From a virus: a stretch of DNA of 42,610 nucleotides. The position numbers and the translations under genes were made by a program. The notes beneath the pieces are model-generated. The model worked only from the letters and a program-made list of their open reading frames with translations. It ran no database searches and was not told the origin of the DNA. Below, in pieces: positions 1 through 42,610 of the stretch. Position 1 is the stretch's first letter. Each line of letters opens with the position of its first letter. Location: positions 1-42,610 of IMG/VR virus record IMGVR_UViG_3300027582_000006; one strand, 5' to 3'.

Positions 1-48
1 ACACCAGAGCCTACACCAGAGCCTACACCGGAACCTACACCAGAGTCA
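1..48 (+). repeat. 12-bp tandem repeat coding TPEP
   Basis: Four consecutive 12-bp units: ACACCAGAGCCT twice, then ACACCGGAACCT and ACACCAGAGTCA. Each codes Thr-Pro-Glu-Pro or Thr-Pro-Glu-Ser. The array probably continues upstream of the window. It encodes an extended Pro-rich linker. Confidence 0.8.
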
Positions 49-252
49 ACGCCACATGTATATGAAATATTAATAACTGGTAATATGTTGAGAATAGTTG
101 TATTTGATGCAAGTGGTGCTGAAGTATATAGAGGTGACCCTAGAATTAGAACAAATACAATATTAGATGAGGGCGGAGTTGTAAATGAAGCTAAAGCATT
201 TTTAGATCCATCGAAACAAGACCCTAACGTCCAAAATATGCAAAAAAAATAA
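1..252 (+). CDS. C-terminal end of a Thr/Pro/Glu-repeat protein (5' truncated)
   Basis: An open frame runs from the first base to a TAA at 250-252, giving 83 residues; its start lies outside the window. It opens with four TPEP-type units encoded by 12-bp tandem repeats. About 64 residues without the repeat follow, beginning HVYEILITGNMLRIVVFDAS, which looks like a short beta-rich domain. The ending is charged (QNMQKK). Pro/Thr-rich linkers of the same style occur in three later virion genes of this window, so it is probably the end of a fibre or other virion surface protein. The family is not recognised. Confident as coding, uncertain as to role. Confidence 0.7.
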   Translation, partial: TPEPTPEPTPEPTPESTPHVYEILITGNMLRIVVFDASGAEVYRGDPRIRTNTILDEGGVVNEAKAFLDPSKQDPNVQNMQKK

Positions 253-253
253 A

Positions 254-264
254 GATAAATAATA
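254..264 (+). promoter_or_regulatory. GATAAATAATA motif, candidate late-promoter box
   Basis: GATAAATAATA lies just before the ATG at 266. GATAAATA recurs before the genes at 7775, 28798 and 41555 and differs by one base from the T4 late box TATAAATA. Here it almost touches the start codon, so a promoter would give a leaderless transcript. It may instead be AT-rich start context. Confidence 0.3.
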
Positions 265-265
265 T

Positions 266-1693
266 ATGTCAGACTTTAAACATATTAACGAGTTTAGAAA
301 AGGTTCTGTTTTAAGTAAGATCAGTGAAGATCCAACTTATCTCAGTTTTTTCTTTATGTTTGATGGTGTAGATAGGGAACATTCTCCTTTATTGGCAGGT
401 CCAGCAGAAGAGTATCTAGAAAAAATGGTAGATGCTAATATGGGTACAACGTATGCCAAAAAATTAGCTAATTTTAGAAAGGTTCTTTTTAAAATCAATA
501 AAGAAATGCCATGGTTTTGGCAAAGTGTTACAGGTTTAGAGTTAGTTGAGACTTATGGTAAAATGGATGAGCCATTTAGAGGACAAGAAACTCCTAAGAT
601 AGAAATAGAATGTTTAGAAGAAAACGTAGAGTTAACTGCAGTTGCATTGATGACACTATATAAGAATGCATGTTATGATTTTAGAAGATATGTAGAAATC
701 TTACCTAAAAATTTAAGACACTTTAGAGTTTGGACTGTACTTTCAGAAGTTAGGACATTTCAACAAAGTACGGTCGCTAGGGATTTGAACTTATATGGCG
801 CTGAAATGCCAGGTAATGAAGCAGGTACTTCTGTTAATCTTATTCCTAGAGCTAAGGGTTATGAAACTGCAGCTGGTAGAAATGCTGGTAAGTTTGATGC
901 TCCATTAGTTAAACAATATACTGCTGATGCCAAACCACATATTATGTTTGAATTAGGTTTTTGTGAATGGCAAATAGACACAATTGCTGGCATATTTGCA
1001 GATCAATCTAAAAACCCTGAAAAGAAAAAACCAAAAGTATCATTTACTTGGAATACTGGCTTTATGTCAGGTTCTAAGTTTGGAGAAAACATATCAGAAG
1101 AAGAAAAAAGTCCATTATTTCCGGATGCAAAACCAGATGATGGTTTATATCCTAATCAGCCTTTTAATCCATTAGCGATTGCACAAAATGCAATAAGCGA
1201 TAAAGTTAATGGACTTGCAGGTGGTTTAGTAAATAGATTTAATAATTTAAAAAATGGTTTACCAGGATTTGGTAATAATCCTTTAGGTAGAGTTTATCCA
1301 GAAGGTTTAACAGGAGCTGCAGCCTCTTTAGCAAATAGAGGCATGGATGCTGTAAAAGGATTGTTATTAGATAACGTACATGGAAGTACAGGTTTCTTAG
1401 GAAGTTTAAGTGATATTAATAGTGCGCTAGAAGCAGGAAGTGTAAATGCTATTTTAAATTTAGCTGGACAATTAAATCCAAATAATACTAATGTTCCAAG
1501 TAATGGGAATATTACACCGGTTGGTGTATATGATCCAGGAATAGATAGTTCCCCTGATTTTCCAATTAATCAAAAGGTATATGATCCTGTTGCACAAGAA
1601 CCAGAAAGTCAAAACATTACACCTGGAAGAATTCATGAACCTGGTGTTGATAGTAGTCCAGATGATAACATTAACGAGAACGTACACTCATAA
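266..1693 (+). CDS. Tail-tube/baseplate-tube-like virion protein (gp48/gp54-like?)
   Basis: 475 residues. The middle part (about 115-265) carries a pattern I associate with tail-tube-fold proteins of T4-type phages: ILPKNLRHFRVWTVLSEVR at about 153-171, then PHIMFELGFCEWQID, then a beta strand ending in FTWNTG. T4 gp48 and gp54 are the tube-initiation proteins of the baseplate and sit near gp25 and gp5, which agrees with the gp5-like gene 3 bases downstream. Residues about 300-405 are Gly/Leu/Asn-rich and probably amphipathic. The last 60 residues hold two copies of an NITP...PG.DSSPD..IN unit. The gp48/gp54 assignment is inference; a virion role is likely from context. Confidence 0.5.
   Translation: MSDFKHINEFRKGSVLSKISEDPTYLSFFFMFDGVDREHSPLLAGPAEEYLEKMVDANMGTTYAKKLANFRKVLFKINKEMPWFWQSVTGLELVETYGKMDEPFRGQETPKIEIECLEENVELTAVALMTLYKNACYDFRRYVEILPKNLRHFRVWTVLSEVRTFQQSTVARDLNLYGAEMPGNEAGTSVNLIPRAKGYETAAGRNAGKFDAPLVKQYTADAKPHIMFELGFCEWQIDTIAGIFADQSKNPEKKKPKVSFTWNTGFMSGSKFGENISEEEKSPLFPDAKPDDGLYPNQPFNPLAIAQNAISDKVNGLAGGLVNRFNNLKNGLPGFGNNPLGRVYPEGLTGAAASLANRGMDAVKGLLLDNVHGSTGFLGSLSDINSALEAGSVNAILNLAGQLNPNNTNVPSNGNITPVGVYDPGIDSSPDFPINQKVYDPVAQEPESQNITPGRIHEPGVDSSPDDNINENVHS
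1507..1689 (+). repeat. Imperfect C-terminal protein repeat (two units)
   Basis: Two copies of a roughly 25-residue unit with pattern NITP.x.DPGIDSSPD..IN / NITPGRIHEPGVDSSPD..IN end the gene, separated by a linker of about 13 residues. It looks like a flexible acidic tail. Confidence 0.55.
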
Positions 1694-1695
1694 GC

Positions 1696-2412
1696 ATGAA
1701 TGATAAAGAATTAGTTGAAGATAATCTAAGAGAAACTCATTGGTTAGGAGAAGTTGTAGTAAACGAAGATCCTTTACTTAATGGTAGATGTCGCGTAAAA
1801 GTTTATGGTAAATTTGATAAACTGACAGATGATGCTATTCCATGGGCAACTCCTATGAATAGAGATCAAATTGGATCACATGCTGTTCCAAGAGTTGGCG
1901 ATATTGTTGCAGTTAGATTTGATAACGGAAACATATACCATCCAGAATATTGGTTTCAGATTGATCAAAATCCAGATTTAAAGACAGATATATTGGAAGC
2001 ATCTGATGCACCACATGACGTAATTAGTTTAGTATATGATGCAGAAAGAAATGTTAGAATATATCATTCACCTGAAGATGGCTTAGTTATTACTCGAGGG
2101 AGTGGAGCCAAGGAAAGACCGATGATACAGATAGACGAAGAAGGATTCATTAAAATAAGCACAGATGCGAAGATGTTCTTAGACTGCGGTGATATATTCG
2201 TTTCAAATGAAGGTGAACCAGGTGCTGATGAAACAGAGCCAGCAGTGAGAGGTCAATCTTTACAAGATTGGTTACAAACATGGTTAGATGATTATAATGC
2301 ACATATTCACCCAACTGGAGTTGGACCATCTGGTCCTCCCATGCCACCTACACCAGCAACCGTAGGTAAATTATCAAGTTCTCATATTAAGTATCAACAA
2401 AAGAATAAGTAG
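1696..2412 (+). CDS. gp5-like baseplate spike/hub protein, OB-fold domain, no lysozyme domain
   Basis: 238 residues. Residues about 15-95 match the gp5/VgrG OB-fold pattern: WLGEVVVNEDPLLNGRCRVKVYG, then IPWATP, VGDIVAVRFDNG and YWFQIDQNP. In T4, gp5 forms the membrane-piercing spike at the centre of the baseplate and also carries a lysozyme domain and a long beta-helix. Neither is visible here: after the OB fold there is a short beta-rich stretch and then SLQDWLQTWLDDYNAHIHPTGVGPSGPPMPP, where the HxHPTG..PSGPP pattern is common in simpler baseplate spike proteins. It starts 2 bases after the previous stop and ends 2 bases before the next gene. The family is confident; lack of lysozyme is seen directly. 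Confidence 0.78.
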   Translation: MNDKELVEDNLRETHWLGEVVVNEDPLLNGRCRVKVYGKFDKLTDDAIPWATPMNRDQIGSHAVPRVGDIVAVRFDNGNIYHPEYWFQIDQNPDLKTDILEASDAPHDVISLVYDAERNVRIYHSPEDGLVITRGSGAKERPMIQIDEEGFIKISTDAKMFLDCGDIFVSNEGEPGADETEPAVRGQSLQDWLQTWLDDYNAHIHPTGVGPSGPPMPPTPATVGKLSSSHIKYQQKNK

Positions 2413-2414
2413 TT

Positions 2415-4211
2415 ATGCCTGCACTGTGGCCAACATTCATACCAAATTTAGCAGCTGATATTGCTGGGCGAGAATTTACAAAACCAGGTGGTGCTATAGT
2501 TTCATATGCTCTTCCAAAGGTTGGTGTTAATCAAGTTCCTATTTTTCCTCCATCTTTAGATCTAATAAAATCTATTAAACCTGGAAATCCACTAAACGTA
2601 TCATTAACAACAGATCCTACTGCAATGATAAATGCTATTAATCTTGCACCTCTAAGTGGAAGATATGATTTTGGTGTAAGAGTTGCTGAAAGATATTTAG
2701 AAGCTGTAAAAGGTTTAGCAATGACACCGTTTGGTGCAACGCATACTAATAATCCTGCTGCTGAATTTCTTTTAAAACAAGGTTATGGCTTAGTATTTGA
2801 ACGATTATTAAAAGAGGGTGATATTCCATTGCAAGATCAATATGATGAAGATGGTAATTTAACTGAAATGGGTAAAGAGTCACATCCTGATTATGCTGAT
2901 TTTTGTCCAGATCCAGTTGAGGAACCAGATCCAATTGAGGAACAAAAGAAATTAGATAAGAAATTTAGTAAGTTTATAGACGAGTATAAGAATGATTCTG
3001 CTATGGATTTAAAAAAGTTTAGATTTTTTGAATTTCCATGTTTAACTGGAGATGAATCGCAAGAGGATTTAGAAAAACTTTTTGCTTCTAGATTATTACA
3101 ACAATTTAGCGGTATTACAAACGTAAACACTAAATGGGAATTCTATATTTGGTTAGCATGTCTTGGTTCAGAAAACTATAGTAATTCGAGTGGATTTGGA
3201 GGAAACTGGTCGGGTTTACCATATCCTAATATTAGTAACGAAACTAGAAGTGATATTGAAGATGCAGGTTATAGTTGGACACAGCTTGCTAATAATGTAA
3301 GTAGCATATGTGTTGAAGCAATTCATGATGCACATCCAGGTGAAGAATCTGAAAGTGCATTTTTTAACACAAACGCACTAAGACAGAGAATTCAAAAAGA
3401 TGCCACTAATGAAATTGTTTTGCCTATAGAATTAGAATGTCCACTAAATAGGTATAAAATACAGGTTGCATATGATTACGAAACTGATAGTAAAAGACCT
3501 AAAATTTTAACATCACATGTTATTGCGACATTTAGTTGGTATCCTGGTGTAAGAAGCGGATCGTTTAGTGCAAATGCAGAAGGTATTGTTACTAATGCTC
3601 CTAAATTTACAAAAAATAATAATTGGGTTAAATCAAAGTATAGAGATCAAGAATTAAAAAATGGTTGGCGCAAAATTCCAAATGCAATGAGCAACGCTAG
3701 AACACCTGAACATGTGATTGATATAAACCCAACATCAGGTGGAACTATATTTAAATTTCAAAGACAACAAGTGATCGACGCTAAGGCCGCTGCAGAAGAA
3801 TGTGATGCTGCAGAAGAAGATAGTAATATAGATTATACTTGGCCAGGTGGTGATCCTTATGAAGAAATGGCAGAAATAACTATTGCATATTGGTATGCAT
3901 GTTTAGTGAAACCATTTACACCATCTCCATCTGCTTTGCCAGCATTGATTCCTCCTCCACTTACTGGAATTTATATTCCAATTTATTATGGTGGTAAAAA
4001 AAGATTGGCTAAGAATTTAAGAAGAGCATGGAATACCGGGAAAACATTTTCAGTTATTCCTGCTCCAATGCCACCTGCATTAGCAGTTTCAACAGCTGTT
4101 GCGGCTGCGTATATGTTACACTTATTAGAATTTAAATTATTATATCTTGGTGGAATTCCTACACCTGCTGGACCAGTGCCAATGGTTGGAATTGTTCCTG
4201 TAGTATTCTAA
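2415..4211 (+). CDS. Large baseplate-cluster protein of unknown function
   Basis: 598 residues, not recognised. The N terminus (MPALWPTFIPNLAADIAGRE) and a Pro-rich, hydrophobic C terminus are distinctive. The last 100 residues contain SALPALIPPPLTGIYIPIYY and a run of small hydrophobic residues (PPALAVSTAVAAAYMLHLLE) that could be membrane-active. Residues about 155-200 are acidic and charged and may be coiled. It follows the gp5-like gene by 2 bases and is followed by a promoter-like motif, so it is probably the last gene of the gp5 transcription unit. A role at the spike tip or in the baseplate hub is a guess from position alone. Confidence 0.55.
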   Translation: MPALWPTFIPNLAADIAGREFTKPGGAIVSYALPKVGVNQVPIFPPSLDLIKSIKPGNPLNVSLTTDPTAMINAINLAPLSGRYDFGVRVAERYLEAVKGLAMTPFGATHTNNPAAEFLLKQGYGLVFERLLKEGDIPLQDQYDEDGNLTEMGKESHPDYADFCPDPVEEPDPIEEQKKLDKKFSKFIDEYKNDSAMDLKKFRFFEFPCLTGDESQEDLEKLFASRLLQQFSGITNVNTKWEFYIWLACLGSENYSNSSGFGGNWSGLPYPNISNETRSDIEDAGYSWTQLANNVSSICVEAIHDAHPGEESESAFFNTNALRQRIQKDATNEIVLPIELECPLNRYKIQVAYDYETDSKRPKILTSHVIATFSWYPGVRSGSFSANAEGIVTNAPKFTKNNNWVKSKYRDQELKNGWRKIPNAMSNARTPEHVIDINPTSGGTIFKFQRQQVIDAKAAAEECDAAEEDSNIDYTWPGGDPYEEMAEITIAYWYACLVKPFTPSPSALPALIPPPLTGIYIPIYYGGKKRLAKNLRRAWNTGKTFSVIPAPMPPALAVSTAVAAAYMLHLLEFKLLYLGGIPTPAGPVPMVGIVPVVF

Positions 4212-4221
4212 AAAATAATAG

Positions 4222-4230
4222 GATATATAT
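4222..4230 (+). promoter_or_regulatory. GATATATAT motif, candidate late promoter for the S1-like gene
   Basis: GATATATAT, then TATG, ends 27 bases before the ATG at 4258. It belongs to the recurring GATATATAAT family also found before 5598, 19342, 33615 and 34781. The spacing would allow a leader of about 20 bases. Function is inferred from recurrence and position only. Confidence 0.4.
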
Positions 4231-4257
4231 TATGTTACACCTTTAATATAAAAATAA

Positions 4258-5544
4258 ATGAACAACGAAAAAAACAAAAGGATCAGAATTGGGGAAAAGA
4301 CACCAAAAGAGACCGTAGTTGAAGAACTAGATGTAAAAATCGAAAACACAGAAATTGAAGAAGATGCTAATCAAGCATTTTATGATGAGAACGGGGAATT
4401 CATGTGGGATGCATATGAGTCTACTTGCCCGTCAAGAACAAGAAAACCAAATCCACACATTAAAACCAAAGACGGCGATAAAGTCTACTCTAGGGAATCT
4501 TATGCCCAAGAAATGTATGACATGCTTACTGCACATGATGCTAGTATTGGACAATTACTGACTGTAATTAATCCTGGTGAAATTCATGAAGGTAAAATTT
4601 ATGCAATTAATTCTGAGTTTATTAGCGTTGATATTGGTTACAGGGAATTGATCTACGTCAAGTATGATAAAGAACCTGCTGAAATTCAATCGCTAAAACC
4701 AGGTGATGACACTGCTGTACTAATTACACAATTGGGTAAAAACTCACATATTGTTGGTAGTATTAATGGTGGTGTTAAACACAAAGTGTTTATGGATCTT
4801 AGAGCTGCAGTTGAAGAAGGAAACACAGCGTGGGTCGGTACAGTTACAAATATGATTGAAAATGGAGGTTATATGGTAATGGTACAAGGCATAGAATGTT
4901 TTATGCCAGGATCTTTAGCTGGAATTAATAAACTACATGACTTTAGTTCTATTATTGGAACGGAAATGTATGTAGTTCCTGTTAGTTTCTCACCGGATAG
5001 AGGTACGTTAGTAGTTTCTCATAGAAAATATTTACAAGCTTTAATACCTGGAGAAATTGAAAACTTAAAACAAACACAAGGTGAAACAGTGACTGGAAAT
5101 GTTACGGGTACTGCAAAATACGGAGTATTTGTAGAATTTAATAAGTGTTTAACTGGTATGATTCATAATAATGATTTAGATGAAGATACATTAGCCAAGT
5201 TTAGAGCCAGAGAAATTAAACCAGGTGATGAAATTTCATTTATGGTTAAAGATATTATAAGTAATACTAAAATAACATTAACTCAAAAGGCAAATATAGT
5301 TGTTAATCCATGGGTAGATATTATTTCTAGATATCAAATTCCTTCTGTGGTACAAGCTACTGTTAAAACTAAAAAGGATTACGGATTATTTATCACAATA
5401 GAAGATGGAGTGACTGGTTTGCTACATGTTAGCGAATTAAGTGAAGAAGTAATGAGCGTATTTAAAGCTGGTGACCCAATCACGGTACAGATTACAAGAA
5501 TCGATGTTGATTCGATGAAAGTCTTTTTAAAGATGCCGCAATAA
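4258..5544 (+). CDS. Ribosomal protein S1-like RNA-binding protein (four S1 domains)
   Basis: 428 residues. Four S1-type OB domains can be read: about 104-168 (IHEGKIYAINSEFISVDIGY), 178-258 (WVGTVTNMIENGGYMVMVQG ... VVSHRKY), 268-345 (VTGNVTGTAKYGVFVEFNK ... KITLTQK) and 357-428 (VVQATVKTKKDYGLFITIED ... GLLHVSELSEE). The first 100 residues are acidic and unrelated to S1. Bacterial S1 holds mRNA on the 30S subunit and usually has four to six such domains. In a phage it could steer the host ribosome toward phage mRNAs; this fits the absence of Shine-Dalgarno sites before genes in this window. It has its own promoter-like motif and sits inside the baseplate cluster. Domain call strong; role inferred. 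Confidence 0.85.
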   Translation: MNNEKNKRIRIGEKTPKETVVEELDVKIENTEIEEDANQAFYDENGEFMWDAYESTCPSRTRKPNPHIKTKDGDKVYSRESYAQEMYDMLTAHDASIGQLLTVINPGEIHEGKIYAINSEFISVDIGYRELIYVKYDKEPAEIQSLKPGDDTAVLITQLGKNSHIVGSINGGVKHKVFMDLRAAVEEGNTAWVGTVTNMIENGGYMVMVQGIECFMPGSLAGINKLHDFSSIIGTEMYVVPVSFSPDRGTLVVSHRKYLQALIPGEIENLKQTQGETVTGNVTGTAKYGVFVEFNKCLTGMIHNNDLDEDTLAKFRAREIKPGDEISFMVKDIISNTKITLTQKANIVVNPWVDIISRYQIPSVVQATVKTKKDYGLFITIEDGVTGLLHVSELSEEVMSVFKAGDPITVQITRIDVDSMKVFLKMPQ

Positions 5545-5562
5545 CTATTGCAACGAGAGTGT

Positions 5563-5572
5563 GATATATAAT
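5563..5572 (+). promoter_or_regulatory. GATATATAAT motif, candidate late promoter for the amidoligase-like gene
   Basis: GATATATAAT ends 25 bases before the ATG at 5598, in a 53-base gap. Same motif family and similar spacing as at 4222 and 34744. Confidence 0.4.
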
Positions 5573-5597
5573 CAAACGGTAATATCATAATCTTAGT

Positions 5598-6908
5598 ATG
5601 CAAAAATTAACTATAGATTCTCCGAGAGAATCAATCCTAAACGCAGCACTCATGGGTGTTGAGTTTGAGTTCTATTCTAACCTCGATCTAGAAGTAACCA
5701 GAAAAGCTCTGGAAAAACTTCTAGATCGAAAGATTAGATTAGAAGATAAAGCCCATTCTGATTTTGTACCATCTGCTGAAGAATTTAAAATTGAGCCAGA
5801 TATGTCTGGTGGTAAAGGATTAGCAGAGTTGGTTACGGGACCTATCTCGTATAGAAATGCCAGATTAGTGGTTATTAAGATGTTAAAATGGATATCTGAA
5901 AATGGATATACTAATGATAGAGCATCAATTCATATAAATTTATCTTTCGATAAAAAGTATCTCGAAGATAAAGATCTTGTTTCTAAAATGAATGTTCTTA
6001 AATTTATTTTAGAATTTGATGAAAAACAAATCTATAAGTTTTTCCCTGAACGTGAAAATTCTACATATGCAAAGAGTGTAAAATGGGTAATGCCAAAAAT
6101 TGAAGCATTTCATTTTGATGGTAATCATATAGCGTCAAACAATTTTAAATTTGCTGACACAAAATATTATGGAATTAATTTTTCCAAAAAAGAAAAGAAT
6201 TACTTAGAATTTAGGTATATTGGTGGAGCTGATTATGAGAAAAAATCAGATGATATTCTTTATTTAACTGAAAGATTTTTAATGCAAATGTGGAATTCGT
6301 GTAATGACTCCAGGTTTAATGATGAGAATAAAATAGAATTACAGAGAATTTTAAATAAAAATAAACCTATCTCAGATATACTAAAGGACTACTCTAAGGT
6401 ATCTGAACATTATCCCGACATAACTATATTGGTAGATTTAGTAGATAACCCAGTCATTATTAAATTGCAATGGGAAAGGTTTAAGAATAGAGTAGTAGAT
6501 CTTATAGTAAATGGATCTATGACTGCCGGCTTAATTAATTATGATTCTAATTATGGAGCCACACAAATAAAAGATGGAAAGTTTCCAACTGTTTATCAAT
6601 TAGAAGATTTTGAATTTATAGATTGTGAAATAGCTGGGAATGTAACTAATTCTAGTTTTTATGGGTGTGAAATAACTGGGTCTGCTATCATGTATGGTAG
6701 TTTATACAAAGGCACTAAGGTAAAAGAATCAAAAGTAGAATCTAGTTATACACATGGTAGTTGTGAATTAATAAACTGTTATGTTGCGGGTAGAGATACT
6801 ATGTTTAAAGGTAAAATGATTGGAGGTATATTCAGAGAGGGTTTCAAAACAAAAGATGCCAGATTTGAAGATACTGAGATTGTTGTAAGTAAAAAAATAA
6901 GAGAATAA
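5598..6908 (+). CDS. Amidoligase-like protein with C-terminal beta-solenoid-like domain
   Basis: 436 residues. The N-terminal 280 residues show the signature of the amidoligase (COOH-NH2 ligase, glutamine-synthetase-like fold) family: GVEFEFY at 20-26, EPDMSGG at 66-72, AELVTGP at 76-82, SIHINLSF with His112 and Asn114, and YLEFRYIGG at 202-210. Known relatives are predicted to join an amine to a carboxyl group using ATP, sometimes on peptides or cell-wall material. From about 335 on, short repeated strands (FEFIDCEIAG, SSFYGCEITG, CELINCYVAG) suggest a right-handed beta-helix of pentapeptide-like character. It has its own promoter-like motif and the next gene starts 1 base after its stop. 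Substrate unknown: virion proteins, host peptidoglycan peptides or a small molecule are all possible. Confidence 0.72.
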   Translation: MQKLTIDSPRESILNAALMGVEFEFYSNLDLEVTRKALEKLLDRKIRLEDKAHSDFVPSAEEFKIEPDMSGGKGLAELVTGPISYRNARLVVIKMLKWISENGYTNDRASIHINLSFDKKYLEDKDLVSKMNVLKFILEFDEKQIYKFFPERENSTYAKSVKWVMPKIEAFHFDGNHIASNNFKFADTKYYGINFSKKEKNYLEFRYIGGADYEKKSDDILYLTERFLMQMWNSCNDSRFNDENKIELQRILNKNKPISDILKDYSKVSEHYPDITILVDLVDNPVIIKLQWERFKNRVVDLIVNGSMTAGLINYDSNYGATQIKDGKFPTVYQLEDFEFIDCEIAGNVTNSSFYGCEITGSAIMYGSLYKGTKVKESKVESSYTHGSCELINCYVAGRDTMFKGKMIGGIFREGFKTKDARFEDTEIVVSKKIRE

Positions 6909-6909
6909 A

Positions 6910-7752
6910 ATGAGTGAAATTAGAAGCGGTTCAAACCAAGATTTAACTTCTGGTAGAAATTTCGATCCAAATTGTCTAAATACTTTTTTAGAAGAAATAG
7001 GTGATGATATTACTGGGGCATGTATGGTACCTATTAATTTGCCACAAAAAGAGATTGTTAATATAATTAAAAGAGCCAAAAAATGGTTTTATAAAAAATA
7101 TGAATATTCTGTAAAAGAAAATTTATACCATATTCCAAATAGTGTATTTAGTACATCACACTTTAAAAGCCACAGAGCACTTACGTTGCCTGGGCCAAGT
7201 GCAGACGGAGGTGGAGGTGTATATTCAGTATATGGTTTATATGACTTAGCTTCAGGTTGGAATGGAGGCGGAGGCGGAATGGATGTGAGATTCCAAGGTG
7301 GTTCTGACTTTTCAATGGAGCGAATGTTATTTAGAGGAATGTATGAAGGTTCTGGTATGGCTGAAGCCGCAGAAGAACTACAGTATTATGTATTGAACGC
7401 TTCTATGGCAGATTTGTCTAGACAAATACTTGAAAACCCTATTTCATTTCATTATTCTAGTTTAACTGGAGAATTAAAATTTATGGGTGATACACCAAAG
7501 GGTGATGTTATTTTAGAGATATATGAAACTATCCCTGATTGTGCATTATATTCAGATGAAATATTCTTTAGATATGTGAGTGCAAAAATAAAACAATCTA
7601 TTGGTTCTAAATTAGCAATTTTTAAATTTGCCCTTCCTGGTAATGTTGATTTTGATTATGATGCCATTAAAAGTATGGGTGATGATGAGCTATCAGAGAT
7701 TAACGAAGAGATTCAAGGAGACGAAGGTGTTGATTGGATGATGCATTCATAA
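6910..7752 (+). CDS. Neck/connector-like virion protein (C terminus resembles gp14)
   Basis: 280 residues. The C-terminal third, SDEIFFRYVSAKIKQSIGSK, then FALPGNVDFDYDAIKSMGDD and an acidic helix, follows a pattern I associate with the neck protein gp14 of T4-like marine phages (alternating helix, LPGG strand, then EI..LE helix). The middle is very Gly-rich (GGGG and GGGGG around residues 96-122), probably a flexible loop. The N-terminal part has a helix of the type IVNIIKRAKKWFYKKYEYSV. In T4 gp14 lies near gp13 and gp15, not next to gp25, so position does not support the name. A virion role is likely; the precise assignment is weak. It ends 22 bases before gp25. Confidence 0.5.
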   Translation: MSEIRSGSNQDLTSGRNFDPNCLNTFLEEIGDDITGACMVPINLPQKEIVNIIKRAKKWFYKKYEYSVKENLYHIPNSVFSTSHFKSHRALTLPGPSADGGGGVYSVYGLYDLASGWNGGGGGMDVRFQGGSDFSMERMLFRGMYEGSGMAEAAEELQYYVLNASMADLSRQILENPISFHYSSLTGELKFMGDTPKGDVILEIYETIPDCALYSDEIFFRYVSAKIKQSIGSKLAIFKFALPGNVDFDYDAIKSMGDDELSEINEEIQGDEGVDWMMHS

Positions 7753-7761
7753 ATAAAAGAA

Positions 7762-7769
7762 GATAAATA
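7762..7769 (+). promoter_or_regulatory. GATAAATA motif before gp25, candidate late-promoter box
   Basis: GATAAATA lies 5 bases before the ATG at 7775 within a 22-base AT-only-rich gap. It is close to the T4 late box TATAAATA, but the short spacing leaves almost no leader. Confidence 0.28.
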
Positions 7770-7774
7770 AATAA

Positions 7775-8131
7775 ATGGAATTATATATAAAATATCCTAG
7801 CGATCCTAATTACGACGAAGATCAAGTTCAGACTAATGGTGAAATAGAAATGTTGATCACACAGATTCAAACAATTTTATTCACTAATAGTGGTGAAGTT
7901 ATGGGGGATCATAAGTTTGGATGTGATTTAGAAACACTTATATATGATTTCAATTCTAGTGAACATAATATTAAATCAGTGATAGTAGATCAGATTAATG
8001 CATATTGCCCATTAGCATCAAAATACAATGTTCAAGTGAACATTGACTTTGTTCGAGGTGAAGTTAGAGATATTGCGTTCATAGATATTACGATAGATAG
8101 TAGATATGCTATAAAAATAAGCATGCTATAA
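7775..8131 (+). CDS. 25: Baseplate wedge protein gp25 (GPW/gp25 family)
   Basis: 118 residues, close to the T4 gp25 length of about 130. The family core is visible: NGEIEMLITQIQTILFTNSG, then GEVMGDHKFGCDLETLIYDF at about 46-65, followed by an alternating strand/helix and a final strand pair ending in YAIKISML. gp25 is the sheath-initiating wedge protein that joins the baseplate to the contractile sheath. The next gene is gp6-like, its structural partner in the wedge, 17 bases downstream. This is the clearest baseplate wedge call here. Confidence 0.88.
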   Translation: MELYIKYPSDPNYDEDQVQTNGEIEMLITQIQTILFTNSGEVMGDHKFGCDLETLIYDFNSSEHNIKSVIVDQINAYCPLASKYNVQVNIDFVRGEVRDIAFIDITIDSRYAIKISML

Positions 8132-8148
8132 AAAAGTATACATAAATA

Positions 8149-9978
8149 ATGGCAGAATTAAAATTTTTAAGTACAATTAGAACGGGAGCAGAGTCTATTA
8201 AGGCTGATGCTAGAACTTATATTTCTAGGGTATACAATAGAGCTAACACTTTGTTTACTTTAGCTTCACCGTTTGCACAAATAATAGCTGTACTATCAGA
8301 AATGATGGATCTTATTATGTATTATATTGAGGATTCTGTAGTAGAACAAAACATATATACTGCACAGCAACCAGAATCAATATATGGTATGTCAAGATTG
8401 ACAGGTCATGATGCGACAAGAGGATTTGCTTCTACTGGTGAAATTATATTTAGATGGAAACCTGGTGCTGATATGGCAAAAATAGCAGGAAGTTTATTAA
8501 ATATTAATGGTAGATCAGAAATTAAATTTGATGCTAACGGAATGACGTATACTTTATTAAATTCTGTTGAATTATTTAAATTAGAAAAAACAAATTATAA
8601 TGCATTTAAAAGTGCAATAATTCAAGGTAAATTTGAATCACAAACTGTGACTTCTAATGGTGAAAAATTACAATCATTTAACATTAATACTGGTGGAATC
8701 ACTGATCATAGTAAAGTTACTGTAAGTGTTAATGGTGAGCAATGGACAAAGCATGAATCTCTTTATGATCTATTATCTGATGAGAAAGCATATTTAATTA
8801 AAACTGGTATTAGTGGAGGTTTAGATCTTTATTTTGGAAATGGAAGTTTTGGAATGGTGCCACCAAATGGTGCTAGTATTAAAGTGGAATATGTAAAACA
8901 TTCTGGAATTGCTGGTAATTTAGATGATTCACCTGATCTAACTATTAAGTGGGATGCAACTGGTTATGATTCTAATGGAACAGAACATGATTTAAATGAA
9001 TTCTTAGATGTAACTGTTACTTCATCTCCAAAAATGGGTAGTGATAGAGAGAATACTCAATTTACAAAAATAATGACACCACTTGCAAGTAAATCATTTG
9101 TATTAGCTACACCTGATAACTATGAATACTTTTTGTCAAGATATAATATGTTTTCTTACATAGATGCATATAACACTACTGACGATCAATATTTAGATGA
9201 TGATAATGTTATTTATATTTTTGCGGTGCCAGATGTTAATAAAAAATTAGCTAAAAATCAAGATTACTTTACTGTACCACAAGAAGAAATGTTCTTTGAT
9301 CAAGGTGAGTATGATGCAATGCATAAGGTTTTAGAAGATAGCGGCCAACAAATGGTAACAACTGAAGTTGTTTTTGTTAAGCCACAGATAAGAAAATATA
9401 GTATTGATATTAATATTAGATTCTTTGAAGGTTATACTAAGGATGAAATTTACACAGCTGTAAGAGAGAGAATGTCAACATACTTATTAAATATAACAAG
9501 AAGAGATAAACTGCCTAAGTCTGATATTATTTATATCTTAGAAGAAGTAGCAGGTATTGACGCTGTAAATGTTAGGTTCATTTCAGAGACAGAAGAAACA
9601 GCAAGAAGACTTGGTTATTATGAATCAATTACTACTACCGTGGTTCCACAAGAACCAGTAACACTGGAAACTGTAGGAAATGGAAAACAAAAATATGTTT
9701 TCTTTAAGAAAATAGAGGATGTAAAGGTGGTTCCAGTTGATGAAAATACTGTTATTCCTCCTAAGGTAAAAGGATTAGATCAGTGGGGTGATATTATAAT
9801 GGAAAAAGAAGAAGTTGCTGTTTTTAGAGGCGGATGGTTAGATAGAGATGGTGACGTTATGGAAGATGATGTGTTAATTAACGCTGAAGCTGCGGTAAGT
9901 ATAAACTTTGAAGCAGATCCTGTGCCTAGAACAATATACACTAGAGTACAAGCTGGAAATAGAAAGGCACTTAAATAA
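8149..9978 (+). CDS. 6: Baseplate wedge protein gp6-like (baseplate J family)
   Basis: 609 residues; T4 gp6 is about 660. The N terminus has the helical stretch with AQIIAVLSEMMDLIMYYIED and then QQPESIYGMSRLTGHDATRG, typical of gp6/J-like proteins in which a membrane-like helix precedes a beta domain. The second half contains FVKPQIRKYSIDINIRFFEG, VRERMSTYLL and SDIIYILEEVAGIDAVNVRF, the conserved C-terminal fold of the gp6/J family. gp6 dimers form the inner ring of the baseplate and contact gp25 and gp7, the flanking genes here. Its stop overlaps the next start (TAATG). Confidence 0.82.
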   Translation: MAELKFLSTIRTGAESIKADARTYISRVYNRANTLFTLASPFAQIIAVLSEMMDLIMYYIEDSVVEQNIYTAQQPESIYGMSRLTGHDATRGFASTGEIIFRWKPGADMAKIAGSLLNINGRSEIKFDANGMTYTLLNSVELFKLEKTNYNAFKSAIIQGKFESQTVTSNGEKLQSFNINTGGITDHSKVTVSVNGEQWTKHESLYDLLSDEKAYLIKTGISGGLDLYFGNGSFGMVPPNGASIKVEYVKHSGIAGNLDDSPDLTIKWDATGYDSNGTEHDLNEFLDVTVTSSPKMGSDRENTQFTKIMTPLASKSFVLATPDNYEYFLSRYNMFSYIDAYNTTDDQYLDDDNVIYIFAVPDVNKKLAKNQDYFTVPQEEMFFDQGEYDAMHKVLEDSGQQMVTTEVVFVKPQIRKYSIDINIRFFEGYTKDEIYTAVRERMSTYLLNITRRDKLPKSDIIYILEEVAGIDAVNVRFISETEETARRLGYYESITTTVVPQEPVTLETVGNGKQKYVFFKKIEDVKVVPVDENTVIPPKVKGLDQWGDIIMEKEEVAVFRGGWLDRDGDVMEDDVLINAEAAVSINFEADPVPRTIYTRVQAGNRKALK

Positions 9979-10262
9979 TGGGTTTATTTACAAATTTATT
10001 TAACTATAGACAACGTAGAAGATATGATTCTGCTAAATCTAGAAAGGATGATAGATTACACACGGGATTTAACTACGATGATGAGTTGGCTCCAGGAGAA
10101 TTTATTAGTAAGTCTTTGTCTGGTCACATTCAAAGAAATCAAACTATGCAACATTTTTTAATATTCTTAGATGACGCATTAAAGAATTTATTAAAGGGTG
10201 CAAGATATTTAAATAATTTTAAAAATTACACCGTTGACGAAAACACAAAGAAAACTAAATAA
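9978..10262 (+). CDS. Small protein between gp6 and gp7, unknown
   Basis: 94 residues, starting at the ATG that overlaps the gp6 stop and ending at the TAATG that starts the next gene, so it is translationally linked on both sides. N terminus MGLFTNLFNYRQRRRYDSAK is basic; it then has an acidic middle and a helical segment (MQHFLIFLDDALKNLLKGAR). No family recognised. The tight coupling suggests a baseplate component or assembly factor made in step with gp6 and gp7. Confidence 0.65.
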   Translation: MGLFTNLFNYRQRRRYDSAKSRKDDRLHTGFNYDDELAPGEFISKSLSGHIQRNQTMQHFLIFLDDALKNLLKGARYLNNFKNYTVDENTKKTK

Positions 10263-13006
10263 TGTACGATAATTTAAGATTTTTTAAAGGATTAGAATAT
10301 GATTTAAACTTCGTAAAGGATAACTCTGATGTTTATCAGGGAACTGTGCATTTATCTGAGGTTTCTGCTGGTTTATATGAAACTATTAATTTATTTATAT
10401 TAGAAGAGTGTGAATTATTCGGAGACCCTATTATAAATTTCCCAGTATCTGAAACACCAGATAACGATAAATTTATATTTGAATGGAGTGAAGATACTAG
10501 ATTTGGTAGTAAAGATATTACACTATATAATATAGATCATTCTGGAAATCTTCCAGTAATTAAAGAATTAAAATCTCAAACTATTGATCTAATAGATTTT
10601 AGTAAAGTTGCGGTATTTAATGATGGTACTAAGGCGCTGTGGGAACAAGATAGTACCGCTATTCAAATTAATATAGCGTTAAATTCATTAAAAGCTGGAC
10701 CACATGTTAGAAACTTGCACATTTATCATAGCGCAGCGGGTGTAAAAACACTTATAGCAGATATTGAAGTTTATGGTGAAGTAGTTGCTGAAGATGAAAG
10801 AACCAAAATTCTTCTTCAAAACTTTGGAGCTACATTAGATGAATCTGATTTTATGTTATTTAAAGATCATGACATTAGTGAAATGTCACCTGATTATAAA
10901 TTACTGAATAAGAAAAGAAAGGAATTACTTTTAGAATTACACAACATAAAACCATTTGTTGGTACATATAAAGCAATATTGAATGCAATAGATTTCTTTG
11001 GTTATGACAAAATAACACTTAAGGAATATTGGTTAAATGTTAATAATTCTGTTAAGAACTTTGGTAAATTATTTGCAGTTCCAGTTCCTAACTCTTCTGT
11101 TAGGGGTGAAAACACTAGAAAGAAATTAGCGTTTAAACTGCCTTCTAGTACAATGAAAAAAACTAGTAAGTTTAGTCTTGTATATAGATTAAACGAGCCG
11201 AATGGAACATTTGATCATTGGGATATTCCTAATGTTGATGAGGTTTTTGATTATACACCAGAAGAAGTACTTATTAAACTATATGGTTTAAAGGCAAAGT
11301 TACAAAAAGATTATTTACCGCTTCAAGCAAAAATTATAGATATTACTGCCGAAGGAGATTACTTCTCTCAAAGAAATATAAATGTATGGAATATTCAAAA
11401 TGGCATTGATTTCTTTAGTGAAGGACATGATATTAAGTTTAATGTATTTCCTAACGATAGACAGTTATTTATAGAAGATATGTCAATGGTTTTAAAACCA
11501 TCGCTTAATCAAGATGATGATTCTAATAACTATAATTTATTCTTAAATACTAAAAGCGGACAAGAACATACATTAACCCCAAATAATAGAACAGAATTAA
11601 AGAGTATATTTAGAGAGTTTTATGAAACATATCATAATCAAGAATTATATTCTTATAACCCTAACATTCCAATTGGATGTCCTGTATTATTAGACGGTAC
11701 AGAATCATTTGATGATATTTGGGATGAAGCTAAATTTACTTGGGAAGATGCTCACAATCCAAACGATACTTTGTTAATTACATGGAACGATTGGTGGAAA
11801 GCATGGGTTTATGAAATAGAATGGATTATTACAAGTAAAAATAAAGGGTATGATCAGACTTATAGGGGTGCGATAGATGATTATTTGATTCTTCCATTGA
11901 TATTACCACATGATGACATATATACTGTCGAGATGAGAACATATGATCTCTTTGGGCACAGATCTCATTATAGAATGAAAGATCTAATAGATGTAAAACT
12001 TAAAAATCTAGAATTATACGGTATTTATAAGTGGTTAGAAGATGATTCATGGGATAATAAAAATCTACCGTGGCAAAAATCAGGTGGTTATTGGAATCAA
12101 CCTCAAGATAATGTAACAACTATCGATGATGATATTGCTACTCTTTATTTAACATTAGATAGAGCAAATTACATTCACTTTGAAGAAGATCAAGGAGTTA
12201 GATTTTCAACTGTTAGTAGGTATTTAGATATTTATTCTGAAACTGCATATAGTGAAACTACTGGACCATATACATGGGACGAATCAACGTTTGATTGGAA
12301 AGACACTGAGCATTTAGCGTGGCATTTCATGAGAGTTGGACCTGATTTAACTTCAAGTTTCAAAATAAATGATATACAACAAGGTGATACCTTAGTAATA
12401 ACACATAAAGATCCAAAAACTGGAGAAATAAGCACAGGATCTCATCAAATAGTTAATGCTACACCAACCACGTTTAATGATGTAAATGGTTGGACTCAAA
12501 TAATGAATGAATTACAACAAAGTGAAGACTATGTTATTAGTAAATTTAATTATAACGCAATATTTGAAGATTCTGACGATAATGATGTAAGTGATGTTTT
12601 TAAATTCATATTGGTTGTAGGAAAAGAATACTCAAAAACTTATGATTTTGAAGACGCTTCGATAATAAAAATTAATAATTCATCAAACGCTAATATTAGC
12701 GGTGAAATTCACGTACAACATTACAATCCAACATGGGACGACACCAGAGTATTTAATGATTATGCAGAGGTTGAAAGATCTACACATGTTACATTTTCAA
12801 CAGATATTTCTAGATTCCCTGGAAGTAAAAATGCTAAATGGACTATCACAAATATAACTAACCCAAAAATCACTGATATATACTATAATAATATGTGGCT
12901 TACATATATCTTTAAAGAACCTGGGTACTACAATATTCAGCTAGAAACTGAAGATACAAATGGAAATAAAAACCTTGTAAATAGGAACATGTTAAAAGTA
13001 AAATAA
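10262..13006 (+). CDS. gp7-like baseplate wedge protein (tail protein I-like core)
   Basis: 914 residues. T4 gp7 is 1032 residues and follows gp6, as here. Residues about 215-265 (NKKRKELLLELHNIKPFVGT, then YKAILNAIDFFGYDKITLKEYW) resemble the tail-protein-I helical core, which in T4 gp7 joins gp6 and gp25 in the wedge. The rest is a chain of beta domains with many aromatic residues, such as FTWEDAHNPN and FDWKDTEHLAWHFM. The C-terminal 100 residues look like an Ig or PKD-type domain (DISRFPGSKNAKWTITNITN, then EPGYYNIQLETEDTNGNKN). The gp7 name rests on gene order and one motif. Confidence 0.6.
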   Translation: MYDNLRFFKGLEYDLNFVKDNSDVYQGTVHLSEVSAGLYETINLFILEECELFGDPIINFPVSETPDNDKFIFEWSEDTRFGSKDITLYNIDHSGNLPVIKELKSQTIDLIDFSKVAVFNDGTKALWEQDSTAIQINIALNSLKAGPHVRNLHIYHSAAGVKTLIADIEVYGEVVAEDERTKILLQNFGATLDESDFMLFKDHDISEMSPDYKLLNKKRKELLLELHNIKPFVGTYKAILNAIDFFGYDKITLKEYWLNVNNSVKNFGKLFAVPVPNSSVRGENTRKKLAFKLPSSTMKKTSKFSLVYRLNEPNGTFDHWDIPNVDEVFDYTPEEVLIKLYGLKAKLQKDYLPLQAKIIDITAEGDYFSQRNINVWNIQNGIDFFSEGHDIKFNVFPNDRQLFIEDMSMVLKPSLNQDDDSNNYNLFLNTKSGQEHTLTPNNRTELKSIFREFYETYHNQELYSYNPNIPIGCPVLLDGTESFDDIWDEAKFTWEDAHNPNDTLLITWNDWWKAWVYEIEWIITSKNKGYDQTYRGAIDDYLILPLILPHDDIYTVEMRTYDLFGHRSHYRMKDLIDVKLKNLELYGIYKWLEDDSWDNKNLPWQKSGGYWNQPQDNVTTIDDDIATLYLTLDRANYIHFEEDQGVRFSTVSRYLDIYSETAYSETTGPYTWDESTFDWKDTEHLAWHFMRVGPDLTSSFKINDIQQGDTLVITHKDPKTGEISTGSHQIVNATPTTFNDVNGWTQIMNELQQSEDYVISKFNYNAIFEDSDDNDVSDVFKFILVVGKEYSKTYDFEDASIIKINNSSNANISGEIHVQHYNPTWDDTRVFNDYAEVERSTHVTFSTDISRFPGSKNAKWTITNITNPKITDIYYNNMWLTYIFKEPGYYNIQLETEDTNGNKNLVNRNMLKVK

Positions 13007-13020
13007 TAAAAACAATAAAA

Positions 13021-13587
13021 ATGGCAAACATTACTGAAATTTTAGGAACTGATTCAGTTTCTTCATCGAGACCGATCATCAATAGCAACTTTGAGTTGTT
13101 AAATGATGAGTTAGCATCTGTTACGGCCTTGTTAAACCCAACTACCTTAATTTTAAGTGGAGTCGCTAGCGTATCTACTTCATCGTTAACTGTTACACAG
13201 AACGGTGCTAACTTATTATTAGTAAATAATTTAGGTGCCGCGTTTAACACTGCTGCAATTTTTAATTCATCTGTAAAATTAGATGGAGATTTAGTAAAAA
13301 GCGGAGTCTTAGGAACTGCTGCTACACCAACAACACAAGTTACACCAGTTTCAATAACTGCGGTTACTTACTTTATTGATAGTCACTTTACATTACCAGA
13401 AGCGGTAGATGGACAAGAGGTAACAATTATTAATGTTGACGGTAGTTCTAAATCTGTGTTATCAGGTACAGGAGCTACTTTAGGTGCTACATCTATTACA
13501 CTCGAAGGATTAAACTCAACAGTTACATTAAGATGTTTTGATAATAAATGGTATATTATCTCATCGCACAACACAACAATAGTATAA
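13021..13587 (+). CDS. Short fibre-like virion protein
   Basis: 188 residues. Low-charge, Thr/Ser/Val/Leu-rich sequence typical of beta-structured fibres (ASVSTSSLTVTQNGANLLLV, ESSV-like repeats, TPTTQVTPVSI). The N terminus MANITEILGTDSVSSSRPIINSNFELLND aligns with that of the collagen-like fibre gene at 27419, which suggests a shared virion-attachment element. The C-terminal part (GQEVTIINVDGSSKSVLSGT ... NKWYIISSHN) resembles the ending domain of short tail spikes or fibres. The motif stretch is quoted only in part. Likely a short fibre or baseplate appendage. Confidence 0.6.
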   Translation: MANITEILGTDSVSSSRPIINSNFELLNDELASVTALLNPTTLILSGVASVSTSSLTVTQNGANLLLVNNLGAAFNTAAIFNSSVKLDGDLVKSGVLGTAATPTTQVTPVSITAVTYFIDSHFTLPEAVDGQEVTIINVDGSSKSVLSGTGATLGATSITLEGLNSTVTLRCFDNKWYIISSHNTTIV

Positions 13588-13605
13588 ACAAAACTTAAAG
13601 AATAG

Positions 13606-15543
13606 ATGGCAACTCCTCTAGTTAGAATACCGCAGCCAATGGGCGGCACAATGTATGCTTTCGCATCTTCTGCGAGAGACATGACTAGGGCTTTTAATAG
13701 TTCAGATTTAAATTTTGAGTTTAGTAAATACGCTTTATTAGATCTTCCAGATTTTACTGATTCTGTTAATGGCTCTAACACAATAGATTTTGAATTAAAT
13801 CTTAAACAACCTTCAGGTGATGCATATGTTGCTGGAATGCCTAATGTGGATTTTGCACAAACATTCCAAAATTATGCGCTTAACTTAGAAGAGCTGTTAT
13901 TAAAAGACGATGATTATGATCCAATAATATTACAATCAGATTCTGAAAAGATATTTTTTAAATGGTTAAGTTCTTTGGGTGCAGTAGATTTTATTGCAGC
14001 TGATTCTAACCAGACACTTGTTGGTAATTATACCGAAAAAGTTAATGGTACGTTTGCTAGTGATAACTACGATAGAGTTGTTAAATATTTAGGAACAATA
14101 GATGCTGAAAACGATGTTGCATATCAAGGTAACACGTATCATGAAGTCTATATTAATGTACCTACTTCAGTAGGTTATACTCCGACTGTTTTATTTAAAC
14201 CAACAAATTATAATACGACTGCAACAAAATTATATGCAAGTGATTATGTAGAGGGCAGAGAGGCACAATTACACCCTGATCCAAACATAAACATGAATAC
14301 TGTTGTTGATGAATATACGTCAAGTAGTGGAGCTTATTATAATATTCAAACTAATGCTACTAACAGTGTTGGAATTAATTTCGATGCAACTGCATATGAA
14401 GAAATTAATAATGACGTTGAAGTAGAATCACTATTAGATTTTGCTAAAAAGGGACAAAGGTTTACATTTAATGCCATTCTTGTATACTATGATATTTATA
14501 GCGAATCTATTTCTGCAAATAGAGCAACTAACTTATATGGAATATTAATTTTAGATGATATACAGGACGCTTATGGACCTGGTTCTAAAATTAACGAACA
14601 AATTAAATTTAAACCGAACGAGGTTACAGGTTTAAATGGTAATGCATTTTCTTTAAAATTAAATCTTAAATTTAATTCTTCATTAGATAATGTTGGTGTA
14701 GAAACAAGTGTAAATGATTTTACAACTTTCTCTATGGATTTATTCATGGACACAACAACTGCTCTTGAAAATGCAACTGAATTGTTAATACAAGCTAATA
14801 ATAGATATGCTGCTATTGTAGAAAGATTAGATTCTATAGAAAATATTGTTTCTTCTACTGAAGACACAACTGCTTTATCGCAAAAGGTTCAAGTATTAGA
14901 AGATGATTTTCAAAGTAGTTCTCTTCAATTAGCGGATTCAAATTCTCTTTTAGAATTAATAACAAAGGCACATACTAAAATTAATTCTTTAATTGATGGA
15001 ACTATTCCAGTAGAATTACAATACAATACAGATATTATATTTGCTGGAAAGGGTACAGAAGTTGATAAAACTATTCCTAATAAAATTAAAATTGACAGTA
15101 CAGTTGACGGTTATACATTAAATAGCCCATACTTGTGGAATATAGCAGCAAGAACAATCGCTACTAAATTATCTACAACAGAGCAATTTGATGCAGGTGT
15201 AGCAGGGAATGGATCTTCTAAGTTTGCAATTTGGTCTAGACTTGAAGAATTTTCAAACAGATTAAGTTTAAAAGGATTATTCTCATCTGAGCCCGAAAGT
15301 GACCTTAATATATACATTGACGATAGTTTAGTTTCGTGGAAAAACGGACAAACTTTCAAAATTACATTTGATGAAATAAATATGTCAGGAAATAATATTA
15401 AATTTTGGACAAACTCAGTTGGAGGTTTTGATCAATTAATATTTAATGTTGACTCAACTCAATTAATAACAAATAAACCATATATTGAATTAGTGTGTAT
15501 TGATTACACTAACTATCAATTTGAAGCCGATATTTTAAGATAA
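13606..15543 (+). CDS. Virion structural protein, baseplate/fibre region, unknown
   Basis: 645 residues, not assigned to a known family. Beta-rich with many Asn, Asp, Thr and Ser and very few Cys. Residues about 385-455 form an evident coiled coil or long helix (ALENATELLIQANNRYAAIV, RLDSIENIVSS, LSQKVQVLEDDFQS), useful as a trimer-forming rod. The start of the protein (MATPLVRIPQPMGGTMYAFASSARDMTRAF) looks like a capping or docking segment. It lies between a short fibre gene and a 1238-residue structural gene, with a 1-base gap to the latter, so it probably belongs to the outer baseplate. It might occupy the place of T4 gp8-gp10, which I cannot verify. Confidence 0.6.
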   Translation: MATPLVRIPQPMGGTMYAFASSARDMTRAFNSSDLNFEFSKYALLDLPDFTDSVNGSNTIDFELNLKQPSGDAYVAGMPNVDFAQTFQNYALNLEELLLKDDDYDPIILQSDSEKIFFKWLSSLGAVDFIAADSNQTLVGNYTEKVNGTFASDNYDRVVKYLGTIDAENDVAYQGNTYHEVYINVPTSVGYTPTVLFKPTNYNTTATKLYASDYVEGREAQLHPDPNINMNTVVDEYTSSSGAYYNIQTNATNSVGINFDATAYEEINNDVEVESLLDFAKKGQRFTFNAILVYYDIYSESISANRATNLYGILILDDIQDAYGPGSKINEQIKFKPNEVTGLNGNAFSLKLNLKFNSSLDNVGVETSVNDFTTFSMDLFMDTTTALENATELLIQANNRYAAIVERLDSIENIVSSTEDTTALSQKVQVLEDDFQSSSLQLADSNSLLELITKAHTKINSLIDGTIPVELQYNTDIIFAGKGTEVDKTIPNKIKIDSTVDGYTLNSPYLWNIAARTIATKLSTTEQFDAGVAGNGSSKFAIWSRLEEFSNRLSLKGLFSSEPESDLNIYIDDSLVSWKNGQTFKITFDEINMSGNNIKFWTNSVGGFDQLIFNVDSTQLITNKPYIELVCIDYTNYQFEADILR

Positions 15544-15544
15544 T

Positions 15545-18500
15545 ATGAATACTAATAACTCTATTTCTAATTCGCTCAAGAAACTACTTGAAATTAATTC
15601 AAATTCTTTAAAGACATTTGAAAGAATCAATGAGGCGATAACTACAGATCAAAAGGATGTACCTCTTGAATTGCTAACTGAAGACGGAACTAAAACTGTT
15701 TATGTGCCTTCCTTTGGTTACATGAAAAGAGAATTAGAAAGATTAGATGTTAATTTAAAATCTTTAGCAGGTTTAGGAAAAGGAAATACTAGGATTAAAT
15801 TACCAGACGGTACTTACCAAAGTATTATTACAACACGATTAAAAACTCCTGCAAATGACATAACTAGTTTTGTTAGACCAGTTAATTTTGGTACAAAACC
15901 TAACTATTTCTTTGAAGACTTTTTAAATCCTTTACTTACAACTAGTATTAATGTTAGTGGACAAATTCCAAATGAAACTGAAAGAGTTTTAGTAAAACGA
16001 ATTTTATTTGATTCTACAAGTGCAGTCACTGTTGAATATTTTAACACTAATTTTAAAAACAAAGAAAACCTAGATTATAATACTGTAATTAGAGATATTG
16101 CAAATAATAGTTTAACATACATACTAGATGAAGATACTCGTGATCTTCCATATAGAACTGCACAATTTACTGGTAAATTTGATGTATTAAAAATTAGTAA
16201 TTCTAAAAGAGAAGTTTTAGTCGATGGTGTTACTAAAAAGAAAGCTATAAAATTATACACTATAGATTCTTTAACATATTCTGATTCTAATAAAGATCTA
16301 AAAGATACTGAAGCACTTAAGGTTGGAGATGAATTAATGGTTCAAAGCGGTGCTAGAAATACTAGATATAAAATAACTAGAATCGATGGTTCGGCTAATC
16401 AGGTTGAATTATTAATAGTAGAAGGATATGAATCTATTAAGATCGGAGCCAATCAACTGGGCATATATAAAAACGATGAGGCCAACTTAAGCATAGATAT
16501 TAATGTAGGATTTAATGAAAGAGCATTAGTTTTTGTTAAAGCTATAGATTCAGATTCTAAAATATTGGCAGAAAATTGGTCACCTGGTATTGGATTTTAT
16601 TCAAACGAATTAACATTAATCCAAGCTGATGGGTCATCAATTAGATTAGATGATTATTACAAAGCAGAAGTTGCTGATTTTGGGAAATATATTACAGCAC
16701 TTAAAGAAGATGCTATCCCTCCAGCAGCACAAGGTATTACACCCGATGCTCCTTCTTTAAACAATAACAACTTTAAAGTAGTTCAAATTAATTCTCATTT
16801 GACGGCTAACGATACTGCTGATAAAATTAAGAAGCTATCTGCTGATAAAATTAATGTAGAAGAGAAGATTAAGAAATTAGATGAAACTATAGTTAAAAAA
16901 CGTTCTGAAATTTCTACTAAAAAATATGAATCTTCGATACAACAAGATAAAGATAAAAATGAATTAAACTCACTTATTACAGAGAGAACAAGTGAAACTA
17001 GTTTATACAATAGTATTGTAAATCAAATTCAATCATTAGCTTCTGGAAGCAATGCACCAAAAATTGCCCCTAAGTATAGGGTTAGAGGATTCTGGGAAAT
17101 TCCAGTGGCAAAGAAAGTTGCTGATACATTAGATCAAAACATTGTTAGATTTGTTGTACAATATAGATACTTGTCAACTAGCGGAAAAGCAAGTGAAGTT
17201 ACTCAACTACCGTTTACTGATGGAACAAGAGAAAAAACAGCAGTCTTTTCTAACTGGAATGAAATGGAAACTAAAGTTAGATCTAGATATAGAAACTCGA
17301 TCACTAGAAAATTTGAGTGGAAAGATAGTTTAGTAGAGGATGCACAAGAGGTAAACTTTAACCAACTAGATCTTGCAATTAACGAAGGTGAATTAGTTGA
17401 AATTAGAGTTAAATCAGTATCTGAAGCTGGATATCCTGCAAACCCAATATATTCTGATTGGTCAGAATCAATTACAATTGATTTTCCTATTACAGAAATC
17501 GATACTACTAATGTTGACGCATTGTTAATGTCAAATGCGGCTGAAACAGCATCCGTTAAAATATCACAAGAACTTACCTCTAAAGGTGTGTTTACACATA
17601 TTGATGATTCATTTAGTGCTAACGAAAAATATTATGCACATAACGCAACATCAATTGCATCAGGATTCTTATCAGCTGAACAAAAACCAATCTCAGTATA
17701 TGATAAAATTGCTGAGTTAGAATTACAAATTTCAGAGCTTAAGGGTACGGTAGAAGTTGAAATAGGTGAATTAGTTGTTAAAATAATGGATGAGGACGGT
17801 ACAATTACCGTTATTAACAATGACACCAAAAACCAAATATTTGCTGGTTATTATACAGATGAGGTTGCAAGTCTTACTGTTAAAAAAGGTCACATTGTTA
17901 CAAAGACGTTTAAACTTCTATTAGAAAACACAAAAGCTACTAAACTTGAATTAGTTTCAAGATTAGTTGGAGATAGAAACTTACCAGCATACAGATCTAG
18001 TGCATCAGGTACTAGTATTGCTGATAATGGGTTTGGTGTAAAATTAAATGATTTAGGAGTTGCTGACACTGATAATAAAATTTCGTCAGACAATTATTAC
18101 ACATCTGAAGGTAAATACGATTTAGTTCCTATTCAGTTTCAAAATATAAGTACATCTTCTATTAATTCTTATGATTTATTAGCTGAAGCACCGTATCAAT
18201 CAGCACAAAGACGTGGTCAATTTGTTTATTCTAGATTTATGGATGTTTCAAATCAAAATCCGCTATATGTTACTGAATCATTACTTGGTAGTGGGTCGGT
18301 AGATTTTAATAGTTATGAATATGGTTTAGGGTATGCTATTTTTGAAGGTGATTCAAGTGCAATTAACATTAAAGCATCAACAGGTAACGGTGATTCGGTA
18401 GATTTCATATGGACTGGAACGTTCGGTACACATGGTAATTCTACAAATGCAGACTTAAGTGGAGGTTTTCAATCTGACAAAATAGATGTATGTAGTGTTG

Positions 18501-19261
18501 GAACTATAGGTGCTGCGAATTATAATAATGGTTTATATCTTCACAAGGATCATCCTGATTTAGAGAACATATATTCATCATATGTTGAAGCTGTGCCTAA
18601 TTCAAGTAGTGTTTCAGACGCGGATCAAAAAGATAATTTACAAGATGTTGTAGATAATGCACTTTATACAATGCCGATTCCTTCTACATATGCAACTGGA
18701 ACAACGTTTGTTTATAACAATCCATTAATAGGAAATAGCTTTTCATCTCCACTGGTGGATGCAGTTAAAGCTACAAAACAATTAGCGTTTCAAAAAACTG
18801 ATAATAATTTCATCAAATCGGGCGACAGAACATTTAAAATGTCATTTGATGCAAATGACCAATTTCTTTTAGGTGGACGCTCATGTGGTGCATTCTTATT
18901 TTTATCGCCTATTAATTTAGATACTTTAAAAGTTGAAGGTGATGCTAAACAAAGTAGAAAAAGTATTAAAAAGAAAGTCGGTACTTTAGACAGTTCTAGC
19001 GCTCTTTCAGTTGATATTATATTCCAATATAGAATGACTGATTATTTTGGTAACGATCCTGATTCTGATATCGGTAGAGTAGGTGGTCAAGCTAAATTAA
19101 GATTCCCAAATCTTACATACACTAAGAAAATAGGATTAGATATTTTTGACAAATATGATCAACAATTCTCATTTGATTTAGAAGTGTTTGCTAAATATAG
19201 AGCTAAAGGTAAAAACTTAAATTCTATTAGAGCTGCGAAGCTAACTAGATTCGCTAGATAA
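15545..19261 (+). CDS. Large virion structural protein with coiled coil and Fn3-like domain
   Basis: 1238 residues. N-terminal helices (SISNSLKKLLEINSNSLKTF) are followed by beta domains. Residues about 425-498 form a strong charged coiled coil (KKLSADKINVEEKIKKLDET, IVKKRSEISTKKYE). Then a fibronectin-type-III-like domain follows at about 510-640 (IVRFVVQYRYLSTSG ... LVEIRVKSVSEAGYP ... IYSDWSESITIDFP). The C-terminal 600 residues are further beta domains ending in SFDLEVFAKYRAKGKNLNSI. Size and position suit a baseplate-attached long structural or fibre protein. No catalytic motif seen. It is followed by an 80-base gap with a promoter-like box. Confidence 0.6.
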   Translation: MNTNNSISNSLKKLLEINSNSLKTFERINEAITTDQKDVPLELLTEDGTKTVYVPSFGYMKRELERLDVNLKSLAGLGKGNTRIKLPDGTYQSIITTRLKTPANDITSFVRPVNFGTKPNYFFEDFLNPLLTTSINVSGQIPNETERVLVKRILFDSTSAVTVEYFNTNFKNKENLDYNTVIRDIANNSLTYILDEDTRDLPYRTAQFTGKFDVLKISNSKREVLVDGVTKKKAIKLYTIDSLTYSDSNKDLKDTEALKVGDELMVQSGARNTRYKITRIDGSANQVELLIVEGYESIKIGANQLGIYKNDEANLSIDINVGFNERALVFVKAIDSDSKILAENWSPGIGFYSNELTLIQADGSSIRLDDYYKAEVADFGKYITALKEDAIPPAAQGITPDAPSLNNNNFKVVQINSHLTANDTADKIKKLSADKINVEEKIKKLDETIVKKRSEISTKKYESSIQQDKDKNELNSLITERTSETSLYNSIVNQIQSLASGSNAPKIAPKYRVRGFWEIPVAKKVADTLDQNIVRFVVQYRYLSTSGKASEVTQLPFTDGTREKTAVFSNWNEMETKVRSRYRNSITRKFEWKDSLVEDAQEVNFNQLDLAINEGELVEIRVKSVSEAGYPANPIYSDWSESITIDFPITEIDTTNVDALLMSNAAETASVKISQELTSKGVFTHIDDSFSANEKYYAHNATSIASGFLSAEQKPISVYDKIAELELQISELKGTVEVEIGELVVKIMDEDGTITVINNDTKNQIFAGYYTDEVASLTVKKGHIVTKTFKLLLENTKATKLELVSRLVGDRNLPAYRSSASGTSIADNGFGVKLNDLGVADTDNKISSDNYYTSEGKYDLVPIQFQNISTSSINSYDLLAEAPYQSAQRRGQFVYSRFMDVSNQNPLYVTESLLGSGSVDFNSYEYGLGYAIFEGDSSAINIKASTGNGDSVDFIWTGTFGTHGNSTNADLSGGFQSDKIDVCSVGTIGAANYNNGLYLHKDHPDLENIYSSYVEAVPNSSSVSDADQKDNLQDVVDNALYTMPIPSTYATGTTFVYNNPLIGNSFSSPLVDAVKATKQLAFQKTDNNFIKSGDRTFKMSFDANDQFLLGGRSCGAFLFLSPINLDTLKVEGDAKQSRKSIKKKVGTLDSSSALSVDIIFQYRMTDYFGNDPDSDIGRVGGQAKLRFPNLTYTKKIGLDIFDKYDQQFSFDLEVFAKYRAKGKNLNSIRAAKLTRFAR

Positions 19262-19293
19262 ACCACAACATACGATAGTCTATAATAAATCTG

Positions 19294-19304
19294 GATATAT
19301 AATA
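19294..19304 (+). promoter_or_regulatory. GATATATAATA motif, candidate late promoter for the giant Ig-repeat gene
   Basis: GATATATAATA sits in the 80-base gap, 37 bases before the ATG at 19342. A five-codon reading frame (MQKRF, 19321-19338) lies between the motif and the gene and ends 3 bases before its start; it could be a leader peptide or chance. Confidence 0.42.
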
Positions 19305-19341
19305 CAGACAAAAGTATTGTATGCAAAAAAGATTTTAATAG

Positions 19342-22300
19342 ATGTCACAAATTACATTAAGAAATTCTAATACGGGAGCAGATCCAGCCAATGGAGCTAA
19401 TAGTTTATGTTTTAGTGGCCTAGATGGTATATTAGATTTATATTACACTGGTACATTAACTGCAAATGGTGGAAGTTCAGCCACAGGAACAATATTAAAT
19501 ACCGATAGTGCTAACCCCACTCCATGGGATGGACAGAATAAATTGTACATTGATGAGTTAGGTTGTAATATATTAAGAATATCCAGTGCCGGTGAAGTAA
19601 TGGAGTTATTTTCAAATGACACGGGTACAGGTGTGCCAGTGTGTACTCCTGTAATTACTGTAACAGGTCCTAATCTTATTGATGATCACTTAGAAGGTAC
19701 AGTATATACTGACCAAGGTGCTACTTTAGAGGAAGAGTGCCCATCTGGTGGTAGTATAACGGTAACAGGTGTACCCGATGGCATGACAGTTGGAAATTAT
19801 ACTATAACATATACATATCCTAACGCAGTAGATAAAATTAGAACTGTAAATGTGGTTCCAGCTCCGACACCAGTTCCACCAACAGCAACGCCTGTGCCAA
19901 CACCCGTGCCAGATACAACGCCTCCGGTAATATCGCTTACTGGAAATGCTATAATAACTATCGAGGTAGATCCATCTTTTACAGGTCCATATATTGAAGA
20001 TGGTGCTACGGCATTGGATGATGTAGATAATGACATTTCATCGCTCATAGTAATTGGAAATTTAAATAATGTAGATCCAACTAACGTTGGCGTTTACACG
20101 ATTACATATAATGTTAGTGATACCGCAGGAAATCCCGCAGTTGAAGTTACTAGAGAAATTCAAGTTGTAGATACTACAATACCTGTAATTGTACTTCAAG
20201 GGGATAATCCTTTAAACATTAATATTGGTGCTGCATATAGTGAACCTGGTTTCGCCGCAACTGATAATTATGACGACAATGCAACTCTTACTGGTGCTGT
20301 AGTTGTAGGAGGTGATACTGTGGATAACTCAACAGTTGGTCAATATAATATAACATATAATGTAACTGATTCAAGTAATAATAATGCAGTAGAGGTAATT
20401 CGCGTTGTTAATGTAAACGACACTTCAGCTCCAATTCCAGAAAACGAGACATATGATGTGGCTTGGAATGCAACGCTCGCTATTATATTAGAAGCTTCAG
20501 ATAACGTAGATTCTTCTGGTAGTTTAACATATACTATAGTAGATCAGCCAACTAAGGGACAATTAAATGCAGATGGAGGTGATCTCTTTACATATACTCA
20601 CACTGCAACAGTATACGGACAAGATTCTTTTACTTTTACAGCGACTGATTCAGAAGGGAACGTTTCTCTTCCTGGCACAATAACAATAAATCCAATAAAC
20701 AGTGCACCTGTTTTAACAGATCCTGGATCAATACAATTACAACAAAATTCAAGCGTTGTATTTAATGTTGGTATACAGGATGCTGATGGCGACGCAATAA
20801 CAATTATTGAAGATACTGCTGTTTCAAATGGTACAATTCAACTTATACAAACGTCTAGCAACTTAGAGGTAACATATACACCTAATCTTGGTCATTTTGG
20901 TGGAGACACATGGGTCATCATAGGTGAGGATAGTAAATCAGAGCAATCAATTCCACTAACTATTAACTTTGCTATTGAGGCCGTTCCGTATTTTGAAATG
21001 GATGCTTCATCATTTGGTAGTGATCCAGATGCCATGTGTATTGCACCTAAAACTACAAATGTTTACGGTGGAACAACATACGCAAATAATGTTAGTGAAT
21101 TATCAATAGGTGATACGGTTTATTATGATCAAAATTTAACTAATAAAGTTACAAGACCTAGTAATACTGCAATATACATAAAGGTTTCTGATTCTAGTAA
21201 AACCAGGGTATTAGGTATTAATGCCAATGGAGCAATTACAAGTATTAAAGAATGTGAAAGTAATGCTAATTCTGTATTTACACCAGTTAGATATGCAAGT
21301 AGTGAAAACGCATTCTGTGATAATGATGTACAAATCACAAATCTTTGGTATAATGATGATGGAAGTGGTTCAAAAACTTTACTTGAATTAGTAAACGGTT
21401 TTGTAAATGTATTTTCTAACGAATATGACTCAGATTTATTTACTGTTACTAATACAGTACAGAGTTCTATAGAAAGCGGAGTTTATGGAGATGTAGATAT
21501 TACTTTGAATAAATTTTATAAAAGATCATCTATTAATACATGGGGAGAAAACAATGAGGCAAACTCAGGTGGGTTTGATTTTGAGTGTGAGGAAGAAGTG
21601 CCACAGGAAACGTTTCCAATAACTGTTCAGTATTTACCAAACTTTGAGGATCCAAATTTAAATGAATTTTGTGCGGGTCAAATTGATAATGAACTCACAA
21701 ATGTTACTCTATGGTTTAGTAGAGATTTAGGTGCGTCAGCAATTAGTAACTTGTTAGAATTAGCACAGTCAAATATTGCCATATACAAATCTCAATTAGG
21801 TGCACAATCACAAGATCCTTTAGATTTATTTGAATCTAACATATTTGCACAAGGTGGTGACGGACATTTAGCGTGGGATAATCTTGGTGATGGTAAAAAT
21901 TTAAATTGGTATGGATATGATATTAATAATAGGCTAGTTGTTGGAACTGATATTGTAAGTTGGGGCTCGTGTTCAACATATAATGATAGACCTGAGATTA
22001 ATGGTCTAAATGATATAACAAGTGGTAATAATGATGTAAATATGTTTTACGCATTCTACTCTTATATGCCTGAAATAGAAGGACCCGAAGGTAGTGATCA
22101 AAATGATTCAGAAGATATATTTTGGCCAATATATGTAATAGATGGTCTACATACGATTAGTTCAGGAGACACTGGTAGTTATATAAAAGATTTTATAGAT
22201 AATTTAACGATAGGAAATGTAGTTACATCTAATAACACTGGAGAATGTTTGGCATATGTTTCTAATATTGTAGCCGAAGACATAGATGATGCTGTATTAT

Positions 22301-25300
22301 TACTAAAAAATAATTTATTAGATTCTAGGCAAAGGCCAGTTGTTTCTAGTGGAATTCAACTAGGTTTTGCTAGTGAAGAGGTTATTAAGGTTTATGAAGA
22401 TTCCGAAGCTACTAAATGTGTTCTCGGTAATGAAGCTGAAATTATTAGTACATACACGTTCCCGTTTGTTAGTGATTATGATTCTGTTAAAGCAGGTCCA
22501 AATTTTAACACAGAAACTAATTACAAGTTAGATAATGTCGCCAAGCCTTTATTAAGAACTAATCCTAAATTATCTGGAAATATAAAAATAGTTACAGATT
22601 CTAGTGGTACAGTATATTTAGAGAGTATAAATGCAAGTGAAAAACTAGCAGGAATAAAGTACAAAAAACATCCTATTAATCCAAATGGAAATTACGCTAA
22701 AGATGTGGCTTCTTTTTTTAGAGCCACTGGAACTCCATCTGATTTAATTTATTTAACTAAAAGGGCTAATTCTGATTTAACGGTTCATGATTCTTATAAT
22801 AAACAAGTAGAAGAGGAATATCAATATGGAACAACTTATAATTATTCTAAAAATTATGATGAAGGCTATAAAATGTTTGCACCTATATGGGCAGATAACA
22901 ATATGCCAAATAATTTTGTAATATTTAAAGTAAAAGATCCTAGTCTATTGGATTCTACTCATACAAATAGTAGTAATGCTGAAAGAATTTCCAGTATGTT
23001 GAAAAATGCTGAGATAATTAAATCATTTGATTTATCAAAAGAATCAGATTTAGGAAAATATATCAGAACTCATGTACAACAGGAAACTTTCCCTAAAGCA
23101 CCTTTAACTGTTTCGTTTAATAAAAATGAAAATACTAATTACAACGGTATAGATTTAAAATCGGGTGAATTAACAAGTAAGGGCGAATATATTTACAAGG
23201 ATTTTGTAGAAACTGACAAACCTCTTATTGAGGCTAATGATTTTATAACTGATGGTTTTAAAAGAAACGACATGTTATGTGCCAATTTATTGAATTTAGA
23301 ATTCTTATTCGATGATGATAGTGGAGCAGATTATAGTGTTAGTAGATATTTTGGATTATATGTTGACACAATAGATTCGGGTGTAGGTGAGATTAGTTCT
23401 ATTAATAATAACAATGTAATTACTTTTGGTAAAATTGATTCATTAGTTGATAGTACAAATCCAGTTACGGCAATCCCTAGTTATAAACAAATGTCTACAT
23501 CACCAACTTTAGGTTACGTGAAGATAAATGATATTTTCTATAAGATATCAAACACTGGTCTTTATGATCCATTTAAGTTAGAGGTTAAAGTAGACGGTGA
23601 TAATGAAATTATATCAAATACTATAGGTATTTCACATGTTGGTAGATCTGTCAATTTAACCAGAAATGAAGATCAAGGTTTTGATTTTGTTAAAATGACA
23701 ATAATAGGAACACCTGATGGTGCTGATAAAATAGCGGTATTAGAATCAAGAGAAGAATCATACAAGTTTACGTTTGTTAAACACACACCTGGAGAACTAA
23801 TTAATATTGAAATAGAAGACAATGGTGTGATATCTAATTTGTTTAATAATGATGTACAATTAGGTGTTGATTTTGAGACTACTGCAGCTAACATTATAAC
23901 TACACCAAAAGATGCAAACTTAAATATTACATTTGATTATAATACTAAATCTGTAATTATAACCGAAATCAAAACAAATTTAGGTGATCTTAACATGAGA
24001 ATCACGGGTGCTATTAGTTCTATTGTTAGGGTTGATCAACTTCAGTCTAATGTTAATTTACAAGACAGAACATATGTTTCTAATTACACATTACCAAAGG
24101 GTACTTATAAAGGACAGCAGTTTTCTAATCAAGGGACTACAGGTGATATAGCATCCGCGTTGGCATCCGCAATACATGATGATGATAGTGAATTAGATTC
24201 GTATAACGTAGGTTCAGACATTTTTGTAAAAACAAAGATACCTGGTTATAGATTAAATCAACATGTTATATTGGTTAACAAAGAGAACGTTACTGATTTT
24301 ATCAAAGTAGAAAATGAAGATTTAAATAATATACTAAATCTTAAAGAAAGTAGTAATTCTATAAAAGAAAATTGGAGATCTCATTATTTAAGTGGTGGTA
24401 ACACACGTAACAGATCGGTGTTTGTTGATAATACTACTTTAAGTGAAATATCTACTGGAGATTATTTAGAAACCAATTATGAGGGTATTTACAATAAGGT
24501 ATTAGATATTGTTGAAGATATTGATTCTATTGATTCTACTAAATCTAAAATAATATTATCTTTAGATTCAGATATTAATGATGGAGAAACAAGAGTTTTT
24601 AATAATAATATAGTACATGTTGGTTTATTCTCAGCATATAATCTATATGATATGGATTTTGATTTTTATGACACTTCAAATTCTGATCTAAAAGAGTTAT
24701 CTTTAGAAACTAGAGAGAATATAAATTACGAACCATATGAAAATGCTATATTAAACATAGATCCAATTACTTCTGAGTTTAATTCAGTATTAGCTGCGAG
24801 TGACATATTTGATGATAATTATGCATTAGAGCCGATTGATTATTTTTCTAATTTATCCGGAATATTATCTGAAGAAACTATAGATGAAGAGTTATCTGAA
24901 AATATTACAAGTGAATTTGATAGACTAAAAGAAAACGAGTTAAAAGAATTTGCTACTAAATCTAGAGTAGTTCCTAATATTAACAAATGGGTTTTAAAAG
25001 ATTCATTAAATATTAAAGAACAGCCATATTATTTGAATATTAATGAGGCCTTTGGTAGAACTAATTTCTCCCCTGATTTAAGTGCGGTCGGTCGTAGTAA
25101 AAACGATATGACACATGAATGGTTTTATATGGATAAAAATCCAAAGTATTTAAGATATGATGAATTAAACCAAGGATTTTCATATGTAAACTTCATTGAA
25201 GATTTTGAATTAACATCTGATTTATTTAAAAGTACTAAAAACAATTACTTTGATAAATTTATGATTTCTGAAGGATTTGAAAAAAATCTAAATAAAGAAG

Positions 25301-27417
25301 ATCTCGATTCTATATTTCAAAAATTCGGAGAGTACACAGAGGGTTACTTAAATCCTGATGATATTAATAATACATTCTTTAAAACAGAATTAAAGAAGAA
25401 GTATACATTGATAGATGGCGGTGATACAAATGCGTTTGCTAACACTATATTTAAGGGTTTAAAGGTTGTATTAAAAAATAGAAAGGAATTTGCCAATAAA
25501 ACTGCACTTGATTTTGTTAAAAGTAGTGAGTTTAATGGTTATAAATTTAGTGTTTTATTAAAGACAAATACAGATACTGAAACCAATGATATAGAGTTTG
25601 AGGTTATTCAAAATAAGAAGTTTAAATTTGTAATATTTTTTATCACAATGAATCTTAGTGATTATTGGGTAAAAGGAAATATGAATAGAAAATTGTTATA
25701 TGAACTAAATCATAAAATAGTATATGATCATACTAATGAAGATTATATTTATGCTAATACGTCATTTGACGGTGCATTGAATTGGAATCAAGCTGATTTT
25801 TCAGGGGATTTACCATATACAATAGATGGCATTACACATATTGATGGAAGTATACCTAAGTTTGATGATCAAATTTTATTGGGAGAGAATGGATTATATG
25901 GTGAGGTTTTAATGGATTTATATCCTGAAACACCTGGAAATACAATTTATAAGTTTTCAATTTATACAGTAGAAGATGATAATTCAATTAAAGTACAAGG
26001 GAAACCTGTAAACGTAAATGATCCATATGATGTTTTAGATGTTGAGTTTTTACCTAACTATTTACAAAGTAAAATAAAGTATTACTATAAGGACGGAGGT
26101 ACAAACATACACAAAGCTCTTCTAGAAAAGTTATCTATTAACAGTGTTGCTGAAATGATAAACTTAAATGATGATAGTGTTAAGTATACTACGGTAGAAG
26201 AAAATGGAGAAATAAATGCAAATAGATTTACTATTAATTTTGAAGATGGAAATGAAATTGTAAAATATGCAACACTTTCTGTAGAAGAAGATAATGATAA
26301 ACCGAAAAGTTTTAAATTGTTTAAAGGTATTATTGGTTATAATTTAATTAAATCAAGTGAGGCTGAATATTATCCATTCTTAATAAGACACAGTGGATCA
26401 TATACTGTAGGATTTAAACCAGTTGTTACATTTACTGACATGTATGCTCATTTTAAATCTAATAGAGTACAAGCCACTGTAGATAACAGAGAGTCTGTAT
26501 TTGAGTCATTTTTATACAAACATGCCATGAATAACTCATATGAATTAAAAACTGCCAAATCATATTATAATAGATATAATAGATGTGGTACTACGTTCAA
26601 TGTAGGTCTTATTATAGATAATGATATACATGATTCTAATTGGGGCATTATAAAAAATCATTTTTATCATAAAGTAAATGAAATAAATCCAAACGGTATT
26701 ACCAAACTCTCAGAATCTTCTGATAAATTACCATTGTACCCTCGTATTAATGAAATCGCTATTTCTAAAAAAGATGTAAACGTATTTAGATCTTCATGGG
26801 ATGCAAATTATTATACTAGAGCATTATCAGGTGGAAAATCTGAAGATATACCAGGTACATTAGATAATACAGAGGAAAAATCTTATCTTGGATCTACTAC
26901 GATGAAGATTAAAAACGAGTATGATGTTACTTCTTTTACATATGAAAATGTAGATAGTCAAGAAGATTTAGATTTTATTTTAAAGAATGGTATAAATAAG
27001 GCTGAAGTAACTGTATTTGAGGATGAAAAACAAATAGTTGCAGATTTTTATATTACTGATGCTGCTACTAGATTACTAAGAAATGACGGAGTGTTTGATG
27101 TAATAAATAAGTATGTGAATGCTGAAGATTCAGCTGGGGATAAAACAACTTTGATCGATGACGCAAATTTCTATATTAATAATAATATTATTGAAAAATT
27201 TGTAGTAGATTCTATATCGTTATATACTAGAGACTTTAAAGGAAGACCTTCATCAATAATAAATATAGGTGAAGATATTCGTGCTGGTGGGTTTACACCA
27301 GACAACAATTTTAGATTTAAATCTCATAAACAAAAGCCTATGAATTTTAGATTGATATATAATAAAAGATTAGGATATTCTTACGACATTAAACCTATGA
27401 TAAAAATAAAGTCATAA
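19342..27417 (+). CDS. Giant Ig-repeat virion protein (2691 aa), probable long fibre/adhesin
   Basis: The longest gene here. Visible domains: a Cys-containing beta segment at about 20-100; an Ig-like domain of the DUF5011 kind at about 110-170 (NLIDDHLEGTVYTDQGATLE, VGNYTITYTY); a Thr/Pro linker at about 172-195 (TPVPPTATPVPTPVP); two more DUF5011-like domains to about 360 (VGVYTITYNVSDTAGNPAVE, VGQYNITYNVTDSSNN); two cadherin/tandem-95-like domains to about 542. Cys-anchored modules follow (DPDAMCIAP, SENAFCDNDV, NLNEFCAGQI). The C-terminal 1700 residues are unrecognised and rich in Asn, Asp, Ile and Lys, like other large tail proteins here. Ig repeats in phage virions usually bind surface sugars. 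The next gene starts 1 base after its stop. Adhesin role inferred. Confidence 0.62.
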   Translation: MSQITLRNSNTGADPANGANSLCFSGLDGILDLYYTGTLTANGGSSATGTILNTDSANPTPWDGQNKLYIDELGCNILRISSAGEVMELFSNDTGTGVPVCTPVITVTGPNLIDDHLEGTVYTDQGATLEEECPSGGSITVTGVPDGMTVGNYTITYTYPNAVDKIRTVNVVPAPTPVPPTATPVPTPVPDTTPPVISLTGNAIITIEVDPSFTGPYIEDGATALDDVDNDISSLIVIGNLNNVDPTNVGVYTITYNVSDTAGNPAVEVTREIQVVDTTIPVIVLQGDNPLNINIGAAYSEPGFAATDNYDDNATLTGAVVVGGDTVDNSTVGQYNITYNVTDSSNNNAVEVIRVVNVNDTSAPIPENETYDVAWNATLAIILEASDNVDSSGSLTYTIVDQPTKGQLNADGGDLFTYTHTATVYGQDSFTFTATDSEGNVSLPGTITINPINSAPVLTDPGSIQLQQNSSVVFNVGIQDADGDAITIIEDTAVSNGTIQLIQTSSNLEVTYTPNLGHFGGDTWVIIGEDSKSEQSIPLTINFAIEAVPYFEMDASSFGSDPDAMCIAPKTTNVYGGTTYANNVSELSIGDTVYYDQNLTNKVTRPSNTAIYIKVSDSSKTRVLGINANGAITSIKECESNANSVFTPVRYASSENAFCDNDVQITNLWYNDDGSGSKTLLELVNGFVNVFSNEYDSDLFTVTNTVQSSIESGVYGDVDITLNKFYKRSSINTWGENNEANSGGFDFECEEEVPQETFPITVQYLPNFEDPNLNEFCAGQIDNELTNVTLWFSRDLGASAISNLLELAQSNIAIYKSQLGAQSQDPLDLFESNIFAQGGDGHLAWDNLGDGKNLNWYGYDINNRLVVGTDIVSWGSCSTYNDRPEINGLNDITSGNNDVNMFYAFYSYMPEIEGPEGSDQNDSEDIFWPIYVIDGLHTISSGDTGSYIKDFIDNLTIGNVVTSNNTGECLAYVSNIVAEDIDDAVLLLKNNLLDSRQRPVVSSGIQLGFASEEVIKVYEDSEATKCVLGNEAEIISTYTFPFVSDYDSVKAGPNFNTETNYKLDNVAKPLLRTNPKLSGNIKIVTDSSGTVYLESINASEKLAGIKYKKHPINPNGNYAKDVASFFRATGTPSDLIYLTKRANSDLTVHDSYNKQVEEEYQYGTTYNYSKNYDEGYKMFAPIWADNNMPNNFVIFKVKDPSLLDSTHTNSSNAERISSMLKNAEIIKSFDLSKESDLGKYIRTHVQQETFPKAPLTVSFNKNENTNYNGIDLKSGELTSKGEYIYKDFVETDKPLIEANDFITDGFKRNDMLCANLLNLEFLFDDDSGADYSVSRYFGLYVDTIDSGVGEISSINNNNVITFGKIDSLVDSTNPVTAIPSYKQMSTSPTLGYVKINDIFYKISNTGLYDPFKLEVKVDGDNEIISNTIGISHVGRSVNLTRNEDQGFDFVKMTIIGTPDGADKIAVLESREESYKFTFVKHTPGELINIEIEDNGVISNLFNNDVQLGVDFETTAANIITTPKDANLNITFDYNTKSVIITEIKTNLGDLNMRITGAISSIVRVDQLQSNVNLQDRTYVSNYTLPKGTYKGQQFSNQGTTGDIASALASAIHDDDSELDSYNVGSDIFVKTKIPGYRLNQHVILVNKENVTDFIKVENEDLNNILNLKESSNSIKENWRSHYLSGGNTRNRSVFVDNTTLSEISTGDYLETNYEGIYNKVLDIVEDIDSIDSTKSKIILSLDSDINDGETRVFNNNIVHVGLFSAYNLYDMDFDFYDTSNSDLKELSLETRENINYEPYENAILNIDPITSEFNSVLAASDIFDDNYALEPIDYFSNLSGILSEETIDEELSENITSEFDRLKENELKEFATKSRVVPNINKWVLKDSLNIKEQPYYLNINEAFGRTNFSPDLSAVGRSKNDMTHEWFYMDKNPKYLRYDELNQGFSYVNFIEDFELTSDLFKSTKNNYFDKFMISEGFEKNLNKEDLDSIFQKFGEYTEGYLNPDDINNTFFKTELKKKYTLIDGGDTNAFANTIFKGLKVVLKNRKEFANKTALDFVKSSEFNGYKFSVLLKTNTDTETNDIEFEVIQNKKFKFVIFFITMNLSDYWVKGNMNRKLLYELNHKIVYDHTNEDYIYANTSFDGALNWNQADFSGDLPYTIDGITHIDGSIPKFDDQILLGENGLYGEVLMDLYPETPGNTIYKFSIYTVEDDNSIKVQGKPVNVNDPYDVLDVEFLPNYLQSKIKYYYKDGGTNIHKALLEKLSINSVAEMINLNDDSVKYTTVEENGEINANRFTINFEDGNEIVKYATLSVEEDNDKPKSFKLFKGIIGYNLIKSSEAEYYPFLIRHSGSYTVGFKPVVTFTDMYAHFKSNRVQATVDNRESVFESFLYKHAMNNSYELKTAKSYYNRYNRCGTTFNVGLIIDNDIHDSNWGIIKNHFYHKVNEINPNGITKLSESSDKLPLYPRINEIAISKKDVNVFRSSWDANYYTRALSGGKSEDIPGTLDNTEEKSYLGSTTMKIKNEYDVTSFTYENVDSQEDLDFILKNGINKAEVTVFEDEKQIVADFYITDAATRLLRNDGVFDVINKYVNAEDSAGDKTTLIDDANFYINNNIIEKFVVDSISLYTRDFKGRPSSIINIGEDIRAGGFTPDNNFRFKSHKQKPMNFRLIYNKRLGYSYDIKPMIKIKS

Positions 27418-27418
27418 A

Positions 27419-28759
27419 ATGGCAATTAACATTCAAGAGATACTACACCCGAGTGATTCGAACTCTATTAAGTTTGAAAAAATCAACTATAACTTTGACC
27501 AAATATTGGCAAATGGAGGTGGACCTGTCGGTCCCAAGGGACAAAAAGGAGATCAAGGTCAAGTTGGTTCTACTGGACAAAAAGGAGAAAAAGGTGAGAT
27601 TGGTAATACTGGTTTAAAAGGAGATTCAGGGGCAACTGATAGTCCATGGTATAAAGTTGAATTAGATGCTAATTCAGATGGCCAAAATGAGGTTACTATT
27701 CTAAAACCAAAAAGAGGAACTGATTTACAACTTCCTATAATTTGGTTAGGGGATTCTACATTTGAAGAAGATTCTAATGACGGTGATATTTCAACAAATG
27801 CAAGATTAACAATAGCAACCGATGGTGTTTTTGCAAATTATCTAAAATTATTTCATGACTCTGTTCATGGTTTAGTATTAACTAGTGAAGAAAGTGGAGC
27901 TTATAAAAGATTTGCTTTTAAAAATAATTTTGGTAGCAGTAACATAGAGTTCGGCGCAACTACTAATAAGATATCTTTAGTTGCTACAAGTTCTAATGCT
28001 TATTTTCAAGGTGAAGGCGTAACAATTAAAACAACTGGATCAAATAACCTTAGTTTAGAAACTTCTGGTAATGGTATATTGGATGTAGATATAAATGCTG
28101 AATTTAAAGGTTACGTAAGGTTGCCTTATGGTGGAACTGGACAAAGACCATTAAATCCACAAGTAGGTATGATAAGATTTAATAGTGATTTAGATATCGC
28201 TGAAGCTTATTATTACAACGGTGGTTCACCAGAGTGGAGAGAATTGTGTACAGATTGTGGTAGCGGAGTAGCAGATAGTATTGGAATTATAGGTGGAAAC
28301 ATTGATGCATATGCTGATGGAAGTCCAGTAGTAACTGACACTATTTCTATTGGAGGTGGAAACATTAATGCAAATAGTGACGGGTCACCAAGTTCAAGTG
28401 TGCCTAATCCGACTGCAACACCAAATCCAACGGCACAACCAACCCCAGCCCCAACTAGTGGATCGGGTAGTGGTTCGGGACCAAATCCAACTGCAACGCC
28501 AACTAGTGGATCAGGCAGTGGATCAGGGCCAAATCCAACTGCAACGCCAACTAGTGGATCAGGCAGTGGATCAGGGCCAAATCCAACTGCAACGCCAACT
28601 AGTGGTGGTGGTTCAGGAACAGGATCAGGAACAGGTTCAGGTGGTGATAACGAAATTATCGAAGATGATGGTGAAAGCTTAGGCGGAGGAGGAACTAGTT
28701 CGGGAACTGGAAGCGGAGGAACTAGCTCTGGAACAGGTTCGGGAACTAATAGTTATTAA
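27419..28759 (+). CDS. Collagen-like tail-fibre protein with Pro/Thr-Gly/Ser repeat tail
   Basis: 446 residues. Residues 1-32 are an anchor-like segment similar to that of the 13021 gene. Residues 35-73 hold 13 uninterrupted Gly-X-Y triplets (GPKGQKGDQGQVGSTGQKGE and on), a collagen-like triple-helix stalk. A beta domain follows, then LPYGGTGQRPLNPQVGMIRF with AYYYNGGSPEWREL, a widely shared phage-fibre motif that marks the end of a fibre head. The last 110 residues are low complexity: PNPTATPTSGSGSGSG repeats and then Gly/Thr/Ser-rich runs. It probably forms trimers on the baseplate or the long fibre. Confident as a fibre; receptor unknown. Confidence 0.78.
   Translation: MAINIQEILHPSDSNSIKFEKINYNFDQILANGGGPVGPKGQKGDQGQVGSTGQKGEKGEIGNTGLKGDSGATDSPWYKVELDANSDGQNEVTILKPKRGTDLQLPIIWLGDSTFEEDSNDGDISTNARLTIATDGVFANYLKLFHDSVHGLVLTSEESGAYKRFAFKNNFGSSNIEFGATTNKISLVATSSNAYFQGEGVTIKTTGSNNLSLETSGNGILDVDINAEFKGYVRLPYGGTGQRPLNPQVGMIRFNSDLDIAEAYYYNGGSPEWRELCTDCGSGVADSIGIIGGNIDAYADGSPVVTDTISIGGGNINANSDGSPSSSVPNPTATPNPTAQPTPAPTSGSGSGSGPNPTATPTSGSGSGSGPNPTATPTSGSGSGSGPNPTATPTSGGGSGTGSGTGSGGDNEIIEDDGESLGGGGTSSGTGSGGTSSGTGSGTNSY
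28481..28606 (+). repeat. 48-bp tandem repeat coding PNPTATPTSGSGSGSG
   Basis: Units begin at 28481, 28529 and 28577. The first two are identical over 48 bases, and the third diverges after about 30 bases. A degenerate copy precedes them. The near-perfect DNA identity points to recent slippage or recombination, so copy number may vary between isolates. Confidence 0.85.
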
Positions 28760-28770
28760 AATAAAAACAA

Positions 28771-28778
28771 GATAAATA
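28771..28778 (+). promoter_or_regulatory. GATAAATA motif before the BACON-Hint gene, candidate late-promoter box
   Basis: GATAAATA ends 19 bases before the ATG at 28798 in a 38-base AT-rich gap. This spacing is the best of the GATAAATA sites for a short-leader transcript. Confidence 0.38.
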
Positions 28779-28797
28779 TAAAAACATAAATAATAAA

Positions 28798-30162
28798 ATG
28801 AGCTACGATTATACAAGAACTGTCTCAATTACACCGGTAAGTACATCCTATTCATGGGATGCTACTCCTAATTGGATTACTATAACAAGAGTTTCTGTTA
28901 ACTCCGATGACTGGACAATTACACTTCAAGAAAACACAGGTGATGCACGTAGTGCGACACTTACTGTTAGACATGCTAATTCAACAACGGTTGACACTAT
29001 AACTGTGAATCAAGCTGAGGGTGTAGGTGTGCCTGATCCAACTGCAACGCCAGTTCCGACTTCGGTTCCGACTGCAACGCCAGCTCCGACGAACGTACCA
29101 AATCCAACGCCAGTTCCACCAACTGCAACGCCAGTTCCACCAACTGCAACGCCAGTTCCAACTGTTCAACCAACACCTGGTCCAAACCCAACGTTTACAT
29201 TTGCAACTAATACAACGTCTGGTAATAGATTTATATTTGCACCTAGTAGTCTTAATACTGATGTATCATATACAATCGTAGCAGATGGTAACACTAGTCC
29301 AGCTGCGCCAAGTAATTTTAGTACCAATGGTGTTAGTGGTTCAAATCAAACTGGACCAACTGTAACAAACAATTCGAACGTATTTACTGGAACTTATAGG
29401 TTTACAAAAACTTTTTCACCAATTGCTGATCTGAATGTTAACTGTACAGTAAGTGCACCATATGGCACATCAGATACTTGGTATTGTACGCTTGAAGCAG
29501 ATTCAGGTCCTAAAAATACAGCTACGCCAAGTCCAACTAATAGTTCAGGCTCTGGTTCAGGTTCGGGACCAACTGCAACACCAATTCCTAATCCAACTGC
29601 AACACCAGTTCCATCTTCAACGCCATCGTATAGTGGCGGAGGCGGCGGAGGCGGATGTCACGTAGCTGGAGAATTACTTACGTTAGCTAATGGTGAAACT
29701 AAATTAGTAGAAGATGTAGTTGTAGGAGATAACTTATTATCTGTTAATTTTGATGGATTTAGTTTAGATGGAGAGTGGAAATCATGGAAAAGAAGAGAAG
29801 AAACTCTTGGATCTGTGTATACAAACACGACTGTTACTAATGTTACTGTTTTAGAATTCGATAAATATTATGACTTCAATAATGGATTATTAAAAATCAC
29901 AGAAGAACATCCTGTCCTAGTAAAAGATACTGTAGGAGATATTTACTTCAAACAAGTAAGAGATATTGTTAATTCTGATTGGCTCTTAAATGAAGACAAT
30001 GAATGGGTAGATATTACATCTATAGAATTGATAGCGGTACCTGAGAGATTTACAACATATTCCTTTAACGTAGAAGAAGCTGATGTTTATTTTGCAAATG
30101 GTATAATAGTACACAATGTTGAGGATCTTGAAGAGGATCGCGAAAAACAATTTATGCAATAA
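28798..30162 (+). CDS. BACON domain - Pro/Thr linker - beta domain - Hint (intein-like) domain fibre protein
   Basis: 454 residues. Residues about 8-72 resemble a BACON domain (YSWDATPNWITITRVSVN ... SATLTVRHANSTTVDTITVN), a sugar- or surface-binding fold typical of Bacteroidota and their phages. A Thr/Pro linker (76-135), a beta domain (136-237, TFTFATNTTSGNRFIFAPSS) and a second linker follow. Seven glycines (280-286) precede Cys287, which starts a Hint domain: CHVAGELLTLANGETKLVED and VVVGDNLL (block A), TEEHPVLV with Thr368 and His371 (block B), and YSFNVEEADVYFANGIIVHN ending at His439-Asn440 (blocks F/G). It is 154 residues, too short for a homing endonuclease. The residue after Asn440 is Val, so ordinary splicing is not expected; cleavage at either end is. 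Domain calls strong, function inferred. Confidence 0.85.
   Translation: MSYDYTRTVSITPVSTSYSWDATPNWITITRVSVNSDDWTITLQENTGDARSATLTVRHANSTTVDTITVNQAEGVGVPDPTATPVPTSVPTATPAPTNVPNPTPVPPTATPVPPTATPVPTVQPTPGPNPTFTFATNTTSGNRFIFAPSSLNTDVSYTIVADGNTSPAAPSNFSTNGVSGSNQTGPTVTNNSNVFTGTYRFTKTFSPIADLNVNCTVSAPYGTSDTWYCTLEADSGPKNTATPSPTNSSGSGSGSGPTATPIPNPTATPVPSSTPSYSGGGGGGGCHVAGELLTLANGETKLVEDVVVGDNLLSVNFDGFSLDGEWKSWKRREETLGSVYTNTTVTNVTVLEFDKYYDFNNGLLKITEEHPVLVKDTVGDIYFKQVRDIVNSDWLLNEDNEWVDITSIELIAVPERFTTYSFNVEEADVYFANGIIVHNVEDLEEDREKQFMQ
29110..29160 (+). repeat. 21-bp tandem repeat coding PVPPTAT
   Basis: Units start at 29110 and 29131 and a partial unit at 29152. CCAACTGCAACGCCA or close variants occur in this gene and in the 27419 gene, making these loci possible partners for recombination. 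Confidence 0.75.
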
Positions 30163-30966
30163 ATGAGTATTATAAATAAAATTATTAGTAATAAGAACAC
30201 CCTCACTTTTGTGTTGGGTGCTCTTTTTGTTTTAATGTTTTTAAAACAATGTGACAGTATATCTTCTTTGAAACAAGACGTTAAATTAGCACAAGAAGAT
30301 GCTGGTAGACAGCTTAATAATTTTAAAGCGGCTCAAGATTCTGTTACTATATTAAGAAATGATAATGGTGATCAGCTTGCTCAGATTAGATCTTATGAAT
30401 TTGATTTATCAAATATGGAATCTAGCCAAACTAAGTTGACTAAAAAATATAAGAAAGTGCTAGCACTTAATGATGACTTAAAAGAAGTTAACTCATTAAT
30501 TTCGGCTAACCTAGAAATTACAGATAGTTTAGATGTAACTACTACAACTGAGACCATTGACACAACAACTACTAAAGTTACGTTTGCATCATCAGAAGAT
30601 TTTGGTAATGGTAACTCTAGAAAACTAACAGGGTTTTCTACCTTTAAATATGAATTTGAAAAATTTAAAGTATTGGAAACTAAGTTTGAATTGACACAAA
30701 CTTTAAGTTTAATGGCTGCAATTGAGAACGTAAATGGAGCCGATAGATTAAAGTTATCGACAAGCTATCCTGGATTAGAGATTAAAGATATTGAAAATAT
30801 AAACTTAGTTAATAGCAGATTAAATAGAAAAGACCAAAAGAAATCTAGATGGCTAGTTGGTTTTGGTGTTGGATATGGAATTAATTTAAACAATAACCAA
30901 GTGATTAGTACTGGACCATCTATTGGTGTAGGACTTTATTGGTCACCTAAATTTTTACAATTTTAA
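30163..30966 (+). CDS. Membrane-anchored coiled-coil protein, spanin-like candidate
   Basis: 267 residues, starting directly after the previous stop. Residues about 12-30 form one transmembrane helix (TLTFVLGALFVLMFLKQC). Residues about 33-120 are a long charged helix or coiled coil. A Thr-rich stretch (about 127-140, TTTTETIDTTTTKV) leads to a beta-rich end with SRWLVGFGVGYGINLN and GPSIGVGLYWSPKF, resembling outer-membrane beta strands. One N-terminal membrane helix, a periplasmic coiled coil and an outer-membrane-like end fit a one-protein spanin linking the two membranes in lysis. No lysis gene is visible nearby, so this is a hypothesis. A terminator-like hairpin lies inside its start. 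Confidence 0.55.
   Translation: MSIINKIISNKNTLTFVLGALFVLMFLKQCDSISSLKQDVKLAQEDAGRQLNNFKAAQDSVTILRNDNGDQLAQIRSYEFDLSNMESSQTKLTKKYKKVLALNDDLKEVNSLISANLEITDSLDVTTTTETIDTTTTKVTFASSEDFGNGNSRKLTGFSTFKYEFEKFKVLETKFELTQTLSLMAAIENVNGADRLKLSTSYPGLEIKDIENINLVNSRLNRKDQKKSRWLVGFGVGYGINLNNNQVISTGPSIGVGLYWSPKFLQF
30195..30233 (+). terminator. Intrinsic terminator-like hairpin within the start of the 30163 gene
   Basis: Outer stem GAACACCC (30195-30202) pairs with GGGTGCTC (30216-30223), with one A-C mismatch; inner stem CAC/GTG closes a TTTT loop. TTTTTGTTTT follows. In such an AT-rich genome this GC-rich stem followed by a T run is striking. It would reduce transcription beyond the Hint-fibre gene, but it also encodes part of a membrane helix. 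Confidence 0.5.
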
Positions 30967-30969
30967 AAC

Positions 30970-33033
30970 ATGGCTCAATCAAGCAGATATTTTTACTTAG
31001 ATTCTGATATTTTATTAGAATTTATTTATCATGACCAAGGAAATCCTTCTAAATATCAAATAGAAGTTGACGATAATGGTAGTGAGGTAAAATTCTTAGA
31101 CACAGTAAAAGGAATTACTTCAGAAAAAAGACACTTAATTAATGAATTAGGTAGTGCTGTTGTAAACTTTGATGTAACAGAAACTTCAGGATATTTATCA
31201 GTTGAAAACTTTGCATCAAGAACTTTACTTTTACAAAACGGAAAAACTTATAAATTTAATTTAAGTTTATTAACAGATCCTAGTTTATTTCAAATCAGTG
31301 GAGCTTTAGGGATATACTCTTATTCTGATGTAACTAAGATTGCTCAATTTACACCTAATCAAAATGGGATAATTGAATATTCTTACGAAGGTTTAATTGG
31401 AGGTAAAATAATAGTAGACACAAGAGCAAATCCATTATTTGCAAATCCAGATGAAAATACAGGAAACGATATTAATCAAACTATTGGAAGATATCACGCT
31501 ATAAAATCTGGTAATACTGGTACTAAATATGCACTACTAGGCTATGATTCGACAGGAGATTATGAAATGTTTAATTACGTTAATAATAACGTTGAGTGGG
31601 CCGGTGGAAATGAAACTGATCTTTTAAACAACCAAACTAATGCAACTGCAAATATTAATTATATCAAATACGATAGTATTAGGTTACATCTTAGAAGTGG
31701 GTATAGTTTTGCTGCCAGAGGATATGAAGGGTTTTTATTCGAAATAGCAACTAAAAGAAATTCAGGTGTCAGGAACAATTTAACACAATTAGTATACTTA
31801 AATACTAGTAACTATGAATACGCTAATCCTAAACCTTTTATTTTAGGTGAGACATTATATAGTAAATTTATTGATATTAAAATTCCTACTCTTGTAGAAC
31901 AGAATGAAGAGTTTAATGATTTATTTTATGGAGATGGAAGTGTAGGTTCTAGTGATTTAGATCCAACTTCTAATTATGAAATGACATTTAAATTAATAGA
32001 TACATTACAAACTATTAATGGATTTGATTATTTCCTTACAGGTGAAGAGAATAGTTTTACTATTTCTAGAGAAGATGAATTTCAAGATTTTACTGTGGTA
32101 GTAGAAGATGCTACTGATGGTGATTACTTTAAGATATACGGAGAAAAAGATAATTCTATAGGAGCCTTTGAAGCGTACATACTAAATCAAATAACTAAGA
32201 CTTCAGATGATATAGTTGTAATGTTTGATGTTGATGTTTTCGAAACTATAGGAAGTGTTGATATTAAAACATTCCAAACATCGTATACACAATATGAAGA
32301 TTTCAATACACCTATTGTTTTTAGACCAGTGATTATTAATAGTAATACTGCTTCTAGTTTTTCAGTAGATGTAACTATGAGAATTTGGAATCAAACTGAT
32401 AATACACAAATAGTAAAAAGAGCTAGTTTAACTTTAACACAGGCTGCAAAGTATGGTAAAAGATTAAACAAGTTAAAAATTAATTCCCCAAATCAGTTAA
32501 CTGAAGTTTATAATGTTTTACCTGAATTATCTTCTAATAAAATTATAGAAGGAATATTCACAGACAACTTGCCCAAAAGTATAAAATATGTTCCTACATT
32601 TATAGAAAGACACAATGTTATTGCATCAAAATCAAAAATAGTGTTTGATTCTTCTAATGAAAATATAATGACACAGAGTATTACTGAGGTAGATACTTCT
32701 GAGTTTGTGAATGAAACTAAACTAAATATTGATATACCTCCATTTACTTCATATTATAAATTTGTGATTGCTAAAAGAAAAGGTGATGATGTAGAATTTA
32801 TTTCTTTTACAAATGCAGAAAATGTAATATTAACATTCGGTGATGGAAAACAAAAATTAAAATTTAATCATATATCAAACAAGGATATTGATATGGGTGA
32901 AGGTGAAGTTTTGTTTAAAATAAGTGAAGCTAATGCTAATACTATTAGAGGTATGAAAAACAATAAGTTTTATATTAGTGTTAATAATGGCATTGACGAG
33001 AATATGATCATGTCTGGTAAATTTAAGAAATAA
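30970..33033 (+). CDS. Virion structural protein, unknown
   Basis: 687 residues, starting 3 bases after the previous stop. Beta-rich, with few Cys and many aromatic residues (GYLSVENFASRTLLLQNGKT, then YKFNLSLLTDP). No enzyme motif seen. The C-terminal part (FTNAENVILTFGDGKQKLKF, FYISVNNGIDENMIMSG) resembles the jelly-roll or sandwich folds of large tail proteins. It is followed 9 bases later by a tube-like protein, so it may belong to the tail or baseplate periphery. Confidence 0.55.
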   Translation: MAQSSRYFYLDSDILLEFIYHDQGNPSKYQIEVDDNGSEVKFLDTVKGITSEKRHLINELGSAVVNFDVTETSGYLSVENFASRTLLLQNGKTYKFNLSLLTDPSLFQISGALGIYSYSDVTKIAQFTPNQNGIIEYSYEGLIGGKIIVDTRANPLFANPDENTGNDINQTIGRYHAIKSGNTGTKYALLGYDSTGDYEMFNYVNNNVEWAGGNETDLLNNQTNATANINYIKYDSIRLHLRSGYSFAARGYEGFLFEIATKRNSGVRNNLTQLVYLNTSNYEYANPKPFILGETLYSKFIDIKIPTLVEQNEEFNDLFYGDGSVGSSDLDPTSNYEMTFKLIDTLQTINGFDYFLTGEENSFTISREDEFQDFTVVVEDATDGDYFKIYGEKDNSIGAFEAYILNQITKTSDDIVVMFDVDVFETIGSVDIKTFQTSYTQYEDFNTPIVFRPVIINSNTASSFSVDVTMRIWNQTDNTQIVKRASLTLTQAAKYGKRLNKLKINSPNQLTEVYNVLPELSSNKIIEGIFTDNLPKSIKYVPTFIERHNVIASKSKIVFDSSNENIMTQSITEVDTSEFVNETKLNIDIPPFTSYYKFVIAKRKGDDVEFISFTNAENVILTFGDGKQKLKFNHISNKDIDMGEGEVLFKISEANANTIRGMKNNKFYISVNNGIDENMIMSGKFKK

Positions 33034-33042
33034 TAAAAAACA

Positions 33043-33597
33043 ATGATCTTAAATAGTAGAAATAATTCATTCGACTTTAGGTTTCCTAGAGGATTTGTAC
33101 CCAAAGAAGTTGCTGATAAATATAAAAAATATATTAATAATGTGCCAGGTGGTTTATTATCTGAACCTGTAGATTTTATAAATTATAGCATTCAAGGTAT
33201 TAATATACCTGGTGTTTCTTTTAATCCGTTAACACAAGAAGATAATGACGGTTCTATAAGATATCACAGGGGTGCTATTCCAATACAAAACACAATTAAT
33301 AGAGAATTTACAGTTAGTATGCAATTACTAGATGGGTTTATTAATTATTGGATTATGATGGATACACTTTTATGGTATTACGCTAGATCTACTAAGCAAT
33401 CTCATATAGAATCTCCATTAACTTTAAGAATATTAGATGCAGAAGGAGCATCAGTAGCATATATGGAATTCACAGATTGTATCATGAACTCTATTAATGA
33501 ATTAAATTTAAATTTTGCAGAAAACGTTGCATCTTTTCAAACATTTGAAGTTACGTTCTTTTATAATAGATTAAACCTTAGATTAGAATTAGAATAA
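33043..33597 (+). CDS. Tail-tube-fold virion protein
   Basis: 184 residues, similar in size to T4 gp19 (163). The second half shows the tube-fold pattern: NREFTVSMQLLDGFINYWIM, then MDTLLWYYA, SPLTLRILDAEGASVAYMEF, TDCIMNSINELNLN and FQTFEVTFFYNRLNLRLELE. Proteins of this fold form the tail tube or its initiating rings in T4-type phages. It lies at the end of the structural cluster, away from any visible sheath gene, so it could be a baseplate tube ring or the main tube subunit. Fold call moderate; exact ring not decided. Confidence 0.5.
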   Translation: MILNSRNNSFDFRFPRGFVPKEVADKYKKYINNVPGGLLSEPVDFINYSIQGINIPGVSFNPLTQEDNDGSIRYHRGAIPIQNTINREFTVSMQLLDGFINYWIMMDTLLWYYARSTKQSHIESPLTLRILDAEGASVAYMEFTDCIMNSINELNLNFAENVASFQTFEVTFFYNRLNLRLELE

Positions 33598-33602
33598 AAT
33601 AA

Positions 33603-33613
33603 GATATATAATA
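33603..33613 (+). promoter_or_regulatory. GATATATAATA motif, candidate promoter at the 33615 gene
   Basis: GATATATAATA ends 1 base before the ATG at 33615. If it acts as a late promoter, transcripts would be leaderless or would serve the resolvase gene at 33984. Confidence 0.35.
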
Positions 33614-33614
33614 C

Positions 33615-33983
33615 ATGAAAACATTTAATACATATTTAATTGAAAACGCTGTTAACGAACAGGATTTGGAACTTATTAATGAAGGTCTTCAAGAAACTTG
33701 GACTCCGGAGTTAGAAGAGAAAATAGATGCAGCATTAGAATCTTTTGCTTCAGAATATCAAAATGAAGATGGTTCTTATGATATTGAGAGACTTAATGAA
33801 GAGATGACTAATGAAGGTTTCTTTGGATCAATTATTGGTGGACTTACCGGTTTTGCTTTAGGGAAATCTATTGGTAAAATGCTAGCAAAAGTTCTTGGTA
33901 TTCAAAAAGGTGTGTTTTACGATTTATTAACTTCTAGACTTGTAGGTGCCGCATTAGGTGCAGCTCTAGGTAAAAAACTGTAA
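33615..33983 (+). CDS. Small internal head protein candidate with capsid-targeting-like leader
   Basis: 122 residues. The N terminus MKTFNTYLIEN resembles the T4 capsid targeting leader (MKTYQEFI.E) that marks internal head proteins for packaging and is cleaved after a Glu by the gp21 protease. Similar leaders open the 39237 and 41555 genes. The acidic first 70 residues are followed by a Gly-rich hydrophobic half (GFFGSIIGGLTGFALGKSIG, KMLAKVLGIQ, AALGAALGKKL) that looks membrane-active. A protein released with the DNA that acts at the host membrane would fit, but this is inference. It ends directly before the resolvase start. Confidence 0.55.
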   Translation: MKTFNTYLIENAVNEQDLELINEGLQETWTPELEEKIDAALESFASEYQNEDGSYDIERLNEEMTNEGFFGSIIGGLTGFALGKSIGKMLAKVLGIQKGVFYDLLTSRLVGAALGAALGKKL

Positions 33984-34634
33984 ATGAATTACTTAGCAGT
34001 AGATTTTTCTTTAAATTCTCCAGGTTTAGCCATATATAATGATAAAAAAAAGAGTTATCATTTTATTAGTTACATAAAACCAAAAACAGGAACTAAAGCA
34101 GAACAAAGACTTCAAGAAGAGATTTCTTTATTAGAAGATGTTACTTTAGTTAATCAACCTGATTTTACAAACAATGAATCTTTCTCAAGTGCCGAACTCT
34201 TAAAGGTAAAGAGATATGATAAAATGGCTGATGATTTAATCAACCTAATATTACAAAATTCTTTTGAAGGTGATGGTTTCACTATAGCATTTGAAGGTAC
34301 TTCTTATGGTTCTAAGATGGGAACTAATAATATGATTGACATGGCAGCAGGAGCCGCAATCTTAAAGCTTAAACTTTTAAAGACCTTAAATCCAGAAGAT
34401 TTACTTACTGTTGCTCCTACCACAATTAAGAAGTTTGCAGGTAAAGGTAATATGAATAAACTACAATTATTTGAAGCTTACCAAAAAAATGTGAACGAAG
34501 ACCAAATCTTGGCTAAAAGCCCTTTGTGGAAAATAGTTAAAGACCTAGAAATTGGGAAGAAGATCCCGAAGCCTTTGGATGACTTAGTTGACGCTTATTT
34601 TCTCGCAGCATACGTTTCAAACCTCCAAGCCTAA
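33984..34634 (+). CDS. RuvC-like Holliday-junction resolvase
   Basis: 216 residues. The RNase-H/RuvC fold is marked by AVDFSLNSPGLAIY with Asp7, by IAFEGTSYGS with Glu104, and by PLDDLVDAYFLA with Asp200 and Asp203. These match the four acidic positions that bind two metal ions in RuvC nucleases. T4 itself uses the unrelated endonuclease VII (gp49) to resolve branched DNA before packaging, so this phage may use a RuvC-type enzyme instead, or in addition. The ATG begins directly after the previous stop. It stands at the border of the structural and replication blocks. Confidence 0.75.
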   Translation: MNYLAVDFSLNSPGLAIYNDKKKSYHFISYIKPKTGTKAEQRLQEEISLLEDVTLVNQPDFTNNESFSSAELLKVKRYDKMADDLINLILQNSFEGDGFTIAFEGTSYGSKMGTNNMIDMAAGAAILKLKLLKTLNPEDLLTVAPTTIKKFAGKGNMNKLQLFEAYQKNVNEDQILAKSPLWKIVKDLEIGKKIPKPLDDLVDAYFLAAYVSNLQA

Positions 34635-34684
34635 TCTAACTTCTGGCTTAACTAACATTTGTTATATGCACTTGCCGAAAAACT

Positions 34685-34730
34685 GTTTCATTTTATTTTA
34701 AAAAAAATTAAAATTAATCCCAGGTGAAAC
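34685..34730 (+). other. Inverted repeat GTTTCA/TGAAAC, possible terminator or processing hairpin
   Basis: GTTTCA (34685-34690) pairs with TGAAAC (34725-34730). Inside, TTTTATTTT and AAATTAAAA can pair with one mismatch. It has no clean T run after it. It may end the resolvase transcript, but an AT-rich stem can arise by chance. Confidence 0.3.
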
Positions 34731-34743
34731 AAATTAAAGGTTA

Positions 34744-34754
34744 GATATATAATA
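34744..34754 (+). promoter_or_regulatory. GATATATAATA motif, candidate promoter of the small ORF and gp32
   Basis: GATATATAATA ends 26 bases before the ATG at 34781. Same family and spacing as at 5563. It could drive the small ORF and perhaps gp32 late in infection. Confidence 0.45.
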
Positions 34755-34780
34755 AGTATAATAACAAAAGTATTAATTAC

Positions 34781-34951
34781 ATGTTAGTTACAACAGATTA
34801 CCTTCGTTTATTAAGCATCCTACAAAAAATGGTGATAGCGAACCAGCTTACTGAAAAGCAAGCGTCAGAGTTACTTCACAAATCAGGACTGATTAAGTTA
34901 AAGGAGAATAAATGGAAGGAACCTTCTGGAGCAATCTTAACAATTAATTGA
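34781..34951 (+). CDS. Small ORF, 56 residues, upstream of gp32
   Basis: ATG at 34781 to TGA at 34949-34951. The product begins MLVTTDYLRLLSILQKMVIA and contains LTEKQASELLHKSGLIKLKE, a helical, charged sequence that looks protein-like rather than random. A promoter-like motif ends 26 bases before it. No family recognised. The helix-turn-helix-like pattern (LTEKQASELLHKSGLI) might bind DNA, which is speculative. Confidence 0.5.
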   Translation: MLVTTDYLRLLSILQKMVIANQLTEKQASELLHKSGLIKLKENKWKEPSGAILTIN

Positions 34952-35049
34952 AACTATTTATTATTATACAATATAAGGAAACGAAAGAACATTAAAGTAA
35001 TTTCAAGGTAAACAATTAACAATTTTAACAAACTAAACAATTTAAAGGT
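34952..35049 (+). promoter_or_regulatory. gp32 leader with three AACAATT copies, candidate autoregulatory operator
   Basis: The 98-base leader is A/T-rich and little able to fold. AACAATT occurs at 35011, 35018 and 35036, just before the start. T4 gp32 represses its own translation by binding an unstructured A/U-rich leader; a similar control is plausible here. Evidence is by analogy only. A weak sigma-70-like pair TTGAAA (34948) and TATAAG (34972) with an 18-base spacer is also present. Confidence 0.35.
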
Positions 35050-35970
35050 ATGAGTGATTCATTTGACATTTTTAACTTGGGCGTGGAAGACGTAGAAACG
35101 CACCAAGTACAAGCAAGTAGTTCTACTAACGAGATCTACAAACCAACAGCAGACGATGGTAAAGACGGAACTTACAAAGCATTAATACGTTTTGTGCCAA
35201 ATCCAGAAAACCCTCGTAATTCCCTAATCCAAAAATATGTACACTGGTTAACAAACTCTAGTGGCGATGGTAAATTAGTTGATTCTCCAGCAACAATCGG
35301 AGAAAAATGCCCTATCGCAGATGTATTTTGGAAGTTGCGTAAATCAGATTCAGCTGTAGATAGAAAATCTTCAGATAAACTAAAAAGACGCCAACAATAC
35401 TATTCTTTAGTAAAGATCGTAAAAGATCCACAAAATCCAGAACTAGAAGGTACTTACAAAGTATTTAAATTTGGATATAAAATTAAAGAAAAGATAGACG
35501 CAGAATTAAAACCAAACTTTGGTGAGCCAACACAAGTATTCGATTTATTCGAAGGTAAAAACTTTGAGTTAGTTATCACTAGACAAGGTGAATATAATAA
35601 CTACGATACATCTAAATTTTCTTCTAGTAAGTCAGCTATTATTATGGGCGATGCCCCGGCAGAACGTAGTAAAGAAACTATGACTACTATCAAAGAAGAG
35701 TTAGAAGCAGCTCCTTCATTAAAAGGATATGATTATCAAGCATGGGACGAAGATACAAGATCATTTGTAAATGATGTATTAAGAATGTATCTTAATCCGG
35801 GTGATTCAATTGCATCGATGACATCAAGTGCTCCAAAGGCAGCAACTAAAACTGCAACAGCAGTAAAAGAAAAACCAGCGGCAGCACCAGTGACTTCAAC
35901 GTCGGAATCAACTTCAAGTGTATCAACAGATGATGATCTAGATTCTTTCTTGAATGACCTCGACATCTAA
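35050..35970 (+). CDS. 32: Single-stranded DNA-binding protein gp32-like
   Basis: 306 residues; T4 gp32 has 301. Recognised from the core RFVPNPENPRNSLIQKYVHW, GEKCPIADVFWKLRKS, RRQQYYSLVKIVKDPQNPEL, EGTYKVFKFGYKI and FDLFEGKNFELVITRQGEYN, followed by a Ala/Thr/Ser-rich linker and an acidic tail DDDLDSFLNDLDI used for contacts with replication partners. It coats single-stranded DNA in replication, repair and recombination. Only one Cys (Cys87) is present, so the zinc site of T4 gp32, which uses several Cys, is absent. Its end overlaps the primase start by 17 bases. Family call strong. Confidence 0.9.
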   Translation: MSDSFDIFNLGVEDVETHQVQASSSTNEIYKPTADDGKDGTYKALIRFVPNPENPRNSLIQKYVHWLTNSSGDGKLVDSPATIGEKCPIADVFWKLRKSDSAVDRKSSDKLKRRQQYYSLVKIVKDPQNPELEGTYKVFKFGYKIKEKIDAELKPNFGEPTQVFDLFEGKNFELVITRQGEYNNYDTSKFSSSKSAIIMGDAPAERSKETMTTIKEELEAAPSLKGYDYQAWDEDTRSFVNDVLRMYLNPGDSIASMTSSAPKAATKTATAVKEKPAAAPVTSTSESTSSVSTDDDLDSFLNDLDI

Positions 35971-37036
35971 TAACAATATAGAACTTACTGAAGAGTTAAA
36001 GGATAAAATAAGATATGCACTTAAGCAAGTAGTATCTCAAATACATTCTACTCCTAATAAGAAGCTACTAAAGGACATGCATGGGCGAATAACCTGTGCA
36101 TGTCCCTATTGTGGCGATTCTCACTCGGACGATACCAAGAAAAGAGGTAATATATTTTGGGATACACTACAGTATCATTGTTATAATTGTAGTTATCATA
36201 CTAATCTATATTCTTTTTTAAAGGATCATGATGTTAAGATGGACACATCTAATGACTCTTTTATGGTTATCGATTACATCAAACAAAATAAAATACAGGT
36301 AAACCCAGAGTCTGTATTGAAACACCAGGCGCTAGAAAAGATACATAATCTAGCAATTGATGTTGAAGAATTCAAGAAACATTTTAAAGCTAAAGTAATA
36401 GAACCAGGTGATTGGATTTGGTTTCAATTAAAAGATAGGTTATTACATAATCGATCTGAAGAATTTCTATATTCAGATAAAGAGTTTCGTTTGTGGATTC
36501 TTAATTATAGTACAGATGGCAAAATTATAGGTGCACAGACACGTAGAATGAAAGGGTATGGACAGAGATATTTAACTTATGATTTGCCAAAATTATATGA
36601 AGAAATGGGTAAGCCATTAGAAATGAGCAATGAGGAACTAAACACACTTACAAAGATATCAACACTTTTTGGAATTATGCAATTAAATTTCCAAAGACCA
36701 ATAACAATGTTCGAAGGTCCTTTAGATGCTAAATTCATGAATAACTCGTTGGCCTTAGCAACTGCAGGTAGATCAACTGATGATTTTGATGAGATACCAA
36801 CTGTTAGGTATATGTTTGATAATGACGCAACGGGTAAAAAGAAAATGGCAGAAAAGTTAAAGAAAGGACGTCCCGTTTTTATGTGGACTAAATTTCTTAG
36901 CGAAAATAAACTAGATACATATAATATTAAGGATCTAAATGATTTAATATTGAAGTGTTTTGAGCTTAAAATCGATGCTCACAAAAAGATCGATAATTAT
37001 TTCACTTCTAATCAATTAGATTTATGGTATGTATAG
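35954..37036 (+). CDS. 61: DNA primase (gp61-like, zinc-binding and TOPRIM domains)
   Basis: 360 residues; T4 gp61 has 342. An N-terminal zinc finger is formed by CACPYC (Cys48, 50, 53) and YHCYNC (Cys76, 79). A TOPRIM catalytic core follows with MFEGPLDAKF (Glu254) and YMFDNDATGKKKM (Asp289, Asp291), which bind metal for RNA primer synthesis. QTRRMKGYGQRYLTYDLPK in the middle is typical of primases. It overlaps gp32 upstream by 17 bases and the next small gene downstream by 13 bases, so it is translated as part of the same unit. The partner helicase gp41 is not in the window. Confidence 0.87.
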   Translation: MTSTSNNNIELTEELKDKIRYALKQVVSQIHSTPNKKLLKDMHGRITCACPYCGDSHSDDTKKRGNIFWDTLQYHCYNCSYHTNLYSFLKDHDVKMDTSNDSFMVIDYIKQNKIQVNPESVLKHQALEKIHNLAIDVEEFKKHFKAKVIEPGDWIWFQLKDRLLHNRSEEFLYSDKEFRLWILNYSTDGKIIGAQTRRMKGYGQRYLTYDLPKLYEEMGKPLEMSNEELNTLTKISTLFGIMQLNFQRPITMFEGPLDAKFMNNSLALATAGRSTDDFDEIPTVRYMFDNDATGKKKMAEKLKKGRPVFMWTKFLSENKLDTYNIKDLNDLILKCFELKIDAHKKIDNYFTSNQLDLWYV

Positions 37037-37245
37037 AAACGATTAACAACATGGTTGAGGATAACTTTGATGAGTTCCAAAAAGACAGTGATAGATTTAA
37101 GGGTATGAAACTTTTGATAGATTTCAAGCCATTAGATCTTAGCGTCAATTCTCCAGAAATGGAAATGCCAAAACCTAAATTTAAGAAGAGGCAAATAACA
37201 TCAAAATTTATTAAACCAAATCCTAACAAGAAATCATTATTTTAA
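37024..37245 (+). CDS. Small basic protein between primase and UvsY, unknown
   Basis: 73 residues. It overlaps the end of the primase gene and ends 1 base before the UvsY-like gene, so it is well integrated in the unit. The start region is acidic (MVEDNFDEFQKDSDRFKG) and the end is rich in Lys and Pro (KPKFKKRQITSKFIKPNPNK). No family is recognised. It may be a small DNA-associated accessory protein. Confidence 0.6.
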   Translation: MVCIETINNMVEDNFDEFQKDSDRFKGMKLLIDFKPLDLSVNSPEMEMPKPKFKKRQITSKFIKPNPNKKSLF

Positions 37246-37246
37246 T

Positions 37247-37669
37247 ATGACTAAAGAAAACATACTAGCATTAGACGGAAAATTAAGTAGACAAAGAACT
37301 GAGTGGACAAACAATATAAAAAAGTTGGCACAGAGTTTGAGAAACTTAAATTTAATGGAAGAAACAATTGCTGAAGTTTTATCTTCGCGTCAATCTCTAG
37401 TAGAACAAATGTCGTATTTAAATATGAAAGTAAAAGAACAAAAAGCAAAAGTAGCTATTAGATATAGAGAAGCCTATATTAGATACTATGAATATGATTA
37501 TAAACTCGGAGAAAAACAAAAAGAAAGATTTATAGAGACAGACTTAGCAGACGAAAACATGATATTGTCTCATCTAGAAAATCAAGTTGAGTTTTTTAAA
37601 GATTCGGTAAAAACCCTAGATAATATGGGATTTGCCATTCGTAATAGACTAGCATTAAAAGATCTATAA
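37247..37669 (+). CDS. uvsY: UvsY-like recombination mediator
   Basis: 140 residues; T4 UvsY has 137. It is almost all helical and charged. The order of features resembles UvsY: an N-terminal helical region (RTEWTNNIKKLAQSLRNLNL), then MKVKEQKAKVAIRYREAYIR and YYEYDYKLGEK, then ETDLADENMILSHLENQVEF and DNMGFAIRNRLALKDL. UvsY loads the UvsX recombinase onto gp32-coated single-stranded DNA. It directly precedes UvsW, as in T4, and that synteny is the main support because sequence similarity is diffuse. Confidence 0.7.
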   Translation: MTKENILALDGKLSRQRTEWTNNIKKLAQSLRNLNLMEETIAEVLSSRQSLVEQMSYLNMKVKEQKAKVAIRYREAYIRYYEYDYKLGEKQKERFIETDLADENMILSHLENQVEFFKDSVKTLDNMGFAIRNRLALKDL

Positions 37670-37694
37670 CGAAAAATAAAAATGCTCTAACAAT

Positions 37695-39203
37695 GTGGAG
37701 CTTAGTTTAACTGAAAATAAACAGTTGCTACGTATTGATGAAGCAACTGAATTAGAACTGGAACAACTCAATATTTCTTTAAATAGAAGAATTGATTCAT
37801 GGCGATTTAATCCTTTGGTTAAAAAGGGTTTATGGGATGGATATGTTTCATATATAAAAGATGATAAATGGATTCCTTCAGGATTATGGAGAGAAGTCAT
37901 GCAGATATGTAAAGAATATAAATTTGAGTTTAAACTCAATGGTATTACTGACATGTTTGATACCAATATTAATCAAGAAAAATTTACAAAATGGGCTTTA
38001 GACTTTTTCGAAAAGTCAGAGATAACTCCAAGAGATTATCAAATAGAGGCAGCATTTAATATACTAAAATTTAGAAGATGCTTAAGTGAGCTTGCAACTT
38101 CTGCGGGTAAAACACTGATATCATTCTTAACAGTATCATATTTACTAGAACAACAAAAAGCAAAAAAGATTTTATTTATTGTACCCAATGTATCATTAGT
38201 TGTACAAGCGAGTGAAGATTTTCTAGACTATAATTATAGAAATGCAATAGATATTAAGGTACAGCAAATATACAGTGGTCAAAAATTAAGGCCAGGTAGG
38301 AATGTTATTATTGGAACATATCAATCACTTGTTAAAAAAGATAAAGCATATTTTGCAGAATTTGATGCAGTAATTGTTGATGAAACACACAAAGCAAAAT
38401 CAGCCTCTATTAAAACTATTTTACAAAAGTGTATTAATGCAGATTATAAATATGGTTTATCTGGAACTATTCCAAAAGAAGGCACATTAGATAGATTAAC
38501 TTTAATGGCATATACTGGTCCATTAATTACAGAAATAAGTGCACATTATTTACAAAACGAAGGGCATATAGCAGGTTGTAAAGTAAAGGTAATTAAAATG
38601 GACTATGCACCTCAATCTACAAAAGACGCATTTAGAGAAATGTCCCAGAATAGATATGAAAGTAAAGACGTTTTTAAATTTGAGCAAAACTATGTGATCA
38701 ATTCACCTGGAAGACTTAATTTTATAACAAGTATTATCTCCAGGGTTAAGGGTAATAGTTTAGTTCTTTTTCATAGAATTGAACATGGTAAAAAAATATA
38801 TGAAAAACTCAGACAAGAGAGTGATAAATCTGTTTATTATGTTGATGGTGGAATTGATAAAGATATTAGGGAAGAACACAAAAAGAAAATGGAAGCTGGA
38901 AACCAAGTCGTCATTGTCGCTTCATATGGTACATTCTCAACTGGTATATCCATCAAGAAAATCCACAACATATTCTTCACAGAATCATTTAAATCGGAAG
39001 TAATTATTAGACAATCTATCGGTAGAGGTTTAAGGCAACATAGCTCTAAAGACTCGGTCAATATTATAGATTTTGTAGATGATTTAAGTTCTCCTGATTG
39101 GGACAACTATCTAATAAGACACTCCAAAGAAAGACAAAGGATCTACAAGGAACAGAAGTTTAAGTATGATATAAAAAATGTAGATTTTGAAGGAGATATA
39201 TAA
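37695..39203 (+). CDS. uvsW: UvsW-like helicase (GTG start)
   Basis: 502 residues; T4 UvsW has 503. The N-terminal domain SWRFNPLVKKGLWDGYVSYI aligns closely with T4 UvsW (YRFNP..R.GNWDG). Helicase motifs: ATSAGKT with Lys139, DETH at 229-232, YGLSGTIP, VASYGTFSTGISIKKIHNIF and RQSIGRGLRQHSSKDSVNII. UvsW unwinds branched DNA and R-loops and moves T4 from origin-dependent to recombination-dependent replication. The start is GTG at 37695: the frame has a stop at 37677-37679 and no in-frame ATG before the conserved region. Very confident family call. Confidence 0.93.
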   Translation: MELSLTENKQLLRIDEATELELEQLNISLNRRIDSWRFNPLVKKGLWDGYVSYIKDDKWIPSGLWREVMQICKEYKFEFKLNGITDMFDTNINQEKFTKWALDFFEKSEITPRDYQIEAAFNILKFRRCLSELATSAGKTLISFLTVSYLLEQQKAKKILFIVPNVSLVVQASEDFLDYNYRNAIDIKVQQIYSGQKLRPGRNVIIGTYQSLVKKDKAYFAEFDAVIVDETHKAKSASIKTILQKCINADYKYGLSGTIPKEGTLDRLTLMAYTGPLITEISAHYLQNEGHIAGCKVKVIKMDYAPQSTKDAFREMSQNRYESKDVFKFEQNYVINSPGRLNFITSIISRVKGNSLVLFHRIEHGKKIYEKLRQESDKSVYYVDGGIDKDIREEHKKKMEAGNQVVIVASYGTFSTGISIKKIHNIFFTESFKSEVIIRQSIGRGLRQHSSKDSVNIIDFVDDLSSPDWDNYLIRHSKERQRIYKEQKFKYDIKNVDFEGDI

Positions 39204-39236
39204 TAAAATAATAACATACAAAAAAATAACAACACT

Positions 39237-41534
39237 ATGTATAAATTAAAATCTTTTGATCAGTTTTCTACTGAATCACAAATCAATAGATCTAGACAAG
39301 TAGAAGAAGAAAACTCTACTAAAAGAAGTACTGAAGCAGAAACATATAAAAATTTACTTGGTGAATTTAAAGTTACTTCTATCAAAGAATTAACTGAAGA
39401 GCAAAGAATCGAATTTTTTACTAAGTTAAGAGGCGCTGAGATTAACGAAGCAACTGTTTTAATTGAAGAAGGAACTAGAGGACAAATTGGTAAAATCGAT
39501 AAAAAAGGAAATATCACTTCTGTATATATGCATTATGATTCATATCCTGAAAACATATTACCTATTATAACTTCAACTTTTAAAGATGGTAAAAATGTAG
39601 ATTTTATTCTTAAGAATGGAGACAGTTCGGGTTTAGATAAAGATGTTAAGAAGATTAATTTCTACGGGAACTTTACAGCGTCTAAGGGTAAAGTTGCTAA
39701 TATATCTAAATATCTAAGGGATGTTGCTGATGGCGGCGGTGCTGAATTCGTATACTTATGGGATGAAGCCAACAAAGAATGGTTAATGGCAGACATTTAC
39801 GGTAAAGGATATGATGATGTTTATCCAGCGTTTGAATCTTTAACTACTTCAGTAAATGAAGCTATTTCAGTTCAATATAAAAGAGACGCAAAAAAAGTTT
39901 TAACAGTTTATAAAAATTTATTTACTAAGAAACTAACAGATTTTGGTGCAATGGACAAAGTAGGTACATTAGGTTGTATTAAGTATCTTTTTGAAGAAGC
40001 GATGACAGATGCTAATTTCCACAGAGAGAAAGTTATATCTAAGAATATTAAAGGTAGAATAGGTTCATTTGAATTAAAAGTAGCAGGTTTAGGTAATCAC
40101 TTTTTAACAATAGGTGCTACTACTACAAAAAGAATTTTAGATAAACATTATAGTGACCTTGCAAATGCAGCTGGTTGGTCAGGAATCGGAATTGTTGAAG
40201 GTACTGCTCTTTATTTAGAGAGTATTAAAGAAGAAGCTTCAGGTCAAGCTTTATTAAATGCGTTTAACATGTTTGAGTCATTTGCGTATGACGAAGGAGA
40301 TGCTATCAATGAGAAATCATATGATAAAAAGTCTTTAATGAAAGCTATGAAAGCAGATGATGGCATGATTCAATTAGGAAATGGACAAGAGTATGTTATT
40401 TATGCATATGGTAATGGCAACGATAACAATGATGATATGTGGGGAGATAAAACAATCTTTGGATTAGATCAAGACGGAGAAGAACATGAGATTAAATATT
40501 CTGACATTGTAAGTTATAATGAAGCTACTGTAGTAATGGATGCAATGGATCCTAAATCAAAGATACTTAAAAAACTTTTAAAGAAACATAACGTTAAAAT
40601 GAAAGTTTTAGATCCTAGTGGACCAAGTGGTTGGCCAGAGGTTGAAATGACAGGTTCAAGAGAAGATCTGCAAGCAGTTTTAGCATCTGAAGATGGTTGG
40701 GACGACGCTGGTCTAGAAGAATATATTGAAGAATCAGTAGTTACTGAATCACACCCAAAATGTTCAAATAAAAAAGGACATGCATACAAAGAAATTGACA
40801 AAGACGGAACTGTAGAATGTGAATATTGTGGTTTAAGAAATTCATTAAGCGAATCAGGGGTTACTGAAGCTAAATTTGTTAAAGAGTTTGACGAGGCTGT
40901 TTTAAAAGCAACTACACAAGAAGAGGTTCTTGAAATTTATCCAAACGCAGAATTCTTTATTGGCAAATCAGATCATTTCTTTGGAGAGTTTGATGAAAAT
41001 TTATTCTTTAAAGCATATTATACCAAAGGACAAAAAGAATTTGAAATCAAGTCAATTTATTCTGAAAAAAACAGTAACTATGTTCACTTATATAATGAAT
41101 CAGTAGTTACTGAAGCTAAAGGCTTTAAAAACACAACAGATTTCGAAAAATTCTTAATAGAAATTGATGGAATGGGAGAAGCTCAAATTAAAAAGATAAT
41201 GGGTAAAGATTATATCGATACTCCTGGTTATTATCAAGATGAAAAAGATGATTATGATGATGTGGAAGATTTTATGAGATCTAATATGGGCACTTCAGAA
41301 TTTGAAAAACTTGAATCATGGTGGGAAAGCAACGTTGCAGAATCAGTAGTTACTGAAGCTGAAGTTAATTCAGATGAAGAATTTGAAGAATATGCGGTAA
41401 CTGTTTTACAAAAAGCATTTGGAGAAGATTTTGACGAAGCTAAATCTAAAAAAGTTATAGACGGTATTTTATCTAAAGCAGATGGAGATTATGGTACTGC
41501 AGTTGGTATGCTAACTAGCTCGTTAGGACAATAA
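39237..41534 (+). CDS. Capsid-targeted internal head protein, putative polyprotein with ESVVTE repeats
   Basis: 765 residues. The N terminus MYKLKSFDQFSTES resembles a T4-type capsid targeting leader ending in a Glu. Residues up to about 498 are a charged alpha/beta region (GQIGKIDKKGNITSVYMHYD, LRDVADGGGAEFVYLWDEAN). Then ESVVTE (499-504), ESGVTE (539-544), ESVVTE (621-626) and ESVVTE (702-707) divide the rest into pieces of 40, 82, 81 and 58 residues. The 40-residue piece has a zinc-ribbon-like pattern (CSNKKGHAYKEI, CEYC). T4 prohead protease cuts after Glu in L/I-x-E contexts, so these may be processing sites. Function inferred; repeats seen directly. It may be a prohead-core or injected effector protein. 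Confidence 0.62.
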   Translation: MYKLKSFDQFSTESQINRSRQVEEENSTKRSTEAETYKNLLGEFKVTSIKELTEEQRIEFFTKLRGAEINEATVLIEEGTRGQIGKIDKKGNITSVYMHYDSYPENILPIITSTFKDGKNVDFILKNGDSSGLDKDVKKINFYGNFTASKGKVANISKYLRDVADGGGAEFVYLWDEANKEWLMADIYGKGYDDVYPAFESLTTSVNEAISVQYKRDAKKVLTVYKNLFTKKLTDFGAMDKVGTLGCIKYLFEEAMTDANFHREKVISKNIKGRIGSFELKVAGLGNHFLTIGATTTKRILDKHYSDLANAAGWSGIGIVEGTALYLESIKEEASGQALLNAFNMFESFAYDEGDAINEKSYDKKSLMKAMKADDGMIQLGNGQEYVIYAYGNGNDNNDDMWGDKTIFGLDQDGEEHEIKYSDIVSYNEATVVMDAMDPKSKILKKLLKKHNVKMKVLDPSGPSGWPEVEMTGSREDLQAVLASEDGWDDAGLEEYIEESVVTESHPKCSNKKGHAYKEIDKDGTVECEYCGLRNSLSESGVTEAKFVKEFDEAVLKATTQEEVLEIYPNAEFFIGKSDHFFGEFDENLFFKAYYTKGQKEFEIKSIYSEKNSNYVHLYNESVVTEAKGFKNTTDFEKFLIEIDGMGEAQIKKIMGKDYIDTPGYYQDEKDDYDDVEDFMRSNMGTSEFEKLESWWESNVAESVVTEAEVNSDEEFEEYAVTVLQKAFGEDFDEAKSKKVIDGILSKADGDYGTAVGMLTSSLGQ
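40731..41360 (+). repeat. Four dispersed 18-21-base repeats coding ESVVTE(A)
   Basis: GAATCAGTAGTTACTGAA at 40731, a variant GAATCAGGGGTTACTGAAGC at 40851, and exact copies followed by GCT at 41097 and 41340. Spacing is 120, 246 and 243 bases, all multiples of three. The high DNA identity at junctions between dissimilar domains suggests domain gain by recombination at these sites. Confidence 0.8.
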
Positions 41535-41542
41535 TAAAATAA

Positions 41543-41550
41543 GATAAATA
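41543..41550 (+). promoter_or_regulatory. GATAAATA motif before the ligase-like gene
   Basis: GATAAATA lies 4 bases before the ATG at 41555. Same motif as at 254, 7762 and 28771; function is only inferred. Confidence 0.28.
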
Positions 41551-41554
41551 CCTT

Positions 41555-42610
41555 ATGAAGATCTTTACTAATTTCAATGAATTTATAACTGAGAGTGTAC
41601 GTACTAGTACAACTGAGTCCCTTATTTTAGAAGGTGGAGCAGCGGGCCATATGTCACATCCATTTGATGAAAAAGATTTAACATTCGGTGACTTTAAAAA
41701 AATTGTTGAAGCTGGTCTTCAAGGAGAATTAAACTTTGAAGAGGTTGCAACAGAAAAAACAGACGGCCAAAATTTATTTGCCACCGTAAGAAACGGAGTT
41801 ACTCTATTTTCTAGAAATAAAGGCCAATTAATTAGCCCAGTCGATTTAGACGGTATTATAAAAATGTTTGAACAGCATGAAGTTCCCTTAGTAAGAGAAA
41901 CATACGTGTTTGCTGCTAAAGACCTAAATGAAGCTCTTCCAAAGATGAAGGATCAGTCTATATTTAATGAAGGTAAGAACTTTATTAATATGGAATTAAT
42001 TTACTCTAAGAATCCTAATGTTATTTATTATGAAAGAGATGTTTTACAATTCCATGATATTAAGGAAACTGATGGAAATGGAAATATTATTGGAGAGCAA
42101 AAAATAGCAGGAGAGCTGGTTTCCGCATTAAAAGAAGTTGATGCTGATGTTCAAAAAACATTTACAATAATTCCCCCTCAAATATTAAAATTAGGAAAAG
42201 ATATTGATTTCGAAAAAAATCAATCTAAATTCATCAAAAAGATTGAAGCACTAAGAGATCGTTATGGTTTATTAGATACTGATTCAGTTTCAAGATATCA
42301 CGAAATGTGGTGGAGAGAAACTATAGATAGAAACTTTCCAGATACAGAACAAGATTATAAAGAAGGTTTATTATTAAGATGGGCTTATGGTGATAAGAAG
42401 ACTTTAAACATGAGATCTTTAGACAAATCGTTAGGTAAAGATAAAGCATCTCTTATTAAGAAATTTGACAAAGAAGATGTTAAAAAGAAATATAAAGAAA
42501 ACATTAGACCGTTTGAAGATTTATTCTTAGAACTAGGATCTATAATTCTTAAAAATGCTTCTAATTTTGTAGCAGCAAATCCAGACAAGGAAATGCAAAG
42601 ATTACATAAT
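41555..42610 (+). CDS. Ligase-type nucleotidyltransferase with capsid-targeting-like leader (3' truncated)
   Basis: Open frame of 352 codons reaching the window end. The leader MKIFTNFNEFITES matches the T4 capsid-targeting type. After LILEGGAAGHMSHPFDE the sequence TEKTDGQNLFATV contains the ligase motif I KxDG with candidate nucleophile Lys68, followed by LFSRNKG (84-90), NMELIYS with Glu147 (motif III/IIIa region) and EGLLLRW (270-276, motif IV-like). Lysines about 281-291 may be motif V. This fits the covalent nucleotidyltransferase fold of DNA/RNA ligases and capping enzymes. With the leader it may be packaged and injected, perhaps to repair nicked DNA or RNA early. Substrate unknown. 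The end of the protein is outside the window. Confidence 0.68.
   Translation, partial: MKIFTNFNEFITESVRTSTTESLILEGGAAGHMSHPFDEKDLTFGDFKKIVEAGLQGELNFEEVATEKTDGQNLFATVRNGVTLFSRNKGQLISPVDLDGIIKMFEQHEVPLVRETYVFAAKDLNEALPKMKDQSIFNEGKNFINMELIYSKNPNVIYYERDVLQFHDIKETDGNGNIIGEQKIAGELVSALKEVDADVQKTFTIIPPQILKLGKDIDFEKNQSKFIKKIEALRDRYGLLDTDSVSRYHEMWWRETIDRNFPDTEQDYKEGLLLRWAYGDKKTLNMRSLDKSLGKDKASLIKKFDKEDVKKKYKENIRPFEDLFLELGSIILKNASNFVAANPDKEMQRLHN

Follow-up and report, generated by a model that had tools for sequence, protein, structure and literature searches.

The window, meaning the whole stretch of DNA analysed, is a 42,610-base virus record in which a gene at 28798–30162 encodes a protein of 454 residues, with a stop codon after residue 454; the opposite strand is stop-rich over the same interval in the one frame translated. 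This gene and the features described below within 27419–33033 lie on the forward strand. From its N terminus, the protein consists of a BACON domain, a linker, a beta-rich domain, a second linker, seven glycines, a Hint domain and a 14-residue C-terminal flank (C-flank). The BACON domain (residues 20–73; 28855–29016), which a preliminary description of this DNA had already recognized, scores 27.3 bits against Pfam PF13004, above the cut-off of 25. The beta-rich stretch (approximately residues 131–235; 29188–29502) is flanked by TATP-rich linkers and was modelled with low confidence; in the full-length AlphaFold2 model (pLDDT 58), the fold of this middle domain was not identified and PDB matches outside the Hint domain were weak.

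The seven glycines (residues 280–286; 29635–29655) abut Cys287 (29656–29658), the predicted thioester nucleophile, which is conserved in aligned relatives. Profile, model and structure matches define the Hint domain, of the intein-like (BIL) type, as the 154 residues from Cys287 to Asn440 (29656–30117). It contains block A (CHVAGELLTL), block B (T368-E-E-H371-P372; 29899–29913), the block F acid Asp429 (30082–30084) and the C-terminal cleavage dipeptide His439-Asn440 (30112–30117). The C-flank (residues 441–454, VEDLEEDREKQFMQ; 30118–30159) starts with Val441 and holds a single lysine, Lys450 (30145–30147), which may serve as an acceptor in the chemistry considered below. The glycines, Cys287, blocks A and B, His439-Asn440 and Val441 are as first described, and their coordinates within 28798–30162 were confirmed.

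The product is probably a fibre, judging by the position of its gene and by the RefSeq label of its relatives, virion structural protein; the GenBank copies are labelled hypothetical protein. A neighbouring fibre gene (27419–28759) has collagen-like Gly-x-y repeats, recognized by eye, and weak matches to PHROG tail fibres; a Pfam search with its protein returned no match. Before it, at 19342–27417, lies the gene for a putative fibre of 2,691 residues with LapB-like and tandem-95-like repeats, both under the NCBI cut-offs. Downstream of the fibre slot, a small gene (30163–30966) encodes a spanin-like protein with an N-terminal hydrophobic segment (phrog_89, E = 0.0025, a weak match), which also gave weak matches to an Rz-like spanin and DUF6808; its homologue sits immediately downstream of the slot among the loci listed. 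The next gene (30970–33033), for a conserved tail-locus protein of 687 residues, served as the anchor for comparing the slot between phages. The best matches of the helicase-like and baseplate-like proteins of the window are to uncultured jumbo phages, and the named matches include Prevotella Lak and Tenacibaculum phages, among others; the host is likely to belong to the Bacteroidota.

Identity of the C-terminal domain

The Pfam Intein_splicing model gives the window Hint 21.3 bits, under its cut-off of 35.8. An alignment of the window Hint with 24 relatives (25 sequences; A2) was used as a profile against solved chains, of which the C. thermocellum BIL (2lwy) came first at E = 8e-15, followed by the Tetrahymena BIL2 (6tmm/6y75) at E = 2e-14, with inteins ranking after. 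The AlphaFold2 model of the domain alone (pLDDT 86.7) has a Hint fold. Foldseek with this model reached E = 1e-10 and ranked BIL2 at the top and then the C. thermocellum BIL. DALI-like comparison gave a Z score of 20.9 to the Tetrahymena BUBL1 BIL2 (6y75; rmsd 1.5 over 140 residues), 19.0 to 2lwy and 17–18 to inteins and Hedgehog. Structure prediction and profile search thus both return the Hint family proposed in the preliminary description, and a chance motif is excluded by the profile E value, the model confidence, the Foldseek E value and the top Z score. We regard it as close to certain that the C-terminal domain is a Hint/BIL domain. Among predicted viral structures, the three best matches have lengths of 506, 1,304 and 153, those of the three Hint proteins of Phage NCTB, and further matches are to proteins of uncultured caudoviruses that bear the name Hint or fibronectin type III.

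The domain was initially read as a BIL-type Hint followed by a non-nucleophilic residue, and this reading holds: all catalytic positions are present and the residue after Asn440 (+1) is Val441. The combination makes thioester chemistry at the Gly-Cys bond plausible. Of the traits of A-type BILs, the protein has the Hint fold, Cys at position 1, the Thr-x-x-His of block B and the terminal His-Asn, together with Val441 where a Cys, Ser or Thr would otherwise be conserved, and an endonuclease-free domain (141–156 residues among the relatives) in a variable fibre slot. A-type BILs are described in variable, non-conserved regions of bacterial proteins, without an endonuclease, in the available parts of two accounts (PMC7765530, PMC5874633).

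The Hint module at the fibre slot and beyond

To compare the slot, we collected IMG/VR relatives of the anchor gene, found on 143 stretches, kept the best 80 and compared the 62 loci with at least 5 kb upstream (L numbers are our locus handles). The BACON gene carries a Hint in 22 of the 62 (10 recognized by pattern and 12 by eye from the BACON start) and the adjoining collagen-like fibre in 4 (L062, L063, L084 and L089); no Hint was found in the other 36 anchored loci. This split indicates that the module is not a fixed part of the locus and that either of two adjacent fibre genes can bear it. At the anchored tail locus it forms the end of its protein wherever it occurs.

The Hint-less fibres at these loci, including homologues of the 27419–28759 product, often end in a glycine run and a few residues (GGGGGFVR, GGGGSPSS), an end that resembles what a Hint might leave behind. 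The Hint-less fibre of L095 ends with a stretch that resembles, by eye, the beta-rich middle of the window protein.

Beyond this locus, the window Hint has matches in 24 of 50,697 annotated phage records, of which 22 are Erwinia phages and the others Phage NCTB and an uncultured jumbo phage. Taxonomy was checked for two of the Erwinia records; both are Alexandravirus, and in them the Hint ends a collagen-like protein with the RefSeq label virion structural protein. Other family members additionally match Dickeya phage AD1 and Erwinia phage Yoloswag, and the window Hint matches PHROG 38766 at E = 1e-9. In one scan of IMG/VR, relatives were encoded on 103 stretches, of which 80 loci were kept. 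The upstream partners vary and include BACON, collagen-like fibres that begin MAINIQEIL or MNIRIKELF, (INT)n repeats, small tail proteins and a 1,152-residue Thr/Ser repeat protein. On the evidence of these gene sequences, the module is common to many phage tail proteins, not peculiar to one fibre.

Several relatives depart from the arrangement in the window. The L013–L023 group has about 100 fibronectin-like residues after the Hint instead of a short tail. Two or three Hint-like domains occur in tandem in L219:1123–3474 and L223:1084–4176, and in L223 a Peptidase_S74-like chaperone stretch follows the Hints, with a weak score (20.7 against a cut-off of 22 bits). One phage has two closely spaced Hint-ended genes (L215:2425–3528 and 4551–6125), with the flanks VHSK and KGASSEP. 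The 88-kb contig IMGVR_UViG_3300003937_000081 encodes a BACON-Hint protein that includes that of the window letter for letter, as well as a second Hint-ended protein, the one of 1,152 residues (L194:2048–5503, reverse strand), which consists mostly of TTWSTSKSTTTTFNT-like repeats and whose C-flank (KKDALCSHEDKC...) holds several cysteines. L196 and L197 (uncultured jumbo phage LR756508) gave partial Hint matches within large replication- or packaging-like open reading frames (ORFs), which are probably ordinary inteins.

Of the 30 plasmid matches listed, from a total of 46, most are annotated as polymorphic-toxin HINT or RHS proteins. Two short peptide patterns, run against 84,980 prokaryote species genomes, gave one weak match, in an archaeal MAG; such patterns miss divergent relatives, so we do not take this result to mean that bacteria lack the family.

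Catalytic residues and the C-flank lysine

The first Cys, the block B His, the block F Asp and the final His-Asn are present in all 25 aligned domains. In a wider set of 75 distinct domains, the block B His is kept in 72, the block B Thr in 70 and the block F Asp in 72; the first Cys and His-Asn occur in 75 of 75, a count that is partly by construction, because both were demanded by the selection in order to define the flank. The first set of 148 ORFs included five without a Cys in the range of the script and one without His-Asn, and all six are listed as incomplete profile matches. The block B His is missing from L012, L216 and a small NCTB gene in L011, and these domains are possibly non-catalytic members of the family. 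The NCTB gene (L011:2744–3205) encodes a nearly free-standing Hint of 153 residues and adjoins the gene of a Hint-ended tail protein. The block F Asp is missing from L219, L223 and L221, the last of which resembles a true intein. L221 aside, each of these domains still has a lysine close to the Asn; the lysine can thus persist where part of the active site has been lost.

On the N-terminal side, the three glycines before the Cys are invariant in 12 aligned proteins, that of the window included. The residue at −1 is Gly in 16 of 24 families and Pro in 4 of 28 clusters; Pro at this position slows thioester formation. The Hint is under purifying selection, with dN/dS of 0.11–0.19 in nine of ten pairs and 0.36 in the tenth, values that are rough because dS exceeds 1 in four of the pairs, and in 8 of 10 pairs its conservation exceeds that of the upstream part. 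The domains of the relatives have no insert.

The missing residues in 3 of 75 domains at each of two positions and the sub-threshold Intein_splicing score could be taken to mark a decayed intein, or a Hint fold that persists as a structural knob. Such a non-catalytic remnant is, however, hard to reconcile with catalytic residues that are invariant in the 25 aligned domains, with the low dN/dS and with a single C-flank rule (below) that holds across unrelated upstream proteins; moreover, 154 residues leave no space for an endonuclease, and no conserved gene is interrupted. We consider a remnant highly improbable, and the window Hint is likely to be catalytically active.

The most telling feature of the family appears to be a lysine in the C-flank. 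We defined a short C-flank as one of at most 30 residues after the Asn (mean 10), requiring the first Cys and His-Asn but not a lysine. Every complete short C-flank examined, 54 of 54 distinct sequences, contains one. In the first data set this applies to all cluster representatives with a short flank, at 60% (17/17), 70% (26/26) and 90% (37/37) identity; against the 26 at 70%, 2,000 draws from the ends of other proteins of the same loci averaged 13.4 and never exceeded 23. With later scans included, a lysine is present in every one of the 24 families at 60% and of the 33 at 70%. Under a length-matched null from 486 other ORFs, the chance of this is 10^-9.7 and 10^-12.7, respectively, figures that overstate independence because the families share ancestry.

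The rule was predicted ahead of the final three scans and held in all eight new short flanks of closed His-Asn ORFs (L214, two in L215, L216, L219, L222, L229 and L231), of which L229 and L231 are 81–83% relatives of the previously seen L194. L222 is among the eight because its Cys is visible by eye, although it was dropped from the family count. In all, 19 ORFs were dropped before the count of 24 families, because they had no locatable Cys or His-Asn, were cut by the end of the locus or were of odd length. Of those with readable short flanks, L041, L051, L147 and L222 have a lysine, whereas L209, whose ORF is truncated where the locus ends and whose +1 residue is Cys, has none. Long C-flanks, in 5 of 38 clusters at 70%, were excluded; four of the five have a lysine at +1 or +2, and the fifth, L221, has Cys at +1 and resembles a true intein.

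Among the 19 residue types tested in 26 families, none is in such excess as lysine (z = 5.5), and no other is universal. Glu (z = 3.3), Ala (3.7) and Val (3.1) are also enriched, Arg is not clearly so, and Ser and Tyr are depleted. Because Glu, Ala and Val are enriched as well, a tail that is generally charged and includes a positive residue could be proposed in place of a lysine rule, as a weaker alternative; none of 24 families has an Arg-only tail, which speaks against it, although not decisively. Cys is absent from the flanks of these 26 families and present in the later-found L194 family, in which the flank cysteines could provide an alternative nucleophile. The position of the lysine shifts among relatives of the window protein (10 in the window, 5 and 10 in L005, and 6 in L007). 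The shortest flank is a lone Lys (L219), others being KH, KVD and VHSK; in a tail of one residue, the lysine could also react by way of its alpha-amine.

The distribution of this lysine bears on how the domain might act. If the thioester were simply hydrolysed and Asn440 cyclized, the Hint and its tail would be lost, and the mature fibre would end in poly-glycine; the Hint would then be a self-shedding aid to folding or solubility, or a timer. BILs are described as yielding mainly cleaved products in the available text of one source (PMC7664689), several Hint-less neighbouring fibres have Gly-rich tails, and the weak Peptidase_S74-like chaperone stretch after the Hints of L223 points the same way. 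But such shedding leaves the universal lysine of the short flanks unexplained and gives no reason for the flank to be retained, and most Hint-less fibre ends are without lysine: in the same loci, a lysine lies within the last ten residues in only 6 of 34 clusters. We consider self-shedding doubtful, if a serious alternative.

The residue at +1 suggests another route. Of the 24 short-flank families, 22 have Lys, Ala, Val, Leu, Ile, Tyr or Phe at this position and two have Thr. An A-type BIL with Ala at +1 reportedly splices through an amine (Dassa, in 2004, is said to have described it), and the phage flanks, with Ala, Val, Lys, Leu and others at +1, are similar to that case. Cyclization of the Asn would free the tail, whose alpha-amine would attack the thioester and ligate the tail head-to-tail to the fibre. 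An alternative splicing mechanism is indeed mentioned for some A-type BILs in the available portion of one paper (PMC5874633). For an alpha-amine, however, any residue would suffice, so the lysine rule is unexplained, and the Hint-less fibre ends of the same loci are unlike the charged lysine tails. Splicing of this type seems improbable.

A possible self-processing route and its relation to known systems

The lysine-bearing peptide after the Hint suggests a role for the domain in forming or breaking a covalent bond at the protein end during maturation. The closest precedent is BIL2, which is reported, in the part of the source available, to form without ATP an isopeptide bond between the side chain of a lysine and the C terminus of the upstream protein; the following domain, its authors speculate, places one of its lysines at the N-terminal junction (PMC8616854). 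The phage family shares with BIL2 the fold, the active site, mostly a Gly at −1 and a lysine near the Asn, and it is from these shared features that we derive an account with a thioester at Gly286-Cys287 and transfer to Lys450. Cys287 would attack the carbonyl of Gly286 to form the thioester, as the fold, the conserved Cys, the Thr and His of block B and the Asp of block F would allow. The thioester would then pass to an amine, likeliest the side chain of Lys450, to give a Gly-Lys isopeptide, as in BIL2. Cyclization of Asn440, to which the conserved His-Asn points, would sever the Hint from the C-flank and release it. The Gly-rich end of the fibre would then carry a lysine-containing peptide, as a cap or as a link, and the Hint would have served as an expendable catalyst. 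The order of these steps is our inference.

That an A-type BIL at the end of a phage tail fibre or adhesin processes its own protein in this way, by forming a thioester and transferring it to Lys450, with release of the Hint, is in our judgement about evenly poised between right and wrong. Weighing against this account are the three domains that lack the block B His, the three that lack the block F Asp, the Pro at −1 in 4 of 28 clusters and the charged-tail alternative. For the lysine side chain as the main acceptor, a choice to which the flanks would point, our confidence falls a little short of even. More tentatively still, many tailed phages may use such a BIL as an ATP-free isopeptide ligase that moves the fibre C terminus, usually a glycine, onto a lysine of its own tail or that of a neighbouring chain, so that the fibre end is welded or capped, and then excises itself.

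The preliminary description had also suggested that the thioester is open to attack by an amine, which is plausible and for which BIL2 offers a precedent in the passages available (PMC8616854). That description went on to place the amine on a neighbouring virion or host-surface molecule, which would make the reaction one of adhesion or cross-linking by a covalent bond in trans. For BIL2, conjugation of the upstream protein to other substrates has been reported (PMC8616854, in part), and some phages encode two or more Hint-ended proteins. Yet the sequences lend it no support: the conserved amine belongs to the protein's own tail, Hints would be expected to react soon after folding in the cell, before adsorption, and no partner was found; we think a trans reaction distinctly improbable. 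The earlier expectation that the domain would cleave rather than splice fares less well. It is too narrow: the lack of a nucleophile at +1 need not confine a BIL to cleavage, because BIL2 is reported to form isopeptides and some A-type BILs are described as splicing (PMC5874633, available text). A-type BILs have also been said, in a source seen in part, to be unable to ligate their flanks (PMC7765530), in contrast to that account of alternative splicing (PMC5874633).

That such a step on a phage fibre would be new was anticipated in the preliminary description, and we found no description of a Hint-driven step on phage fibres in one open-access library, among the matches listed. The available portions of the phage papers record ordinary inteins in enzymes or terminases, or none, and those of two BIL-related papers hold nothing on phages. 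To our knowledge, capsid cross-links are a main case of covalent self-processing of phage virion proteins. The other main case is that of the S74-type autoproteases of tail fibres, according to the accessible part of one source (PMC7824862). A Hint-driven step on a module that moves between adjacent fibre genes would add a new way in which the receptor-binding proteins of many phages mature, and, if active, such domains would offer a compact means of attaching a protein C terminus to a lysine without ATP.

Of the known systems, the BUBL1 BIL2 of Tetrahymena thermophila (6y75, 6tmm) is the closest in fold and among the closest in sequence to the phage Hint. It comes from a ciliate and has ubiquitin-like domains on both sides, whereas the window Hint has poly-glycine, TATP linkers and BACON upstream and 14 residues downstream. 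A lysine follows the Hint in the window protein, as in all 24 short-flank families, and may act as the nucleophile that an isopeptide of the BIL2 type would need. Zinc is reported to activate BIL2 in the passages available (PMC8616854), whereas the activity of the window Hint is a prediction. The C. thermocellum BIL (2lwy), similar by profile and fold, occurs in a bacterial protein. BILs are described, in the part of the source available, as lacking a nucleophile at +1 (PMC7664689), and the Val of the window protein conforms to this. The Hint proteins of Erwinia and Dickeya jumbo phages (Alexandravirus; PHROG 38766) and of Phage NCTB combine a collagen-like tail protein, a Hint and a short lysine tail; they differ from the window protein in their N-terminal domains and are annotated, without a function, as hypothetical, virion structural, tail or intein domain proteins.

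More distant Hint proteins share the fold and differ in context. Class 1 inteins (Ssp DnaB, gp41-1 and others) share the fold and active site with the window Hint. Inteins interrupt conserved proteins and require Cys, Ser or Thr at +1; a class 1 intein in an interrupted gene was rejected here on account of the Val at +1, the unconserved 14-residue tail and the lack of a conserved downstream extein. A unit of the PT-HINT (polymorphic toxin) type was rejected as well, as the tail has 14 residues and no toxin domain follows the Hint. The Hedgehog Hog domain (1at0; Z = 17.5 to the window Hint) is a C-terminal Hint by which the protein upstream is passed to a nucleophile; it needs no Asn and uses cholesterol by way of a sterol-recognition region after the Hint. 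A Hog domain was rejected because His-Asn is conserved in the phage family and only 14 residues follow in the window protein. In all the features of sequence and structure tested, the domain is a BIL; its setting is on phage fibres, where the literature matches listed did not describe it, and the C-flank lysine is a new regularity.
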